Below are positions 1 through 45,755 of a stretch of DNA of 45,755 nt, in pieces. Positions within the stretch are counted from its first letter, which is position 1. Each line of letters starts with the position of its first letter. Position numbers and translations under genes: made by a program. Location of the stretch: positions 1 to 45,755 of the forward strand of contig JAAYFO010000182.1 of NCBI GenBank assembly GCA_012728215.1, written 5' to 3'. The DNA comes from Spirochaetales bacterium (GTDB lineage: Bacteria; Spirochaetota; Spirochaetia; Sphaerochaetales; Sphaerochaetaceae). Below the pieces are notes generated by a model, which saw nothing but the letters and a program-made list of their open reading frames with translations, was not told where the DNA came from and searched no databases.

Positions 1-2
1 AC

Positions 3-89
3 CTCAGAGCGAAGATGGAAGGAAACTGGATTGAAACCATCCGTGGATACGGATATCGCTTCTGCGGAATCAGCAAGGAAACAAAATGA
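3..89 (+). CDS. C-terminal end of an OmpR/PhoB-type response regulator (truncated by window start)
   Basis: Frame 3 reads LRAKMEGNWIETIRGYGYRFCGISKETK*; 'IETIRGYGYRF' is the classic winged-helix C-terminus of OmpR-type regulators; ATGA overlap with the following kinase. Confidence 0.85.
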   Translation, partial: LRAKMEGNWIETIRGYGYRFCGISKETK

Positions 90-1528
90 AGCTGAAGAGA
101 AACAATGGAAGAATCTTTTTCAGATACTTCTTCGCCACTACTGCAATAGCTGTGCTGGCTCTTGTCGTCCAGATAGCAATAATCATCGGTTTTCTGGAAA
201 TAAGGACATCCAAATGGGAGAAGGGAATATTTGAAGAATACTCACACTCTATAGCTAAGGCATTAAGCGTCACTGCAACGGATTCTACCATGTCCCAGTA
301 CATCGAGATATTCCGAAATCTGGCTGAGCAGAACGGCAGAATCAACGGGATTCTCATCCATGAAGCGTCAGGAGAAGTTGTCCAATCATTCAGATTCCAT
401 AGCAAGGATGAACGGCGGCCAGCAAGGGACAGAGAACCACAGATGAAAACTGTGAAGGTGCCGATGGTTGTCATAACGCCGCAGATGAACTCGACCGACC
501 TCGAATCTGTCCAGACAAACCTCGTCCTTCCGATGACAGACTATATTAATTTCAGTCAGTTGACTGGGATAATATTCTTCAAGGCCGAAGAAAACCAAGA
601 AATGTATATCGACGTTTTCACCTTGTCGCCCTCAACCTTCATTCTTACGAAAGACATATTCAGTGGTCTGGACAAGATAATGCTCATCTCGTTTTTCCTC
701 TCCCTGTTCGTTTCGGCGACTCTGGCATTCTTCAGCAGCCGACGGGGAAGCAGATACAGCAACGGACTGGATGCCGCACTGAAACGGATTGCTTCAAATG
801 AGCCGTTGGGACAACTTCCCAAGCCATATGGCAAGGAACGTATTTCCATAAACAATTCAATCAAGAAGCTTTCTGAAGTGCTTGAACGCGATAGAAGAAG
901 CAGAAAATCCTGGCTTCAGAACATTTCACATGATCTCAAGACTCCCACAGCCTCATTGAAGATGCTTCTTGAAGGGATGATGGATGGAGTGTTTACGACA
1001 GATCAGACTACATTGAAAGCAGCTTCCATGGAGCTGGAAACCTTGATTGCCAGGATTGAGAGAATTTCAGTTTTCTCCGATCTTGAAAACAGGACAAAAG
1101 ATCCTAAGCTTGAGCAGTTTCCGGCACAGACGCTGATTGATACCATCAAGGCCTTTCTTGGAAACGCCTCCAGACAGCTGGAATACACCGTGCAAAGCAC
1201 ATTCCTGATCGGTGATTTCTCTTCATTGGCATTGGCAACGACGGAACTGATATCAAACGCCATAAAGGCTTCAAACGAAAAAGTGCTGGTGAACATTGCC
1301 GACAATCACACAATCATCATAGTCAACAAAGGCGAGCTGCCTGATCAGGACCATATAATGGAAATCTGGGAAAGAGGTGACATCGGCAGAAACAGCAAAG
1401 GAAATGGCCTGGGAATATCAATCATCCAGCAGGTGATGAGAATACACCATGGACAGTTCACTCTGGTGCAAAACCAGGGCAACGTCGTTGCCTCCATCTC
1501 ATGGGACATCCCAAACAGAAACGTGTAG
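86..1528 (+). CDS. Membrane sensor histidine kinase
   Basis: Two TM segments, H-box 'LQNISHDLKTPTASLKMLLEG', N-box 'LALATTELISNAIKAS', G-box 'GNGLGISIIQQVMRIHHGQ'. Confidence 0.92.
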   Translation: MKLKRNNGRIFFRYFFATTAIAVLALVVQIAIIIGFLEIRTSKWEKGIFEEYSHSIAKALSVTATDSTMSQYIEIFRNLAEQNGRINGILIHEASGEVVQSFRFHSKDERRPARDREPQMKTVKVPMVVITPQMNSTDLESVQTNLVLPMTDYINFSQLTGIIFFKAEENQEMYIDVFTLSPSTFILTKDIFSGLDKIMLISFFLSLFVSATLAFFSSRRGSRYSNGLDAALKRIASNEPLGQLPKPYGKERISINNSIKKLSEVLERDRRSRKSWLQNISHDLKTPTASLKMLLEGMMDGVFTTDQTTLKAASMELETLIARIERISVFSDLENRTKDPKLEQFPAQTLIDTIKAFLGNASRQLEYTVQSTFLIGDFSSLALATTELISNAIKASNEKVLVNIADNHTIIIVNKGELPDQDHIMEIWERGDIGRNSKGNGLGISIIQQVMRIHHGQFTLVQNQGNVVASISWDIPNRNV

Positions 1529-1631
1529 TTTTATTGCAAACAAGTACAGTTCTTTCTCATATTATTTCACAGTCCTGACATAAAACGAGCAAGAAAGATT
1601 CCTAGGCTTCTATCATGCGAGGAACAATCAC

Positions 1632-2528
1632 ATGATAAGAATAAAACACATTGCAATCGCAGTGATGGCATTTCTGCTGACACCATTCTTCATTCAGGCT
1701 GATTCCTTCACCTTGGAGGAGGCCTTCACGCTTGCCCGATCCTCCAACAGTGAAATTGAATCCGCACAGCTTGATCTCATTTCCGCACAACGTACCGCCA
1801 CAATTGATGAGAACCTTCCATCCTTGTCGCTGTCGGGAGGGCTTAGCGCTTCCGGAGGGCTGCTGGGAAACAACACATGGAGTCCTTCACTCAATATTGG
1901 ATCCGAAATCGGAATAGGAGTGAGATTCTCATTTCTCGATGGCAAGCAGTTCACCACATATGGAGGGACATTGATCACCATCATCCTTCTTGCTCTTCTA
2001 CTTGTTTTTGCAGTCATGGCCGCCCAGTTTGAATCCCTTATTGACCCATTCATCATCTTTGCGACGATACCAATGCTCCTGATCGGGGTCGTATGGGTTC
2101 ATATCTGGGCAGGCCAGGACTTTACCCTTTACTCAATCGTAGGAATCATCGCACTCATAGGTGTGGTGGTGAACAACGGAATAGTGATGGTCGATTCGAT
2201 AAACCAGCTGGTACGGGCAAAGACTCCGATTCACCAAGCATGCATGACTGCAGCAAGGACAAGGCTCAGACCAATATTGATGACTACATTGACAACAGTT
2301 CTGAAAATGGTGCCAATGGCATTCTTCCCCAAAGAAGGGGCAAGCTCAATGCAACCTATAGCGCTGACCTTTGTCGGAGGGCTTCTCACAGGTTCATTCA
2401 TGACACTGTTCCTCTCGCCTATCCTCTACACTGTCTTTAACAGAAACAAGGAAAGACGATTCAACGATCCAAATGCAATAGACAATCAGATCGCCGCTTT
2501 CGACGCCAAGTATGGCACCGTCCGCTGA
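1632..2528 (+). pseudogene. Chimeric ORF: TolC-family outer-membrane efflux protein N-terminus fused in frame to RND (AcrB-family) C-terminal transmembrane region
   Basis: aa 1-~112 signal peptide plus 'FTLEEAFTLARSSNSEIESAQLDLISAQRT' (TolC-like); aa ~114-298 'LLLVFAVMAAQFESLIDPFIIFATIPMLLIGV...GIVMVDSINQLVRAKTPIHQACMTAARTRLRPILMTTLTTVL' (RND C-terminal half). Confidence 0.85.
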
Positions 2529-2553
2529 GTCACAGGATTCAATTCTCCTTCGA

Positions 2554-2584
2554 CCCCTTGGAATTCTCTCCAGGGGGTTTCTTC
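2554..2584 (+). terminator. Putative rho-independent terminator after the chimeric ORF
   Basis: CCCCTTGGA-attctc-TCCAGGGGG hairpin followed by tttctt. Confidence 0.55.
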
Positions 2585-2702
2585 ATGGGGCAAAGAAAGG
2601 AAACGGCAGATCATGTGCCATTCAGCATATGTACGATGCAAAGATTGCAATCACAATGAACCGGCACCATCTGTCAGATTCTTTTCCCAAAGAATACAAT
2701 TA

Positions 2703-2744
2703 GAGCGATCTCATCAGACTGATGAAATCGCTCCATTCTTTTTT
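2703..2744 (+). terminator. Putative rho-independent terminator
   Basis: GAGCGATcTCATCA-gac-TGATGAaATCGCTC followed by cattctttttt. Confidence 0.7.
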
Positions 2745-2825
2745 CGCCTTAGTCTTCATCATCCTGGCTGGATGATATTCAACTGCTGGCAAAGTCCGTT
2801 ATTTCGTGAAATGACGGATTTTCTT

Positions 2826-3752
2826 TTAGAAGTTGAACTGAGTCCTGAACTCGACCTTTGTGTTGGAAGCATAAAGTCTGGATGCAACCTTGCCCATCTT
2901 GACCTGTACCCATCCGTCCACTGACCAGTTGTTGGCAACATCAGAGAAATCACTGATTCCGCCATCAGCACCGACTGTGAACATTGAATTGATGGCATAG
3001 TTTGCTCCACCACTAAGTGACATCGTTCCAGAATCGTAAACGAACTCAGAGTAGGCACTGAGCTTGTCAAATCCTGCCTTCAAGCCACCGACATAGAGAT
3101 TGTTTGTCATGTCATCAAAATACAATTCAGCATATGCACCAGCGGAAAGGGAGAAGTCCATTTTTGCAAGAGCTGCAATATCAACTCCGAATGAAGCACT
3201 GACTGCGTTCACTTCCTGTGAATAAGCAGCCTGCACATCCACGCCGTCCACCACTGCGCCAGACACTGAAAGGCCGAATGACTTCTTGTCATGCTCAAGT
3301 CCAGCAGCTGCGTAAAGTGACCAGCCCTTGTAACCTACTGTGATTCCGATTGGAGCAGTGCTTTCTGTAGCAAGAGGCAGATACCAGGCATCACTTCCTG
3401 CGGCATCTATGTAGGCATAGCCAGCATAGAGACTATTCACACCGACATCGGCAGAAAGAGTCATTTCTTCGGGAAGTGTGATTTTTGCAGTGGCGAGAAT
3501 CTTGTCGATGTTCAAAGTCGCATAAGCGCTGTAACTGCTATACTGATACCCCTGTCCACCGAAGTAGATTGACCAGAGATCACTGGAATCTGTCAGTGTC
3601 ATGTAGTTTCTGTTGCCGGCAGTTACCCCGTTGTTTCCACTTGAATAAACATAAGTGTACTTGATACCGAATCTTCCACCGATAGTCGGGGTTGCAAAAG
3701 CAGCTGCCGATACCAGGACCAAAACCAAAAGAATACTAATTGTTTTCTTCAT
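2826..3752 (-). CDS. Secreted/outer-membrane beta-barrel-like protein
   Basis: Signal peptide MKKTISILLVLVLVSAAAFA; repeated amphipathic beta-strand-like segments rich in Tyr/Gly/Ser; C-terminus ends FRTQFNF, as in porin-like barrels. Confidence 0.65.
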   Translation of the reverse strand: MKKTISILLVLVLVSAAAFATPTIGGRFGIKYTYVYSSGNNGVTAGNRNYMTLTDSSDLWSIYFGGQGYQYSSYSAYATLNIDKILATAKITLPEEMTLSADVGVNSLYAGYAYIDAAGSDAWYLPLATESTAPIGITVGYKGWSLYAAAGLEHDKKSFGLSVSGAVVDGVDVQAAYSQEVNAVSASFGVDIAALAKMDFSLSAGAYAELYFDDMTNNLYVGGLKAGFDKLSAYSEFVYDSGTMSLSGGANYAINSMFTVGADGGISDFSDVANNWSVDGWVQVKMGKVASRLYASNTKVEFRTQFNF

Positions 3753-4210
3753 ACATTTGTCTCCATTTTTGAGATTAGAATTGTTTACAGTATGTCAGCG
3801 GTATTTGTTAGTATTATGGCTTCAATGTGTGCGGAAAATGAAATAGTTTGATGGTTTGATGTGGAAGAGAAGAGATTCAAGTAGTTCTCAGCCATTGTAA
3901 ATCAAAAAATGCATCGATATCCGAATTATATAGGAAACATGCCGATTGATAAAAATTCCATTCACAAGCAGAAGCTCTGTCTTTCTTGAAAAAAGGTAAA
4001 AATAGTGCATTTCAAACATCGGAAACAGCGATATCGGTTTCAATAGACCTGACAACGCTTCTTTACAGATAAATAATTGCAGAATCAATTGGAAGAAATC
4101 ATTCAAGCTGAAGGCATCATCTTGATGGCAAGGAAAAAACTCCGACTTTTTGGAGATTGCTTGAAGAAGTCCAACGAACTCCACACAAAGTCAACAAGAA
4201 TGAATTAGGC

Positions 4211-6763
4211 TCAACGGGAATAAGGCGTATCCTCAAGCGGCAAAGACTCTCTTATCATGCCATCCCTACGGTAATAAGCATGCCAGATGGCCGGAGCAGT
4301 TCCAATCGCTGCAAGCTCACCGATTCCCTTGGCACCATAGCTGGTTGGCAAAGGCACCGAAGAACTCACGAACTTCGAAACTATCTGAGGAATCTGAGTG
4401 GATCGCAAAAGGCCAAGGGTGCCGTACCTGACCTTTGGAATTCCATTTTCCATCGGAAAATCCTCCGTCAGTGCATAACCCATGCCCATCACCACGCCAC
4501 CTTCGACCTGGCCTTCGATTGCTGTTGGATTGATCACGGTTCCACTGTCGCAGACGGACGTAATCCTGTTCACCAGGCCATCCTCGGATAATGATGCAAT
4601 TTGAACGGAATAGCTGTATGCCAGATGACTGACTGGATTGGCCTTGTCACTTCCAACCGTATCAGTCTTCACAGTGAACTCATCATAGAATTCCTGCCCA
4701 TCCAGATCAGAAAGGGAACTGTCATCCAAGGCGGATTTCAACTTCAACGATGTACGTCTGATTGCTTCTCCAGTGATGGCTGTCTGTCTGCTTGCTGTGG
4801 AAGTCCCGCAGTCAGGGGTCAGAGCTGTGTCAGGACCATGAATAACAAAGTCATCGGAATCAAGACCTGTGGTCTGAGCCGCCACCATCAATGCGACAGT
4901 GGCGAACCCTTGCCCCATGCAAGCGGCGGAACAATACACATGAACCTTGCCTTTATCTATTCGGATACGGCATCGTCCTGAATCATCCAATCCGACACCG
5001 ACTCCAGTGTTCTTCATCGAGCAGGCAATTCCTGCATGCGGATCATCCTTATAGGCCGATCTGGCAGCTTCAAGACACTGTACAAGTGCAGTGTCAGGTC
5101 CGGCTATCTGGCCATTTGGAAGAACCTGTCCCGGACGTATTGCATTCAGAAGTCTGAAATCATACGGATCCATACCCACTTCATCAGCCAAAAGGTCAAT
5201 GCAGCATTCCAAGGCAAAGCAGCTCTGTGTCACCCCGAAGCCACGGAAAGCACCGGCGGGAACATTGTTGGTATATACAGCTCTTCCGCATATATCGATG
5301 TCATGATAATTGTATGGACCTGCAGCATGAGTGCATGCCCGTTCAAGAACTGGATGTCCAAGCGAGGCATAAGCTCCGTTGTCAGTCATTATTGTTCCTG
5401 AAAATCCTGTAAGATGGCCTTCTTCATCGCAACCGACCGCAAAATCCATGTCCATCTCATGGCGCTTGGGATGAACGTTGATGCTTTCCTGCCGAGTAAG
5501 CTTCAGCTTTGCAGGACGTTTGAGAAGCCAGGCGACAAGAGCGGCATGATGCTGAACGCTCATGTCCTCCTTTCCTCCGAAGCCACCTCCAACCAGCTGA
5601 CTGATGCACCTGACTTTGCTGGGTTGAAGCTTGAGCATCCTTGATATCTCACGCCGTTCATCAAAGACCGACTGTCCTGAAGTAAAGACCTCCAGACCGT
5701 CATCATCTGTGCATGTGGCGACAGCACACTCCGGTTCCATGAAGGCATGCTCGGTGACAGGCGTATGAAATGATCTGTGCACCACATGTGCACTGTGTTC
5801 CAAGGCACCCTTGGCATCACCACGTCTGACTACGACTTCTGCAAGCAGATTGCCATTCTCATGAAGCTTCGGAGCATCAGATGAAAGCGCCTGCTGCCAT
5901 GATGTGACAGGCTTTTGCTCTTCGTACTCCAGATGTATCAGATTCTTCACTGCTTCGGCATCCTCAACGGTACGTGCGGCTACTATCGCTATTGCATCTC
6001 CAATGTATCTGGTGCATTCTCCTTCGGGAATCAGCACATCCCAATCAGGCACGATATGGCCATGACGGTTATACGGTACATCCTTGGCTGTGATTATCGC
6101 AATGCATCTGCTGTCCGCCTCTGCCTGGGAGGTATCAATTCTGAGGATTCTGCATCTGGGCGTTGGAGCACGGAGAACCTTGCAGTTCACCATGTCCTTC
6201 AGATACAGGTCATCAGTGTATATTCCTTTTCCAAGAGTCTTGGCCACGGCATCCACACGCTGGATCTTCTTTCCAATCCGCCCATCACGTGGTGAGAACT
6301 CAGGGAGTCTGTTCTCTCGGACAAATTCAGCTGCCATCAAGATTGCCTGCTCAATCTTCACATACCCTGTGCAACGGCAGATATTTCCCTTTATCGCTTC
6401 CTTCACTTGGTCAGGAGTCGGATCATTGTTTCGATCAATCAGAGCCTTAGCCGAAAGAACCATACCCGGAATGCAGAAACCACACTGAACCGCTCCTGCC
6501 TCGGCAAAGCAATAGGAATAGATCAGCTTCTCATTGTCTGAAAGTCCTTCTATTGTTATTATGCTCTTCCCTTCCAGCCTGCTGAGCTTCTGAACGCATG
6601 CACGGCTTTTGGTTCCATCAATGATCACAGTGCAGGCACCACAGGCACCTTCACTGCAGCCATCCTTGGTTCCGGTCAGATGAAGATCATCACGAAGGAA
6701 CCTCAGAAGCGTCTTGTCTGTTTGTGATGTGTATTCTTTTCCATTTATCTTAACAGCAGGCAT
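4211..6763 (-). CDS. Molybdopterin-dependent xanthine dehydrogenase-like oxidoreductase (2Fe-2S domain fused to Mo-binding domains, no FAD domain); resembles the selenium-dependent XDH architecture
   Basis: N-terminal 'CSEGACGACTVIIDG' and 'CGFCIPGMVLSA...GNICRCTGYVKI'; Mo-domain 'QLVGGGFGGKEDMSVQHHAALVAW', 'GAFRGFGVTQSCFALE', 'GAKGIGELAAIGTAPAI'. Confidence 0.9.
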   Translation of the reverse strand: MPAVKINGKEYTSQTDKTLLRFLRDDLHLTGTKDGCSEGACGACTVIIDGTKSRACVQKLSRLEGKSIITIEGLSDNEKLIYSYCFAEAGAVQCGFCIPGMVLSAKALIDRNNDPTPDQVKEAIKGNICRCTGYVKIEQAILMAAEFVRENRLPEFSPRDGRIGKKIQRVDAVAKTLGKGIYTDDLYLKDMVNCKVLRAPTPRCRILRIDTSQAEADSRCIAIITAKDVPYNRHGHIVPDWDVLIPEGECTRYIGDAIAIVAARTVEDAEAVKNLIHLEYEEQKPVTSWQQALSSDAPKLHENGNLLAEVVVRRGDAKGALEHSAHVVHRSFHTPVTEHAFMEPECAVATCTDDDGLEVFTSGQSVFDERREISRMLKLQPSKVRCISQLVGGGFGGKEDMSVQHHAALVAWLLKRPAKLKLTRQESINVHPKRHEMDMDFAVGCDEEGHLTGFSGTIMTDNGAYASLGHPVLERACTHAAGPYNYHDIDICGRAVYTNNVPAGAFRGFGVTQSCFALECCIDLLADEVGMDPYDFRLLNAIRPGQVLPNGQIAGPDTALVQCLEAARSAYKDDPHAGIACSMKNTGVGVGLDDSGRCRIRIDKGKVHVYCSAACMGQGFATVALMVAAQTTGLDSDDFVIHGPDTALTPDCGTSTASRQTAITGEAIRRTSLKLKSALDDSSLSDLDGQEFYDEFTVKTDTVGSDKANPVSHLAYSYSVQIASLSEDGLVNRITSVCDSGTVINPTAIEGQVEGGVVMGMGYALTEDFPMENGIPKVRYGTLGLLRSTQIPQIVSKFVSSSVPLPTSYGAKGIGELAAIGTAPAIWHAYYRRDGMIRESLPLEDTPYSR

Positions 6764-6845
6764 ATTGTCCTCTGCTTACATTTTGACTTCCAAAATCATA
6801 TCTGTCAACAAAGAAATACCAAAAAACAACAAAACGCAACAATTT

Positions 6846-7067
6846 TCAAATCAGATATTCAAAAAAGTGATAAACCGCCAGGCGTCCCTGCGAATCAGTT
6901 TTCGCAGCAATCGATTTCATTGCGTTTTTCACTTGATTCTCATTCCAGCCGAGGATTGAGGCAAGCTTCCTGTTGGAAGATTCTACCTTCGTCTCAAAAA
7001 AAGCAACAGCAAGCTTATTTTCGTGTTCAGAAAATGAGAAATTTGTGTTGGTTAAGCTAATGACCAA
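6846..7067 (-). CDS. Small protein with LuxR/GerE-like HTH
   Basis: 'SNRKLASILGWNENQVKNAMKSIAAKTDSQGRLAVYHFF' resembles the LuxR-type HTH pattern; no receiver domain attached. Confidence 0.4.
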   Translation of the reverse strand: MVISLTNTNFSFSEHENKLAVAFFETKVESSNRKLASILGWNENQVKNAMKSIAAKTDSQGRLAVYHFFEYLI

Positions 7068-7158
7068 TGTTGGAGTCTACAAGATAAAGATAAACTTCCA
7101 ATTCTCATGAGCATTCTGAAGATTGTATAAATCTGGATGCTCTGATAGAATCTCTGCT

Positions 7159-7539
7159 ATGAAAGATCCAGAGAACTCGCTTGAAGCTTGGATAGATGAT
7201 GAAGCTGTTTTTTCTTCCAAGGGGCATTGGCTGATGCCGCTGTTGGAACTGGAGAAATACCTATGCGAACACAGAAGCATCAAGCCTTCCGATATTGAAC
7301 TTCACGACACCAAAGGCGGAAGAGCCGCAGCAGGCCTTGCAATAGGCATGGGCATCAGAAGCGTAGTGCTGGATCTGGTAAGCGACTATGCGCTTGAAAT
7401 GTACTCCGACTACGGCGTCAAGGTCTCATTCGCTCAAAGAGTCCCTCAGATAGCCTGTGCCACTGAGAAGCTCATAACTTTCTCCATGACTCCCTCCGAG
7501 ATTCATGCCTTGGTTCTCGGGCGCATTGCAGGCCAATAG
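7159..7539 (+). CDS. DUF1893 family protein
   Basis: 'DTKGGRAAAGLAIGMGIRSVVLDLVSDYALEMYSDYGVKVSFAQRVPQIACATEKL' fits the DUF1893 pattern (as I recall for TM1506-like proteins). Confidence 0.65.
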   Translation: MKDPENSLEAWIDDEAVFSSKGHWLMPLLELEKYLCEHRSIKPSDIELHDTKGGRAAAGLAIGMGIRSVVLDLVSDYALEMYSDYGVKVSFAQRVPQIACATEKLITFSMTPSEIHALVLGRIAGQ

Positions 7540-7559
7540 CATTGCCAATCTTCAGATCC

Positions 7560-7691
7560 ATGGTCATGAAAGTGATTGACCCTACGATTTCAAGTTTCGA
7601 GTCCAGGATTGCCAGCAACAGGCTGTATGTGGACAAGACTGAGTATATCTACAAATTGGTCACAGGCCCGAGCGAGGAAGAGATCATCTGA
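7560..7691 (+). pseudogene. N-terminal remnant of an AAA-ATPase-like / PD-(D/E)XK (DUF1703-type) protein
   Basis: Short ORF MVMKVIDPTISSFESRIASNRLYVDKTEYIYKLVTGPSEEEII*; 'SFESRIASNRLYVDKTEYIYKLV' is the signature N-terminus of this family, truncated before the Walker A region. Confidence 0.6.
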
Positions 7692-8538
7692 GTTCAGATT
7701 CTGCTTCTGTAATCGCCTTCCTCAGGCTGTCAAGCTCATCACGGCGCAGAGTCTGCATGAATTCGAACTTCTCTGAAGTCTCGGCATAAGCCATCTTCAC
7801 CAGAGTCTTCTTGTCTATGAGATAGGATGCCGGGCAGTTTCGCTTCCTGGCCATTGCATCGCGGGCAATATATAAATGCTTGAGATAGACCCTTGTGCGT
7901 CTGGGCATCCGCTTGTAGCCTGGCGCCCTCTCCCATTCCGGCTTGTCAGGATGAATCGGCCGGGCACAGGTGACCATCTGACTGACCACTCTTTTTCGAA
8001 GCACCGGATCTACAAGCTCCTTGTCCAGCGAATCACGGAGTTCAAAAAGATATCTCACATCATCCAACGCATATGCTATCTGATCCGGCTTCAATGGCCT
8101 GATCAGCCAGTTGGACATCTGCTTGCTCTTCTTTCCCGACTTTCCAGAAGTATCGATCTTCAGATTCCGTTCGATTAGGGCAGAAAGTCCATTCTCGAAC
8201 CCAAGCGCCTTGGCCACTACTCTCAGATCAAAGACATTTGCAAGAGCTATGTCATAGTTGCGTCTTACAAGGGTGCTGTCTCCGCTGCAGTCGAACATTA
8301 TCTTCTCAACCGGGCTTTCCAGAAGGCGTCTAAGAGCTCCATCAGAGACTTTCATCGCATCCACGATGTAGAAATCCCTACCATCGAATATCTGAATAAG
8401 GCAAAGATGCTCGCCATAGATATGAAGATTGAACTCACCTTCGAAATCCATTGCAACGGTGCCAATAGCTTCTTCGCTCCATGATTTCAACATGGATTCC
8501 ACTTCTTCATCTTTCTCTATAAGAATATAGTCAGTCAT
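7684..8538 (-). CDS. rnd: Ribonuclease D-like 3'-5' exonuclease
   Basis: DEDD-type motifs 'VAMDFEGEFN', 'IMFDCSGDSTLVRR', 'YALDDVRYLFELRDSL'; HRDC-like C-terminus. ATG at 8538 preferred over TTG at 8547. Confidence 0.85.
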   Translation of the reverse strand: MTDYILIEKDEEVESMLKSWSEEAIGTVAMDFEGEFNLHIYGEHLCLIQIFDGRDFYIVDAMKVSDGALRRLLESPVEKIMFDCSGDSTLVRRNYDIALANVFDLRVVAKALGFENGLSALIERNLKIDTSGKSGKKSKQMSNWLIRPLKPDQIAYALDDVRYLFELRDSLDKELVDPVLRKRVVSQMVTCARPIHPDKPEWERAPGYKRMPRRTRVYLKHLYIARDAMARKRNCPASYLIDKKTLVKMAYAETSEKFEFMQTLRRDELDSLRKAITEAESELR

Positions 8539-8793
8539 AGAAGACAATATATCGAAAGGAAGCCATCATGAAAAGCAATATATTCACTACATGCCATGCA
8601 TTTGCATTTCTCTGCTGCCCTTATGCCTGGTCTTGTCAGCTGGAATTTGCAAAAAAGGGAAAAACTTGGGAACTAAAGTCACACTAATCTACTATCAGAC
8701 TTGATAAACCATATAAAAATGAGTAGATTAACAATGAACGAAATAATTGCCAAGGAGCACTCGGCTTCTTGCCCTATTCAAGGAGTTTTTCAT

Positions 8794-10656
8794 ATGACAG
8801 TGAACGACATCAAACATCCCGGCCTAGTAGCTTGGATCAATGAAATTAAAGATTACTGCACACCAGACAGCGTCTATGTCCTCGACGGCAGTGCCGAAGA
8901 GTATGACCGCCTCATGCAGAAAGCAGTGAAAGCCGGAATTGCAATCCCGCTTAATCCTGAGAAGAAGCCTCACAGCTTCCTGTTCAGATCAGATCCATCT
9001 GACGTTGCCCGTGTAGAGAAGAGAACCTTCATTGCTTCAGAGAAGCAGGAAGATGCAGGCCCGACGAACAACTGGGTTGATCCAGCCGAACTGAAGAAGA
9101 CCCTCATGGGACTGTACAAGGGCTGCATGAAAGGCAGAACAATGTACGTCATCGTATTCTCCATGGGTCCCGTAGGCTCCGAGTTCTCGAAGATTGGCGT
9201 GGAAATCACCGATTCAGAGTATGTTTCCTGCAACATGGACATCATGACCCGTGTTGGAAAGGCTGTCATAGAAGAGCTTGGCACCAATGGATTCTTCATT
9301 CATTGCCTCCACTCCGTCGGAAAGCCTCTTGCTGAAGGCGAGAATGACAACGGCATGTGGCCTTGTGCTCCAATCGAGAAGAAGTATATCGCACACTTCC
9401 CTGAGACAAGAGAAATCTGGTCATTCGGTTCTGGCTACGGTGGAAACGCCCTTCTTGGAAAGAAGTGCCTTGCACTTCGAATAGCAACCGTCATGGCTCG
9501 TGACGAAGGCTGGCTCGCAGAGCACATGCTTATTCTCAAGCTTACCAACCCGGAAGGAAAGTCACGCTATGTCACTGCAGCTTTCCCATCAGCTTGTGGA
9601 AAGACCAACCTCGCGATGCTCATTCCGACCATCCCAGGATGGCAGGTGCATACACTCAGCGATGATATCGCATGGCTCAGATACGGCAAGGACGGCAGAC
9701 TCTACGCAATGAGCGTGGAAGCCGGATTCTTCGGAGTCGTTCCTGGAACATCGATGCACTCCAACCCGAATGCAATGATCGCTGCACAGAAGAACACAAT
9801 CTACACCAACGTCGCCCTCACAGAGGACAAGGATGTCTGGTGGGAAGGAATCGGATACGATGCTCCTGGCAAGCTTATCGACTGGCAGGGCAACGAATGG
9901 GTGCAGGACAAGACCAACAAGGATCAGAAGCCTTCCAGCCATCCGAATTCAAGATTCACCGCTCCTGCGAACCAGTGCCCATGCATCTCTGATGACTGGG
10001 AAGATCCACATGGAGTACCTGTATCGGCAATTCTGTTCGGCGGACGTCGCCCGAGCACCATTCCTCTCGTACATGGCGCACGCACATGGACCCACGGAAC
10101 ATTCCTTGGATCGATTGTCGGTTCTGAGATCACAGCCGCTGCTCTTGATGCCGGCTCTGGAATCAGACGTGACCCAATGGCCATGAAGCCGTTCATCGGA
10201 TACAATGCAGGCGACTACTTCAAGCATTGGCTCAACGTAGGCAAGGCTGCAAAGGATCAGAGTCTTCTTCCAAGAATCTTCTATGTCAACTGGTTCAGAA
10301 AGACTGCCGAAGGCAAGTGGCTCTGGCCGGGATACGGCGACAACAGCCGTGTCTTGAAGTGGATCTTCGAAGTCTGCGACGGAACAGCCCAGACAGTCGA
10401 TACCCCGATTGGAATCATGCCTACTCTTGATGCAATCGACAGACCGGAAGGCGTGACCGAAGAGGACATGAAGGAACTTCTGAATGTAGACATCGATGGT
10501 TGGCTCCGTGAAGTCGAAGACATCCGCAAGAATCATTATCCTATCTTCGGAGACAAGCTCCCGAAGGAGCTCTGGGCTCAGCTCGACAGTCTCGAAGCCG
10601 ATCTCAAGGCTGCCAAGTGTGACTGTGGCTGTGGCTGCGGTTGCTGTGGCAAATAA
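8794..10656 (+). CDS. pckG: Phosphoenolpyruvate carboxykinase (GTP)
   Basis: 'FPSACGKTNLAML', 'GDDIAW'-like motif 'SDDIAWLRYGKDGRLYA', 'NPNAMIAAQKNTIYTNVALTEDKDVWWEG', 'FGGRRPSTIPLV'; SD AAGGAG upstream of ATG 8794; unusual Cys-rich C-terminus. Confidence 0.95.
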   Translation: MTVNDIKHPGLVAWINEIKDYCTPDSVYVLDGSAEEYDRLMQKAVKAGIAIPLNPEKKPHSFLFRSDPSDVARVEKRTFIASEKQEDAGPTNNWVDPAELKKTLMGLYKGCMKGRTMYVIVFSMGPVGSEFSKIGVEITDSEYVSCNMDIMTRVGKAVIEELGTNGFFIHCLHSVGKPLAEGENDNGMWPCAPIEKKYIAHFPETREIWSFGSGYGGNALLGKKCLALRIATVMARDEGWLAEHMLILKLTNPEGKSRYVTAAFPSACGKTNLAMLIPTIPGWQVHTLSDDIAWLRYGKDGRLYAMSVEAGFFGVVPGTSMHSNPNAMIAAQKNTIYTNVALTEDKDVWWEGIGYDAPGKLIDWQGNEWVQDKTNKDQKPSSHPNSRFTAPANQCPCISDDWEDPHGVPVSAILFGGRRPSTIPLVHGARTWTHGTFLGSIVGSEITAAALDAGSGIRRDPMAMKPFIGYNAGDYFKHWLNVGKAAKDQSLLPRIFYVNWFRKTAEGKWLWPGYGDNSRVLKWIFEVCDGTAQTVDTPIGIMPTLDAIDRPEGVTEEDMKELLNVDIDGWLREVEDIRKNHYPIFGDKLPKELWAQLDSLEADLKAAKCDCGCGCGCCGK

Positions 10657-10687
10657 GCTTTCAGATTCAGATTTTTGATTTGATTCA

Positions 10688-10720
10688 GGCCAGGACTTCC
10701 TACGAAGTTCTGGCCTTTTT
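10688..10720 (+). terminator. Rho-independent terminator of pckG
   Basis: GGCCAGGACTTC-ctac-GAAGTTCTGGCC followed by TTTTT. Confidence 0.9.
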
Positions 10721-10735
10721 CTTGCATCAGCAAAA

Positions 10736-10900
10736 TCACATCATAAGCAGCATTCTTTCCACATTCCTAGTCTCATCAGTGAATTGCGTGAATCTCACAG
10801 TCCATCTGAGAAGAAAGAATGAGATGATGACAGCCGAGACGATAATCAGAGCAGGGATTATCATTCTCAAAGCCCTGAATTTGTAATTTCTCTTTCGCAT
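10736..10900 (-). CDS. Putative single-TM small protein (54 aa)
   Basis: ATG at 10900 preceded by ggaaggggcaac SD; MRKRNYKFRALRMIIPALIIVSAVIISFFLLRWTVRF...; overlaps 3' end of the antiporter gene. Confidence 0.5.
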   Translation of the reverse strand: MRKRNYKFRALRMIIPALIIVSAVIISFFLLRWTVRFTQFTDETRNVERMLLMM

Positions 10901-12102
10901 GTTGCCCCTTCCTTTTTTATCGTTCCAGAAAGAAACAGCGCCGCCTTGGCGCAAGCCGGTCCAATGATTTCATACAGAACTGCAGATGATAGGATTATCG
11001 TGGAAAGGAGATCGGACAAATCAGCCGGAAGAAGTCTCTGTCCCAGTGCTGCCAGACCTATGGAAACTCCAGCCTGCGGACAAAGAGCCATTCCCAGATA
11101 ATTGCGAATCGGCTTTTCCTGATGTGTCATTGATGCCCCTACAAAGGCTCCTATATACTTGCCGATTATCCTGATGATGAAATAAGCCACTCCAATAGCA
11201 CCGCTTTTGGCAAGGGAAGCAATGTTGAGCTTCATGCCGGAAACCACGAAGAAGGCAAGAAGAACAGGTGGAGCAAACCCGTTCACCAATGCGAAAAGCA
11301 GCTTGTCGTCATCACTTATGTTGCGATACACAGCTCCGAGCACCATGCAGCACAGCAATGGGGAGACGTTCATAAGAGAACATACGCCCGTCAGCGTGAG
11401 GATGGTTGCAATTGTGACCATCAGCCGGTGGTCATCGCTGTGTCGTCTGGCTATGAGAAACCTAAGAAGGTAAGCCGCAGCGGTTCCCAATCCCAAGGAC
11501 GCCAGATTCAAGAGAAGAGGCAGAAGGAACTGATGAACATCGAACGACATGCTGTTTGAGCGTGCCTGAATGATTGCCGCGGTCAGGCTGAAGGCAATGA
11601 TCGCCACTGCATCGTCGATTGCCGTCACTTGAATTATCAATTCGACAAACCGTCCTTTTGCATTGTACTGTCTTATAGTCATCAGCGTGCTGGCAGGAGC
11701 GGTGGCGGAACCGATGGCACCAAGCATCATGCAGAACATCCAGTCCAAACCAAAGAGGAAATGGACACCGACAGTCACCAGAATCGCGGCGGCTAGTGAT
11801 TCCATCACTGTTATTATCAACGAATCACCTCCGTTGGCACGAAGAGTGGAGAACTTGAAGTATTTTCCTGTTCCGAACGCGATGATAGCCAACGCCATAT
11901 CCGTGATCAGATCCAAGCTGACCACAGTCGAGGAAGAAACCAGTCCCAGACATTGAGGACCAATGATGATTCCCGCAAGAAGATACCCTGTGACATGTGG
12001 AAGATGGGCAAGCTTCGTCACCCTGGTCATAAGAAATCCAGCCCACAGTATCAATGCAAAAACCAGTATTCCACCTGCTTCAGAAGACAGTGTCATCTTC
12101 AC
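10867..12102 (-). CDS. Kef/CPA2-type cation:proton antiporter (membrane domain only)
   Basis: Multi-TM protein with 'LPHVTGYLLAGIIIGPQCLGLV', 'GAIGSATAPASTLMTIRQ', 'CPQAGVSIGLAALGQRLL'. Confidence 0.85.
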   Translation of the reverse strand: MKMTLSSEAGGILVFALILWAGFLMTRVTKLAHLPHVTGYLLAGIIIGPQCLGLVSSSTVVSLDLITDMALAIIAFGTGKYFKFSTLRANGGDSLIITVMESLAAAILVTVGVHFLFGLDWMFCMMLGAIGSATAPASTLMTIRQYNAKGRFVELIIQVTAIDDAVAIIAFSLTAAIIQARSNSMSFDVHQFLLPLLLNLASLGLGTAAAYLLRFLIARRHSDDHRLMVTIATILTLTGVCSLMNVSPLLCCMVLGAVYRNISDDDKLLFALVNGFAPPVLLAFFVVSGMKLNIASLAKSGAIGVAYFIIRIIGKYIGAFVGASMTHQEKPIRNYLGMALCPQAGVSIGLAALGQRLLPADLSDLLSTIILSSAVLYEIIGPACAKAALFLSGTIKKEGATCEREITNSGL

Positions 12103-12285
12103 CCCCTTTTCAGCTGAAATCGATTTCGATTCATTGCTGCTGTTATGTGATGGAGACTATACTCTCAACGAACGACTAAAAGCAAATTCTATTATTTTAC
12201 TATCCTATAAATAAAAATTATTGGAGTTTGTCCGTAATCTATGATATGAGTAATGTACTAAAAAAAATTCTCAAGGGGGCATGAC

Positions 12286-13212
12286 ATGATGGATTTGAAA
12301 ATCAAGACTTTTCTCACTATTGCCGATGTCAAAAGCTTCACAAAGGCTGCTGACATTCTATGTTTGACTCAACCAGCGGTAAGCCATCAGATAAAACTGC
12401 TGGAAGAAGAGTTTGGGATAAAGATATTCAACAAGATAGGTTCGGAACTGAAGCTTTCCGAACAAGGGGAGATTCTTCTAAAGTACTCCAGAAAAGTCGC
12501 CGCCATCAGCGAAATCGCACATCAGGCCTTGGCTGACAGCAGAAAGAATCTTAAATGCTACTCAATCGGAATGACTCCGACAGCCGAAGAAAACATGATT
12601 CCCGAAGTGCTAGGACAATACTGTCTTCAGAACAAGTCAACCAAGATCCGCATCGTCACAGGTACAATCGATGAAATCAGGCAGCAGCTGATTGACTATG
12701 GACTGGACCTGGCTATCATTGGCAATCCTCTGTGGGACAAGGATTTGGGAAGCATCGTTCTGGATCAGGATCATCTCTGTCTTATTGCAAGCCCTGCAAA
12801 CCCTATAGCAAAAATGAACGAGATCACCTTATCTGACCTGCAAAACGAAAATCTGATACTCAGGTCTTCCACCGCCTCTACCCGACAGGTGTTCGAGGCC
12901 TACCTTAGAAGCAACCAGGAGTGCATCGGCAACTTCCACATCATGATGGAGCTTGACAACGTCACTACAATCAAGGACCTTGTGATGAGAAATCTTGGAG
13001 TAAGCATAATCAGCAACAGCGCCTGCACCGCAGAGCTGACAAAAGGAAAACTAGTTGCCGTGAAGCTTGCAGGGAAGACCGAGATGACCCGATCGCTTTG
13101 CATCGTGTTTTGCAAGACGTTCTCTCATCCGGAGGCGATTGAGGAAATACGAGCAATCTACAATAAGCTAAAGGATGAGGAAAAGTCGGAGGAAGCACAT
13201 TTTTCTGATTGA
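12286..13212 (+). CDS. LysR-family transcriptional regulator
   Basis: N-terminal HTH 'LKIKTFLTIADVKSFTKAADILCLTQPAVSHQIKLLEEEFGIKIFNK'; divergent from the antiporter gene. Confidence 0.93.
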   Translation: MMDLKIKTFLTIADVKSFTKAADILCLTQPAVSHQIKLLEEEFGIKIFNKIGSELKLSEQGEILLKYSRKVAAISEIAHQALADSRKNLKCYSIGMTPTAEENMIPEVLGQYCLQNKSTKIRIVTGTIDEIRQQLIDYGLDLAIIGNPLWDKDLGSIVLDQDHLCLIASPANPIAKMNEITLSDLQNENLILRSSTASTRQVFEAYLRSNQECIGNFHIMMELDNVTTIKDLVMRNLGVSIISNSACTAELTKGKLVAVKLAGKTEMTRSLCIVFCKTFSHPEAIEEIRAIYNKLKDEEKSEEAHFSD

Positions 13213-13388
13213 ACAAGCAATATTCATGCCCGAAATCCAACTAAATCTCAAATTCCAAAAAAACTTATTCAAAGAATTGACCCCTTGTTTTCAAATGGTT
13301 AACTTCTGTTAGTTCTCAGACTATATGCTTTGTATCGCAAATCGGTTGCAAGCGGATTTTCCACAGTTTATGAAAAGAGGCGATTTTT

Positions 13389-15149
13389 ATGTTTACACTG
13401 ATAAGAAAAATGAAGAAGAGGGAATGGCTTATGGCCATTATCTGTGCATTGCTTGTCCTTGCCCAGATATTCTTCGACCTGAAATTGCCGGATTTCATGA
13501 GCGATCTCACCATTCTCATCAAGACTGAAGGGAGCAGGATTTCAGATATTCTTATGACTGGGCTGAAGATGCTCGTGTGCACCTTGATCAGTGCCACTCT
13601 GGCTGTGGCCTGTGGATTTCTTGCTTCAAAGACAGCTGCAGGTCTGAGCTTGACCATCCGTTCGGATATATTCAAAAAGGTATCCGAATTCGGGCAGGAA
13701 GAAATGCTCCAGTTCTCTGTCCCAAGCCTGATCAACCGGACTACCAACGACATCACACAGATACAGATGTTCATAGCCATAGGGCTTCAGCTTCTGATCA
13801 AGGCTCCAGTCATGGCAGTATGGGCAATCATCAAGATTGTCAACAAGAGCCTGAATCTGTCATTGATCACTGCGGCATTCGTCGTTGCCATTCTGTCGAT
13901 GATGGCAGTGGTCATTGTCGTAGTAGTTCCAAGATTCAGAAAAGTCCAGAAGCTTACCGACAATGTCAACCTTGTTGCAAGAGAGAATCTGACAGGGCTG
14001 AATGTTATTCATGCTTTCAATGCCGAGGACTATCAGAACAGCAAGTTCGAAGAAGCAAACAGCAGCTTGATGAAGACTCAGCTGTTCAACCAGAGGACTT
14101 TCGCAATCATGATGCCTTTCGTCAACTTTGCAATGAATGCCCTCTCACTTGTAATCTTGTGGGTGGGAGCTTCCATTGTGAACAGTGTCCCGGCAACTGA
14201 CATAGCTATGCGAGTCTCGACTTTCGGCGATATCGTGGTGTTTGGAACATATGCTTCCTACGTAGTGATGTCATTGATGATGCTGGTGATGATCTTCATG
14301 TTTCTACCGGCCGCTCAGGTGTCAGCCACGAGAATCAATCAGGTTCTGAAAACCAATTCATCCCTGATGGAAGGCGATCAGACCAGAAGCAGTGAAAAAG
14401 GCTCCGTGGAATTTAGAAATGTTTCATTTCATTATCCTTCTTCAGACAAGAATGTATTGGAAGACATCAGTTTCTCTGCCAGGCGTGGGGAGACTGTTGC
14501 AATCATCGGTGCGACTGGAAGTGGAAAGACCACTCTTGTAGGACTGATTGCAAGATTCTATGATGTCACATCCGGCGAGGTTCTTGTGGATGGAGTGAAC
14601 GTCAAGGATTACAGCTTCGATGCTCTGTACGACAGGGTCGGTTTCATAACGCAGAAGCCGGTTCTGTTCTCAGCAAGCGTGAAGGACAATGTCCTGTTTG
14701 GAGAAAGCAATGGCAAAAACACACAGGACAATGCAGAACAAGCACTTGATATAGCTCAGGCTTCAGATTTTGTGGACAAGATGCCGAATGGAATCAATTC
14801 GCCGATTGCACAGGGCGGAGCCAATCTTTCCGGAGGACAGAAGCAACGGATTTCGATAGCAAGGGCTATAGCAAGAGAGCCTGAAATACTGGTTTTCGAT
14901 GATTCGTTCTCTGCTCTTGACTACAAGACAGATGCCCTGCTCAGGAAGGAACTGGGGCAGAAGCTCAAGCACACGACGAAGATCATCGTAGCACAGAGAA
15001 TCGGCACAATAAGAAACGCCGACAAGATCATTGTGCTGGACGAAGGACAATCAGTGGGTGTTGGAACCCATGATGAGCTGTTGGCAAGCTGCGAAGTCTA
15101 CCGTGAGATTGCAATGTCGCAGCTATCGGCCGAAGAGCTTGAGAACTAA
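13389..15149 (+). CDS. ABC transporter, fused permease/ATPase (multidrug exporter type, subunit 1)
   Basis: Walker A 'GATGSGKTTL', signature 'LSGGQKQRISIARA', Walker B 'EILVFDDSFSALD' (degenerate D in place of catalytic E). Confidence 0.93.
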   Translation: MFTLIRKMKKREWLMAIICALLVLAQIFFDLKLPDFMSDLTILIKTEGSRISDILMTGLKMLVCTLISATLAVACGFLASKTAAGLSLTIRSDIFKKVSEFGQEEMLQFSVPSLINRTTNDITQIQMFIAIGLQLLIKAPVMAVWAIIKIVNKSLNLSLITAAFVVAILSMMAVVIVVVVPRFRKVQKLTDNVNLVARENLTGLNVIHAFNAEDYQNSKFEEANSSLMKTQLFNQRTFAIMMPFVNFAMNALSLVILWVGASIVNSVPATDIAMRVSTFGDIVVFGTYASYVVMSLMMLVMIFMFLPAAQVSATRINQVLKTNSSLMEGDQTRSSEKGSVEFRNVSFHYPSSDKNVLEDISFSARRGETVAIIGATGSGKTTLVGLIARFYDVTSGEVLVDGVNVKDYSFDALYDRVGFITQKPVLFSASVKDNVLFGESNGKNTQDNAEQALDIAQASDFVDKMPNGINSPIAQGGANLSGGQKQRISIARAIAREPEILVFDDSFSALDYKTDALLRKELGQKLKHTTKIIVAQRIGTIRNADKIIVLDEGQSVGVGTHDELLASCEVYREIAMSQLSAEELEN

Positions 15150-15226
15150 GCTTCGAACATATGAGTTCGTTTCCGTCGGGATGATTCCCAATGGAAAAAA
15201 AGTTCACGATTTGCAGGAGAAGAGAC

Positions 15227-17032
15227 ATGCCGAAAATGATGGGTCATAACAAGATGGGGGTACCTGAAAAAAGCAAGAGGGGAATCAAGGGAGTGATGAA
15301 GGAAATCCTTACCTATTTTGACAAGCTGAAACTGCCTGGAGCCATAGCTCTGGTCATAGCTGCGGTGGGAGCATTTCTCACCATAGTCGGACCTTCGCAG
15401 ATTCGAAAGATCACAGACTTGATCTCAAGTTCGCTGACAACAGGAATTGACTTGAACGCCATCACGGAAGTCGGTGTCTGGATGCTGGGGATTTACGGGT
15501 TGAGTTCCTTGCTCATGTGGCTCCAGCATTACATAATGGCGACAATAACCCTTGCATTGTCACAGAAGATGAGAGGCGACTTGTCACAAAAGATCAACAA
15601 GGTTCCGATGAGCTTCTACAGCAAGGCATACCATGGTGACATACTCAGCCGTGTGACCAACGATGTCAGCACCCTTCAGCAGACTCTTGCCAACAGCATA
15701 CCTTCGATGACAAGTGCAATCGCCCAGTTCATTGGCTGTCTGGTCATGATGTTCGTATCTGAATGGCGGCTTGCCATAGCTTCAATACTGGTCACGATGC
15801 TGGGTTTTCTACTGATGTCGCAGATCATGAGGCATTCTCAGAAATACTTCATCAGCAGGCAGAGCAATCTTGGAAAGCTCAATGCATTCATAGAGGAAAT
15901 CTACTCCAATCATCATGTGATAAGATTGTCACGTGCTGTCTCCAAGACGGAAGACAGCTTTGAGAAGCTTAACAAGGCAGTGTATACGGCAAACTGGAAA
16001 AGCCAGTTCTTTTCCGGTGTCATGCAGCCACTTATGAACGTAATCGGCAATCTCGGATACGTGACGGTCTGCATTCTCGGCGCTGTTCTTGCAATCAAGG
16101 GCGACATAACCATCGGAACGATAGTTGCCTTCATCATGTATGTCCGCCTGTTCACTTCCCCTCTTTCAACGCTCGCCCAGGGTATGACGAATCTTCAGTC
16201 TGCAGCTGCCGCAGGAGACAGAGTATTCGATTTTCTGAATGAAAAGGAAATGGATGATGAATCAGAAAAGACCGCAGCCATCGACAAAGTGAAGGGAGAT
16301 GTGGTGTTTGACCATATCAGATTCAGCTATCAGGATGCACCAGACAAGACAGTCATAAAGGATTTTTCCGCTCATGTCAAACCTGGTCAGAAGGTGGCAA
16401 TCGTAGGTCCAACCGGTGCTGGGAAAACTACAATGGTCAATCTGCTGATGCGTTTCTTCGATGTCAACAGTGGAGAGATTCGGATCGATGGAGTCAATAT
16501 TTCGCAGATGAAGCGGGAATCAGTCCACGACCTGTTCTCAATGGTGCTGCAGGATACATGGCTTTTTGAGGGTACTGTAAGAGAGAATCTGGTTTTCAAT
16601 CAAGTGGGGATCACTGATGAAATTTTGGAAAAAGCTTGCAGGGCATGTGGCATCTTCCACTTCATTGAAACTCTGCCAAATGGTTTTGATACTGTTTTGG
16701 GAGAGAACATAACAGTTTCTTCAGGGCAGAAACAGCTTCTGACGATTGCCAGAGCAATGATTCAGAATCATCCTATGATGATACTGGATGAAGCCACCTC
16801 TTCAGTCGATACAAGAACCGAGCTGATTGCACAAAGAGCGATGGATGCTCTGAGTTCATGCAGAACCAGCTTCGTCATTGCTCATAGGCTTTCCACAATA
16901 AAAAACGCAGATCTGATTCTGGTGATGAACGAAGGCAACATCATTGAACAGGGCACCCATGAAAGTCTGCTGAAGCAGGGAGGGTTCTATGCCCAGCTAT
17001 ACAACAGCCAGTTCGAAAACACCGCAGGATAA
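15227..17032 (+). CDS. ABC transporter, fused permease/ATPase (multidrug exporter type, subunit 2)
   Basis: Walker A 'GPTGAGKTTM', Walker B 'MMILDEATSSVDTRTE', H-loop 'IAHRLSTI'; signature 'VSSGQKQLLTIARA'. ATG 15227 has SD AGGAGA. Confidence 0.93.
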   Translation: MPKMMGHNKMGVPEKSKRGIKGVMKEILTYFDKLKLPGAIALVIAAVGAFLTIVGPSQIRKITDLISSSLTTGIDLNAITEVGVWMLGIYGLSSLLMWLQHYIMATITLALSQKMRGDLSQKINKVPMSFYSKAYHGDILSRVTNDVSTLQQTLANSIPSMTSAIAQFIGCLVMMFVSEWRLAIASILVTMLGFLLMSQIMRHSQKYFISRQSNLGKLNAFIEEIYSNHHVIRLSRAVSKTEDSFEKLNKAVYTANWKSQFFSGVMQPLMNVIGNLGYVTVCILGAVLAIKGDITIGTIVAFIMYVRLFTSPLSTLAQGMTNLQSAAAAGDRVFDFLNEKEMDDESEKTAAIDKVKGDVVFDHIRFSYQDAPDKTVIKDFSAHVKPGQKVAIVGPTGAGKTTMVNLLMRFFDVNSGEIRIDGVNISQMKRESVHDLFSMVLQDTWLFEGTVRENLVFNQVGITDEILEKACRACGIFHFIETLPNGFDTVLGENITVSSGQKQLLTIARAMIQNHPMMILDEATSSVDTRTELIAQRAMDALSSCRTSFVIAHRLSTIKNADLILVMNEGNIIEQGTHESLLKQGGFYAQLYNSQFENTAG

Positions 17033-17056
17033 GCAGCTCCACACTTTCAAAGAACA

Positions 17057-17875
17057 TCAGCAAAGCGAAACCATTAGGAAGCCTGTGCTGGTAAGTTCTG
17101 CCTGTTCCCTGAAACCAAGCTCAACCAGGTTTCTTTCCGTCTCCTCGAAGAAGCATGCAATCTGATCGGAACTATGACAATCTGATGAAATCGTCACAAT
17201 GCCTTTCTTCTGCAGAATCCGTTTCAGGATAGGAACTGATGGGTAGGATGAAGTCCTCCACCCTCTTGCAATGGCACCGGTATTGACCTCGATGATCTTT
17301 CCAGCACGAATGATCTCATCGATGGAAGAAAAGGCCATTTCCAGATAGCGAGGGTCTTCAACATCAAACAAGGGTCTCTTCTCTATGTATTTCGTCACCA
17401 GGTCGAAATGTCCAAGGATATCGTAATCAGAGGTTTTTGCAAAATGAACAACATCGTCAAAGTAGTTTTCAAGCAGTTTCCAGACGTTGTTTCCAAAGTC
17501 TCTGATTGTCAGTTCAAACAGTTCCGGAGTAAAGTCAATCGGGCGAATTCCATTCGGAGTTTTCAGTACGTGGACTGAACCGATTGAATAGTCCAGTCTG
17601 GGATCTATGTAAGGAACCATTCCTTCTATCTCGAATCCCTTGAAAAGCCTGATTCTGTCACCATATTTTTTCTGAAGCATGTCGATTTCGGCAAGGTAAC
17701 TATCAATCTTTTCTTTTTTTATTCCACAGTCATCATCGGGAAGTCCAGTATAGGCATGGCTGGAAAATCCCAATGACCTGAAACCGGCGGAAATTGCAGC
17801 TTGAACCATCTCTTCCATGGTGTTTTTCCCGTCACAATAAACAGTGTGGGAATGAAGATTGCTCTTTGTCTTCAT
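17057..17875 (-). CDS. PHP-domain phosphoesterase (histidinol-phosphatase HisK-like)
   Basis: 'SNLHSHTVYCDGKNTMEEMVQAAISAGFRSLGFSSHA', 'DILGHFDLVTKY', 'ISSDCHSSDQI'. Confidence 0.88.
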   Translation of the reverse strand: MKTKSNLHSHTVYCDGKNTMEEMVQAAISAGFRSLGFSSHAYTGLPDDDCGIKKEKIDSYLAEIDMLQKKYGDRIRLFKGFEIEGMVPYIDPRLDYSIGSVHVLKTPNGIRPIDFTPELFELTIRDFGNNVWKLLENYFDDVVHFAKTSDYDILGHFDLVTKYIEKRPLFDVEDPRYLEMAFSSIDEIIRAGKIIEVNTGAIARGWRTSSYPSVPILKRILQKKGIVTISSDCHSSDQIACFFEETERNLVELGFREQAELTSTGFLMVSLC

Positions 17876-18552
17876 TGGTTGTCCTCATTCTGCATATTTG
17901 AGACCAGAGCTCTGACAGAATCATCAACATCATGGACAAAGGCAACGTTCTCCAGAGAAACATCACTGATTTTTCCAACGTCAAAGACCTTCAGTTCCAA
18001 TGAAGCCAGGTCAAAAGCCACTAGCTTCCACATTCCATTGACATTGACAAGTCGCTTGGGCTCCGTGTGAAGCAGTGACACAGTTCCTCCATCACAAAAA
18101 TTGAAGCTCATAATGCACTTGCCGCTCAGAGCACAAGCAATCCTATTCAGTAATTCGTATGGTGGTTCGTCAAGCTGCCTTGGAAACGAAATGACCTTTC
18201 CAACAGCTTCACCATATGGCGAAGAAAGCATTCTGGAAGCTGAATCCACAAGAATATCCTTCATCACACCAGGAAAATTCATCGACTCCACTGCACCGAT
18301 GAATGAAGAAACAGCAATGAACAATTTTTCATCAATGTGATCAAAGGCCTGCCCGGATGTCTGCAGGATGACATATCCCCGCTTTCTCTGATCCCATTCG
18401 ACAGCCACTTTAAGTTTGTTACGCATATACTCGATATCGCGTTTGATTGTACGCTCGTCAACGTCGAATACTCTGGCGACTTCATTGACCTTGACCAATC
18501 CTTTCTTGCCTATGGTGTCATAAATAAAGAAAATACGTTCTCTCTGTCCCAT
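17872..18552 (-). CDS. HTH/WYL-domain (YafY/DeoR-like) transcriptional regulator
   Basis: HTH 'VNEVARVFDVDERTIKRDIEYMRNKLKV' plus WYL-like region 'EPKRLVNVNGMWKLVAFDLASLELKVFDVGKISDV'; ATGA overlap with downstream PHP gene. Confidence 0.8.
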   Translation of the reverse strand: MGQRERIFFIYDTIGKKGLVKVNEVARVFDVDERTIKRDIEYMRNKLKVAVEWDQRKRGYVILQTSGQAFDHIDEKLFIAVSSFIGAVESMNFPGVMKDILVDSASRMLSSPYGEAVGKVISFPRQLDEPPYELLNRIACALSGKCIMSFNFCDGGTVSLLHTEPKRLVNVNGMWKLVAFDLASLELKVFDVGKISDVSLENVAFVHDVDDSVRALVSNMQNEDNQ

Positions 18553-18730
18553 GCCGTCACTTTATCACAGAGAATCGAAAAACGGAAGCACAGACAATGA
18601 GCTGTTCACTGTCCGATTGATTAACCAATGGTCTTGAATCCTTGCACAAGTGTACAAACCGCCTCCTGTTGTGATATTATTTTCACAGGAATTATTCCCA
18701 TAAAGACAAAATGAGTTTCAGGAGCAAGGC

Positions 18731-20803
18731 ATGGAGCTTTCATTACCTGCGGGTTCTTTGGAATCTGCAATAGCATCATTCAAAGGTGGTGCGGATTCTG
18801 TATATCTTGGCATGAAGGACTTTTCTGCCCGAAAAAGAGCTCAGAACTTCAGCTTCGAAGATCTTTCCAAACTCAAATCATATGCCGTGGAGCACGACAA
18901 GAAGATATACGTGACGATCAACACCGTCATCTATGAAGAAGAGATGAATGAGCTTCAACTTCTTCTCAGACAGCTTGAATTCTTGAAAATCGACGGCCTG
19001 ATTGTTCAGGATATCGGAGCAGCTTCGTTCATTTCCAGAAACTTTCCTTCTCTAGACCTCCACGGATCGACACAGATGGCAATCCACACAGCAGGTGGTG
19101 TGAAATTCCTTCAACGAATGGGTTTCAAGCGTGTCGTTCTCTCCAGAGAGCTGAGTTTCGAAAAGATCGAGGCAATAAGAAAGGAATGCCCCGACATCGA
19201 ACTGAAGGTATTCATTCATGGTGCCATGTGCTATGGCTTCAGCGGGCTGTGTGAAGCCAGCAGACTCATAACCGGAAGAAGCGCCAACAGAGGGGAATGT
19301 GCCCAGATCTGCAGAACATGGTTCTCATGCCAGCAGGCAAACCGAAACGGTTGCTTCTTCGCGATGAAGGATCTTGAAATTGGGGAGGAGATTGGCAAGC
19401 TCATCCAGATCGGAATAGATTCGGTAAAGATTGAAGGCCGGATGAAAGGTCCAGCATACTGCTATTCCACTGCTCACTACTACAGACTTCTCATTGACGG
19501 TTGCAGCGATACCAACGAACTTGAAAATGCACGCACAGCGATGGAAACCTCTTTTCTCCGTGATCACTCTGATGGGTATTTCCAAAACCGAAATGATCTG
19601 ATCTGTCCTGATTACTGTCAGCATATGGGAATCAAGGCTGGAAAAATTGAAAAGCTGAGCGGAACAAGAATGTCAATTCACCTTTCTCATCCAGTTGCAA
19701 TTCGCGATGGTCTTCTTCTGATCAACTCGGATATACGCAAGGAGAGCTGCCGTTTTGCCTTGATGGATATTGAGGACGAAAACGGAAGAAGACGTTCATT
19801 TGCCAATGCTGGGGAAAGCTTCACAACTCCGATTCCACCAAACAGCAACCCTCAGGAAGGTCAGGATCTCTTTCTGATTTCACTTCATAACAGTAGCATG
19901 GAAGCATTGAAAGTAAATGCAATGCCCCACTACAAGAGCCCAGTTAATACTTTCATCTTCGTTTTGCATGACAGACTTCGAATTGAGGCTACCATATGCA
20001 AAAAACATATTTCTCACGATTACAAGGTTGAGATTCAGAAGGCTTCCAACGATACGGATTTCTCCTCCATCCTAAAAAAAGTCTTCAGCTCAAGTGCGGA
20101 CAGTCTTTTTACATTAGGAACTGTCAATTGTGATCTTTCACATTCCGGTTTTGACAAGGTATTCATTCCCATATCAATGCTGAAGGAAATCAGAAGAAGC
20201 TGGTATGTGGCACTGGACGAAGAAGCTATTGCATATCTGAACCCTGCATCTGATGAAAAATCCCTGATCAAACCATTCTGTTCACCAGACTCATCACATT
20301 CCTTCATCAAGCTTCCACAGAGAAAGCTTCTTGGCCTCTGGGGTGAGATTCTGAAGATTGATGGAGCATCATATCTGCCACTATCACCTATCATGGAAGA
20401 CGAAACTGCTTTCTTCGCCGATCTTGAGACTGAGATTGCAAATAATCCAGGTCTGATTGTAGGTCTGAACAATATCGCTCAAGTGGAATGGGCGATTTCG
20501 CATCCGGACGCAAAGGTATTCGCCGATATTTATCTTTATCTGGCTAACCCTGTGACAGCCTGTGTCCTCGTGGAACTGCTTCCGTCCCTTGTCGGAGGGT
20601 ATTTCTTCATGGAAGGCGATGCCAGTGGCAGATCGTTTTCCAGCTGGCCTTTTGTTCCAACCGATGCATCGGATTTCGTGCCTCCTCTGTTTGTCAGCAT
20701 GGCTGGGTTTCCGATTGATGGGGAACAATCGACAGTGACTCAGAATGGAAGAAAGTATATGGCAAAGAAACAGCAGGGGCTTACCATAGTAACGCAGCAA
20801 TAG
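18731..20803 (+). CDS. Peptidase U32 family protein (YegQ/RlhA-like)
   Basis: 'ELSLPAGSLESAIASFKGGADSVYLGMKDFSAR', 'VFIHGAMCYGFSGLCEASRLITGRSANRGECAQICR', 'DSVKIEGRMKGPAYCYSTAHYYR'. Confidence 0.92.
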   Translation: MELSLPAGSLESAIASFKGGADSVYLGMKDFSARKRAQNFSFEDLSKLKSYAVEHDKKIYVTINTVIYEEEMNELQLLLRQLEFLKIDGLIVQDIGAASFISRNFPSLDLHGSTQMAIHTAGGVKFLQRMGFKRVVLSRELSFEKIEAIRKECPDIELKVFIHGAMCYGFSGLCEASRLITGRSANRGECAQICRTWFSCQQANRNGCFFAMKDLEIGEEIGKLIQIGIDSVKIEGRMKGPAYCYSTAHYYRLLIDGCSDTNELENARTAMETSFLRDHSDGYFQNRNDLICPDYCQHMGIKAGKIEKLSGTRMSIHLSHPVAIRDGLLLINSDIRKESCRFALMDIEDENGRRRSFANAGESFTTPIPPNSNPQEGQDLFLISLHNSSMEALKVNAMPHYKSPVNTFIFVLHDRLRIEATICKKHISHDYKVEIQKASNDTDFSSILKKVFSSSADSLFTLGTVNCDLSHSGFDKVFIPISMLKEIRRSWYVALDEEAIAYLNPASDEKSLIKPFCSPDSSHSFIKLPQRKLLGLWGEILKIDGASYLPLSPIMEDETAFFADLETEIANNPGLIVGLNNIAQVEWAISHPDAKVFADIYLYLANPVTACVLVELLPSLVGGYFFMEGDASGRSFSSWPFVPTDASDFVPPLFVSMAGFPIDGEQSTVTQNGRKYMAKKQQGLTIVTQQ

Positions 20804-20876
20804 TGGAAATGGGCAATTTGCAATCGGTGGACAAGTTGTCCCTTCAAGTGGTACTATCGCAAAAAAGGGAGAAATT

Positions 20877-22067
20877 TTGACTTTCAAAGACTTGCCGAAA
20901 GGCACATGGCTCATACGCCTTGCCCGTTCCACTTATGGAAAATGGGTTTGCAGACATTACAAGCTGTCCATTGAGAACAGATCGCTTCTTGATGAAATAG
21001 ATGGTCCATTTCTCCTCCTTGCCAATCATACGCACATCATTGACTATATTTTCATCTCATGTCTTTTTCCATTCCATATCAGATGGGTTGCCGGTGCTCA
21101 CCTGTTCAAGAAGAGGTTTGTCAGACTTATCGTCAAGAAATATGCCCAATGTATTTCCAAGGAACAGGGAAGAAGCGACATCTCGACTGTCATGGAGATG
21201 AAGAAGGTTCTGAAAGGCGGATCGCCAGTCGGCTTGTTTCCGGAAGGGACAAGGACTTGGGACGGCAGCACTGCAATGGATGACGAACAGTATCTTCTGA
21301 TGGCAAAGCTGATAAGATATTTGAAGGTTCCCGTGCTGTTTGTCAACAACAAGGGCGGTTTTGCATGTAAGCCGCGATGGAGAGAAATGGAAGCTGATGG
21401 ACCGGTGACGATAAGCCTCCGTGCCTTTGTCAGACCGGAGGAATATCTGGATATGCCAATTCCCGATCTGAAGGAACTCATCAGGACTGATTTCTTCTTT
21501 TCCAATGACGAATGGCAGAATGAAGCAAGGATTCCATATTATTGCAGCAAGGGAGCAGAAGGGCTTCAGAGAGTGCTCTACATATGCCCTGTCTGCCATA
21601 AGCTTGGAACCCATGTCACAGACGGCAACACAATGACATGTTCATCTTGCGGTGCCGTCACCACAATGGATGAATTTCAGATGCTCAAATCCTCTTCCAC
21701 ACATTTCTCGACCATCAGGCAGTGGCATGAATGGGAACAGTCGCAGTTGAGAAGTGATACTGTCAAATTCGAAAAAGAAGAAGGGGTCCTCTTTCAGATT
21801 GGTGACATCGATGGTTACCAGACCGTTTCTGAAAAGATCATGGTAAGTGCAGATTCTGAGAAAATCACCGTGGAATGCCTCGATGTTGACAGACATTCCT
21901 TCCACTTGATGTTTTCTGAAATTTCCTCAATTGTAATCACTTTGAAGCAGACTATGGAATTGTTCATTGGAACAACGCTATACAGAATAAGGCTGAATCC
22001 TGATGGCTCCGCATTGAAATACAGTGAACTGCACCAAGCGCTTAGACAGCATGTTCCAGTTGGATAA
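20877..22067 (+). CDS. PlsC-like 1-acylglycerol-3-phosphate acyltransferase fused to C-terminal zinc ribbon (paralog 1)
   Basis: HX4D 'NHTHIID', 'LFPEGTRTW', 'KVPVLFV'; zinc ribbon 'LYICPVC...TMTCSSCGAV'; 'WHEWEQSQL'. TTG start with GGGAG SD. Confidence 0.85.
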   Translation: MTFKDLPKGTWLIRLARSTYGKWVCRHYKLSIENRSLLDEIDGPFLLLANHTHIIDYIFISCLFPFHIRWVAGAHLFKKRFVRLIVKKYAQCISKEQGRSDISTVMEMKKVLKGGSPVGLFPEGTRTWDGSTAMDDEQYLLMAKLIRYLKVPVLFVNNKGGFACKPRWREMEADGPVTISLRAFVRPEEYLDMPIPDLKELIRTDFFFSNDEWQNEARIPYYCSKGAEGLQRVLYICPVCHKLGTHVTDGNTMTCSSCGAVTTMDEFQMLKSSSTHFSTIRQWHEWEQSQLRSDTVKFEKEEGVLFQIGDIDGYQTVSEKIMVSADSEKITVECLDVDRHSFHLMFSEISSIVITLKQTMELFIGTTLYRIRLNPDGSALKYSELHQALRQHVPVG

Positions 22068-22194
22068 GCAAGCTAGACGATTTGTATAAAACCTTTTATC
22101 AAACATCTTTTTTATATACATTTTTTCCAAGAAGTGTAAAAATAGAAATTGCGGATTCATCTGACGCCGGTAACCATTGGGTAGGGAGTTTATT

Positions 22195-23619
22195 ATGGAT
22201 TTTTCATACATGATTCATCTTGCAGTCACATCGATAGCATTGCTGATCGGGGTTTTATTAAGAAACAAGGTGAAGCTTCTTCAAAAGTTTCTCATCCCTG
22301 CTTCAATCATTGGAGGATTTCTTCTTCTGCTGTTCTATAATTTCCTTGGTCCAATTCTCGGTCTTTCCAATGCTTTTCTTGGAAATCTTGTATATCACCT
22401 CCTCAACATCTCATTTATTGCAATGATGCTGAGAATCCCAGAGACAAATCACAAGGCTGGTGCTGCTACTAGGCAGAATGTCGTTGCCATAGCTTCCCAA
22501 TACGGGTTTCAATGTCTCTTCGGGCTTCTTGCGACATTTCTGATGATCAAGACCTTTGCTCCTGATCTGTTTCCCGCTTTTGGGTTCACGCTTCCATTGG
22601 GATTTGAATTAGGGCCGGGGCAGGCTTATTCGATGTCATTGGTCTGGGAGGCAATGGGATTTGATGGTGCATCTTCTGTAGGGCTGTCCATGGCTGCGAT
22701 TGGATTTGTCGTCGGCTCAATCGGAGGTGTGATTCTGATCAATATTGCAATAAGGAGAAAATGGCTTTCTCCTGCTCAGATCGAGAAGCTGCATTCCAGA
22801 GAAGTCAGAACCAGCTTTCTGGCTCAGGAAAAGCAGACTGGCGCAGTCCTTACAACAAACAGCGAGGCAATAGACAGCTTCACTTATCATATTGCTTTGA
22901 TTGGCATGACATACTTTCTCAGCTTCGAACTGCTTTCGCTGATTTCATATCTGCTCAGCTTCATCGGCCCCATCGGGATCGAACTTGCTGACAGTCTCTG
23001 GGGAATCAACTTTGTCTTCAGCTCACTTTGCGCAATTCTTGTGAGAAAGACCATTGGTGTCCTCAAACTGGATAAATCAGTGGACAATCTCACGCTTAAT
23101 CGAATCAATGGCCTTTCTGTGGACTTCACAGTATGTGCTTCTCTTGGAGCAATAACGCTGGCCGCCATTTCACAATACTGGCTGCCGATCATCGTTCTGG
23201 TGGTTGTAGGAATCGCAATCACCTGCTTTCTGCTTCCATGGTATTGCAGCAGACTCTTTTCCGACAATCAGTTCTATCGAACACTGATGATCTTCGGAAC
23301 TGCCACCGGTACACTTCCAACTGGTCTCAGTCTTCTGAGAATTGTCGATCCGGAATTTGAAACTCCTGTGGCACAGGATTACATCTATGCAACTGGGATA
23401 ATGCTCCCACTTGCCATACCGATAATCCTTAGCATCAATCTTCCTGCATTCAGCGTTGTCCAGGGAAATCCGCTTTTGTTCTGGGCAGCTGTAGGAATGA
23501 GTGCCTTATATGTGATAATTCCAATGATATTCTATTTCTTGATTGCCAAGAAACGCTCGTTCGCGGACAAATCCAAGTTCTTCTTTGTGGACAAGAAAAC
23601 ACGTTCACAAGCAGAATGA
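22195..23619 (+). CDS. gltS: Sodium/glutamate symporter (GltS family)
   Basis: Multi-TM; 'LLIGVLLRNKVKLLQKFLIPASIIGGFLLLL', 'LPLGFELGPGQAYSMSLVWEAMGFDGASSVGLSMAAIGFVVGSIGGV', 'GTATGTLPTGLSLLRIVDPEFETPVAQDY'. Confidence 0.85.
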   Translation: MDFSYMIHLAVTSIALLIGVLLRNKVKLLQKFLIPASIIGGFLLLLFYNFLGPILGLSNAFLGNLVYHLLNISFIAMMLRIPETNHKAGAATRQNVVAIASQYGFQCLFGLLATFLMIKTFAPDLFPAFGFTLPLGFELGPGQAYSMSLVWEAMGFDGASSVGLSMAAIGFVVGSIGGVILINIAIRRKWLSPAQIEKLHSREVRTSFLAQEKQTGAVLTTNSEAIDSFTYHIALIGMTYFLSFELLSLISYLLSFIGPIGIELADSLWGINFVFSSLCAILVRKTIGVLKLDKSVDNLTLNRINGLSVDFTVCASLGAITLAAISQYWLPIIVLVVVGIAITCFLLPWYCSRLFSDNQFYRTLMIFGTATGTLPTGLSLLRIVDPEFETPVAQDYIYATGIMLPLAIPIILSINLPAFSVVQGNPLLFWAAVGMSALYVIIPMIFYFLIAKKRSFADKSKFFFVDKKTRSQAE

Positions 23620-23711
23620 CACCAGCAAAGGCCTCCTGAATTCCAGAGGGCTATTTGAAGTTAAACAACGTTGACACAAACTTCAGAAATGTATATCATT
23701 TATTCTTGTCC

Positions 23712-23784
23712 GGGGGTGTAGCTCAGTTGGTAGAGCGACTGCATGGCATGCAGTAGGTAGTCGGTTCGATCCCGATCACCTCCA
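23712..23784 (+). tRNA. tRNA-Ala (anticodon GGC)
   Basis: GGGGGTG/CACCTCC acceptor, TAGCTCAGTTGGTAGAGC D-arm, ACTGC-ATGGCAT-GCAGT anticodon arm, GGTTCGATCCC T-arm; no encoded CCA. Confidence 0.95.
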
Positions 23785-23787
23785 CTT

Positions 23788-23821
23788 GGAGTGATTCTAT
23801 ATAGAGTTACTCCTTTTTTTT
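23788..23821 (+). terminator. Rho-independent terminator after tRNA-Ala
   Basis: GGAGT...ACTCC hairpin followed by a T-run. Confidence 0.75.
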
Positions 23822-24032
23822 CTTCATTTTCAATCTTCTTGTATTATATTTTGTCAGTGCTTACTATATGCAATCGCATCAACCTGAGAACATCATTCCT
23901 CGGCTACCCATGGCATCCTTAAAATATCCCAAGCCTATCAGTTTTGTAAGCATTCAGAATTCCGCCATGCCTGATAATCTTGTTTTATTATATTGACACT
24001 GGGTGATGCTGATTAAGGAACACGTCTTCGAT

Positions 24033-25181
24033 TCAACCGAACAATTGCGCAGTCTTCTTCATTTTTTCAACTATCGGTACGTTGAAAGGACATCGTTTCT
24101 CACAGCCATGGCAACCTATGCAGTCAGAAGCATTTCTCTCCAACGCCTCATAGTGAGAACGCACCGACTCAGGAACAGTTTTCTGCATGGTTGCCAAGTC
24201 ATAGAACTTGTTGACCATTGCAATGTCAATTCTCTGAGGGCATGGAGCACAATGGCCACAGTACGTGCATTGCCCATTCCCATATGAATGTTTTGGGGCG
24301 TTCTTCAGAACGGACAGATAATCCTTCTCCTCATCGGAAGCAGTCTCATAGGCAACCGCCTGACTTACATGCAATGGTGTATCAAAGCCAGCCATGACTG
24401 AAGCGACTGCCGGACGCGTCAATGCATAGCAAAGGCACTGGACGGGAGTAAGTGCAACACCAAACGGAGAAGCCTCGCTGCTGAAAAGACGGCCACCGGC
24501 ATAGCCCTTCATCACATTTATCCCGACGCCTCTTGATTCACAAAGAGTGTAAAGTTCCTCTCTTTCTGGAGCAATTCTGTCAAGGCTTGGATCATATTCC
24601 TCAGCAAAGCAGGTCTCCAGATCCTCGCTCGGAGGCAGCATGTCGAACGCAGGATTGATTGAGAAGAGAATCATTTCCACAATTCCACTTTCCACAGCCA
24701 TCTTCGCCACAATCGGATTGTGACTGCTCATGCCGATATGGGATATCACACCATCCTTCTTCAATCCCTGAACATAGTCGAGGTACGGGCTGTTCAGAAT
24801 CTTCTCGAACTCAGTCTTGCCATCGACATAATGAATCATTCCCAGATCGATATGATCAGTTTTCAGACGAACAAGCAGGTCTTCAAATGCAGGCTTGACC
24901 TTGTCCAGATCCCTTGTCCGAACATACTGACCATCCTGCCATGTGGAACCTATATGGCCTTCGATTATCCAGTCTTTCCTCTTTCCCTCAATAGCGTTTC
25001 CGATGTTGGTCCGCACATTGGGTTCGGACATCCAGACATCCATGATGTTAATCCCCTGTCTGCCGCATTCATCGATGATGCTCCTGACTTCTTCTTCATT
25101 GTGTCTCTCAAGCCATTCAGCGCCAAGTCCTATTTCACTTACTTTCAGGCCAGTTCTTCCAAGTTCCCTGTATCTCATCAT
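24033..25181 (-). CDS. Aldo/keto reductase with C-terminal 4Fe-4S ferredoxin-like domain
   Basis: 'MRYRELGRTGLKVSEIGLGAEWL', 'LKTDHIDLGMIHYVD'; C-terminal 'CTYCGHCAPCPQRIDI' and 'CIGCHGCEKRCPFNV'. Confidence 0.92.
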   Translation of the reverse strand: MMRYRELGRTGLKVSEIGLGAEWLERHNEEEVRSIIDECGRQGINIMDVWMSEPNVRTNIGNAIEGKRKDWIIEGHIGSTWQDGQYVRTRDLDKVKPAFEDLLVRLKTDHIDLGMIHYVDGKTEFEKILNSPYLDYVQGLKKDGVISHIGMSSHNPIVAKMAVESGIVEMILFSINPAFDMLPPSEDLETCFAEEYDPSLDRIAPEREELYTLCESRGVGINVMKGYAGGRLFSSEASPFGVALTPVQCLCYALTRPAVASVMAGFDTPLHVSQAVAYETASDEEKDYLSVLKNAPKHSYGNGQCTYCGHCAPCPQRIDIAMVNKFYDLATMQKTVPESVRSHYEALERNASDCIGCHGCEKRCPFNVPIVEKMKKTAQLFG

Positions 25182-25374
25182 GAATACTCCTAATCATCGG
25201 TCCATTCGAACGCTACTTTAATATTTGCATTCTGAACCATTGATGTCAATCCAGAATGAATTAAGCACAGCTTGGATTTTGCAGAATACACTAAAATCTG
25301 AAATTACAAACAACGTAACAAATTGACTTATCAAAACTGCAGATTTATAATTACCACGATTACGGAGGCAAGAC

Positions 25375-26004
25375 ATGCTTACACGACAGCAAATCAAAGA
25401 AATCAGCAGGGAACAGATTGGAAAGAACACAGGAATGACAATCGGCGGCTTTCTGATATCCATCTTTGTTCCAATTGCAGCAGCGGCCATTGGATTTGGA
25501 ATCGGCGGCTATATAGTCCAGTCGGTCATGCAGATTGGATATGCCGCATTCTGCATAAGCATATTTGTTGGCAAGCAAACCACAGCAGGAGACATCTTCA
25601 ACAAAGGCTTCGACAAGAACTTCGGACGCAAACTTGGTGGAATGCTGTTCAAAGACCTTTTCATCTTCCTGTGGAGCCTTCTTTTAATCATTCCCGGAAT
25701 CATCAAGAGTTACAGCTACTTCATGGTCCCATACATTCTAGCAAATGATGAAGACATCAAAGCCACACAGGCAACCAGGATGTCAATCATCATGATGAAA
25801 GGCCACAAGTGGCAGACATTTGTAATGTATCTGAGTTTCCTCGGCTGGAATATTCTGACAGCAATCACGGCAGGCATTGTCGGCTATCTTTATGCAGGAA
25901 GATACCAGGCAACGGCACTCGCTGGACTGGCAATGGAAATCCGTGAAGAGGCAATCAGAAACAACATAGTCAAGATAGACGAAACCGGTCACCTTGCATT
26001 CTGA
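25375..26004 (+). CDS. DUF975-like integral membrane protein
   Basis: 'FKDLFIFLWSLLLIIPGIIKSYSYFMVPYILANDEDIKATQATRMSIIMMKGHKWQTFVMYLSFLGW' matches the DUF975 core; SD GGAGG upstream. Confidence 0.8.
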   Translation: MLTRQQIKEISREQIGKNTGMTIGGFLISIFVPIAAAAIGFGIGGYIVQSVMQIGYAAFCISIFVGKQTTAGDIFNKGFDKNFGRKLGGMLFKDLFIFLWSLLLIIPGIIKSYSYFMVPYILANDEDIKATQATRMSIIMMKGHKWQTFVMYLSFLGWNILTAITAGIVGYLYAGRYQATALAGLAMEIREEAIRNNIVKIDETGHLAF

Positions 26005-26025
26005 TCTGCAAACAGCTGATTCAGT

Positions 26026-27393
26026 TCATACAAGCTTCATCAGCTTTGTTGCGGTAGAGAAATAAATAATCAAAGTCAGGGCATCAACAATAGTCGTAAG
26101 AATCGGTCCCGCCATCACGGCAGGGTCCAATCCAATGCGACCAATCACTAGAGGAAGCAAGGCTCCCATCAGTTTGGAAATAATGACTGCCATGAAAAGT
26201 GACGAGCATACTGACAAGGCAACCATAAGTGAAACCTTGTCTATCAGCATCAGTTTCGCAAAATTGAACAGAATAAGACAAAGACCACAGAGAATGGCAA
26301 CACATAATTCCTTCCACAGGACCTTGAAAACGTCACAGAATTTCAGTTCTCCCAAGGCTATGCCTCGGACGACAGTCACCGAAGCCTGAGAACCTGAGTT
26401 TCCAGCAGTATCCATCAGCATTGGAATGAATGCAGTCAGTATCACACAGGAAGAAAGAGCACTCTCAAAGGCAGTGATCACCTTTGCTGTGAAAGTGGCA
26501 CCAATCATCAGTACAAGCAACCATGGAATCCTGACTCTCCAAATTCTCCAGACCGATGTCCTCAGATAAGGCTTCACACTCTCCGAAGGGATGATAGCCG
26601 CCATCTTCTGAATATCTTCAGTCGCTTCTTCCTGCACGACATCCAATACATCGTCGACTGTGACAATGCCCATCAGATGATTCTGACCATCCACAACTGG
26701 AATAACAGTCAGATCGTATTTCCCAAAGGTGATGGAAACCGCTTCCTTGTCATCGTTCACGTTGACAGAAATCGGCATGCTGTCCATTATGGACATCACG
26801 CTTTGACGGTCATCCGGAGCAGTGATGAGACTTCTCAGTCCCACCACCCCCAAAAGGTGTCTGGAAGAATCGGTTACGTAGCACACGTTGACGGTTTCCT
26901 TTCCCAGACCGGCAACCCTGATGTAATCAACCGCATCCTTGATACTCTGATTCGGCCTGAATGAAATGAACGAGGTGTTCATCAGGCCTCCAATGCTATC
27001 GATGTCGTAGCTCATCAGAAGACCCAACTGCGACGCCTTGTCAGGAGCAAGCAACATCCTGACCCGGGTCTGCTCTGATTCATCAAGAGCCTTTACCAGG
27101 TCTATCAAATCGTCAATATACAGTGAATCCAGAAGCGTGGAGAGGTTTGAATCGCTCATCTTCTCCACCACATCCACCTGACGCTCATCATCAAGTTCTA
27201 CAAAAAGCAATCCTTGATTGCCTACAGGGATTGTCTTGAATACATCAAAAAGCTGTTTTCTGGAAACTTCATTCAAAAAGATTCCTGCATCTGCCGGATT
27301 CATTGACAGAAGCAAGTCTGAAATGACGTTGAATCTTCTTTTGGCCAGAAGATCGGAAAGAACCTTCTGCAAGGTCTTGTCTATCTGTTTCAT
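26026..27393 (-). CDS. mgtE: Magnesium transporter MgtE
   Basis: N-domain repeats, paired CBS domains, C-terminal TM domain with 'AFIPMLMDTAGNSGSQASVTVVRGIALGEL' and 'GRIGLDPAVMAGPILTTIVDALTLIIYF'. Confidence 0.95.
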   Translation of the reverse strand: MKQIDKTLQKVLSDLLAKRRFNVISDLLLSMNPADAGIFLNEVSRKQLFDVFKTIPVGNQGLLFVELDDERQVDVVEKMSDSNLSTLLDSLYIDDLIDLVKALDESEQTRVRMLLAPDKASQLGLLMSYDIDSIGGLMNTSFISFRPNQSIKDAVDYIRVAGLGKETVNVCYVTDSSRHLLGVVGLRSLITAPDDRQSVMSIMDSMPISVNVNDDKEAVSITFGKYDLTVIPVVDGQNHLMGIVTVDDVLDVVQEEATEDIQKMAAIIPSESVKPYLRTSVWRIWRVRIPWLLVLMIGATFTAKVITAFESALSSCVILTAFIPMLMDTAGNSGSQASVTVVRGIALGELKFCDVFKVLWKELCVAILCGLCLILFNFAKLMLIDKVSLMVALSVCSSLFMAVIISKLMGALLPLVIGRIGLDPAVMAGPILTTIVDALTLIIYFSTATKLMKLV

Positions 27394-27399
27394 TTTTTT

Positions 27400-27595
27400 C
27401 CTCCAATCTCCGCATGCAGATTCATGCGGGCAATCAGATGAAACACTGTCTGAACCCAGATACCGATCTATAAGAGGAATCTGCAGAACAGTGTTTCGTC
27501 AGTACTGAAATTCATGCAACCGCAAGTACAACTACCAGGGTCAGTATCCATTCTGCAACCTCCAATATAAGATGAAGTGGCTCCGCCACCTTCAT
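27400..27595 (-). promoter_or_regulatory. Structured mgtE 5' leader with three hairpins, candidate cis-regulatory RNA
   Basis: Minus-strand hairpins: ATGAAGGTGGC-gga-GCCACTTCAT (27572-27595), perfect 10-bp GAAACACTGT/ACAGTGTTTC (27440-27449 with 27488-27497), perfect 7-bp CCGCATG/CATGCGG (27410-27429) next to the mgtE SD. Confidence 0.5.
27468..27551 (-). CDS. Putative leader peptide upstream of mgtE, MDTDPGSCTCGCMNFSTDETLFCRFLL
   Basis: ATG at 27551 preceded by GGAGG with 7-nt spacing; 27 codons plus stop; Cys-rich CTCGC motif. Confidence 0.45.
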   Translation of the reverse strand: MDTDPGSCTCGCMNFSTDETLFCRFLL

Positions 27596-27744
27596 ATTAT
27601 TTAGCATCATAACCCAAACATGTCAACCAAAATCCATATATGACCTTTTATTTCCAACGATTAACGGAATAATCGTCTCATTTCAATAGTATTTTTTTCC
27701 ATTCAATGATTTAATTATTGCATTACAATATGCAGGACTCTTTC

Positions 27745-29001
27745 ATGGACAGAATACTATCAGAAGAAAGGCGTTTCGACCTTACAGAGAAACCAAGACA
27801 CATCAGATGGTTTCTCAAGCCACTGACATGGATTTTTTCCTACCCGACAGTCTGGGTACACCATGTGAAGATATGCCGCGATGAAGGAGTCAGGAAATTA
27901 AAGCCTCCATTCATTCTTCTTTGCAATCACAATGCCTTTCAGGATTTCAAAGTCGCTACCGCCGCTGTCTTCCCACATGCTCCGAACTACGTCATTGCCA
28001 TAGATGGTTATCTCAAGCGCGAATGGCTGATCAAGAACATCGGATCAATCTGCAAGAGGAAGTTCACAAATGACATCAGCCTTGTGCGAAACATGAAGCA
28101 TGCACTATCATCAAAGGGAATCATCGGTCTATACCCGGAAGCAAGATATTCCCTATGTGGAACAAATGCCATTCTGCCTCGTTCCCTTGGCAAGCTTATA
28201 AAGTATCTCAACGTTCCAGTTGCCACTCTTCTATGCCATGGACACCATATCAATTCCCCCTACTGGGCACTTGGAGACAGGAAGGTCCATACAACCGCTG
28301 ATTATTCGGTTCTCTTCACCAAGGAACAGGTATCATCGCTTTCGATCGATGAAATCAATGGAAGAATCAAAGAAGTGTTTCACTACGACGACTTCGCATG
28401 GCAAAGAGACAACAAGGTTTCCGTTAAGTATCCCAAAAGGGCAGAAGGACTTCATAAGGTTCTCTATCAATGTCCAGCATGCAAGACAGAATATGAAATG
28501 GAAAGCAGTGAATCAGAACTGATCTGCAGGCATTGCGGCAAGAAATGGCAGATGACGGAATTCGGCGAGCTTAAGGCTGAAGACGGGCAAGACATCTTCA
28601 CACACATCCCCTCCTGGTACGAATGGGAAAGAAAGCAGGTTGCAAAGCAAATATCCGAAGGAACTTACCACTTCGAGAAGCAAAGCACGATCATGGCTCT
28701 GCCGAATCCTGACAGATTCATACCGATGGGTAAATGCATCCTGAAACACGACATGAAAGGCTTTCACGTGAATGGAACATACAGAAACCAGCCGTATTGC
28801 ATCGATATCGAGGCAGAAGGACAATACTCAGTGCACATTGAGTATGACTATCTTGGCAAATATGGAGATCTTGTAGACCTCAACACTCTGAATGACACAT
28901 TCTACATCATGCCAGAAGGAACTGACTTCTCGGTCACAAAGCTGTCGCTTGCAACCGAGGAACTATTCAAATATTACGAGGCTCAGCAAGGCAGGACATG
29001 A
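27745..29001 (+). CDS. PlsC-like acyltransferase fused to C-terminal zinc ribbon (paralog 2)
   Basis: 'LLCNHNAFQDF' (HX4D), 'GLYPEARYS', zinc ribbon 'LYQCPACKTEYEMESSESELICRHCGKKW', 'SWYEWERKQV'. ORF open from 27718; ATG 27745 or 27730 plausible. Confidence 0.82.
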   Translation: MDRILSEERRFDLTEKPRHIRWFLKPLTWIFSYPTVWVHHVKICRDEGVRKLKPPFILLCNHNAFQDFKVATAAVFPHAPNYVIAIDGYLKREWLIKNIGSICKRKFTNDISLVRNMKHALSSKGIIGLYPEARYSLCGTNAILPRSLGKLIKYLNVPVATLLCHGHHINSPYWALGDRKVHTTADYSVLFTKEQVSSLSIDEINGRIKEVFHYDDFAWQRDNKVSVKYPKRAEGLHKVLYQCPACKTEYEMESSESELICRHCGKKWQMTEFGELKAEDGQDIFTHIPSWYEWERKQVAKQISEGTYHFEKQSTIMALPNPDRFIPMGKCILKHDMKGFHVNGTYRNQPYCIDIEAEGQYSVHIEYDYLGKYGDLVDLNTLNDTFYIMPEGTDFSVTKLSLATEELFKYYEAQQGRT

Positions 29002-30065
29002 ACCGAAGCAGGATCGAAATCCAATCTGCATTGGTCCCCGACCTTGTAGATCTTCTTGTTCTTTGGATTATATTCCTCCAGCCTCACAAGTGAATCGCCA
29101 ACCATCACATGATAATTCTGGTATGAACCCATGAAGCATGAAAGCACAACCTTGCATGAAACTCCCTTGTCATCAGAAAGACAAGAAGCTTCAGGTCTGA
29201 GCACAGCAGTATACTGCCTGCCTTCTTCCATTCCCTCATGATATTCAACCTTGAACCGCTGACCATTGAGTTCCATTATCGCCAGGTTACCTTCAATGCC
29301 CTTCATCGTTCCTCTAAGGAAGTTGGCTTCGCCGATGAAATCCGCAACAAACTCATTCACTGGATTATAATATATCTGATGAGGAGTACCCATCTGAGCA
29401 ACGACGCCCTTGTCCATTATGATGATATTGTCCGAGATAGCCATGGCTTCACTCTGATCATGGGTGACATAGATTGCTGTGATTCCAACCTCCTGCTGAA
29501 TTCTGCGGATCTCGGTTCTCATCTGAACTCTCAGCTTTGCATCAAGGTTTGAAAGCGGTTCATCAAACAACAGAACCGATGGCTCAATCACCAAGGCCCT
29601 TGCCAGTGCGACACGCTGCTGCTGTCCACCGGAAAGCTGGTTGGTCATACGGGTCTCCATTCCTGTCAGTTCGACAAGATCAAGAATCTTCAAGACACGG
29701 TCGCGGATTTCTTCCTTTGGAAGCTTTCTCAGCTTCAGACCATATGCGACATTGTCGAAGATATTGTAATGGGGAAGCAAGGCATAGCTTTGAAACACCA
29801 TGGCAGTATCACGCTTGTTAGGCGTCAGAGAATTTATAGGTTCATCTCCCAGATATATCTCACCTTCGTCAGGGCTCTCGAAGCCGGCAATCATTCTAAG
29901 AGTCGTGGTCTTTCCACAGCCGGAAGGGCCAAGCAATGTCACGAATGTACCAGGATCGATTGTGATGGAGGTATCCTTCACTGCATAGAAGTCATTCTTT
30001 GTCTTTGGATCTGTGTATATCTTCGAAATATGCTCCAACCGAACGCCTTTCTTTATCTTTTCCAT
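28983..30065 (-). CDS. ABC transporter ATP-binding protein (FbpC/PotA-like, with TOBE-like C-terminus)
   Basis: Walker A 'GPSGCGKTTT', signature 'LSGGQQQRVALARAL', Walker B 'LLFDEPLSNLDAKLR'. Confidence 0.93.
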   Translation of the reverse strand: MEKIKKGVRLEHISKIYTDPKTKNDFYAVKDTSITIDPGTFVTLLGPSGCGKTTTLRMIAGFESPDEGEIYLGDEPINSLTPNKRDTAMVFQSYALLPHYNIFDNVAYGLKLRKLPKEEIRDRVLKILDLVELTGMETRMTNQLSGGQQQRVALARALVIEPSVLLFDEPLSNLDAKLRVQMRTEIRRIQQEVGITAIYVTHDQSEAMAISDNIIIMDKGVVAQMGTPHQIYYNPVNEFVADFIGEANFLRGTMKGIEGNLAIMELNGQRFKVEYHEGMEEGRQYTAVLRPEASCLSDDKGVSCKVVLSCFMGSYQNYHVMVGDSLVRLEEYNPKNKKIYKVGDQCRLDFDPASVHVLPC

Positions 30066-31780
30066 TATTCAGCCTCCTTGAATTTTCTGCTTGTGCCAAA
30101 GTACTTGATGAACAGATTCATCAGAAGCACAGCACCATAGGTGATGAGTATCAGTATCGACGCAAAGGCACATGCCAGCCCGAACGACCCCTTTTCTGCA
30201 AACTCATTGATTTGAACAGTGATGAGCAGATACTGAGGAGTGACGAGCAGGATTATTGCGGATATTGCAGTTATGCTTCGGACAAACGCCGTGACAAGTC
30301 CACTTAGGAATGAATCCTTGATGAGAGGCAGTGTCACTGTGGTGAATACCCTGAAGCTGTCCGCTCCCATATCATAGGCGGATTCCTCTATAGACTTGTC
30401 AATCTGCCGCAATGCGGCTATACCGCTTCTGGTTCCTGTGGGAAGAGATCTGATGATGAATACGATGATCAGAATCGCACCAGTGCCGTACAGCCCCTGA
30501 AGCAGTCCTGTGTGGAAGAGCCCTCCACTGAAACCCCGAATGTATCCAACACCAAGTACTGTGCCTGGCACAGCCATCGCAAGCATTGAGACAGCCTCGA
30601 TGAATGCCTTTGAACGGAACTTCCGCTTCACGACCAGATACGAGATTATCATGGAAAGCAAAGCCGTTATCGGAGCTGCAATCAAGGAAAGCATGAATGA
30701 ATCCTTGAACGCCTTGAATCCGTTGTACCGAGTGAATACCAGCTTGAACCACTTCCCCGTGAGTGGGAAGAACTTGAATCCCCAAGTTGGAAACAATGCT
30801 CCGATCGGAACACAGATATACATCATCACGACAAACAATGCTCCCAAGGAACAAAGAGTCGTAAGAGGAATCCTCACGCTCTTGTCTTCGATAAGCATTC
30901 TTCCTCTGGAAGCCTTTCCTGTCAAAGTAGCAGTGGACCTGGCTTCCAGAACATATTTCTGGACTATGAACATGGCCAATGTTATGCATAGCAGCACAAC
31001 GGCCATTGCAGCGGCGCCAGCCTTGTCATAAGCACCGGTTATCTGAAGATAGATAGTGGTCGCAAGTGTGTCGTAGTTGCCTCCAATGATCATCGGGTTT
31101 GCAAAATCAGCTATCGACTCGATGAAAGTCACAAGGAATGCATTTCCTATTCCAGGCAGAAGCAATGGGAAGGTCACACTGGTGAACACCTTGAAACGGC
31201 TTGCTCCCATATCTCGTGCGGCTTCCTCAAGTGATGGATCAATGTTCTTCAGAAGTCCCTTGAACATCATGTAGCATACCGGGAAGAACGTCAGCGACTG
31301 CACAACCACAATCCCCCAGAATCCATAGACGCTATTGTCATATATCTTGAGAAGGTACCTGGTGATTATTCCAGCCTTTCCAAAGAGCATTATCATCGAA
31401 AGGGAAAGAACGAATGGAGGGGAGACTACAGGAAGCATTGACACAACCTTGAAAAGCCCACCTGCGAATCTGTTCATTTTCACATATACTTCCACATATG
31501 CGAACAGCAACCCTACTGCGGTAGCGATGATACCTACCATGAATCCGACTTTCAGAGTATTGGTGATGGCAGTCGTAAAGGTCGGGATCTTGAATATTCG
31601 TGAAAAGACCGAAAAAGATAATCCGCCACCATCGCCTATGAAACTATCAACGAGAAGTATGGCAAGCGGATATAGAATGAAAAGCGAAAGAAAAGTGATC
31701 AGCAGCACAATCGTTGTGACCATCACTGGATCTGCCATCAGTTTCTTCTTGTCAAGCGCGGCTCCTTGCCCTTTTGCCAT
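30065..31780 (-). CDS. ABC transporter permease, duplicated (FbpB-like iron(III) type)
   Basis: Two binding-protein-dependent permease domains, each with an EAA-like loop ('EEAARDMGASRFKVFTSVTFPLLLPGI', 'EESAYDMGADSFRVFTTVTLPLI'). Confidence 0.92.
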   Translation of the reverse strand: MAKGQGAALDKKKLMADPVMVTTIVLLITFLSLFILYPLAILLVDSFIGDGGGLSFSVFSRIFKIPTFTTAITNTLKVGFMVGIIATAVGLLFAYVEVYVKMNRFAGGLFKVVSMLPVVSPPFVLSLSMIMLFGKAGIITRYLLKIYDNSVYGFWGIVVVQSLTFFPVCYMMFKGLLKNIDPSLEEAARDMGASRFKVFTSVTFPLLLPGIGNAFLVTFIESIADFANPMIIGGNYDTLATTIYLQITGAYDKAGAAAMAVVLLCITLAMFIVQKYVLEARSTATLTGKASRGRMLIEDKSVRIPLTTLCSLGALFVVMMYICVPIGALFPTWGFKFFPLTGKWFKLVFTRYNGFKAFKDSFMLSLIAAPITALLSMIISYLVVKRKFRSKAFIEAVSMLAMAVPGTVLGVGYIRGFSGGLFHTGLLQGLYGTGAILIIVFIIRSLPTGTRSGIAALRQIDKSIEESAYDMGADSFRVFTTVTLPLIKDSFLSGLVTAFVRSITAISAIILLVTPQYLLITVQINEFAEKGSFGLACAFASILILITYGAVLLMNLFIKYFGTSRKFKEAE

Positions 31781-31801
31781 TTACTTCCTCCTGAAACAAA
31801 C

Positions 31802-31830
31802 TAGGATGGCGGCAAATTGTCGCCATCCTA
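31802..31830 (-). other. Intergenic stem-loop between substrate-binding protein and permease genes
   Basis: TAGGATGGCG-acaatttgc-CGCCATCCTA, perfect 10-bp stem without a T-run. Confidence 0.65.
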
Positions 31831-31855
31831 ATAATCTGTGAAAACAAAGTCTAGG

Positions 31856-32983
31856 TTATTTCACCTGGAATCTTGTTGTATCTCCTGTGGCCGCACCTGC
31901 ATTGGCAAGAGCCGTCATCACTTCGCCGACGTACATCTTGATGTTCTTTGTTGCATCATCGAAGTCATAGTCGATTACATTGTTTGGATCCAGACCGAAG
32001 TCATAGGCAACCTGTGGCTGCTCGGCATTGTCCAGAACGAGGAACTGATACGAACCATTCTCCTTGGCGATGTTCACGCATTCCGGGCTGAGTGCAAACT
32101 CAATCCAGAGCTTGGCTGCGTTCAGATGCTTTGCACCCTTGAACATTGCCGTGGCTCCGATTTCACATGTGGTTCCGCTGGAAGGAATGCAAAGTCCGAT
32201 ATTTGTATATCCATTGTCAACAATCTGTGTGATGACATCATGAAGGAATCCCAGTCCGATGACACACTCGCCTGTTCCGACGTTCTTTGACGGGCCGGAA
32301 CCGGACTTTGTGTAGACTTCGATGTTCTTGTCAAGGTCAACAAGGAACTTGATGCCTTCATCATGACCATATTTCTGAATGACTGTGTTGATGATGAGCT
32401 TGGCTGTTCCAGCTGTATTATAGTTGGAAGTCCAGATGAGTCCCTTGTATTCAGGCTTGAGCAGATCAGGGAAATCCTTCGGAGCTTCAAGTCCGAGTCT
32501 CTTCAGTTCATCTACGTTGTACATGATTCCCAGGATACCGGTGTAGATTCCGTACCAGAGATTGTCCTTGTGCTTGTAGACCGGAGCAAGAAGATGCACG
32601 GCATTCGCTGCATCATATCTTTGCAGGAATCCTTCGGCAGCCAGTACATTGTACGGGTCTGTCGTGCCGCCAAACCAGACGTCAGCAGAAGGATTGCCCT
32701 TTTCTTCCTCAATCTTAGCCTGAACTTCACCAGTGGAAAGACGCTGATAACTTGTGTCAATATTGAACATTGATTCGAACTTTTCACAAGCAGCGGCAAG
32801 GTATTCCTCCTCGCATGAGCCATAAACGATCAGTTCTCCGTCTTTCTTGGCAGCTTCGATAAGCTTGGAATCAAATCCTTCCACACCCTTGATAGCTCCG
32901 CTGGTCTCTTCAGCTTCAGCCTGAGCAAATACTCCTGTGCATGCAAGTGCAACAACCAAAAGCAATACTGTAAGTTTTTTCAT
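31856..32983 (-). CDS. ABC transporter substrate-binding protein (FbpA-like)
   Basis: Signal peptide; 'AAKKDGELIVYGSCEEEYLAAACEKFESMFNIDTSYQRLSTGEVQAKI...ADVWFGGTTDPYNVLAAEGFLQ'. Confidence 0.9.
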   Translation of the reverse strand: MKKLTVLLLVVALACTGVFAQAEAEETSGAIKGVEGFDSKLIEAAKKDGELIVYGSCEEEYLAAACEKFESMFNIDTSYQRLSTGEVQAKIEEEKGNPSADVWFGGTTDPYNVLAAEGFLQRYDAANAVHLLAPVYKHKDNLWYGIYTGILGIMYNVDELKRLGLEAPKDFPDLLKPEYKGLIWTSNYNTAGTAKLIINTVIQKYGHDEGIKFLVDLDKNIEVYTKSGSGPSKNVGTGECVIGLGFLHDVITQIVDNGYTNIGLCIPSSGTTCEIGATAMFKGAKHLNAAKLWIEFALSPECVNIAKENGSYQFLVLDNAEQPQVAYDFGLDPNNVIDYDFDDATKNIKMYVGEVMTALANAGAATGDTTRFQVK

Positions 32984-33102
32984 TTGTACCTCCGGATGAC
33001 ATAATTCATCACGGAAATCATTATCCCACCAAAATTCAGATTGAACAAGAAAAACTTTTTACATATCAATATTTTACCAGCAAACGCAAGAAAACACCAT
33101 TA

Positions 33103-34421
33103 TCAGAATGCTCCAGGAACAGCTTCGGCAGGAATCAGGCTGCTATACTCATGGTTCTGAACCTTGTCATGAAATTCCCTTGATGCATCTGATAGAAGTG
33201 ATGAGTCACTTATCAGATCCAAGGCTGTTGATGCAATCGTCAGTGCACCGACATGCATTCCCCTGTGTGCAATGGAAGACTTTCCCTGTGCCGTGGCCTG
33301 CCAGCTATGAAGTCCGGTACCTGCCGCAAGACAGTTAATCGTCATGCATGAAGAAGGAACGCAGCGGCTTACATCACCAAAGTCAGTAGAGGCTGAAGGC
33401 TGGCGGTCCAAGGTGCAGTCCAGACTTCCATCTATTCCTTCAGAAGAAAACATTTGTGCATACTCCAGCTCCCTGTTAGAATACTCAAGAGGAAAAAACC
33501 TGCTGGCATTTTCAATCATCAACCGATCCAGAACACTATTGGAAACAATATCGGAATATGCACTCACAACCTTGAATTCAACCTTGGTTCCCGTCATCAG
33601 TGCAGCGCCACGGGCTACGTCCTTCACTCTTTCCATAACCTGCTTGACAACATCCTGTCTGGGGGCTCTTATGGCGTAAATCACCTTGGAATAAGATTGC
33701 ACGACGTTTTCCGGTCCGCCTGCATCCAAAAAGGCATAATGCAGCCTTACCGACGATGGCACATGTTCTCGAAGAAAGTTACATCCTACGTTCATCAGTT
33801 CGGCAGCATCCAGTGCACTTCGTCCAAGATGTGGAAAGCTGGAAGCATGAGCGCTGGTTCCAAAGAACTCAAAAATCATCCTGACGTTGGCCAGCGAGCT
33901 GTTGAACAGGTGACTGCCCAAGCCAGGGTGCCAGCTCACGCTGCATCACAGCCATCAAAGCAACCTGAACGAGCCATGAAGGCCTTGCCTGCACCGCCTT
34001 CCTCGCCTGGGCATCCGTAATAACGCACCGTGCCTCTTTGCGCAAGTTCAGCTACCAGCACTGCGGCTTCCATCGCACCGACACCAAGCAGATGATGTCC
34101 ACATCCATGGCCAGGACCTCCCTTTACAATGGGATTGTGGAACTTGCAGTCCGCATGCTGACTCAATGACGGCAAGGCATCATATTCGCCACAGATGGCA
34201 ATGACAGGATTCCCCGAACCCTTTTCTGCTACAAAAGCAGTAGGCAAACCTCCGATTCCTTCCTTGATAGAGAAACCTGATTCAGCAAGACAATCCTTTA
34301 TCTTCGCCGAAGAACGGTATTCATTGAAACGTGTTTCGGGACAATCCCATATTGAATCACTGATCTGCTCAAACACAGCAGCATTTCTTTTCTGAAGCTC
34401 CAGAAGTTCATTGCTTATCAT
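33103..34421 (-). pseudogene. M20-family amidohydrolase (AbgB-like), split into two ORFs (33936-34421 and 33103-33939) by an apparent 1-nt frameshift
   Basis: N-part '...AICGEYDALPSLSQ...GHGCGHHLLG...GCPGEEGGAGKAFMARSGCFDGCDAA*' continues directly as 'SWHPG...FEFFGTSAHASSFPHLGRSALDAAELMNVG' in the other frame; overlap GTGA. Confidence 0.8.
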
Positions 34422-34444
34422 TCAATCATTTCTCCAAAAGAGCT

Positions 34445-35752
34445 CTACAATGCTATAGGGAATACAACCACAGCCCATGCAGTGGAAACCAACCAGATCA
34501 GAAGACCAGGAATCAATCCCTGTCTGAACATGGAACGCAAGTCATAACCTCCCAGTCCCATGATCATCGGTGCCGTGGCGGTGGCCATCGGCGTCATGAA
34601 GGCACACAGTGCAGCCGCCTGAACCAGAAGGCACAAACCTATAGGGCTTACACCCAGAGCCTTGGCTGTCATTATTGATACCGGAGTGAAGATGTTCAAA
34701 AGAGCCAGATTGTTCATGAACTGAGTCAGCACAAAAGGCACAAAGAAGAAGATTGCATAGAAAACGAAAGTGTTTCCAATGGCATTTCCAAACGTAGCCA
34801 GGGCACCCCCAATAAGGTCGCCTGCACCGGTGCTGGTCAGTGCGGCGCCAGTTGCGAGCGAACCAGCATAAAGCACCAGCATGCCTGCCGGAATCGCATG
34901 ATACGCCTCTGTTTCCTTAAGCACCCCGAACACTATCATCAGGATCGCCCCTGTCATGCATATCGCCCATTGAGGCAGGTTGATCACTGGTGAGAGAAGC
35001 AGACTCAATGAGACAATGCAGAAAATCAGAATGGCACTCCACTCATGAAAAGGAGAAAGCTTGTCAAAGGCATTCTTTCTGCCCATGGCAATGGATTCCA
35101 AAGGAACAATCGGGCTCTCGGGAGCCAGACGGTCGGCAAGGAAGATGCACCATAAGAGCACAAGCAGCATCGCAGGGAAGCGAGCCAGTGCTATGTCCCA
35201 TACTCTGAACTGATATTCGGTGTAGTCAAACATCTGAAGATAGCCATTGAGCGTTGCAAAATTCGTTGCGCTGGTTCCAATGGGAAGCACTCCACATGTG
35301 GCTATGGCAATCAGTCCTATCGGAAAAATTGCCTTGGAGGGACTCACCCCCATCTGAGCACAGCTTGCAAGAACAATCGGAGAAACTATGACGAACGCTG
35401 CGGAAGGACTCTGGATGAACTGAGAAAGCAACGCAGTGAGCAGACAATATCCGACCATCGCCTTACGCCATGACCCTGCACTGATTCTTGAGACAAGCGA
35501 AGCGATTCTTGTGATGAAACGGGTACGGCCAAACCCTTCAGCGACGATGAACATCGATGCAATCATCATCGTGTTGGAGTTGGCGAATCCGCTGAGAGCA
35601 GTCTTCGCATCTATGCACCCAGTCACATAATACAGCACCATGCTGGCAATCGCTGTGATTGCCATCGGAATCTTCCGCCAGATGAAACTCACCACTGTTG
35701 CGGTGAAGATCACCAATGAAATCAACATCTTGAAATCCATGGACAAGTCCAT
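34445..35752 (-). CDS. SLC13/DASS-like anion permease
   Basis: Multi-TM; 'ALSGFANSNTMMIASMFIVAEG', 'QSPSAAFVIVSPIVLASCAQMGVSPSKAIFPIGLIAIATCGVLPIGTSATNF', 'FMTPMATATAPMIMGLGGY'. Confidence 0.82.
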   Translation of the reverse strand: MDLSMDFKMLISLVIFTATVVSFIWRKIPMAITAIASMVLYYVTGCIDAKTALSGFANSNTMMIASMFIVAEGFGRTRFITRIASLVSRISAGSWRKAMVGYCLLTALLSQFIQSPSAAFVIVSPIVLASCAQMGVSPSKAIFPIGLIAIATCGVLPIGTSATNFATLNGYLQMFDYTEYQFRVWDIALARFPAMLLVLLWCIFLADRLAPESPIVPLESIAMGRKNAFDKLSPFHEWSAILIFCIVSLSLLLSPVINLPQWAICMTGAILMIVFGVLKETEAYHAIPAGMLVLYAGSLATGAALTSTGAGDLIGGALATFGNAIGNTFVFYAIFFFVPFVLTQFMNNLALLNIFTPVSIMTAKALGVSPIGLCLLVQAAALCAFMTPMATATAPMIMGLGGYDLRSMFRQGLIPGLLIWLVSTAWAVVVFPIAL

Positions 35753-35798
35753 TACATTGCCACCCTTCAGCCATTATCACTGACGAGGATATTTACCG

Positions 35799-36626
35799 TC
35801 AGCTGCACCGGCTATCCGTAGAAAACACCAGTTTCTCCAAAGCCTTGGAGATTCCAAAATCCTCATTGGATGCAGTCACATAATCAGAAACCGCTTTCGC
35901 GGAATCTGTTCCATTCGCCATGCAGACACCGAAACCAGCTCTCTGCAGCATTCCAATATCATTGTCATAATCACCAAATGCCATGACATTCTCGGTACTG
36001 ATTCCAAGGTACTTTGCCAGAATATCCACGGTATCGGCCTTGGTGGTGCCCATAGGAAGGAATTCAAGAATGTTAGGCGAAGAGAAAACAGCATGAAGCT
36101 TTGAGAATCCAATTTCAAGGAATCTGCGCTTGAGCTGTTCCAGCTTCTCATGATCAGTGTTCTTTGCCAGAATCTTATAGAAGTTCATATCACATTCTGA
36201 GGAGAGAGCTTTTTCCATTCTCATTGTCTTTCCTTCAAACCCACAGACTTTGACCTGATTGTCAAACCAGCAGTTTTTATCCTCCATCACCCAGTCATCA
36301 AGCGAGAAAAGAAGCGGAGTGCATCCATACTCGCGGATCAGCGGAACGACATCGCCAAGAATTGCCTTATCGGTAATGGCATCTCTGACCACTTTGCCTC
36401 CCATTTCAACATAAAGACCATTGAAACAGGAAATTGCCGCATCAAAATCCAATTGCTTTAGAATGCAATCCAATCCACCTCTGAATCGTCCTGAGACAAT
36501 TGCAAACGGAATGTTCAGATCCACTGCAGCATGATGCAGCGCAGCTCTGTCCGCTTCACTTATTCTTCCATTACTGTCAATCAACGTTCCATCGACGTCA
36601 CTGCAGATAAGCTTGATTTTTTCCAT
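35799..36626 (-). CDS. Cof-type HAD-superfamily hydrolase
   Basis: 'LICSDVDGTLIDSNGRIS', 'AFGDYDNDIGMLQRAGFGVCMANGTDSAKAVSDYVTASNEDFGISKALEKL'. Confidence 0.92.
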   Translation of the reverse strand: MEKIKLICSDVDGTLIDSNGRISEADRAALHHAAVDLNIPFAIVSGRFRGGLDCILKQLDFDAAISCFNGLYVEMGGKVVRDAITDKAILGDVVPLIREYGCTPLLFSLDDWVMEDKNCWFDNQVKVCGFEGKTMRMEKALSSECDMNFYKILAKNTDHEKLEQLKRRFLEIGFSKLHAVFSSPNILEFLPMGTTKADTVDILAKYLGISTENVMAFGDYDNDIGMLQRAGFGVCMANGTDSAKAVSDYVTASNEDFGISKALEKLVFSTDSRCS

Positions 36627-36777
36627 AGCTGCGATGATATCAGATTACCGAAGCTTTGAATAGAAACATCACTTGCAAAGAGACTATTGATCAAGGCATT
36701 CAAAGAAAAACGGATTGTTTCATCATCACCTTGGTGCTAGAATCAAACTGGTGAATCCCGTCTGGACAGGCCTCAGC

Positions 36778-36793
36778 TTTAAGTTGGCTTAAG
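36778..36793 (+). promoter_or_regulatory. Putative response-regulator operator (direct repeat TTTAAG-ttgg-CTTAAG)
   Basis: Hexamers with 10-bp start-to-start spacing, 35 bp upstream of the response-regulator ATG. Confidence 0.35.
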
Positions 36794-36827
36794 GTAGGGA
36801 TGTTAGGATATGCAACGGAGGAATGCC

Positions 36828-37502
36828 ATGAGACTGCTTCTTGCAGAAGACGAAAAAGAACTATCCAATGCATTGTGCATGATCCTGCGCCATGACAATT
36901 ATTCGGTCGATGCAGTGTATGATGGAAATGAGGCCTTGAACTACATCACTTCGGGAGAATACGATGCTGTCATCCTGGATATCATGATGCCAGGAATGAA
37001 CGGCATAAACGTGCTCAAGGAAGCCAGACGGAGAGGCTGCGCCACTCCTGTCATAATCCTCACTGCAAAAGCAGAAATCGAAGACAAGGTCCTTGGGCTT
37101 GATTCCGGTGCCGATGACTATCTCACCAAGCCTTTCTCCTCAAGTGAACTTCTGGCAAGACTCAGAGCTTTGAGCAGGAGAAAAAGCGAACTCACTTCGA
37201 ATGAGCTCAAGTCAGGGAACATCACTCTGAATCAGGCAACAGGAGTTCTTTCTTCATCTAAAGGTGAATTCAAACTTGCAAACAAGGAATTTCAGATGAT
37301 GCAGATGCTGATGGTTGAGCCGGGACGAGTCATTCCAACTGATAGGTTCATGGAAAGAATCTGGGGCTGGGATTCTGATGCGCAGATCAATGTAGTTTGG
37401 GTATATATTTCATATCTCAGGAAGAAACTGACAGCATTGGAAAGCACTGCCAAAATCATTGCTTCCAGAAGCCTTGGATACAGTCTGGAGGTTCCACGAT
37501 GA
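36828..37502 (+). CDS. OmpR-family response regulator
   Basis: 'MRLLLAEDEKELSNAL', 'DAVILDIMMPGMNGINVLKEAR', 'ILTAKAEIEDKVLGLDSGADDYLTKPFSSSELLARLRAL'; winged-helix C-terminus; SD GGAGG. Confidence 0.95.
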   Translation: MRLLLAEDEKELSNALCMILRHDNYSVDAVYDGNEALNYITSGEYDAVILDIMMPGMNGINVLKEARRRGCATPVIILTAKAEIEDKVLGLDSGADDYLTKPFSSSELLARLRALSRRKSELTSNELKSGNITLNQATGVLSSSKGEFKLANKEFQMMQMLMVEPGRVIPTDRFMERIWGWDSDAQINVVWVYISYLRKKLTALESTAKIIASRSLGYSLEVPR

Positions 37503-38752
37503 TTGAGAAACTGAGAAGAAAGTTCGTATATGTGTCACTCACTTCCGTTTCCGTGATGCTTCTGATTCTCATGGGAATTCTAAACTCACTGAATTATATC
37601 ACCACAGTGGACAAAGCCGATCGGACTTTAATGATTCTTTTTGACAACGGCGGAAGATTTCCAGAGCCTGTTGAACCAATGGCTGAGGATGACATTATGC
37701 ATAAGCCTCCATTACATGGGATGGACAAGGACCTTAAGCATTTCTCAGCGGAAACACCATTCGAATCCAGATATTTCTCAGTGACATTCGATTCAAATGG
37801 CAATGTATCGGCGACTGATACCGCTTCAATTGCAGCGGTGACCAAAGAATTGGCAGAAAAACATGCAGCCTCGGCAAGAGAAAGCGGAAAGGAATCAGGG
37901 TTCATCGGCAACTATCGTTTCAGATCAGATGGCTTCATGGTCGTGTTTCTCGACTGCACGCGAGACATTGAATCATTCAGATCATTGCTTTTCATCTCTC
38001 TTGGTGTGGCGGTGGCAGGCCTTTTATTTGTATTCATCTTTAGCCTGTTCTTCTCCAATATCGCATTGAAACCTGTAATGCAAAGTTATATGAAACAGAA
38101 GCGGTTCATCACTGATGCCTCCCATGAAATCAGAACACCCCTGACAATAATCGATGCCAATACCGAAGTCATTGAGATGACATCTGGAAAGACAGAATGG
38201 ACAAGAAGCATAAGAAGTCAGATAACCAGGCTGAGCGAGTTGACGAAATCGCTTGTATCACTGTCAAGAATGGATGAGGGAAACGGAAGCTTCAATCCAA
38301 CTGAATTCTCATTGTCGGATGCGTTGGAGGAAGTTGGCGAGCAGTTTGATTCTTCAGCAATGCGAAGTCATAAGAAATTCGAAAAGGACATTGAGCATGG
38401 AATCACTATGAAAGGTGATGAAACACAGATCAGGCAGTTGATTTCAATTCTGCTTGACAATGCTATGAAGTACTCCAATCCAGAAGGCTGGATCAAGCTG
38501 GAGATGGGACGAAACGGACACAAGGCTTCAATAGCGGTCTCAAACTCCGTTGAATCAGCTATCAAGGGCGAACATGATCAGGTGTTTGACCGTTTCATGA
38601 GAATGGACTCATCTCGAACCCACAGCACTCCAGGCTATGGTCTTGGACTCTCAATTGCCCAATCCATCGTTCTAAGGCATAAAGGAAGGATTTCCGCCTT
38701 CAGCCCTGACGAAAGGACATTCTGTCTGAAAGCAATTCTACCAATTGTGTAG
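37499..38752 (+). CDS. Sensor histidine kinase
   Basis: ATGA overlap with the response regulator; 'RFITDASHEIRTPLTIIDANTEVIEM', 'LISILLDNAMKYSNPEG', 'GYGLGLSIAQSIVLRHKGRI'. Confidence 0.93.
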   Translation: MIEKLRRKFVYVSLTSVSVMLLILMGILNSLNYITTVDKADRTLMILFDNGGRFPEPVEPMAEDDIMHKPPLHGMDKDLKHFSAETPFESRYFSVTFDSNGNVSATDTASIAAVTKELAEKHAASARESGKESGFIGNYRFRSDGFMVVFLDCTRDIESFRSLLFISLGVAVAGLLFVFIFSLFFSNIALKPVMQSYMKQKRFITDASHEIRTPLTIIDANTEVIEMTSGKTEWTRSIRSQITRLSELTKSLVSLSRMDEGNGSFNPTEFSLSDALEEVGEQFDSSAMRSHKKFEKDIEHGITMKGDETQIRQLISILLDNAMKYSNPEGWIKLEMGRNGHKASIAVSNSVESAIKGEHDQVFDRFMRMDSSRTHSTPGYGLGLSIAQSIVLRHKGRISAFSPDERTFCLKAILPIV

Positions 38753-38783
38753 AAACAAGGAGTTGGAGATAAACTTGATTCCT

Positions 38784-38799
38784 TTTAAGTAGATTTAAA
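38784..38799 (+). promoter_or_regulatory. Putative response-regulator operator (direct repeat TTTAAG-taga-TTTAAA)
   Basis: Same spacing and near-identical hexamers as 36778-36793, 44 bp upstream of the VTC gene ATG. Confidence 0.35.
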
Positions 38800-38842
38800 C
38801 TGCCACTGCTAGATTTCAATCACAGACCTTGGAGGTGTGTTT

Positions 38843-39550
38843 ATGGAATACAGCAGCATTTTTGAACGGACAGAGATGAAATATCTTCTCAGCACCAAGC
38901 AGTATCTTGCTGTGAAGCAGGCAATTTCCAAATGGATGGAGATTGACAAGTATGGCAGAACTACCATCTGCAACCTCTACTATGATACTTTTGACAGCAT
39001 TCTGATCCAACGCTCGCTGGAGAAGCCACTCTACAAGGAAAAGCTCCGAGTCAGATCATATGGACAAGCCGGCATTCAGAGTCCTGCTTTTGTTGAGTTG
39101 AAGAAGAAGTACAAGGGAATAGTCTACAAACGTAGAGTGGCAATGCCATATTCAGACGCCATCTCATACATGAATGGACATGAAGCACCGATGAGCAATC
39201 AGATTATCTCAGAAATTGATTACTTCAAGTCTTTCTACAGGAACCTGAGACCTATGATGTACATCAGCTATGAGCGGGAAGCTTTCTTCTGCAAGTCATC
39301 AGCAGATCTGAGAATCACCTTCGACCAGAATATTCTTTACCGGGACACCGATCTTTCGCTATGCAGCAGACCTTATGGAAGCAGCCTGCTGGAGGAAGAG
39401 CAGGTCTTAATGGAAATCAAAGCATCAATGGCCATACCTCTATGGTTGGTATCGATTCTAAATACTGATCATTTGACAAAGACATCATTCTCAAAGTATG
39501 GGAATGCCTATCTTAGTTCAATTGCAAAAGGAGTTTATGAATATGCCTGA
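38843..39550 (+). CDS. VTC domain protein (polyphosphate polymerase-like)
   Basis: 'FERTEMKYLLSTKQYLAVKQAI', 'ICNLYYDTFDSILIQRSLEKPLYKEKLRVRSYG', 'VFVELKKKYKGIVYKRRV'-type pattern, 'YISYEREAFF', 'VLMEIKASMAIPLWL'. Confidence 0.88.
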   Translation: MEYSSIFERTEMKYLLSTKQYLAVKQAISKWMEIDKYGRTTICNLYYDTFDSILIQRSLEKPLYKEKLRVRSYGQAGIQSPAFVELKKKYKGIVYKRRVAMPYSDAISYMNGHEAPMSNQIISEIDYFKSFYRNLRPMMYISYEREAFFCKSSADLRITFDQNILYRDTDLSLCSRPYGSSLLEEEQVLMEIKASMAIPLWLVSILNTDHLTKTSFSKYGNAYLSSIAKGVYEYA

Positions 39551-40238
39551 CAATTTCTTCAGCAGCATTCTTGATTCTGCAACAACACAAGCCATTTCAG
39601 TCACGAATTTCCTCATATGTCTGGGAACCTCGCTTGTCCTGGGATTGATTCTTTCCCTCGCCTACATGTACAAGAGTCATTACACAAAAAGCTTCTCTGT
39701 GACTATGGCGTTGATTCCATCGGTGGTATGCATAGTCATCATGATGGTCAATGGAAATGTTGGTGCAGGAGTGGCGGTTGCAGGCGCATTCAGCTTGGTA
39801 CGGTTCAGATCTGCAACAGGAACGGCAAAGGAGATCGGAGGGATATTCCTTGCCATGGGAGCCGGTCTTGCATGCGGAATGGGATACATTGCATTTGGAA
39901 TCTGCTTCTGCATTATCATCGCAGCGGTATGGATGCTGTATTCCCAGTCGCACTTCGGAGAGAAGCAGAAAGTCCAGGCAGACCGGACATTGAAGATCAC
40001 TATCCCTGAAGATCTGGACTATTATGAAGCGTTCGACGATCTGATGGCTCTCTACACAAGCAAGAATCAGATCATGAAAGTCAAGACAACCAATTTGGGA
40101 AGCCTTTTCAAGATCACATGGAACCTGACATTGAGCGATCCATCCAAAGAAAAGGAATTCATCGATAAACTTCGCTGCCGGAATGGCAATCTTGAGATTG
40201 CAATGTACCAGCAGGAGATTCAGAGCAACGAGCTCTGA
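39543..40238 (+). CDS. DUF4956 membrane protein
   Basis: TM region followed by 'GNVGAGVAVAGAFSLVRFRSATGTAKEIGGIFLAMGAGLACGMGYI', characteristic of DUF4956; overlaps end of the VTC gene. Confidence 0.85.
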   Translation: MPDNFFSSILDSATTQAISVTNFLICLGTSLVLGLILSLAYMYKSHYTKSFSVTMALIPSVVCIVIMMVNGNVGAGVAVAGAFSLVRFRSATGTAKEIGGIFLAMGAGLACGMGYIAFGICFCIIIAAVWMLYSQSHFGEKQKVQADRTLKITIPEDLDYYEAFDDLMALYTSKNQIMKVKTTNLGSLFKITWNLTLSDPSKEKEFIDKLRCRNGNLEIAMYQQEIQSNEL

Positions 40239-40249
40239 TGGAGGAAAAC

Positions 40250-42091
40250 ATGAGAAAAAGCATAAGAATAATCGTAGCTGCATTGATCATGATTGCAGTG
40301 TCCACGTTCTGCCTCGCCGGATGTGCCAGCAAGGAAGAAAACAGTACAGAAGTTTCAAACTCAGCAGCTGCAGTAACGTCTGCTTCAGAAACGACACGGC
40401 CTGCAATTTCAGGTCAGTCTACGTTCCCGCCACCAGACGGAACAGACTTTCATGGTGGGAAAGGCGGATTTGGTGGAATGGGAGGAATGGACAATTCCCA
40501 GACCGATGTCACTGACATCAGCACAGGAATAACATCAGGCATTGATCCCTCAAATCAGTTCTCCACGAGAGATGGAATCACGTCATATGACGAGGCTGCC
40601 TGCACTGTCATAGACCTCAGCCAGATGTCACAGAGTGTAAATCTTACCAATGAGGGACTCTACCTGATAACAGGGACTCTTTCCAATGGCCAGCTTGTCG
40701 TCAACGCCCCAAAAACAGCAAAGATCCAGATAATTCTGAAAAACGCCTCCATTTCTTCTGATGAGGTTGCAATACTGATAAATCAAGCCGATAAGGTATT
40801 CATCACTCTTGCAGAGAATTCGGTCAATGAGATCTCGGGAGCAATAGTCTCCAAGGCAGATCTGACAATCAATGGCAATGGAAGCCTGACCATCGATTCA
40901 CCAATATCCGGAATAGATGCAAAGGATGATCTTGCCATGACAGGAGGAACAATCGCCATCACCAGTTTTGAGCATGGAATCGAGGCAAATGACAGCATCA
41001 GGATTTTTGGTGGAACATTCATGATTGATTCTGACAAGGATGGCTTGCACTGCTCAAATTCGGAGGATATTGAGAAAGGCTACATATTCATCTTTGGTGG
41101 AAGTTTCGACATTAATGCCGCAGGGGATGGAATCGATGCCAGTGGAGAGATTCTGATCACCGGTGGTGAATTCGAAATCGTCTCAGGTGGCGGTGCCGCC
41201 AGTTCAACAAAAGATCATCAGCCACTGATGGACTTCAGAGGGATGACGAATTCGACAGTGAATGAAGAGGAAGAAAACTCTTCCAGCTCCAAAGGAATCA
41301 AATCAGATTCCATACTGATGATCACCGGCGGAACATTCTCAATTGACAGCTTTGATGACGCAGTCCATTCAAATGGAAGCGTGAAGATATCAGGAGGAAA
41401 ACTTCAACTCAGTTCGGGAGACGATGGAATACATTTTGAATCTCAACTGGAGATCGCGGATGGAGCTGTGACAATCACCACGTCCTACGAAGGCATTGAA
41501 GGAGCTGTGATAGTCATCAGGGGCGGCATAGTGAATGTGACCTCATCAGATGATGGTCTGAATGCAACAACAGGAACTGCATCTTCCCAGAATCCTATGA
41601 CAGGCGATTCTTCGGCACTGGTCGTCATCTCAGGAGGAGAACTGACTGTCAATGCAGGTGGAGATGGAGTTGATTCCAACGGATCCCTTCTGGTGACAGG
41701 CGGAACGACCGTTGTGTTCGGTCCGGTGGACGGCGGGAATGGAGCAGTTGACTATGGCATTGCAGCCAAGATCACAGGAGGCGCTTTCATTGCATTCGGA
41801 TCCAGCCAGATGGCTCAGAACTTCAGTGGATATTCAACCCAGGGAAGCATTCTTGCAGCTTCTTCATCCCAACAGCCAGCAAATTCGCTGGTGACGCTTA
41901 CAGATGAAAATGGTGAGAAACTCATAGTCAGTCTTCCTTCAGCGAAGAGCTTCAACTCGGTAGTAGTAAGCACACCTGAAGTCATTCAAGGCAGCACCTA
42001 CAATCTGACTCTTGGAAATCAGACTAAAACAATTACCATGACAGATACCATCTACAGCGAAAGTTCAGGCTTCGGGAAATTCCAAAGATAG
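40250..42091 (+). CDS. Lipoprotein with Cthe_2159-type carbohydrate-binding (right-handed beta-helix) domain
   Basis: Lipobox 'CLAGCAS'; repeated 'GGTFSIDSFDDAVHSNGSVKISGGKLQLSSGDDGIHFESQLEI' units. Confidence 0.85.
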   Translation: MRKSIRIIVAALIMIAVSTFCLAGCASKEENSTEVSNSAAAVTSASETTRPAISGQSTFPPPDGTDFHGGKGGFGGMGGMDNSQTDVTDISTGITSGIDPSNQFSTRDGITSYDEAACTVIDLSQMSQSVNLTNEGLYLITGTLSNGQLVVNAPKTAKIQIILKNASISSDEVAILINQADKVFITLAENSVNEISGAIVSKADLTINGNGSLTIDSPISGIDAKDDLAMTGGTIAITSFEHGIEANDSIRIFGGTFMIDSDKDGLHCSNSEDIEKGYIFIFGGSFDINAAGDGIDASGEILITGGEFEIVSGGGAASSTKDHQPLMDFRGMTNSTVNEEEENSSSSKGIKSDSILMITGGTFSIDSFDDAVHSNGSVKISGGKLQLSSGDDGIHFESQLEIADGAVTITTSYEGIEGAVIVIRGGIVNVTSSDDGLNATTGTASSQNPMTGDSSALVVISGGELTVNAGGDGVDSNGSLLVTGGTTVVFGPVDGGNGAVDYGIAAKITGGAFIAFGSSQMAQNFSGYSTQGSILAASSSQQPANSLVTLTDENGEKLIVSLPSAKSFNSVVVSTPEVIQGSTYNLTLGNQTKTITMTDTIYSESSGFGKFQR

Positions 42092-42113
42092 TTCTTCTTC
42101 AAAAAATCATCAG

Positions 42114-42150
42114 GACCGCAGAATAACAAAATTCTGCGGTCTTTCTTCTT
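42114..42150. terminator. Terminator between convergent genes, possibly bidirectional
   Basis: Perfect 11-bp stem GACCGCAGAAT-aacaaa-ATTCTGCGGTC followed by tttcttctt; A-rich on the opposite side. Confidence 0.85.
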
Positions 42151-42167
42151 GAATGTGAGCTTGAAGT

Positions 42168-43466
42168 TCAGAACGCTGTCCAGGATACCTTCTCCCTCTC
42201 CTCGGCATCCACAAAATCACGCCATGGGCCTTCATTCATTCGATGAATCTCCTCAGTCGCAAGAAACCACTTCTCCACAGTAGAATGCTCAGGATAGAAC
42301 TCCATGAACTCACCTTTGTAGAAAGTATAGAAACGGGATATATCAGTGCACATGCCATATGTCGGAAGGCTCCTTGAATCTATGAAGAACTCAAAAGCCT
42401 CACCGTTTCTTGTTCCCTTGTAGGCAAGCCCGTCTCTGTTGAGAGTCAGAACACCTTCCCCTAAGATCTCTGAAGTTTTCTGATCCTTGAGAAAGTGATC
42501 TGAAGGAATGTTCCCAAGCCTTACCTTTTCGACGAGGCAAAATGAAGGATCTGCAATCTCCTTTCTGACTTCATGGCGCTGCCAGTCCAGCCAGTCCCTT
42601 GGTGTGGACGGGATCCGACAGCCTTTCCTTATGGAAGTCATGACGTATCTGTCATCAAGAATTGCACCATTGCCGCATACCGAGCAGCTGATGCTGTTTC
42701 CTTTTCCCTCCATATGAAACTCAGCACCGCATACAGGACACTTGTACAGAAGAGTATGCAGGTTTTCAGCAACCTTTCCTCCGCAGGAGAATTCTGCTCC
42801 GACTTTCGAATTCCATTGATAGTCATCATTCCTTATGGCGGTGTTGATGCTGTCCTGAATCTCTTGATCGCTCATTCTCTCCAATTGCCCGGCAGTGAAA
42901 AGCCGATCGACAATCACATGAACCTTGCCCGGTCGTTCTTCCAGGCAATACTTGGTACTGGTCAGGTATCCACCACTGATTCTTGTCATCAACACGGGAA
43001 CGCCAAGTTTCTTCAAGAATTTTCCTGTTCCTGCGCAAACTGGCTGGTTTGCACCTGAAATCGAACTCATTCCTTCTGGATACAGACATACCTTTCCACC
43101 ACTTTTAATAATCGAACGAATCGATTTCATTGAATACATGTCGGCTACAAAGTTCTTCTTGGGAATAATCTGCAGAAGCCTGAAAATGAATGCCAGATGA
43201 GAACGGAAGAATTCATTGTATCCAGCAACGAAGTTGAACCTCATCGGAAGGCATGCAAGCCCTGTATAGATGTAATCCAAACGGGAAGCATGGTTGCTTA
43301 TCATGACAAGCGGTGTCCTTCGGTACTGCTTCATGTCTATTCTGCATTCCACCTCGACACCAAGCTTTCGAAAATAAATCATTTTCCAGACATAGCCCAG
43401 CAGAAGATATGGAATCAAAGGTGGGCGTTTGATTTTTCTCTGAACGAGCTCCTCTTGATTTGTCAT
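42168..43466 (-). CDS. PlsC-like acyltransferase fused to C-terminal zinc ribbon (paralog 3)
   Basis: 'MISNHASRLDYIYTG' (HX4D), 'VCLYPEGMSS', 'LGVPVLMTRISGG'; zinc ribbon 'LYKCPVCGAEFHMEGKGNSISCSVCGNGA'; 'DWLDWQRHEV'. Confidence 0.86.
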   Translation of the reverse strand: MTNQEELVQRKIKRPPLIPYLLLGYVWKMIYFRKLGVEVECRIDMKQYRRTPLVMISNHASRLDYIYTGLACLPMRFNFVAGYNEFFRSHLAFIFRLLQIIPKKNFVADMYSMKSIRSIIKSGGKVCLYPEGMSSISGANQPVCAGTGKFLKKLGVPVLMTRISGGYLTSTKYCLEERPGKVHVIVDRLFTAGQLERMSDQEIQDSINTAIRNDDYQWNSKVGAEFSCGGKVAENLHTLLYKCPVCGAEFHMEGKGNSISCSVCGNGAILDDRYVMTSIRKGCRIPSTPRDWLDWQRHEVRKEIADPSFCLVEKVRLGNIPSDHFLKDQKTSEILGEGVLTLNRDGLAYKGTRNGEAFEFFIDSRSLPTYGMCTDISRFYTFYKGEFMEFYPEHSTVEKWFLATEEIHRMNEGPWRDFVDAEEREKVSWTAF

Positions 43467-43716
43467 TTTTCAATACTTCCTTTTTCTCCAATAATGACAA
43501 CCGTTCATCAGTGTTGTCAATATAAACAATGCTCATACTCTCAATGCAAGGGAAAATCATTGCCTGCAATATCGCATATCATTGAAAACCAAATACAAAT
43601 CAGGCAATGTTCATATCAATTGAAAATTTATACATTATTTCGTATATATTGTTTACAAAAACCTTAAAAAGTTATATTCTCAGAACAATTTTTATTAATA
43701 GGAGAAGCAACGCCCT

Positions 43717-44697
43717 ATGAAAAAGCTAATTACAGTTCTAGTTTTGGCGACGGCTGTATTGTCCTGCATCATTGCAGGCGGCAGTACAGAAGCACCTGAC
43801 GAAGGAGCAGTGAAAGTAGGAATCTCAAAGATTCTCTCTCACCCAGCCCTCGATGCATCGGAGAAAGGCATACAGGATTATCTCTCATCACTTACTGGTT
43901 ACCGATTTACATTTGATACCCAGAATGCAAATGGTGAGGCATCCACATCCAGCTCGATCGCACAGAAATTCAAGTCAGATGACGTAGACTTCGCAGTCGG
44001 AATCGGAACTCCAACAGCTCAGGCCCTGGCGAATGTCTTTACGCGCACACCCGTGATTTACGTTGCGATCACCGACCCTGCAGGAGCAGGTTTGACAGCT
44101 GAAAACACATGTGGAACCAGTGATCTCACACCAGTAGAGAGTCAGGTCAGGCTTTTTGCCGAACAGACCGGAGCCAAGTCAATAGGAAACGTGTACACCA
44201 GTTCTGAAGCAAATGGTGTTGCCTTGAACAAGATGTTTGAAGAAGCATGCCGTAAGATTGGAGTCAATCCTGTCAGTGTCTCAGTAGTCAATACAGCTGA
44301 GGTCAAGCAGGCTGCTCAGGCAATTGTCGGAAGAATCGATGCCATGTACATAACGACGGACAATGCCGTCATCAGTGCACTTCCTTCCATATCCGACGTC
44401 TGTACAAAGGGAGCCAAACCATTGATGGTGGCAGACACCTCCAACTGTGCAGATATGGATTTTACAATTGCCATGGGTTTCAACTACTACAAGCTAGGTA
44501 TCCAGGCTGGAAAAATCATTGAAGGGATTCTCAATGGGGGAAAACCTTCGGATTACGGTGTAGTCTATCTTTTTGAAGCTTCCGATTTTGAGACTTGGAT
44601 CAATCTCGACAATGCAGGAAAGCTTGGAATTGCCATCAGCGACGACCTCATTTCCTCTGCCTCCCATATCATCGAAAACGGGAAGTTGGTAAAATGA
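43717..44697 (+). CDS. ABC transporter substrate-binding lipoprotein (TrpX-like)
   Basis: Signal/lipobox 'AVLSCIIAGGS'; 'VKVGISKILSHPALDASEKGIQDYL', 'TPVIYVAITDPAGAGL', 'YNYYKLGIQAGKI'-like motif. Confidence 0.9.
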   Translation: MKKLITVLVLATAVLSCIIAGGSTEAPDEGAVKVGISKILSHPALDASEKGIQDYLSSLTGYRFTFDTQNANGEASTSSSIAQKFKSDDVDFAVGIGTPTAQALANVFTRTPVIYVAITDPAGAGLTAENTCGTSDLTPVESQVRLFAEQTGAKSIGNVYTSSEANGVALNKMFEEACRKIGVNPVSVSVVNTAEVKQAAQAIVGRIDAMYITTDNAVISALPSISDVCTKGAKPLMVADTSNCADMDFTIAMGFNYYKLGIQAGKIIEGILNGGKPSDYGVVYLFEASDFETWINLDNAGKLGIAISDDLISSASHIIENGKLVK

Positions 44698-45650
44698 TAG
44701 AAGGCATATTCGTAGATGGACTCATATTCTCCATCATGGTGATGGGAGTATTGATCAGCTATCGAATAATGGACCTTGCAGACCTTACTTGCGACGGCTC
44801 CTTTGCAACAGGAGCGGCTGTTGCTGCAGTTTGCTTGAAGAGCGGGATGGGAATCACCATCTCGCTTCTTCTTGCATTTGCAGCCGGTGCACTTGCAGGA
44901 ATGGTCACAGCCCTGATCCATTGTCGATTGAAGATTCCAGGACTCCTTGCAGGGATTCTGACAATGACGATGCTCTATTCTGTCAATCTCAGAATCCTTG
45001 GTGGTGCGAACGTTCCACTTCTCAACGTACGGAAATTCTATACTGTCATACCTGATTTCTTATCATTCATTCCTTCGGAATGGGCATCTCTTATTGGAAC
45101 CATCATCGTGGTTCTTCTGGTGAAAGGTGCCTTCGACCTGTTCTTCAGAATGGACTTGGGGCTATCGATAGGAGCAATGGGCGGCAATGAGCAGGTTGTA
45201 ATCAGTCAGGGAATGAATCCTGAGACACTGAAGATCATCGGCCTTGGACTTTCAAATGGCTTGATCGGTCTGTCTGGCGGACTGCTGGCCCAGTATCAGG
45301 GATTTGCAGATGCAAACCTTGGCACTGGAATGGTCGTTCAGGGACTTGCGGCAATCATGATTGGAGAATTCTTGTTCTCAAGCAACAAGATATATCTGAT
45401 TACCTTGCGTGCAGTCCTTGGTGCAATCATATACAAGGGTCTGATGTACTTTGGAAGAAAATACGGGTATCTGGTGGGGATAACCCCCAACGATTTCAAA
45501 TTGCTGACTGGAATTCTTGTGATTCTGTCTCTTGTCATTGCAAAAGCCCGAGGCAGGGCTTCGGATGCCGGAGCAAAGAAGAAGGCAATGCAAAGAGCTT
45601 CAAAGCACAACGAGGAAGCATCAGAAGGAGGAATCAATGCTAAAGATTGA
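44694..45650 (+). CDS. ABC transporter permease (TrpY/branched-chain type)
   Basis: ATG overlaps the preceding stop (ATGA); 'YRIMDLADLTCDGSFATGAAVAAV', 'GLSNGLIGLSGGLLAQYQGFADANLGTGMVVQGLAAIMIGE'. Confidence 0.9.
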   Translation: MIEGIFVDGLIFSIMVMGVLISYRIMDLADLTCDGSFATGAAVAAVCLKSGMGITISLLLAFAAGALAGMVTALIHCRLKIPGLLAGILTMTMLYSVNLRILGGANVPLLNVRKFYTVIPDFLSFIPSEWASLIGTIIVVLLVKGAFDLFFRMDLGLSIGAMGGNEQVVISQGMNPETLKIIGLGLSNGLIGLSGGLLAQYQGFADANLGTGMVVQGLAAIMIGEFLFSSNKIYLITLRAVLGAIIYKGLMYFGRKYGYLVGITPNDFKLLTGILVILSLVIAKARGRASDAGAKKKAMQRASKHNEEASEGGINAKD

Positions 45651-45755
45651 ACACCTCACAAAAGTATTCTATCCAGGTACTGTGAATGAAAAGATGGCGA
45701 TCAACGACCTCAGTCTGAATGTCGAGGAAGGAGAGATCGTATGTGTGATCGGAAG
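45637..45755 (+). CDS. ABC transporter ATP-binding protein (TrpZ-like), truncated by window end
   Basis: MLKIEHLTKVFYPGTVNEKMAINDLSLNVEEGEIVCVIG, start of the Walker A region. Confidence 0.88.
   Translation, partial: MLKIEHLTKVFYPGTVNEKMAINDLSLNVEEGEIVCVIG

Follow-up and report, generated by a model that had tools for sequence, protein, structure and literature searches.

The 45,755-nucleotide stretch of Spirochaetales DNA analysed here (“the window”) encodes three proteins, P1, P2 and P3, in which an acyltransferase domain of the PlsC type is followed by a zinc ribbon and a C-terminal tail, and the question raised by this locus is what reaction proteins of such a build carry out, on which acceptor, and what the added parts contribute. 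The reading favoured here, to which a probability of about 0.6 may be attached, is that P1-P3 are accessory lysolipid acyltransferases in which the zinc ribbon is structural and the PH-like domain serves for docking, that their acceptor is probably not lysophosphatidic acid (LPA), and that one of the subfamilies to which they belong, subfamily B, has a GltS-like partner.

The three open reading frames were proposed in a preliminary description on the strength of their PlsC-type motifs, and each of them gives a match to the Pfam Acyltransferase model PF01553 above its cut-off of 23 bits (P1 51.1, P2 26.2, P3 40.4). P1, a protein of subfamily B, is encoded on the forward strand at 20877-22067 (396 amino acids, with a TTG start preceded by a GGGAG ribosome site); its PlsC-type domain covers residues 42-144 (21000-21308), its zinc ribbon C237-C258 (21585-21650) and its PH-like C-terminal domain residues 298-391 (21768-22049). 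P2, of subfamily A, lies on the same strand at 27745-29001 (418 amino acids), with the corresponding parts at residues 49-137 (27889-28155), C243-C264 (28471-28536) and residues 310-414 (28672-28986). P3, of the looser group C, is encoded on the reverse strand at 42168-43466 (432 amino acids), with a PlsC-type domain at residues 42-159 (42990-43343), a ribbon at C243-C264 (42675-42740) and a tail, at 42243-42542 with approximate limits, which is placed by alignment to the PH-like domain and is its putative counterpart. The acyltransferase domains are delimited by the PF01553 matches, joined for P1 and P2 by a fold match to the structure 5kym; the PH-like domains of P1 and P2 are delimited by AlphaFold models and Foldseek; and the ribbons are delimited by cysteine conservation and by the translations, which land exactly on the positions first proposed for them. 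The HX4D motif reads NHTHIID in P1, NHNAFQD in P2 and NHASRLD in P3, and motif III reads FPEGTR, YPEARY and YPEGMS respectively; P2 is 25% and P3 20% identical to P1. In a profile search with Pfam and NCBIfam the N-terminal acyltransferase domain alone exceeds a Pfam cut-off, nothing is found on the tail, and no model covers the whole protein, so that no named family with the full architecture exists in these libraries. Literature term searches of open-licence papers returned no acyltransferase with a zinc ribbon, either with or without a PH domain.

AlphaFold2 models built with family alignments have a mean pLDDT of 94.6 and a pTM of 0.90 for P1 and of 96.6 and 0.93 for P2. At the N-termini of both, the top Foldseek match in the PDB is PlsC of T. 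maritima (5kym), with which the family shares the N-terminal fold, the HX4D motif and the positions of the catalytic residues, and from which it differs in having the ribbon and the PH-like domain in addition. Both tails are modelled as a beta sandwich with a C-terminal helix, which is the arrangement of the PH superfold (ARAP3 PH, ASAP1 PH, PTB, EVH1; Foldseek probability up to 1.00). The tail of P1 matches the ARAP3 PH domain (7yir) with an E-value of 1.5e-4 and a probability of 1.00, and that of P2 matches DH/PH, PTB, PH and EVH1 structures with E-values of about 0.008 to 0.05 and probabilities mostly of 0.8-0.98. The tail of the family, unlike PH-superfold domains, reaches the cut-off of no sequence model. 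A deep subfamily B protein (L151) gives independent weak matches, below cut-off, to GRAM and bPH_3. The early guess of a PH- or GRAM-like tail is supported by the models of P1 and P2 because of these Foldseek matches to PH and PTB structures and of the GRAM and bPH_3 matches. Docking of the enzyme to a lipid headgroup or to a membrane protein is a possible role of such a domain; PH-fold domains often bind proteins, and lipid docking is one option for the tail.

The ribbon consists of two CxxC knuckles, and each of its four cysteines is conserved in 99-100% of 110 family members, while the first and second tryptophans of the WxxW motif are conserved in 99% and 90% of them; the cysteine and WxxW pattern noticed at the outset in three proteins is thus no chance resemblance. 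The matches of P1-P3 to the curated zinc-ribbon models of Pfam (Zn_Ribbon_TF and others) are all under cut-off. The conservation of the four cysteines fits an ordinary structural zinc ribbon, which is a prediction, the models being metal-free, and which would act as a rigid structural linker; no finding speaks for or against the metal or redox sensing raised in the preliminary description. A role in a defence system was also considered and was dropped, since the matches obtained with PADLOC are weak and confined to the surroundings of the ribbon.

The evidence for catalysis comes from the residues of the active site: the His and Asp of motif I and the Glu of motif III are present in 100% of the 110 members. 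By analogy with the superfamily, P1-P3 would be membrane-surface O-acyltransferases of the PlsC/LPLAT type with a fixed three-part build, in which the His-Asp pair of the HX4D motif, in the N-terminal alpha/beta domain, would activate the acceptor hydroxyl, and the acyl group would be taken from acyl-ACP or acyl-CoA. The nature of the acceptor may be approached through two residues of T. maritima PlsC, K105 and R159, for which a contact with the phosphate of LPA has been proposed (PMC6688108); their counterparts in the family were read from the 5kym alignment. The K105 position is occupied by Gly, Ala, Ser or Thr, and by Lys or Arg in 0 of 110 members. The arginine of EGTR, the counterpart of R159, occurs in 12 of 16 subfamily B proteins, 1 of 89 in subfamily A and 0 of 5 in group C; it is present in P1, shifted by one position in P2 (PEARYS) and absent from P3 (PEGMSS). 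The glycine of EGTR, which is nearly invariant among LPA acyltransferases (PMC6688108), is mostly replaced by Ala in subfamily A. Against the LPA acyltransferase model TIGR00530, which has a cut-off of 102.95 bits, P1 scores 47.7 and P3 29.1, and P2 gives no match. Because the residues for contact with the LPA phosphate are missing and the scores are sub-threshold, the proteins probably act on some lysolipid which is not LPA, the case being strongest for P2 and P3; P1 keeps the EGTR arginine, so its acceptor could still be LPA. The suggestion in the preliminary description that the three proteins have distinct acceptors is also probably right, given that motif III varies between the subfamilies and that the LPA-phosphate lysine is missing from all of them.

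The same residues bear on a simpler explanation, in which P1-P3 are ordinary LPA acyltransferases, that is, extra PlsC isozymes whose added domains only tune membrane binding. This would account for the invariance of the catalytic triad, for PlsC being the top structural match, for the FPEGTR sequence retained in P1 and for the match of P1, sub-cut-off as it is, to the LPA acyltransferase model. It is nevertheless unlikely, in view of the complete lack of any Lys or Arg in place of K105, the changes at the EGTR arginine in subfamily A and group C and at the glycine in subfamily A, scores which are all far under the cut-off, and the canonical PlsC already present in relatives. For the favoured reading of accessory enzymes with a different acceptor, the missing phosphate contacts yield a testable prediction: the product lipid should be one other than phosphatidic acid.

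Precedents for such acceptors exist within the PlsC superfamily, where OlsA (lyso-ornithine lipid acyltransferase, NF052553) and SalA (PMC8319176) are linked to lysolipids other than LPA; the scores of P1 (21.9 bits) and P3 (15.8 bits) against the OlsA model are weak compared to its cut-off of 300, and the comparison with SalA is one of described function. P1 and P3 also match the PlsC section of Aas-type acyl-[ACP]-phospholipid O-acyltransferases (NF006386, NF005959), at 39 and 34.9 bits against NF006386, far under the cut-off of 1221, but no ligase domain of the Aas kind was found in P1-P3. Aas-type proteins are multi-domain, and likewise two relatives of the ribbon family are fused to membrane domains. 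One of these (L177, 619 amino acids, L177:3265-5124, reverse strand) carries an N-terminal VTT domain ahead of the zinc-ribbon acyltransferase, and its gene overlaps by 4 bases that of a DcuC carrier (L177:1844-3268, reverse strand). The other (L116, 800 amino acids, L116:9422-11821, reverse strand) joins a hydrophobic polytopic N-terminal domain of about 400 amino acids, for which no match by sequence was found in Pfam or the PDB, to a module of the group C type. The long reading frames L109, L011 and L024 were left out of the fusions, since their N-terminal extensions look like read-through of a non-coding frame.

A second line of evidence on function is provided by gene order. Directly downstream of P1, after a gap of 127 bases, the window holds a gene for a GltS-like membrane protein (22195-23619, forward strand, 474 amino acids) which matches PF03616, the Pfam model of the GltS sodium/glutamate symporter, over its cut-off, but which at 37 bits falls far under the cut-off of the GltS equivalog TIGR00210 (310.75); two other partner proteins tested with TIGR00210 and PF03616 gave no GltS match. 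Most genomes with subfamily B have the two genes side by side in the same orientation, and in 24 genomes a GltS-like gene of about 473 codons comes next after the subfamily B gene on its strand. There are three further same-strand pairs, one of them a contig-edge fragment, and many pairs share a 4-base overlap; the two genes are adjacent in opposite orientation in three more genomes, and both are present yet separate in G002 and a few others. Among 34 genomes of the host family, 18 have both genes, 13 have neither and 3 have one only, two of these 3 being at contig edges (Fisher p 1.4e-6, a value which ignores phylogeny). The pattern mostly persists beyond this family, G036 and G034 being exceptions. 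No conserved partners of subfamily A or group C were found beyond local synteny, and the link to a transporter is accordingly limited to P1. The pairing suggests that the function of subfamily B is tied to the GltS-like protein, with which P1 would work and which would act as a transporter; this association is a second prediction that can be tested.

The pairing also lends itself to a quite different interpretation, in which P1-P3 are mainly regulators or scaffolds that bind a membrane transporter through the ribbon and the PH-like domain (for P1 this transporter being the GltS-like protein), acyl transfer being secondary or lost. Both the close association and co-occurrence of subfamily B with its partner gene and the presence of the peptide-binding PTB and EVH1 domains among the structural matches of the tail would agree with such a role, but the complete conservation of the active-site His, Asp and Glu over 110 divergent members argues for catalysis, and neither subfamily A nor group C has a partner, which together make the interpretation improbable. 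A bolder extension of the favoured reading would make the family a new class of non-LPA lysolipid acyltransferases, in which subfamily B and its GltS-like partner form a two-gene system coupling the transport of a compound of the amino-acid or dicarboxylate type to the synthesis of an undescribed membrane lipid; this is speculative, and rated as unlikely. As a separate observation, a GltS-like gene at L195:1611-2462 (forward strand) in genome G021, in which no family member was found, is truncated N-terminally, and is a possible remnant of a subfamily B pair.

The term “accessory” implies that P1-P3 would act beside the normal GPAT and PlsC enzymes and not in place of them, and it must therefore be asked whether the host has a PlsC of its own. 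Canonical PlsC-like genes of 230-300 codons are present in relatives, and in both same-genus relatives plsC comes after the gene of a DEAD-box helicase; in the present assembly this helicase gene lies at a contig end, where plsC would be expected. A search of the whole genome, which is 97% complete, with Pfam found PF01553 in P1-P3 only, and a same-genus PlsC used as query matched P1 alone, weakly. Taken at face value, these two results would favour a scheme in which P1 (or P2 or P3) has replaced the canonical enzyme and is the essential phosphatidate-forming acyltransferase. The same Pfam search, however, overlooked a GPAT-like acyltransferase gene as well (L171, contig C92:6937-8037, reverse strand), which is 54% identical to the copy in genome G018. 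Because the expected site is at a contig end and the search missed this gene, the absence of further PF01553 genes is no evidence of plsC loss; plsC would simply lie in an assembly gap, and the replacement scheme was rejected as very improbable. PlsY was not found in this genome nor in its two same-genus relatives, which fits the use of a GPAT-like route.

The family to which these accessory enzymes would belong is widespread in bacteria and unnamed, and comprises two old subfamilies (A and B) and the looser group C; with a domain plan absent from the profile libraries searched, it would bring additional acyltransferases into the lipid biology of spirochetes and of the Clostridia of gut and rumen. 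At least 548 confirmed relatives emerged when 84,980 species genomes were scanned, and the 80 retained belong to bins of Bacillota, Spirochaetota and Bacteroidota. Of 296 genomes sampled from the host class, 140 carry one copy or more; a looser search matched 34 of 41 relatives, part of them via ordinary PlsC alone. A tree of 121 proteins separates subfamily A, which typically has YPEARYS and includes P2, from subfamily B, which typically has FPEGTR and includes P1, and places P3 on a long branch in group C (support 89, drawn open). P1 clusters with proteins of its own genus and family, and a copy in the host-family genome G004 is nearly identical to one from a Spirochaetia bin, in keeping with a probable spirochete host. 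P2 stands apart from the subfamily A copies of the host family, among sequences from Clostridia, and the AU test rejects a single clade uniting P2 with those copies (p 2e-14, 255 log-likelihood units worse, computed on a quick tree). The placement suggests that P2 was probably acquired horizontally, with hidden paralogy as a possible alternative; carriage of P2 on a plasmid was considered and discarded, no plasmid match having been obtained.

The tree does not support the lineage-specific expansion by which the preliminary description had explained the three copies: each falls in a distinct ancient group whose orthologs span many genera, and P2 lies among Clostridia sequences. The copies had also been called unlinked, which is wrong for this genome: P1, P2 and P3 are the only ones found in it, and all lie inside 22.6 kb, unlike the copies of relatives, which are scattered. 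Under uniform placement such clustering has a probability of about 5e-4, a figure computed after the clustering had been noticed, and it may be accidental. Elsewhere in the family, two subfamily A genes form a tandem pair 5 bases apart (L018:2878-5447, forward strand).

Several other genes of the window may be recorded. A reading frame of 308 codons at 2826-3752 (reverse strand) has no Pfam match at an E-value of 0.01. One of 298 codons at 1632-2528 (forward strand) has an OEP match and, after it, a match to AcrB limited to the C-terminal end (PF00873, positions 856-1020), and resembles an efflux gene that has been truncated or rearranged. An M20 peptidase is apparently split into its dimerisation and catalytic parts at 33103-33939 and 33936-34421 (reverse strand), which overlap by 4 bases, possibly through a frameshift. 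At 36810-42091 (forward strand), a two-component system is followed by genes of the VTC-domain, DUF4956 and Cthe_2159 types, which possibly constitute a polyphosphate-related cluster.
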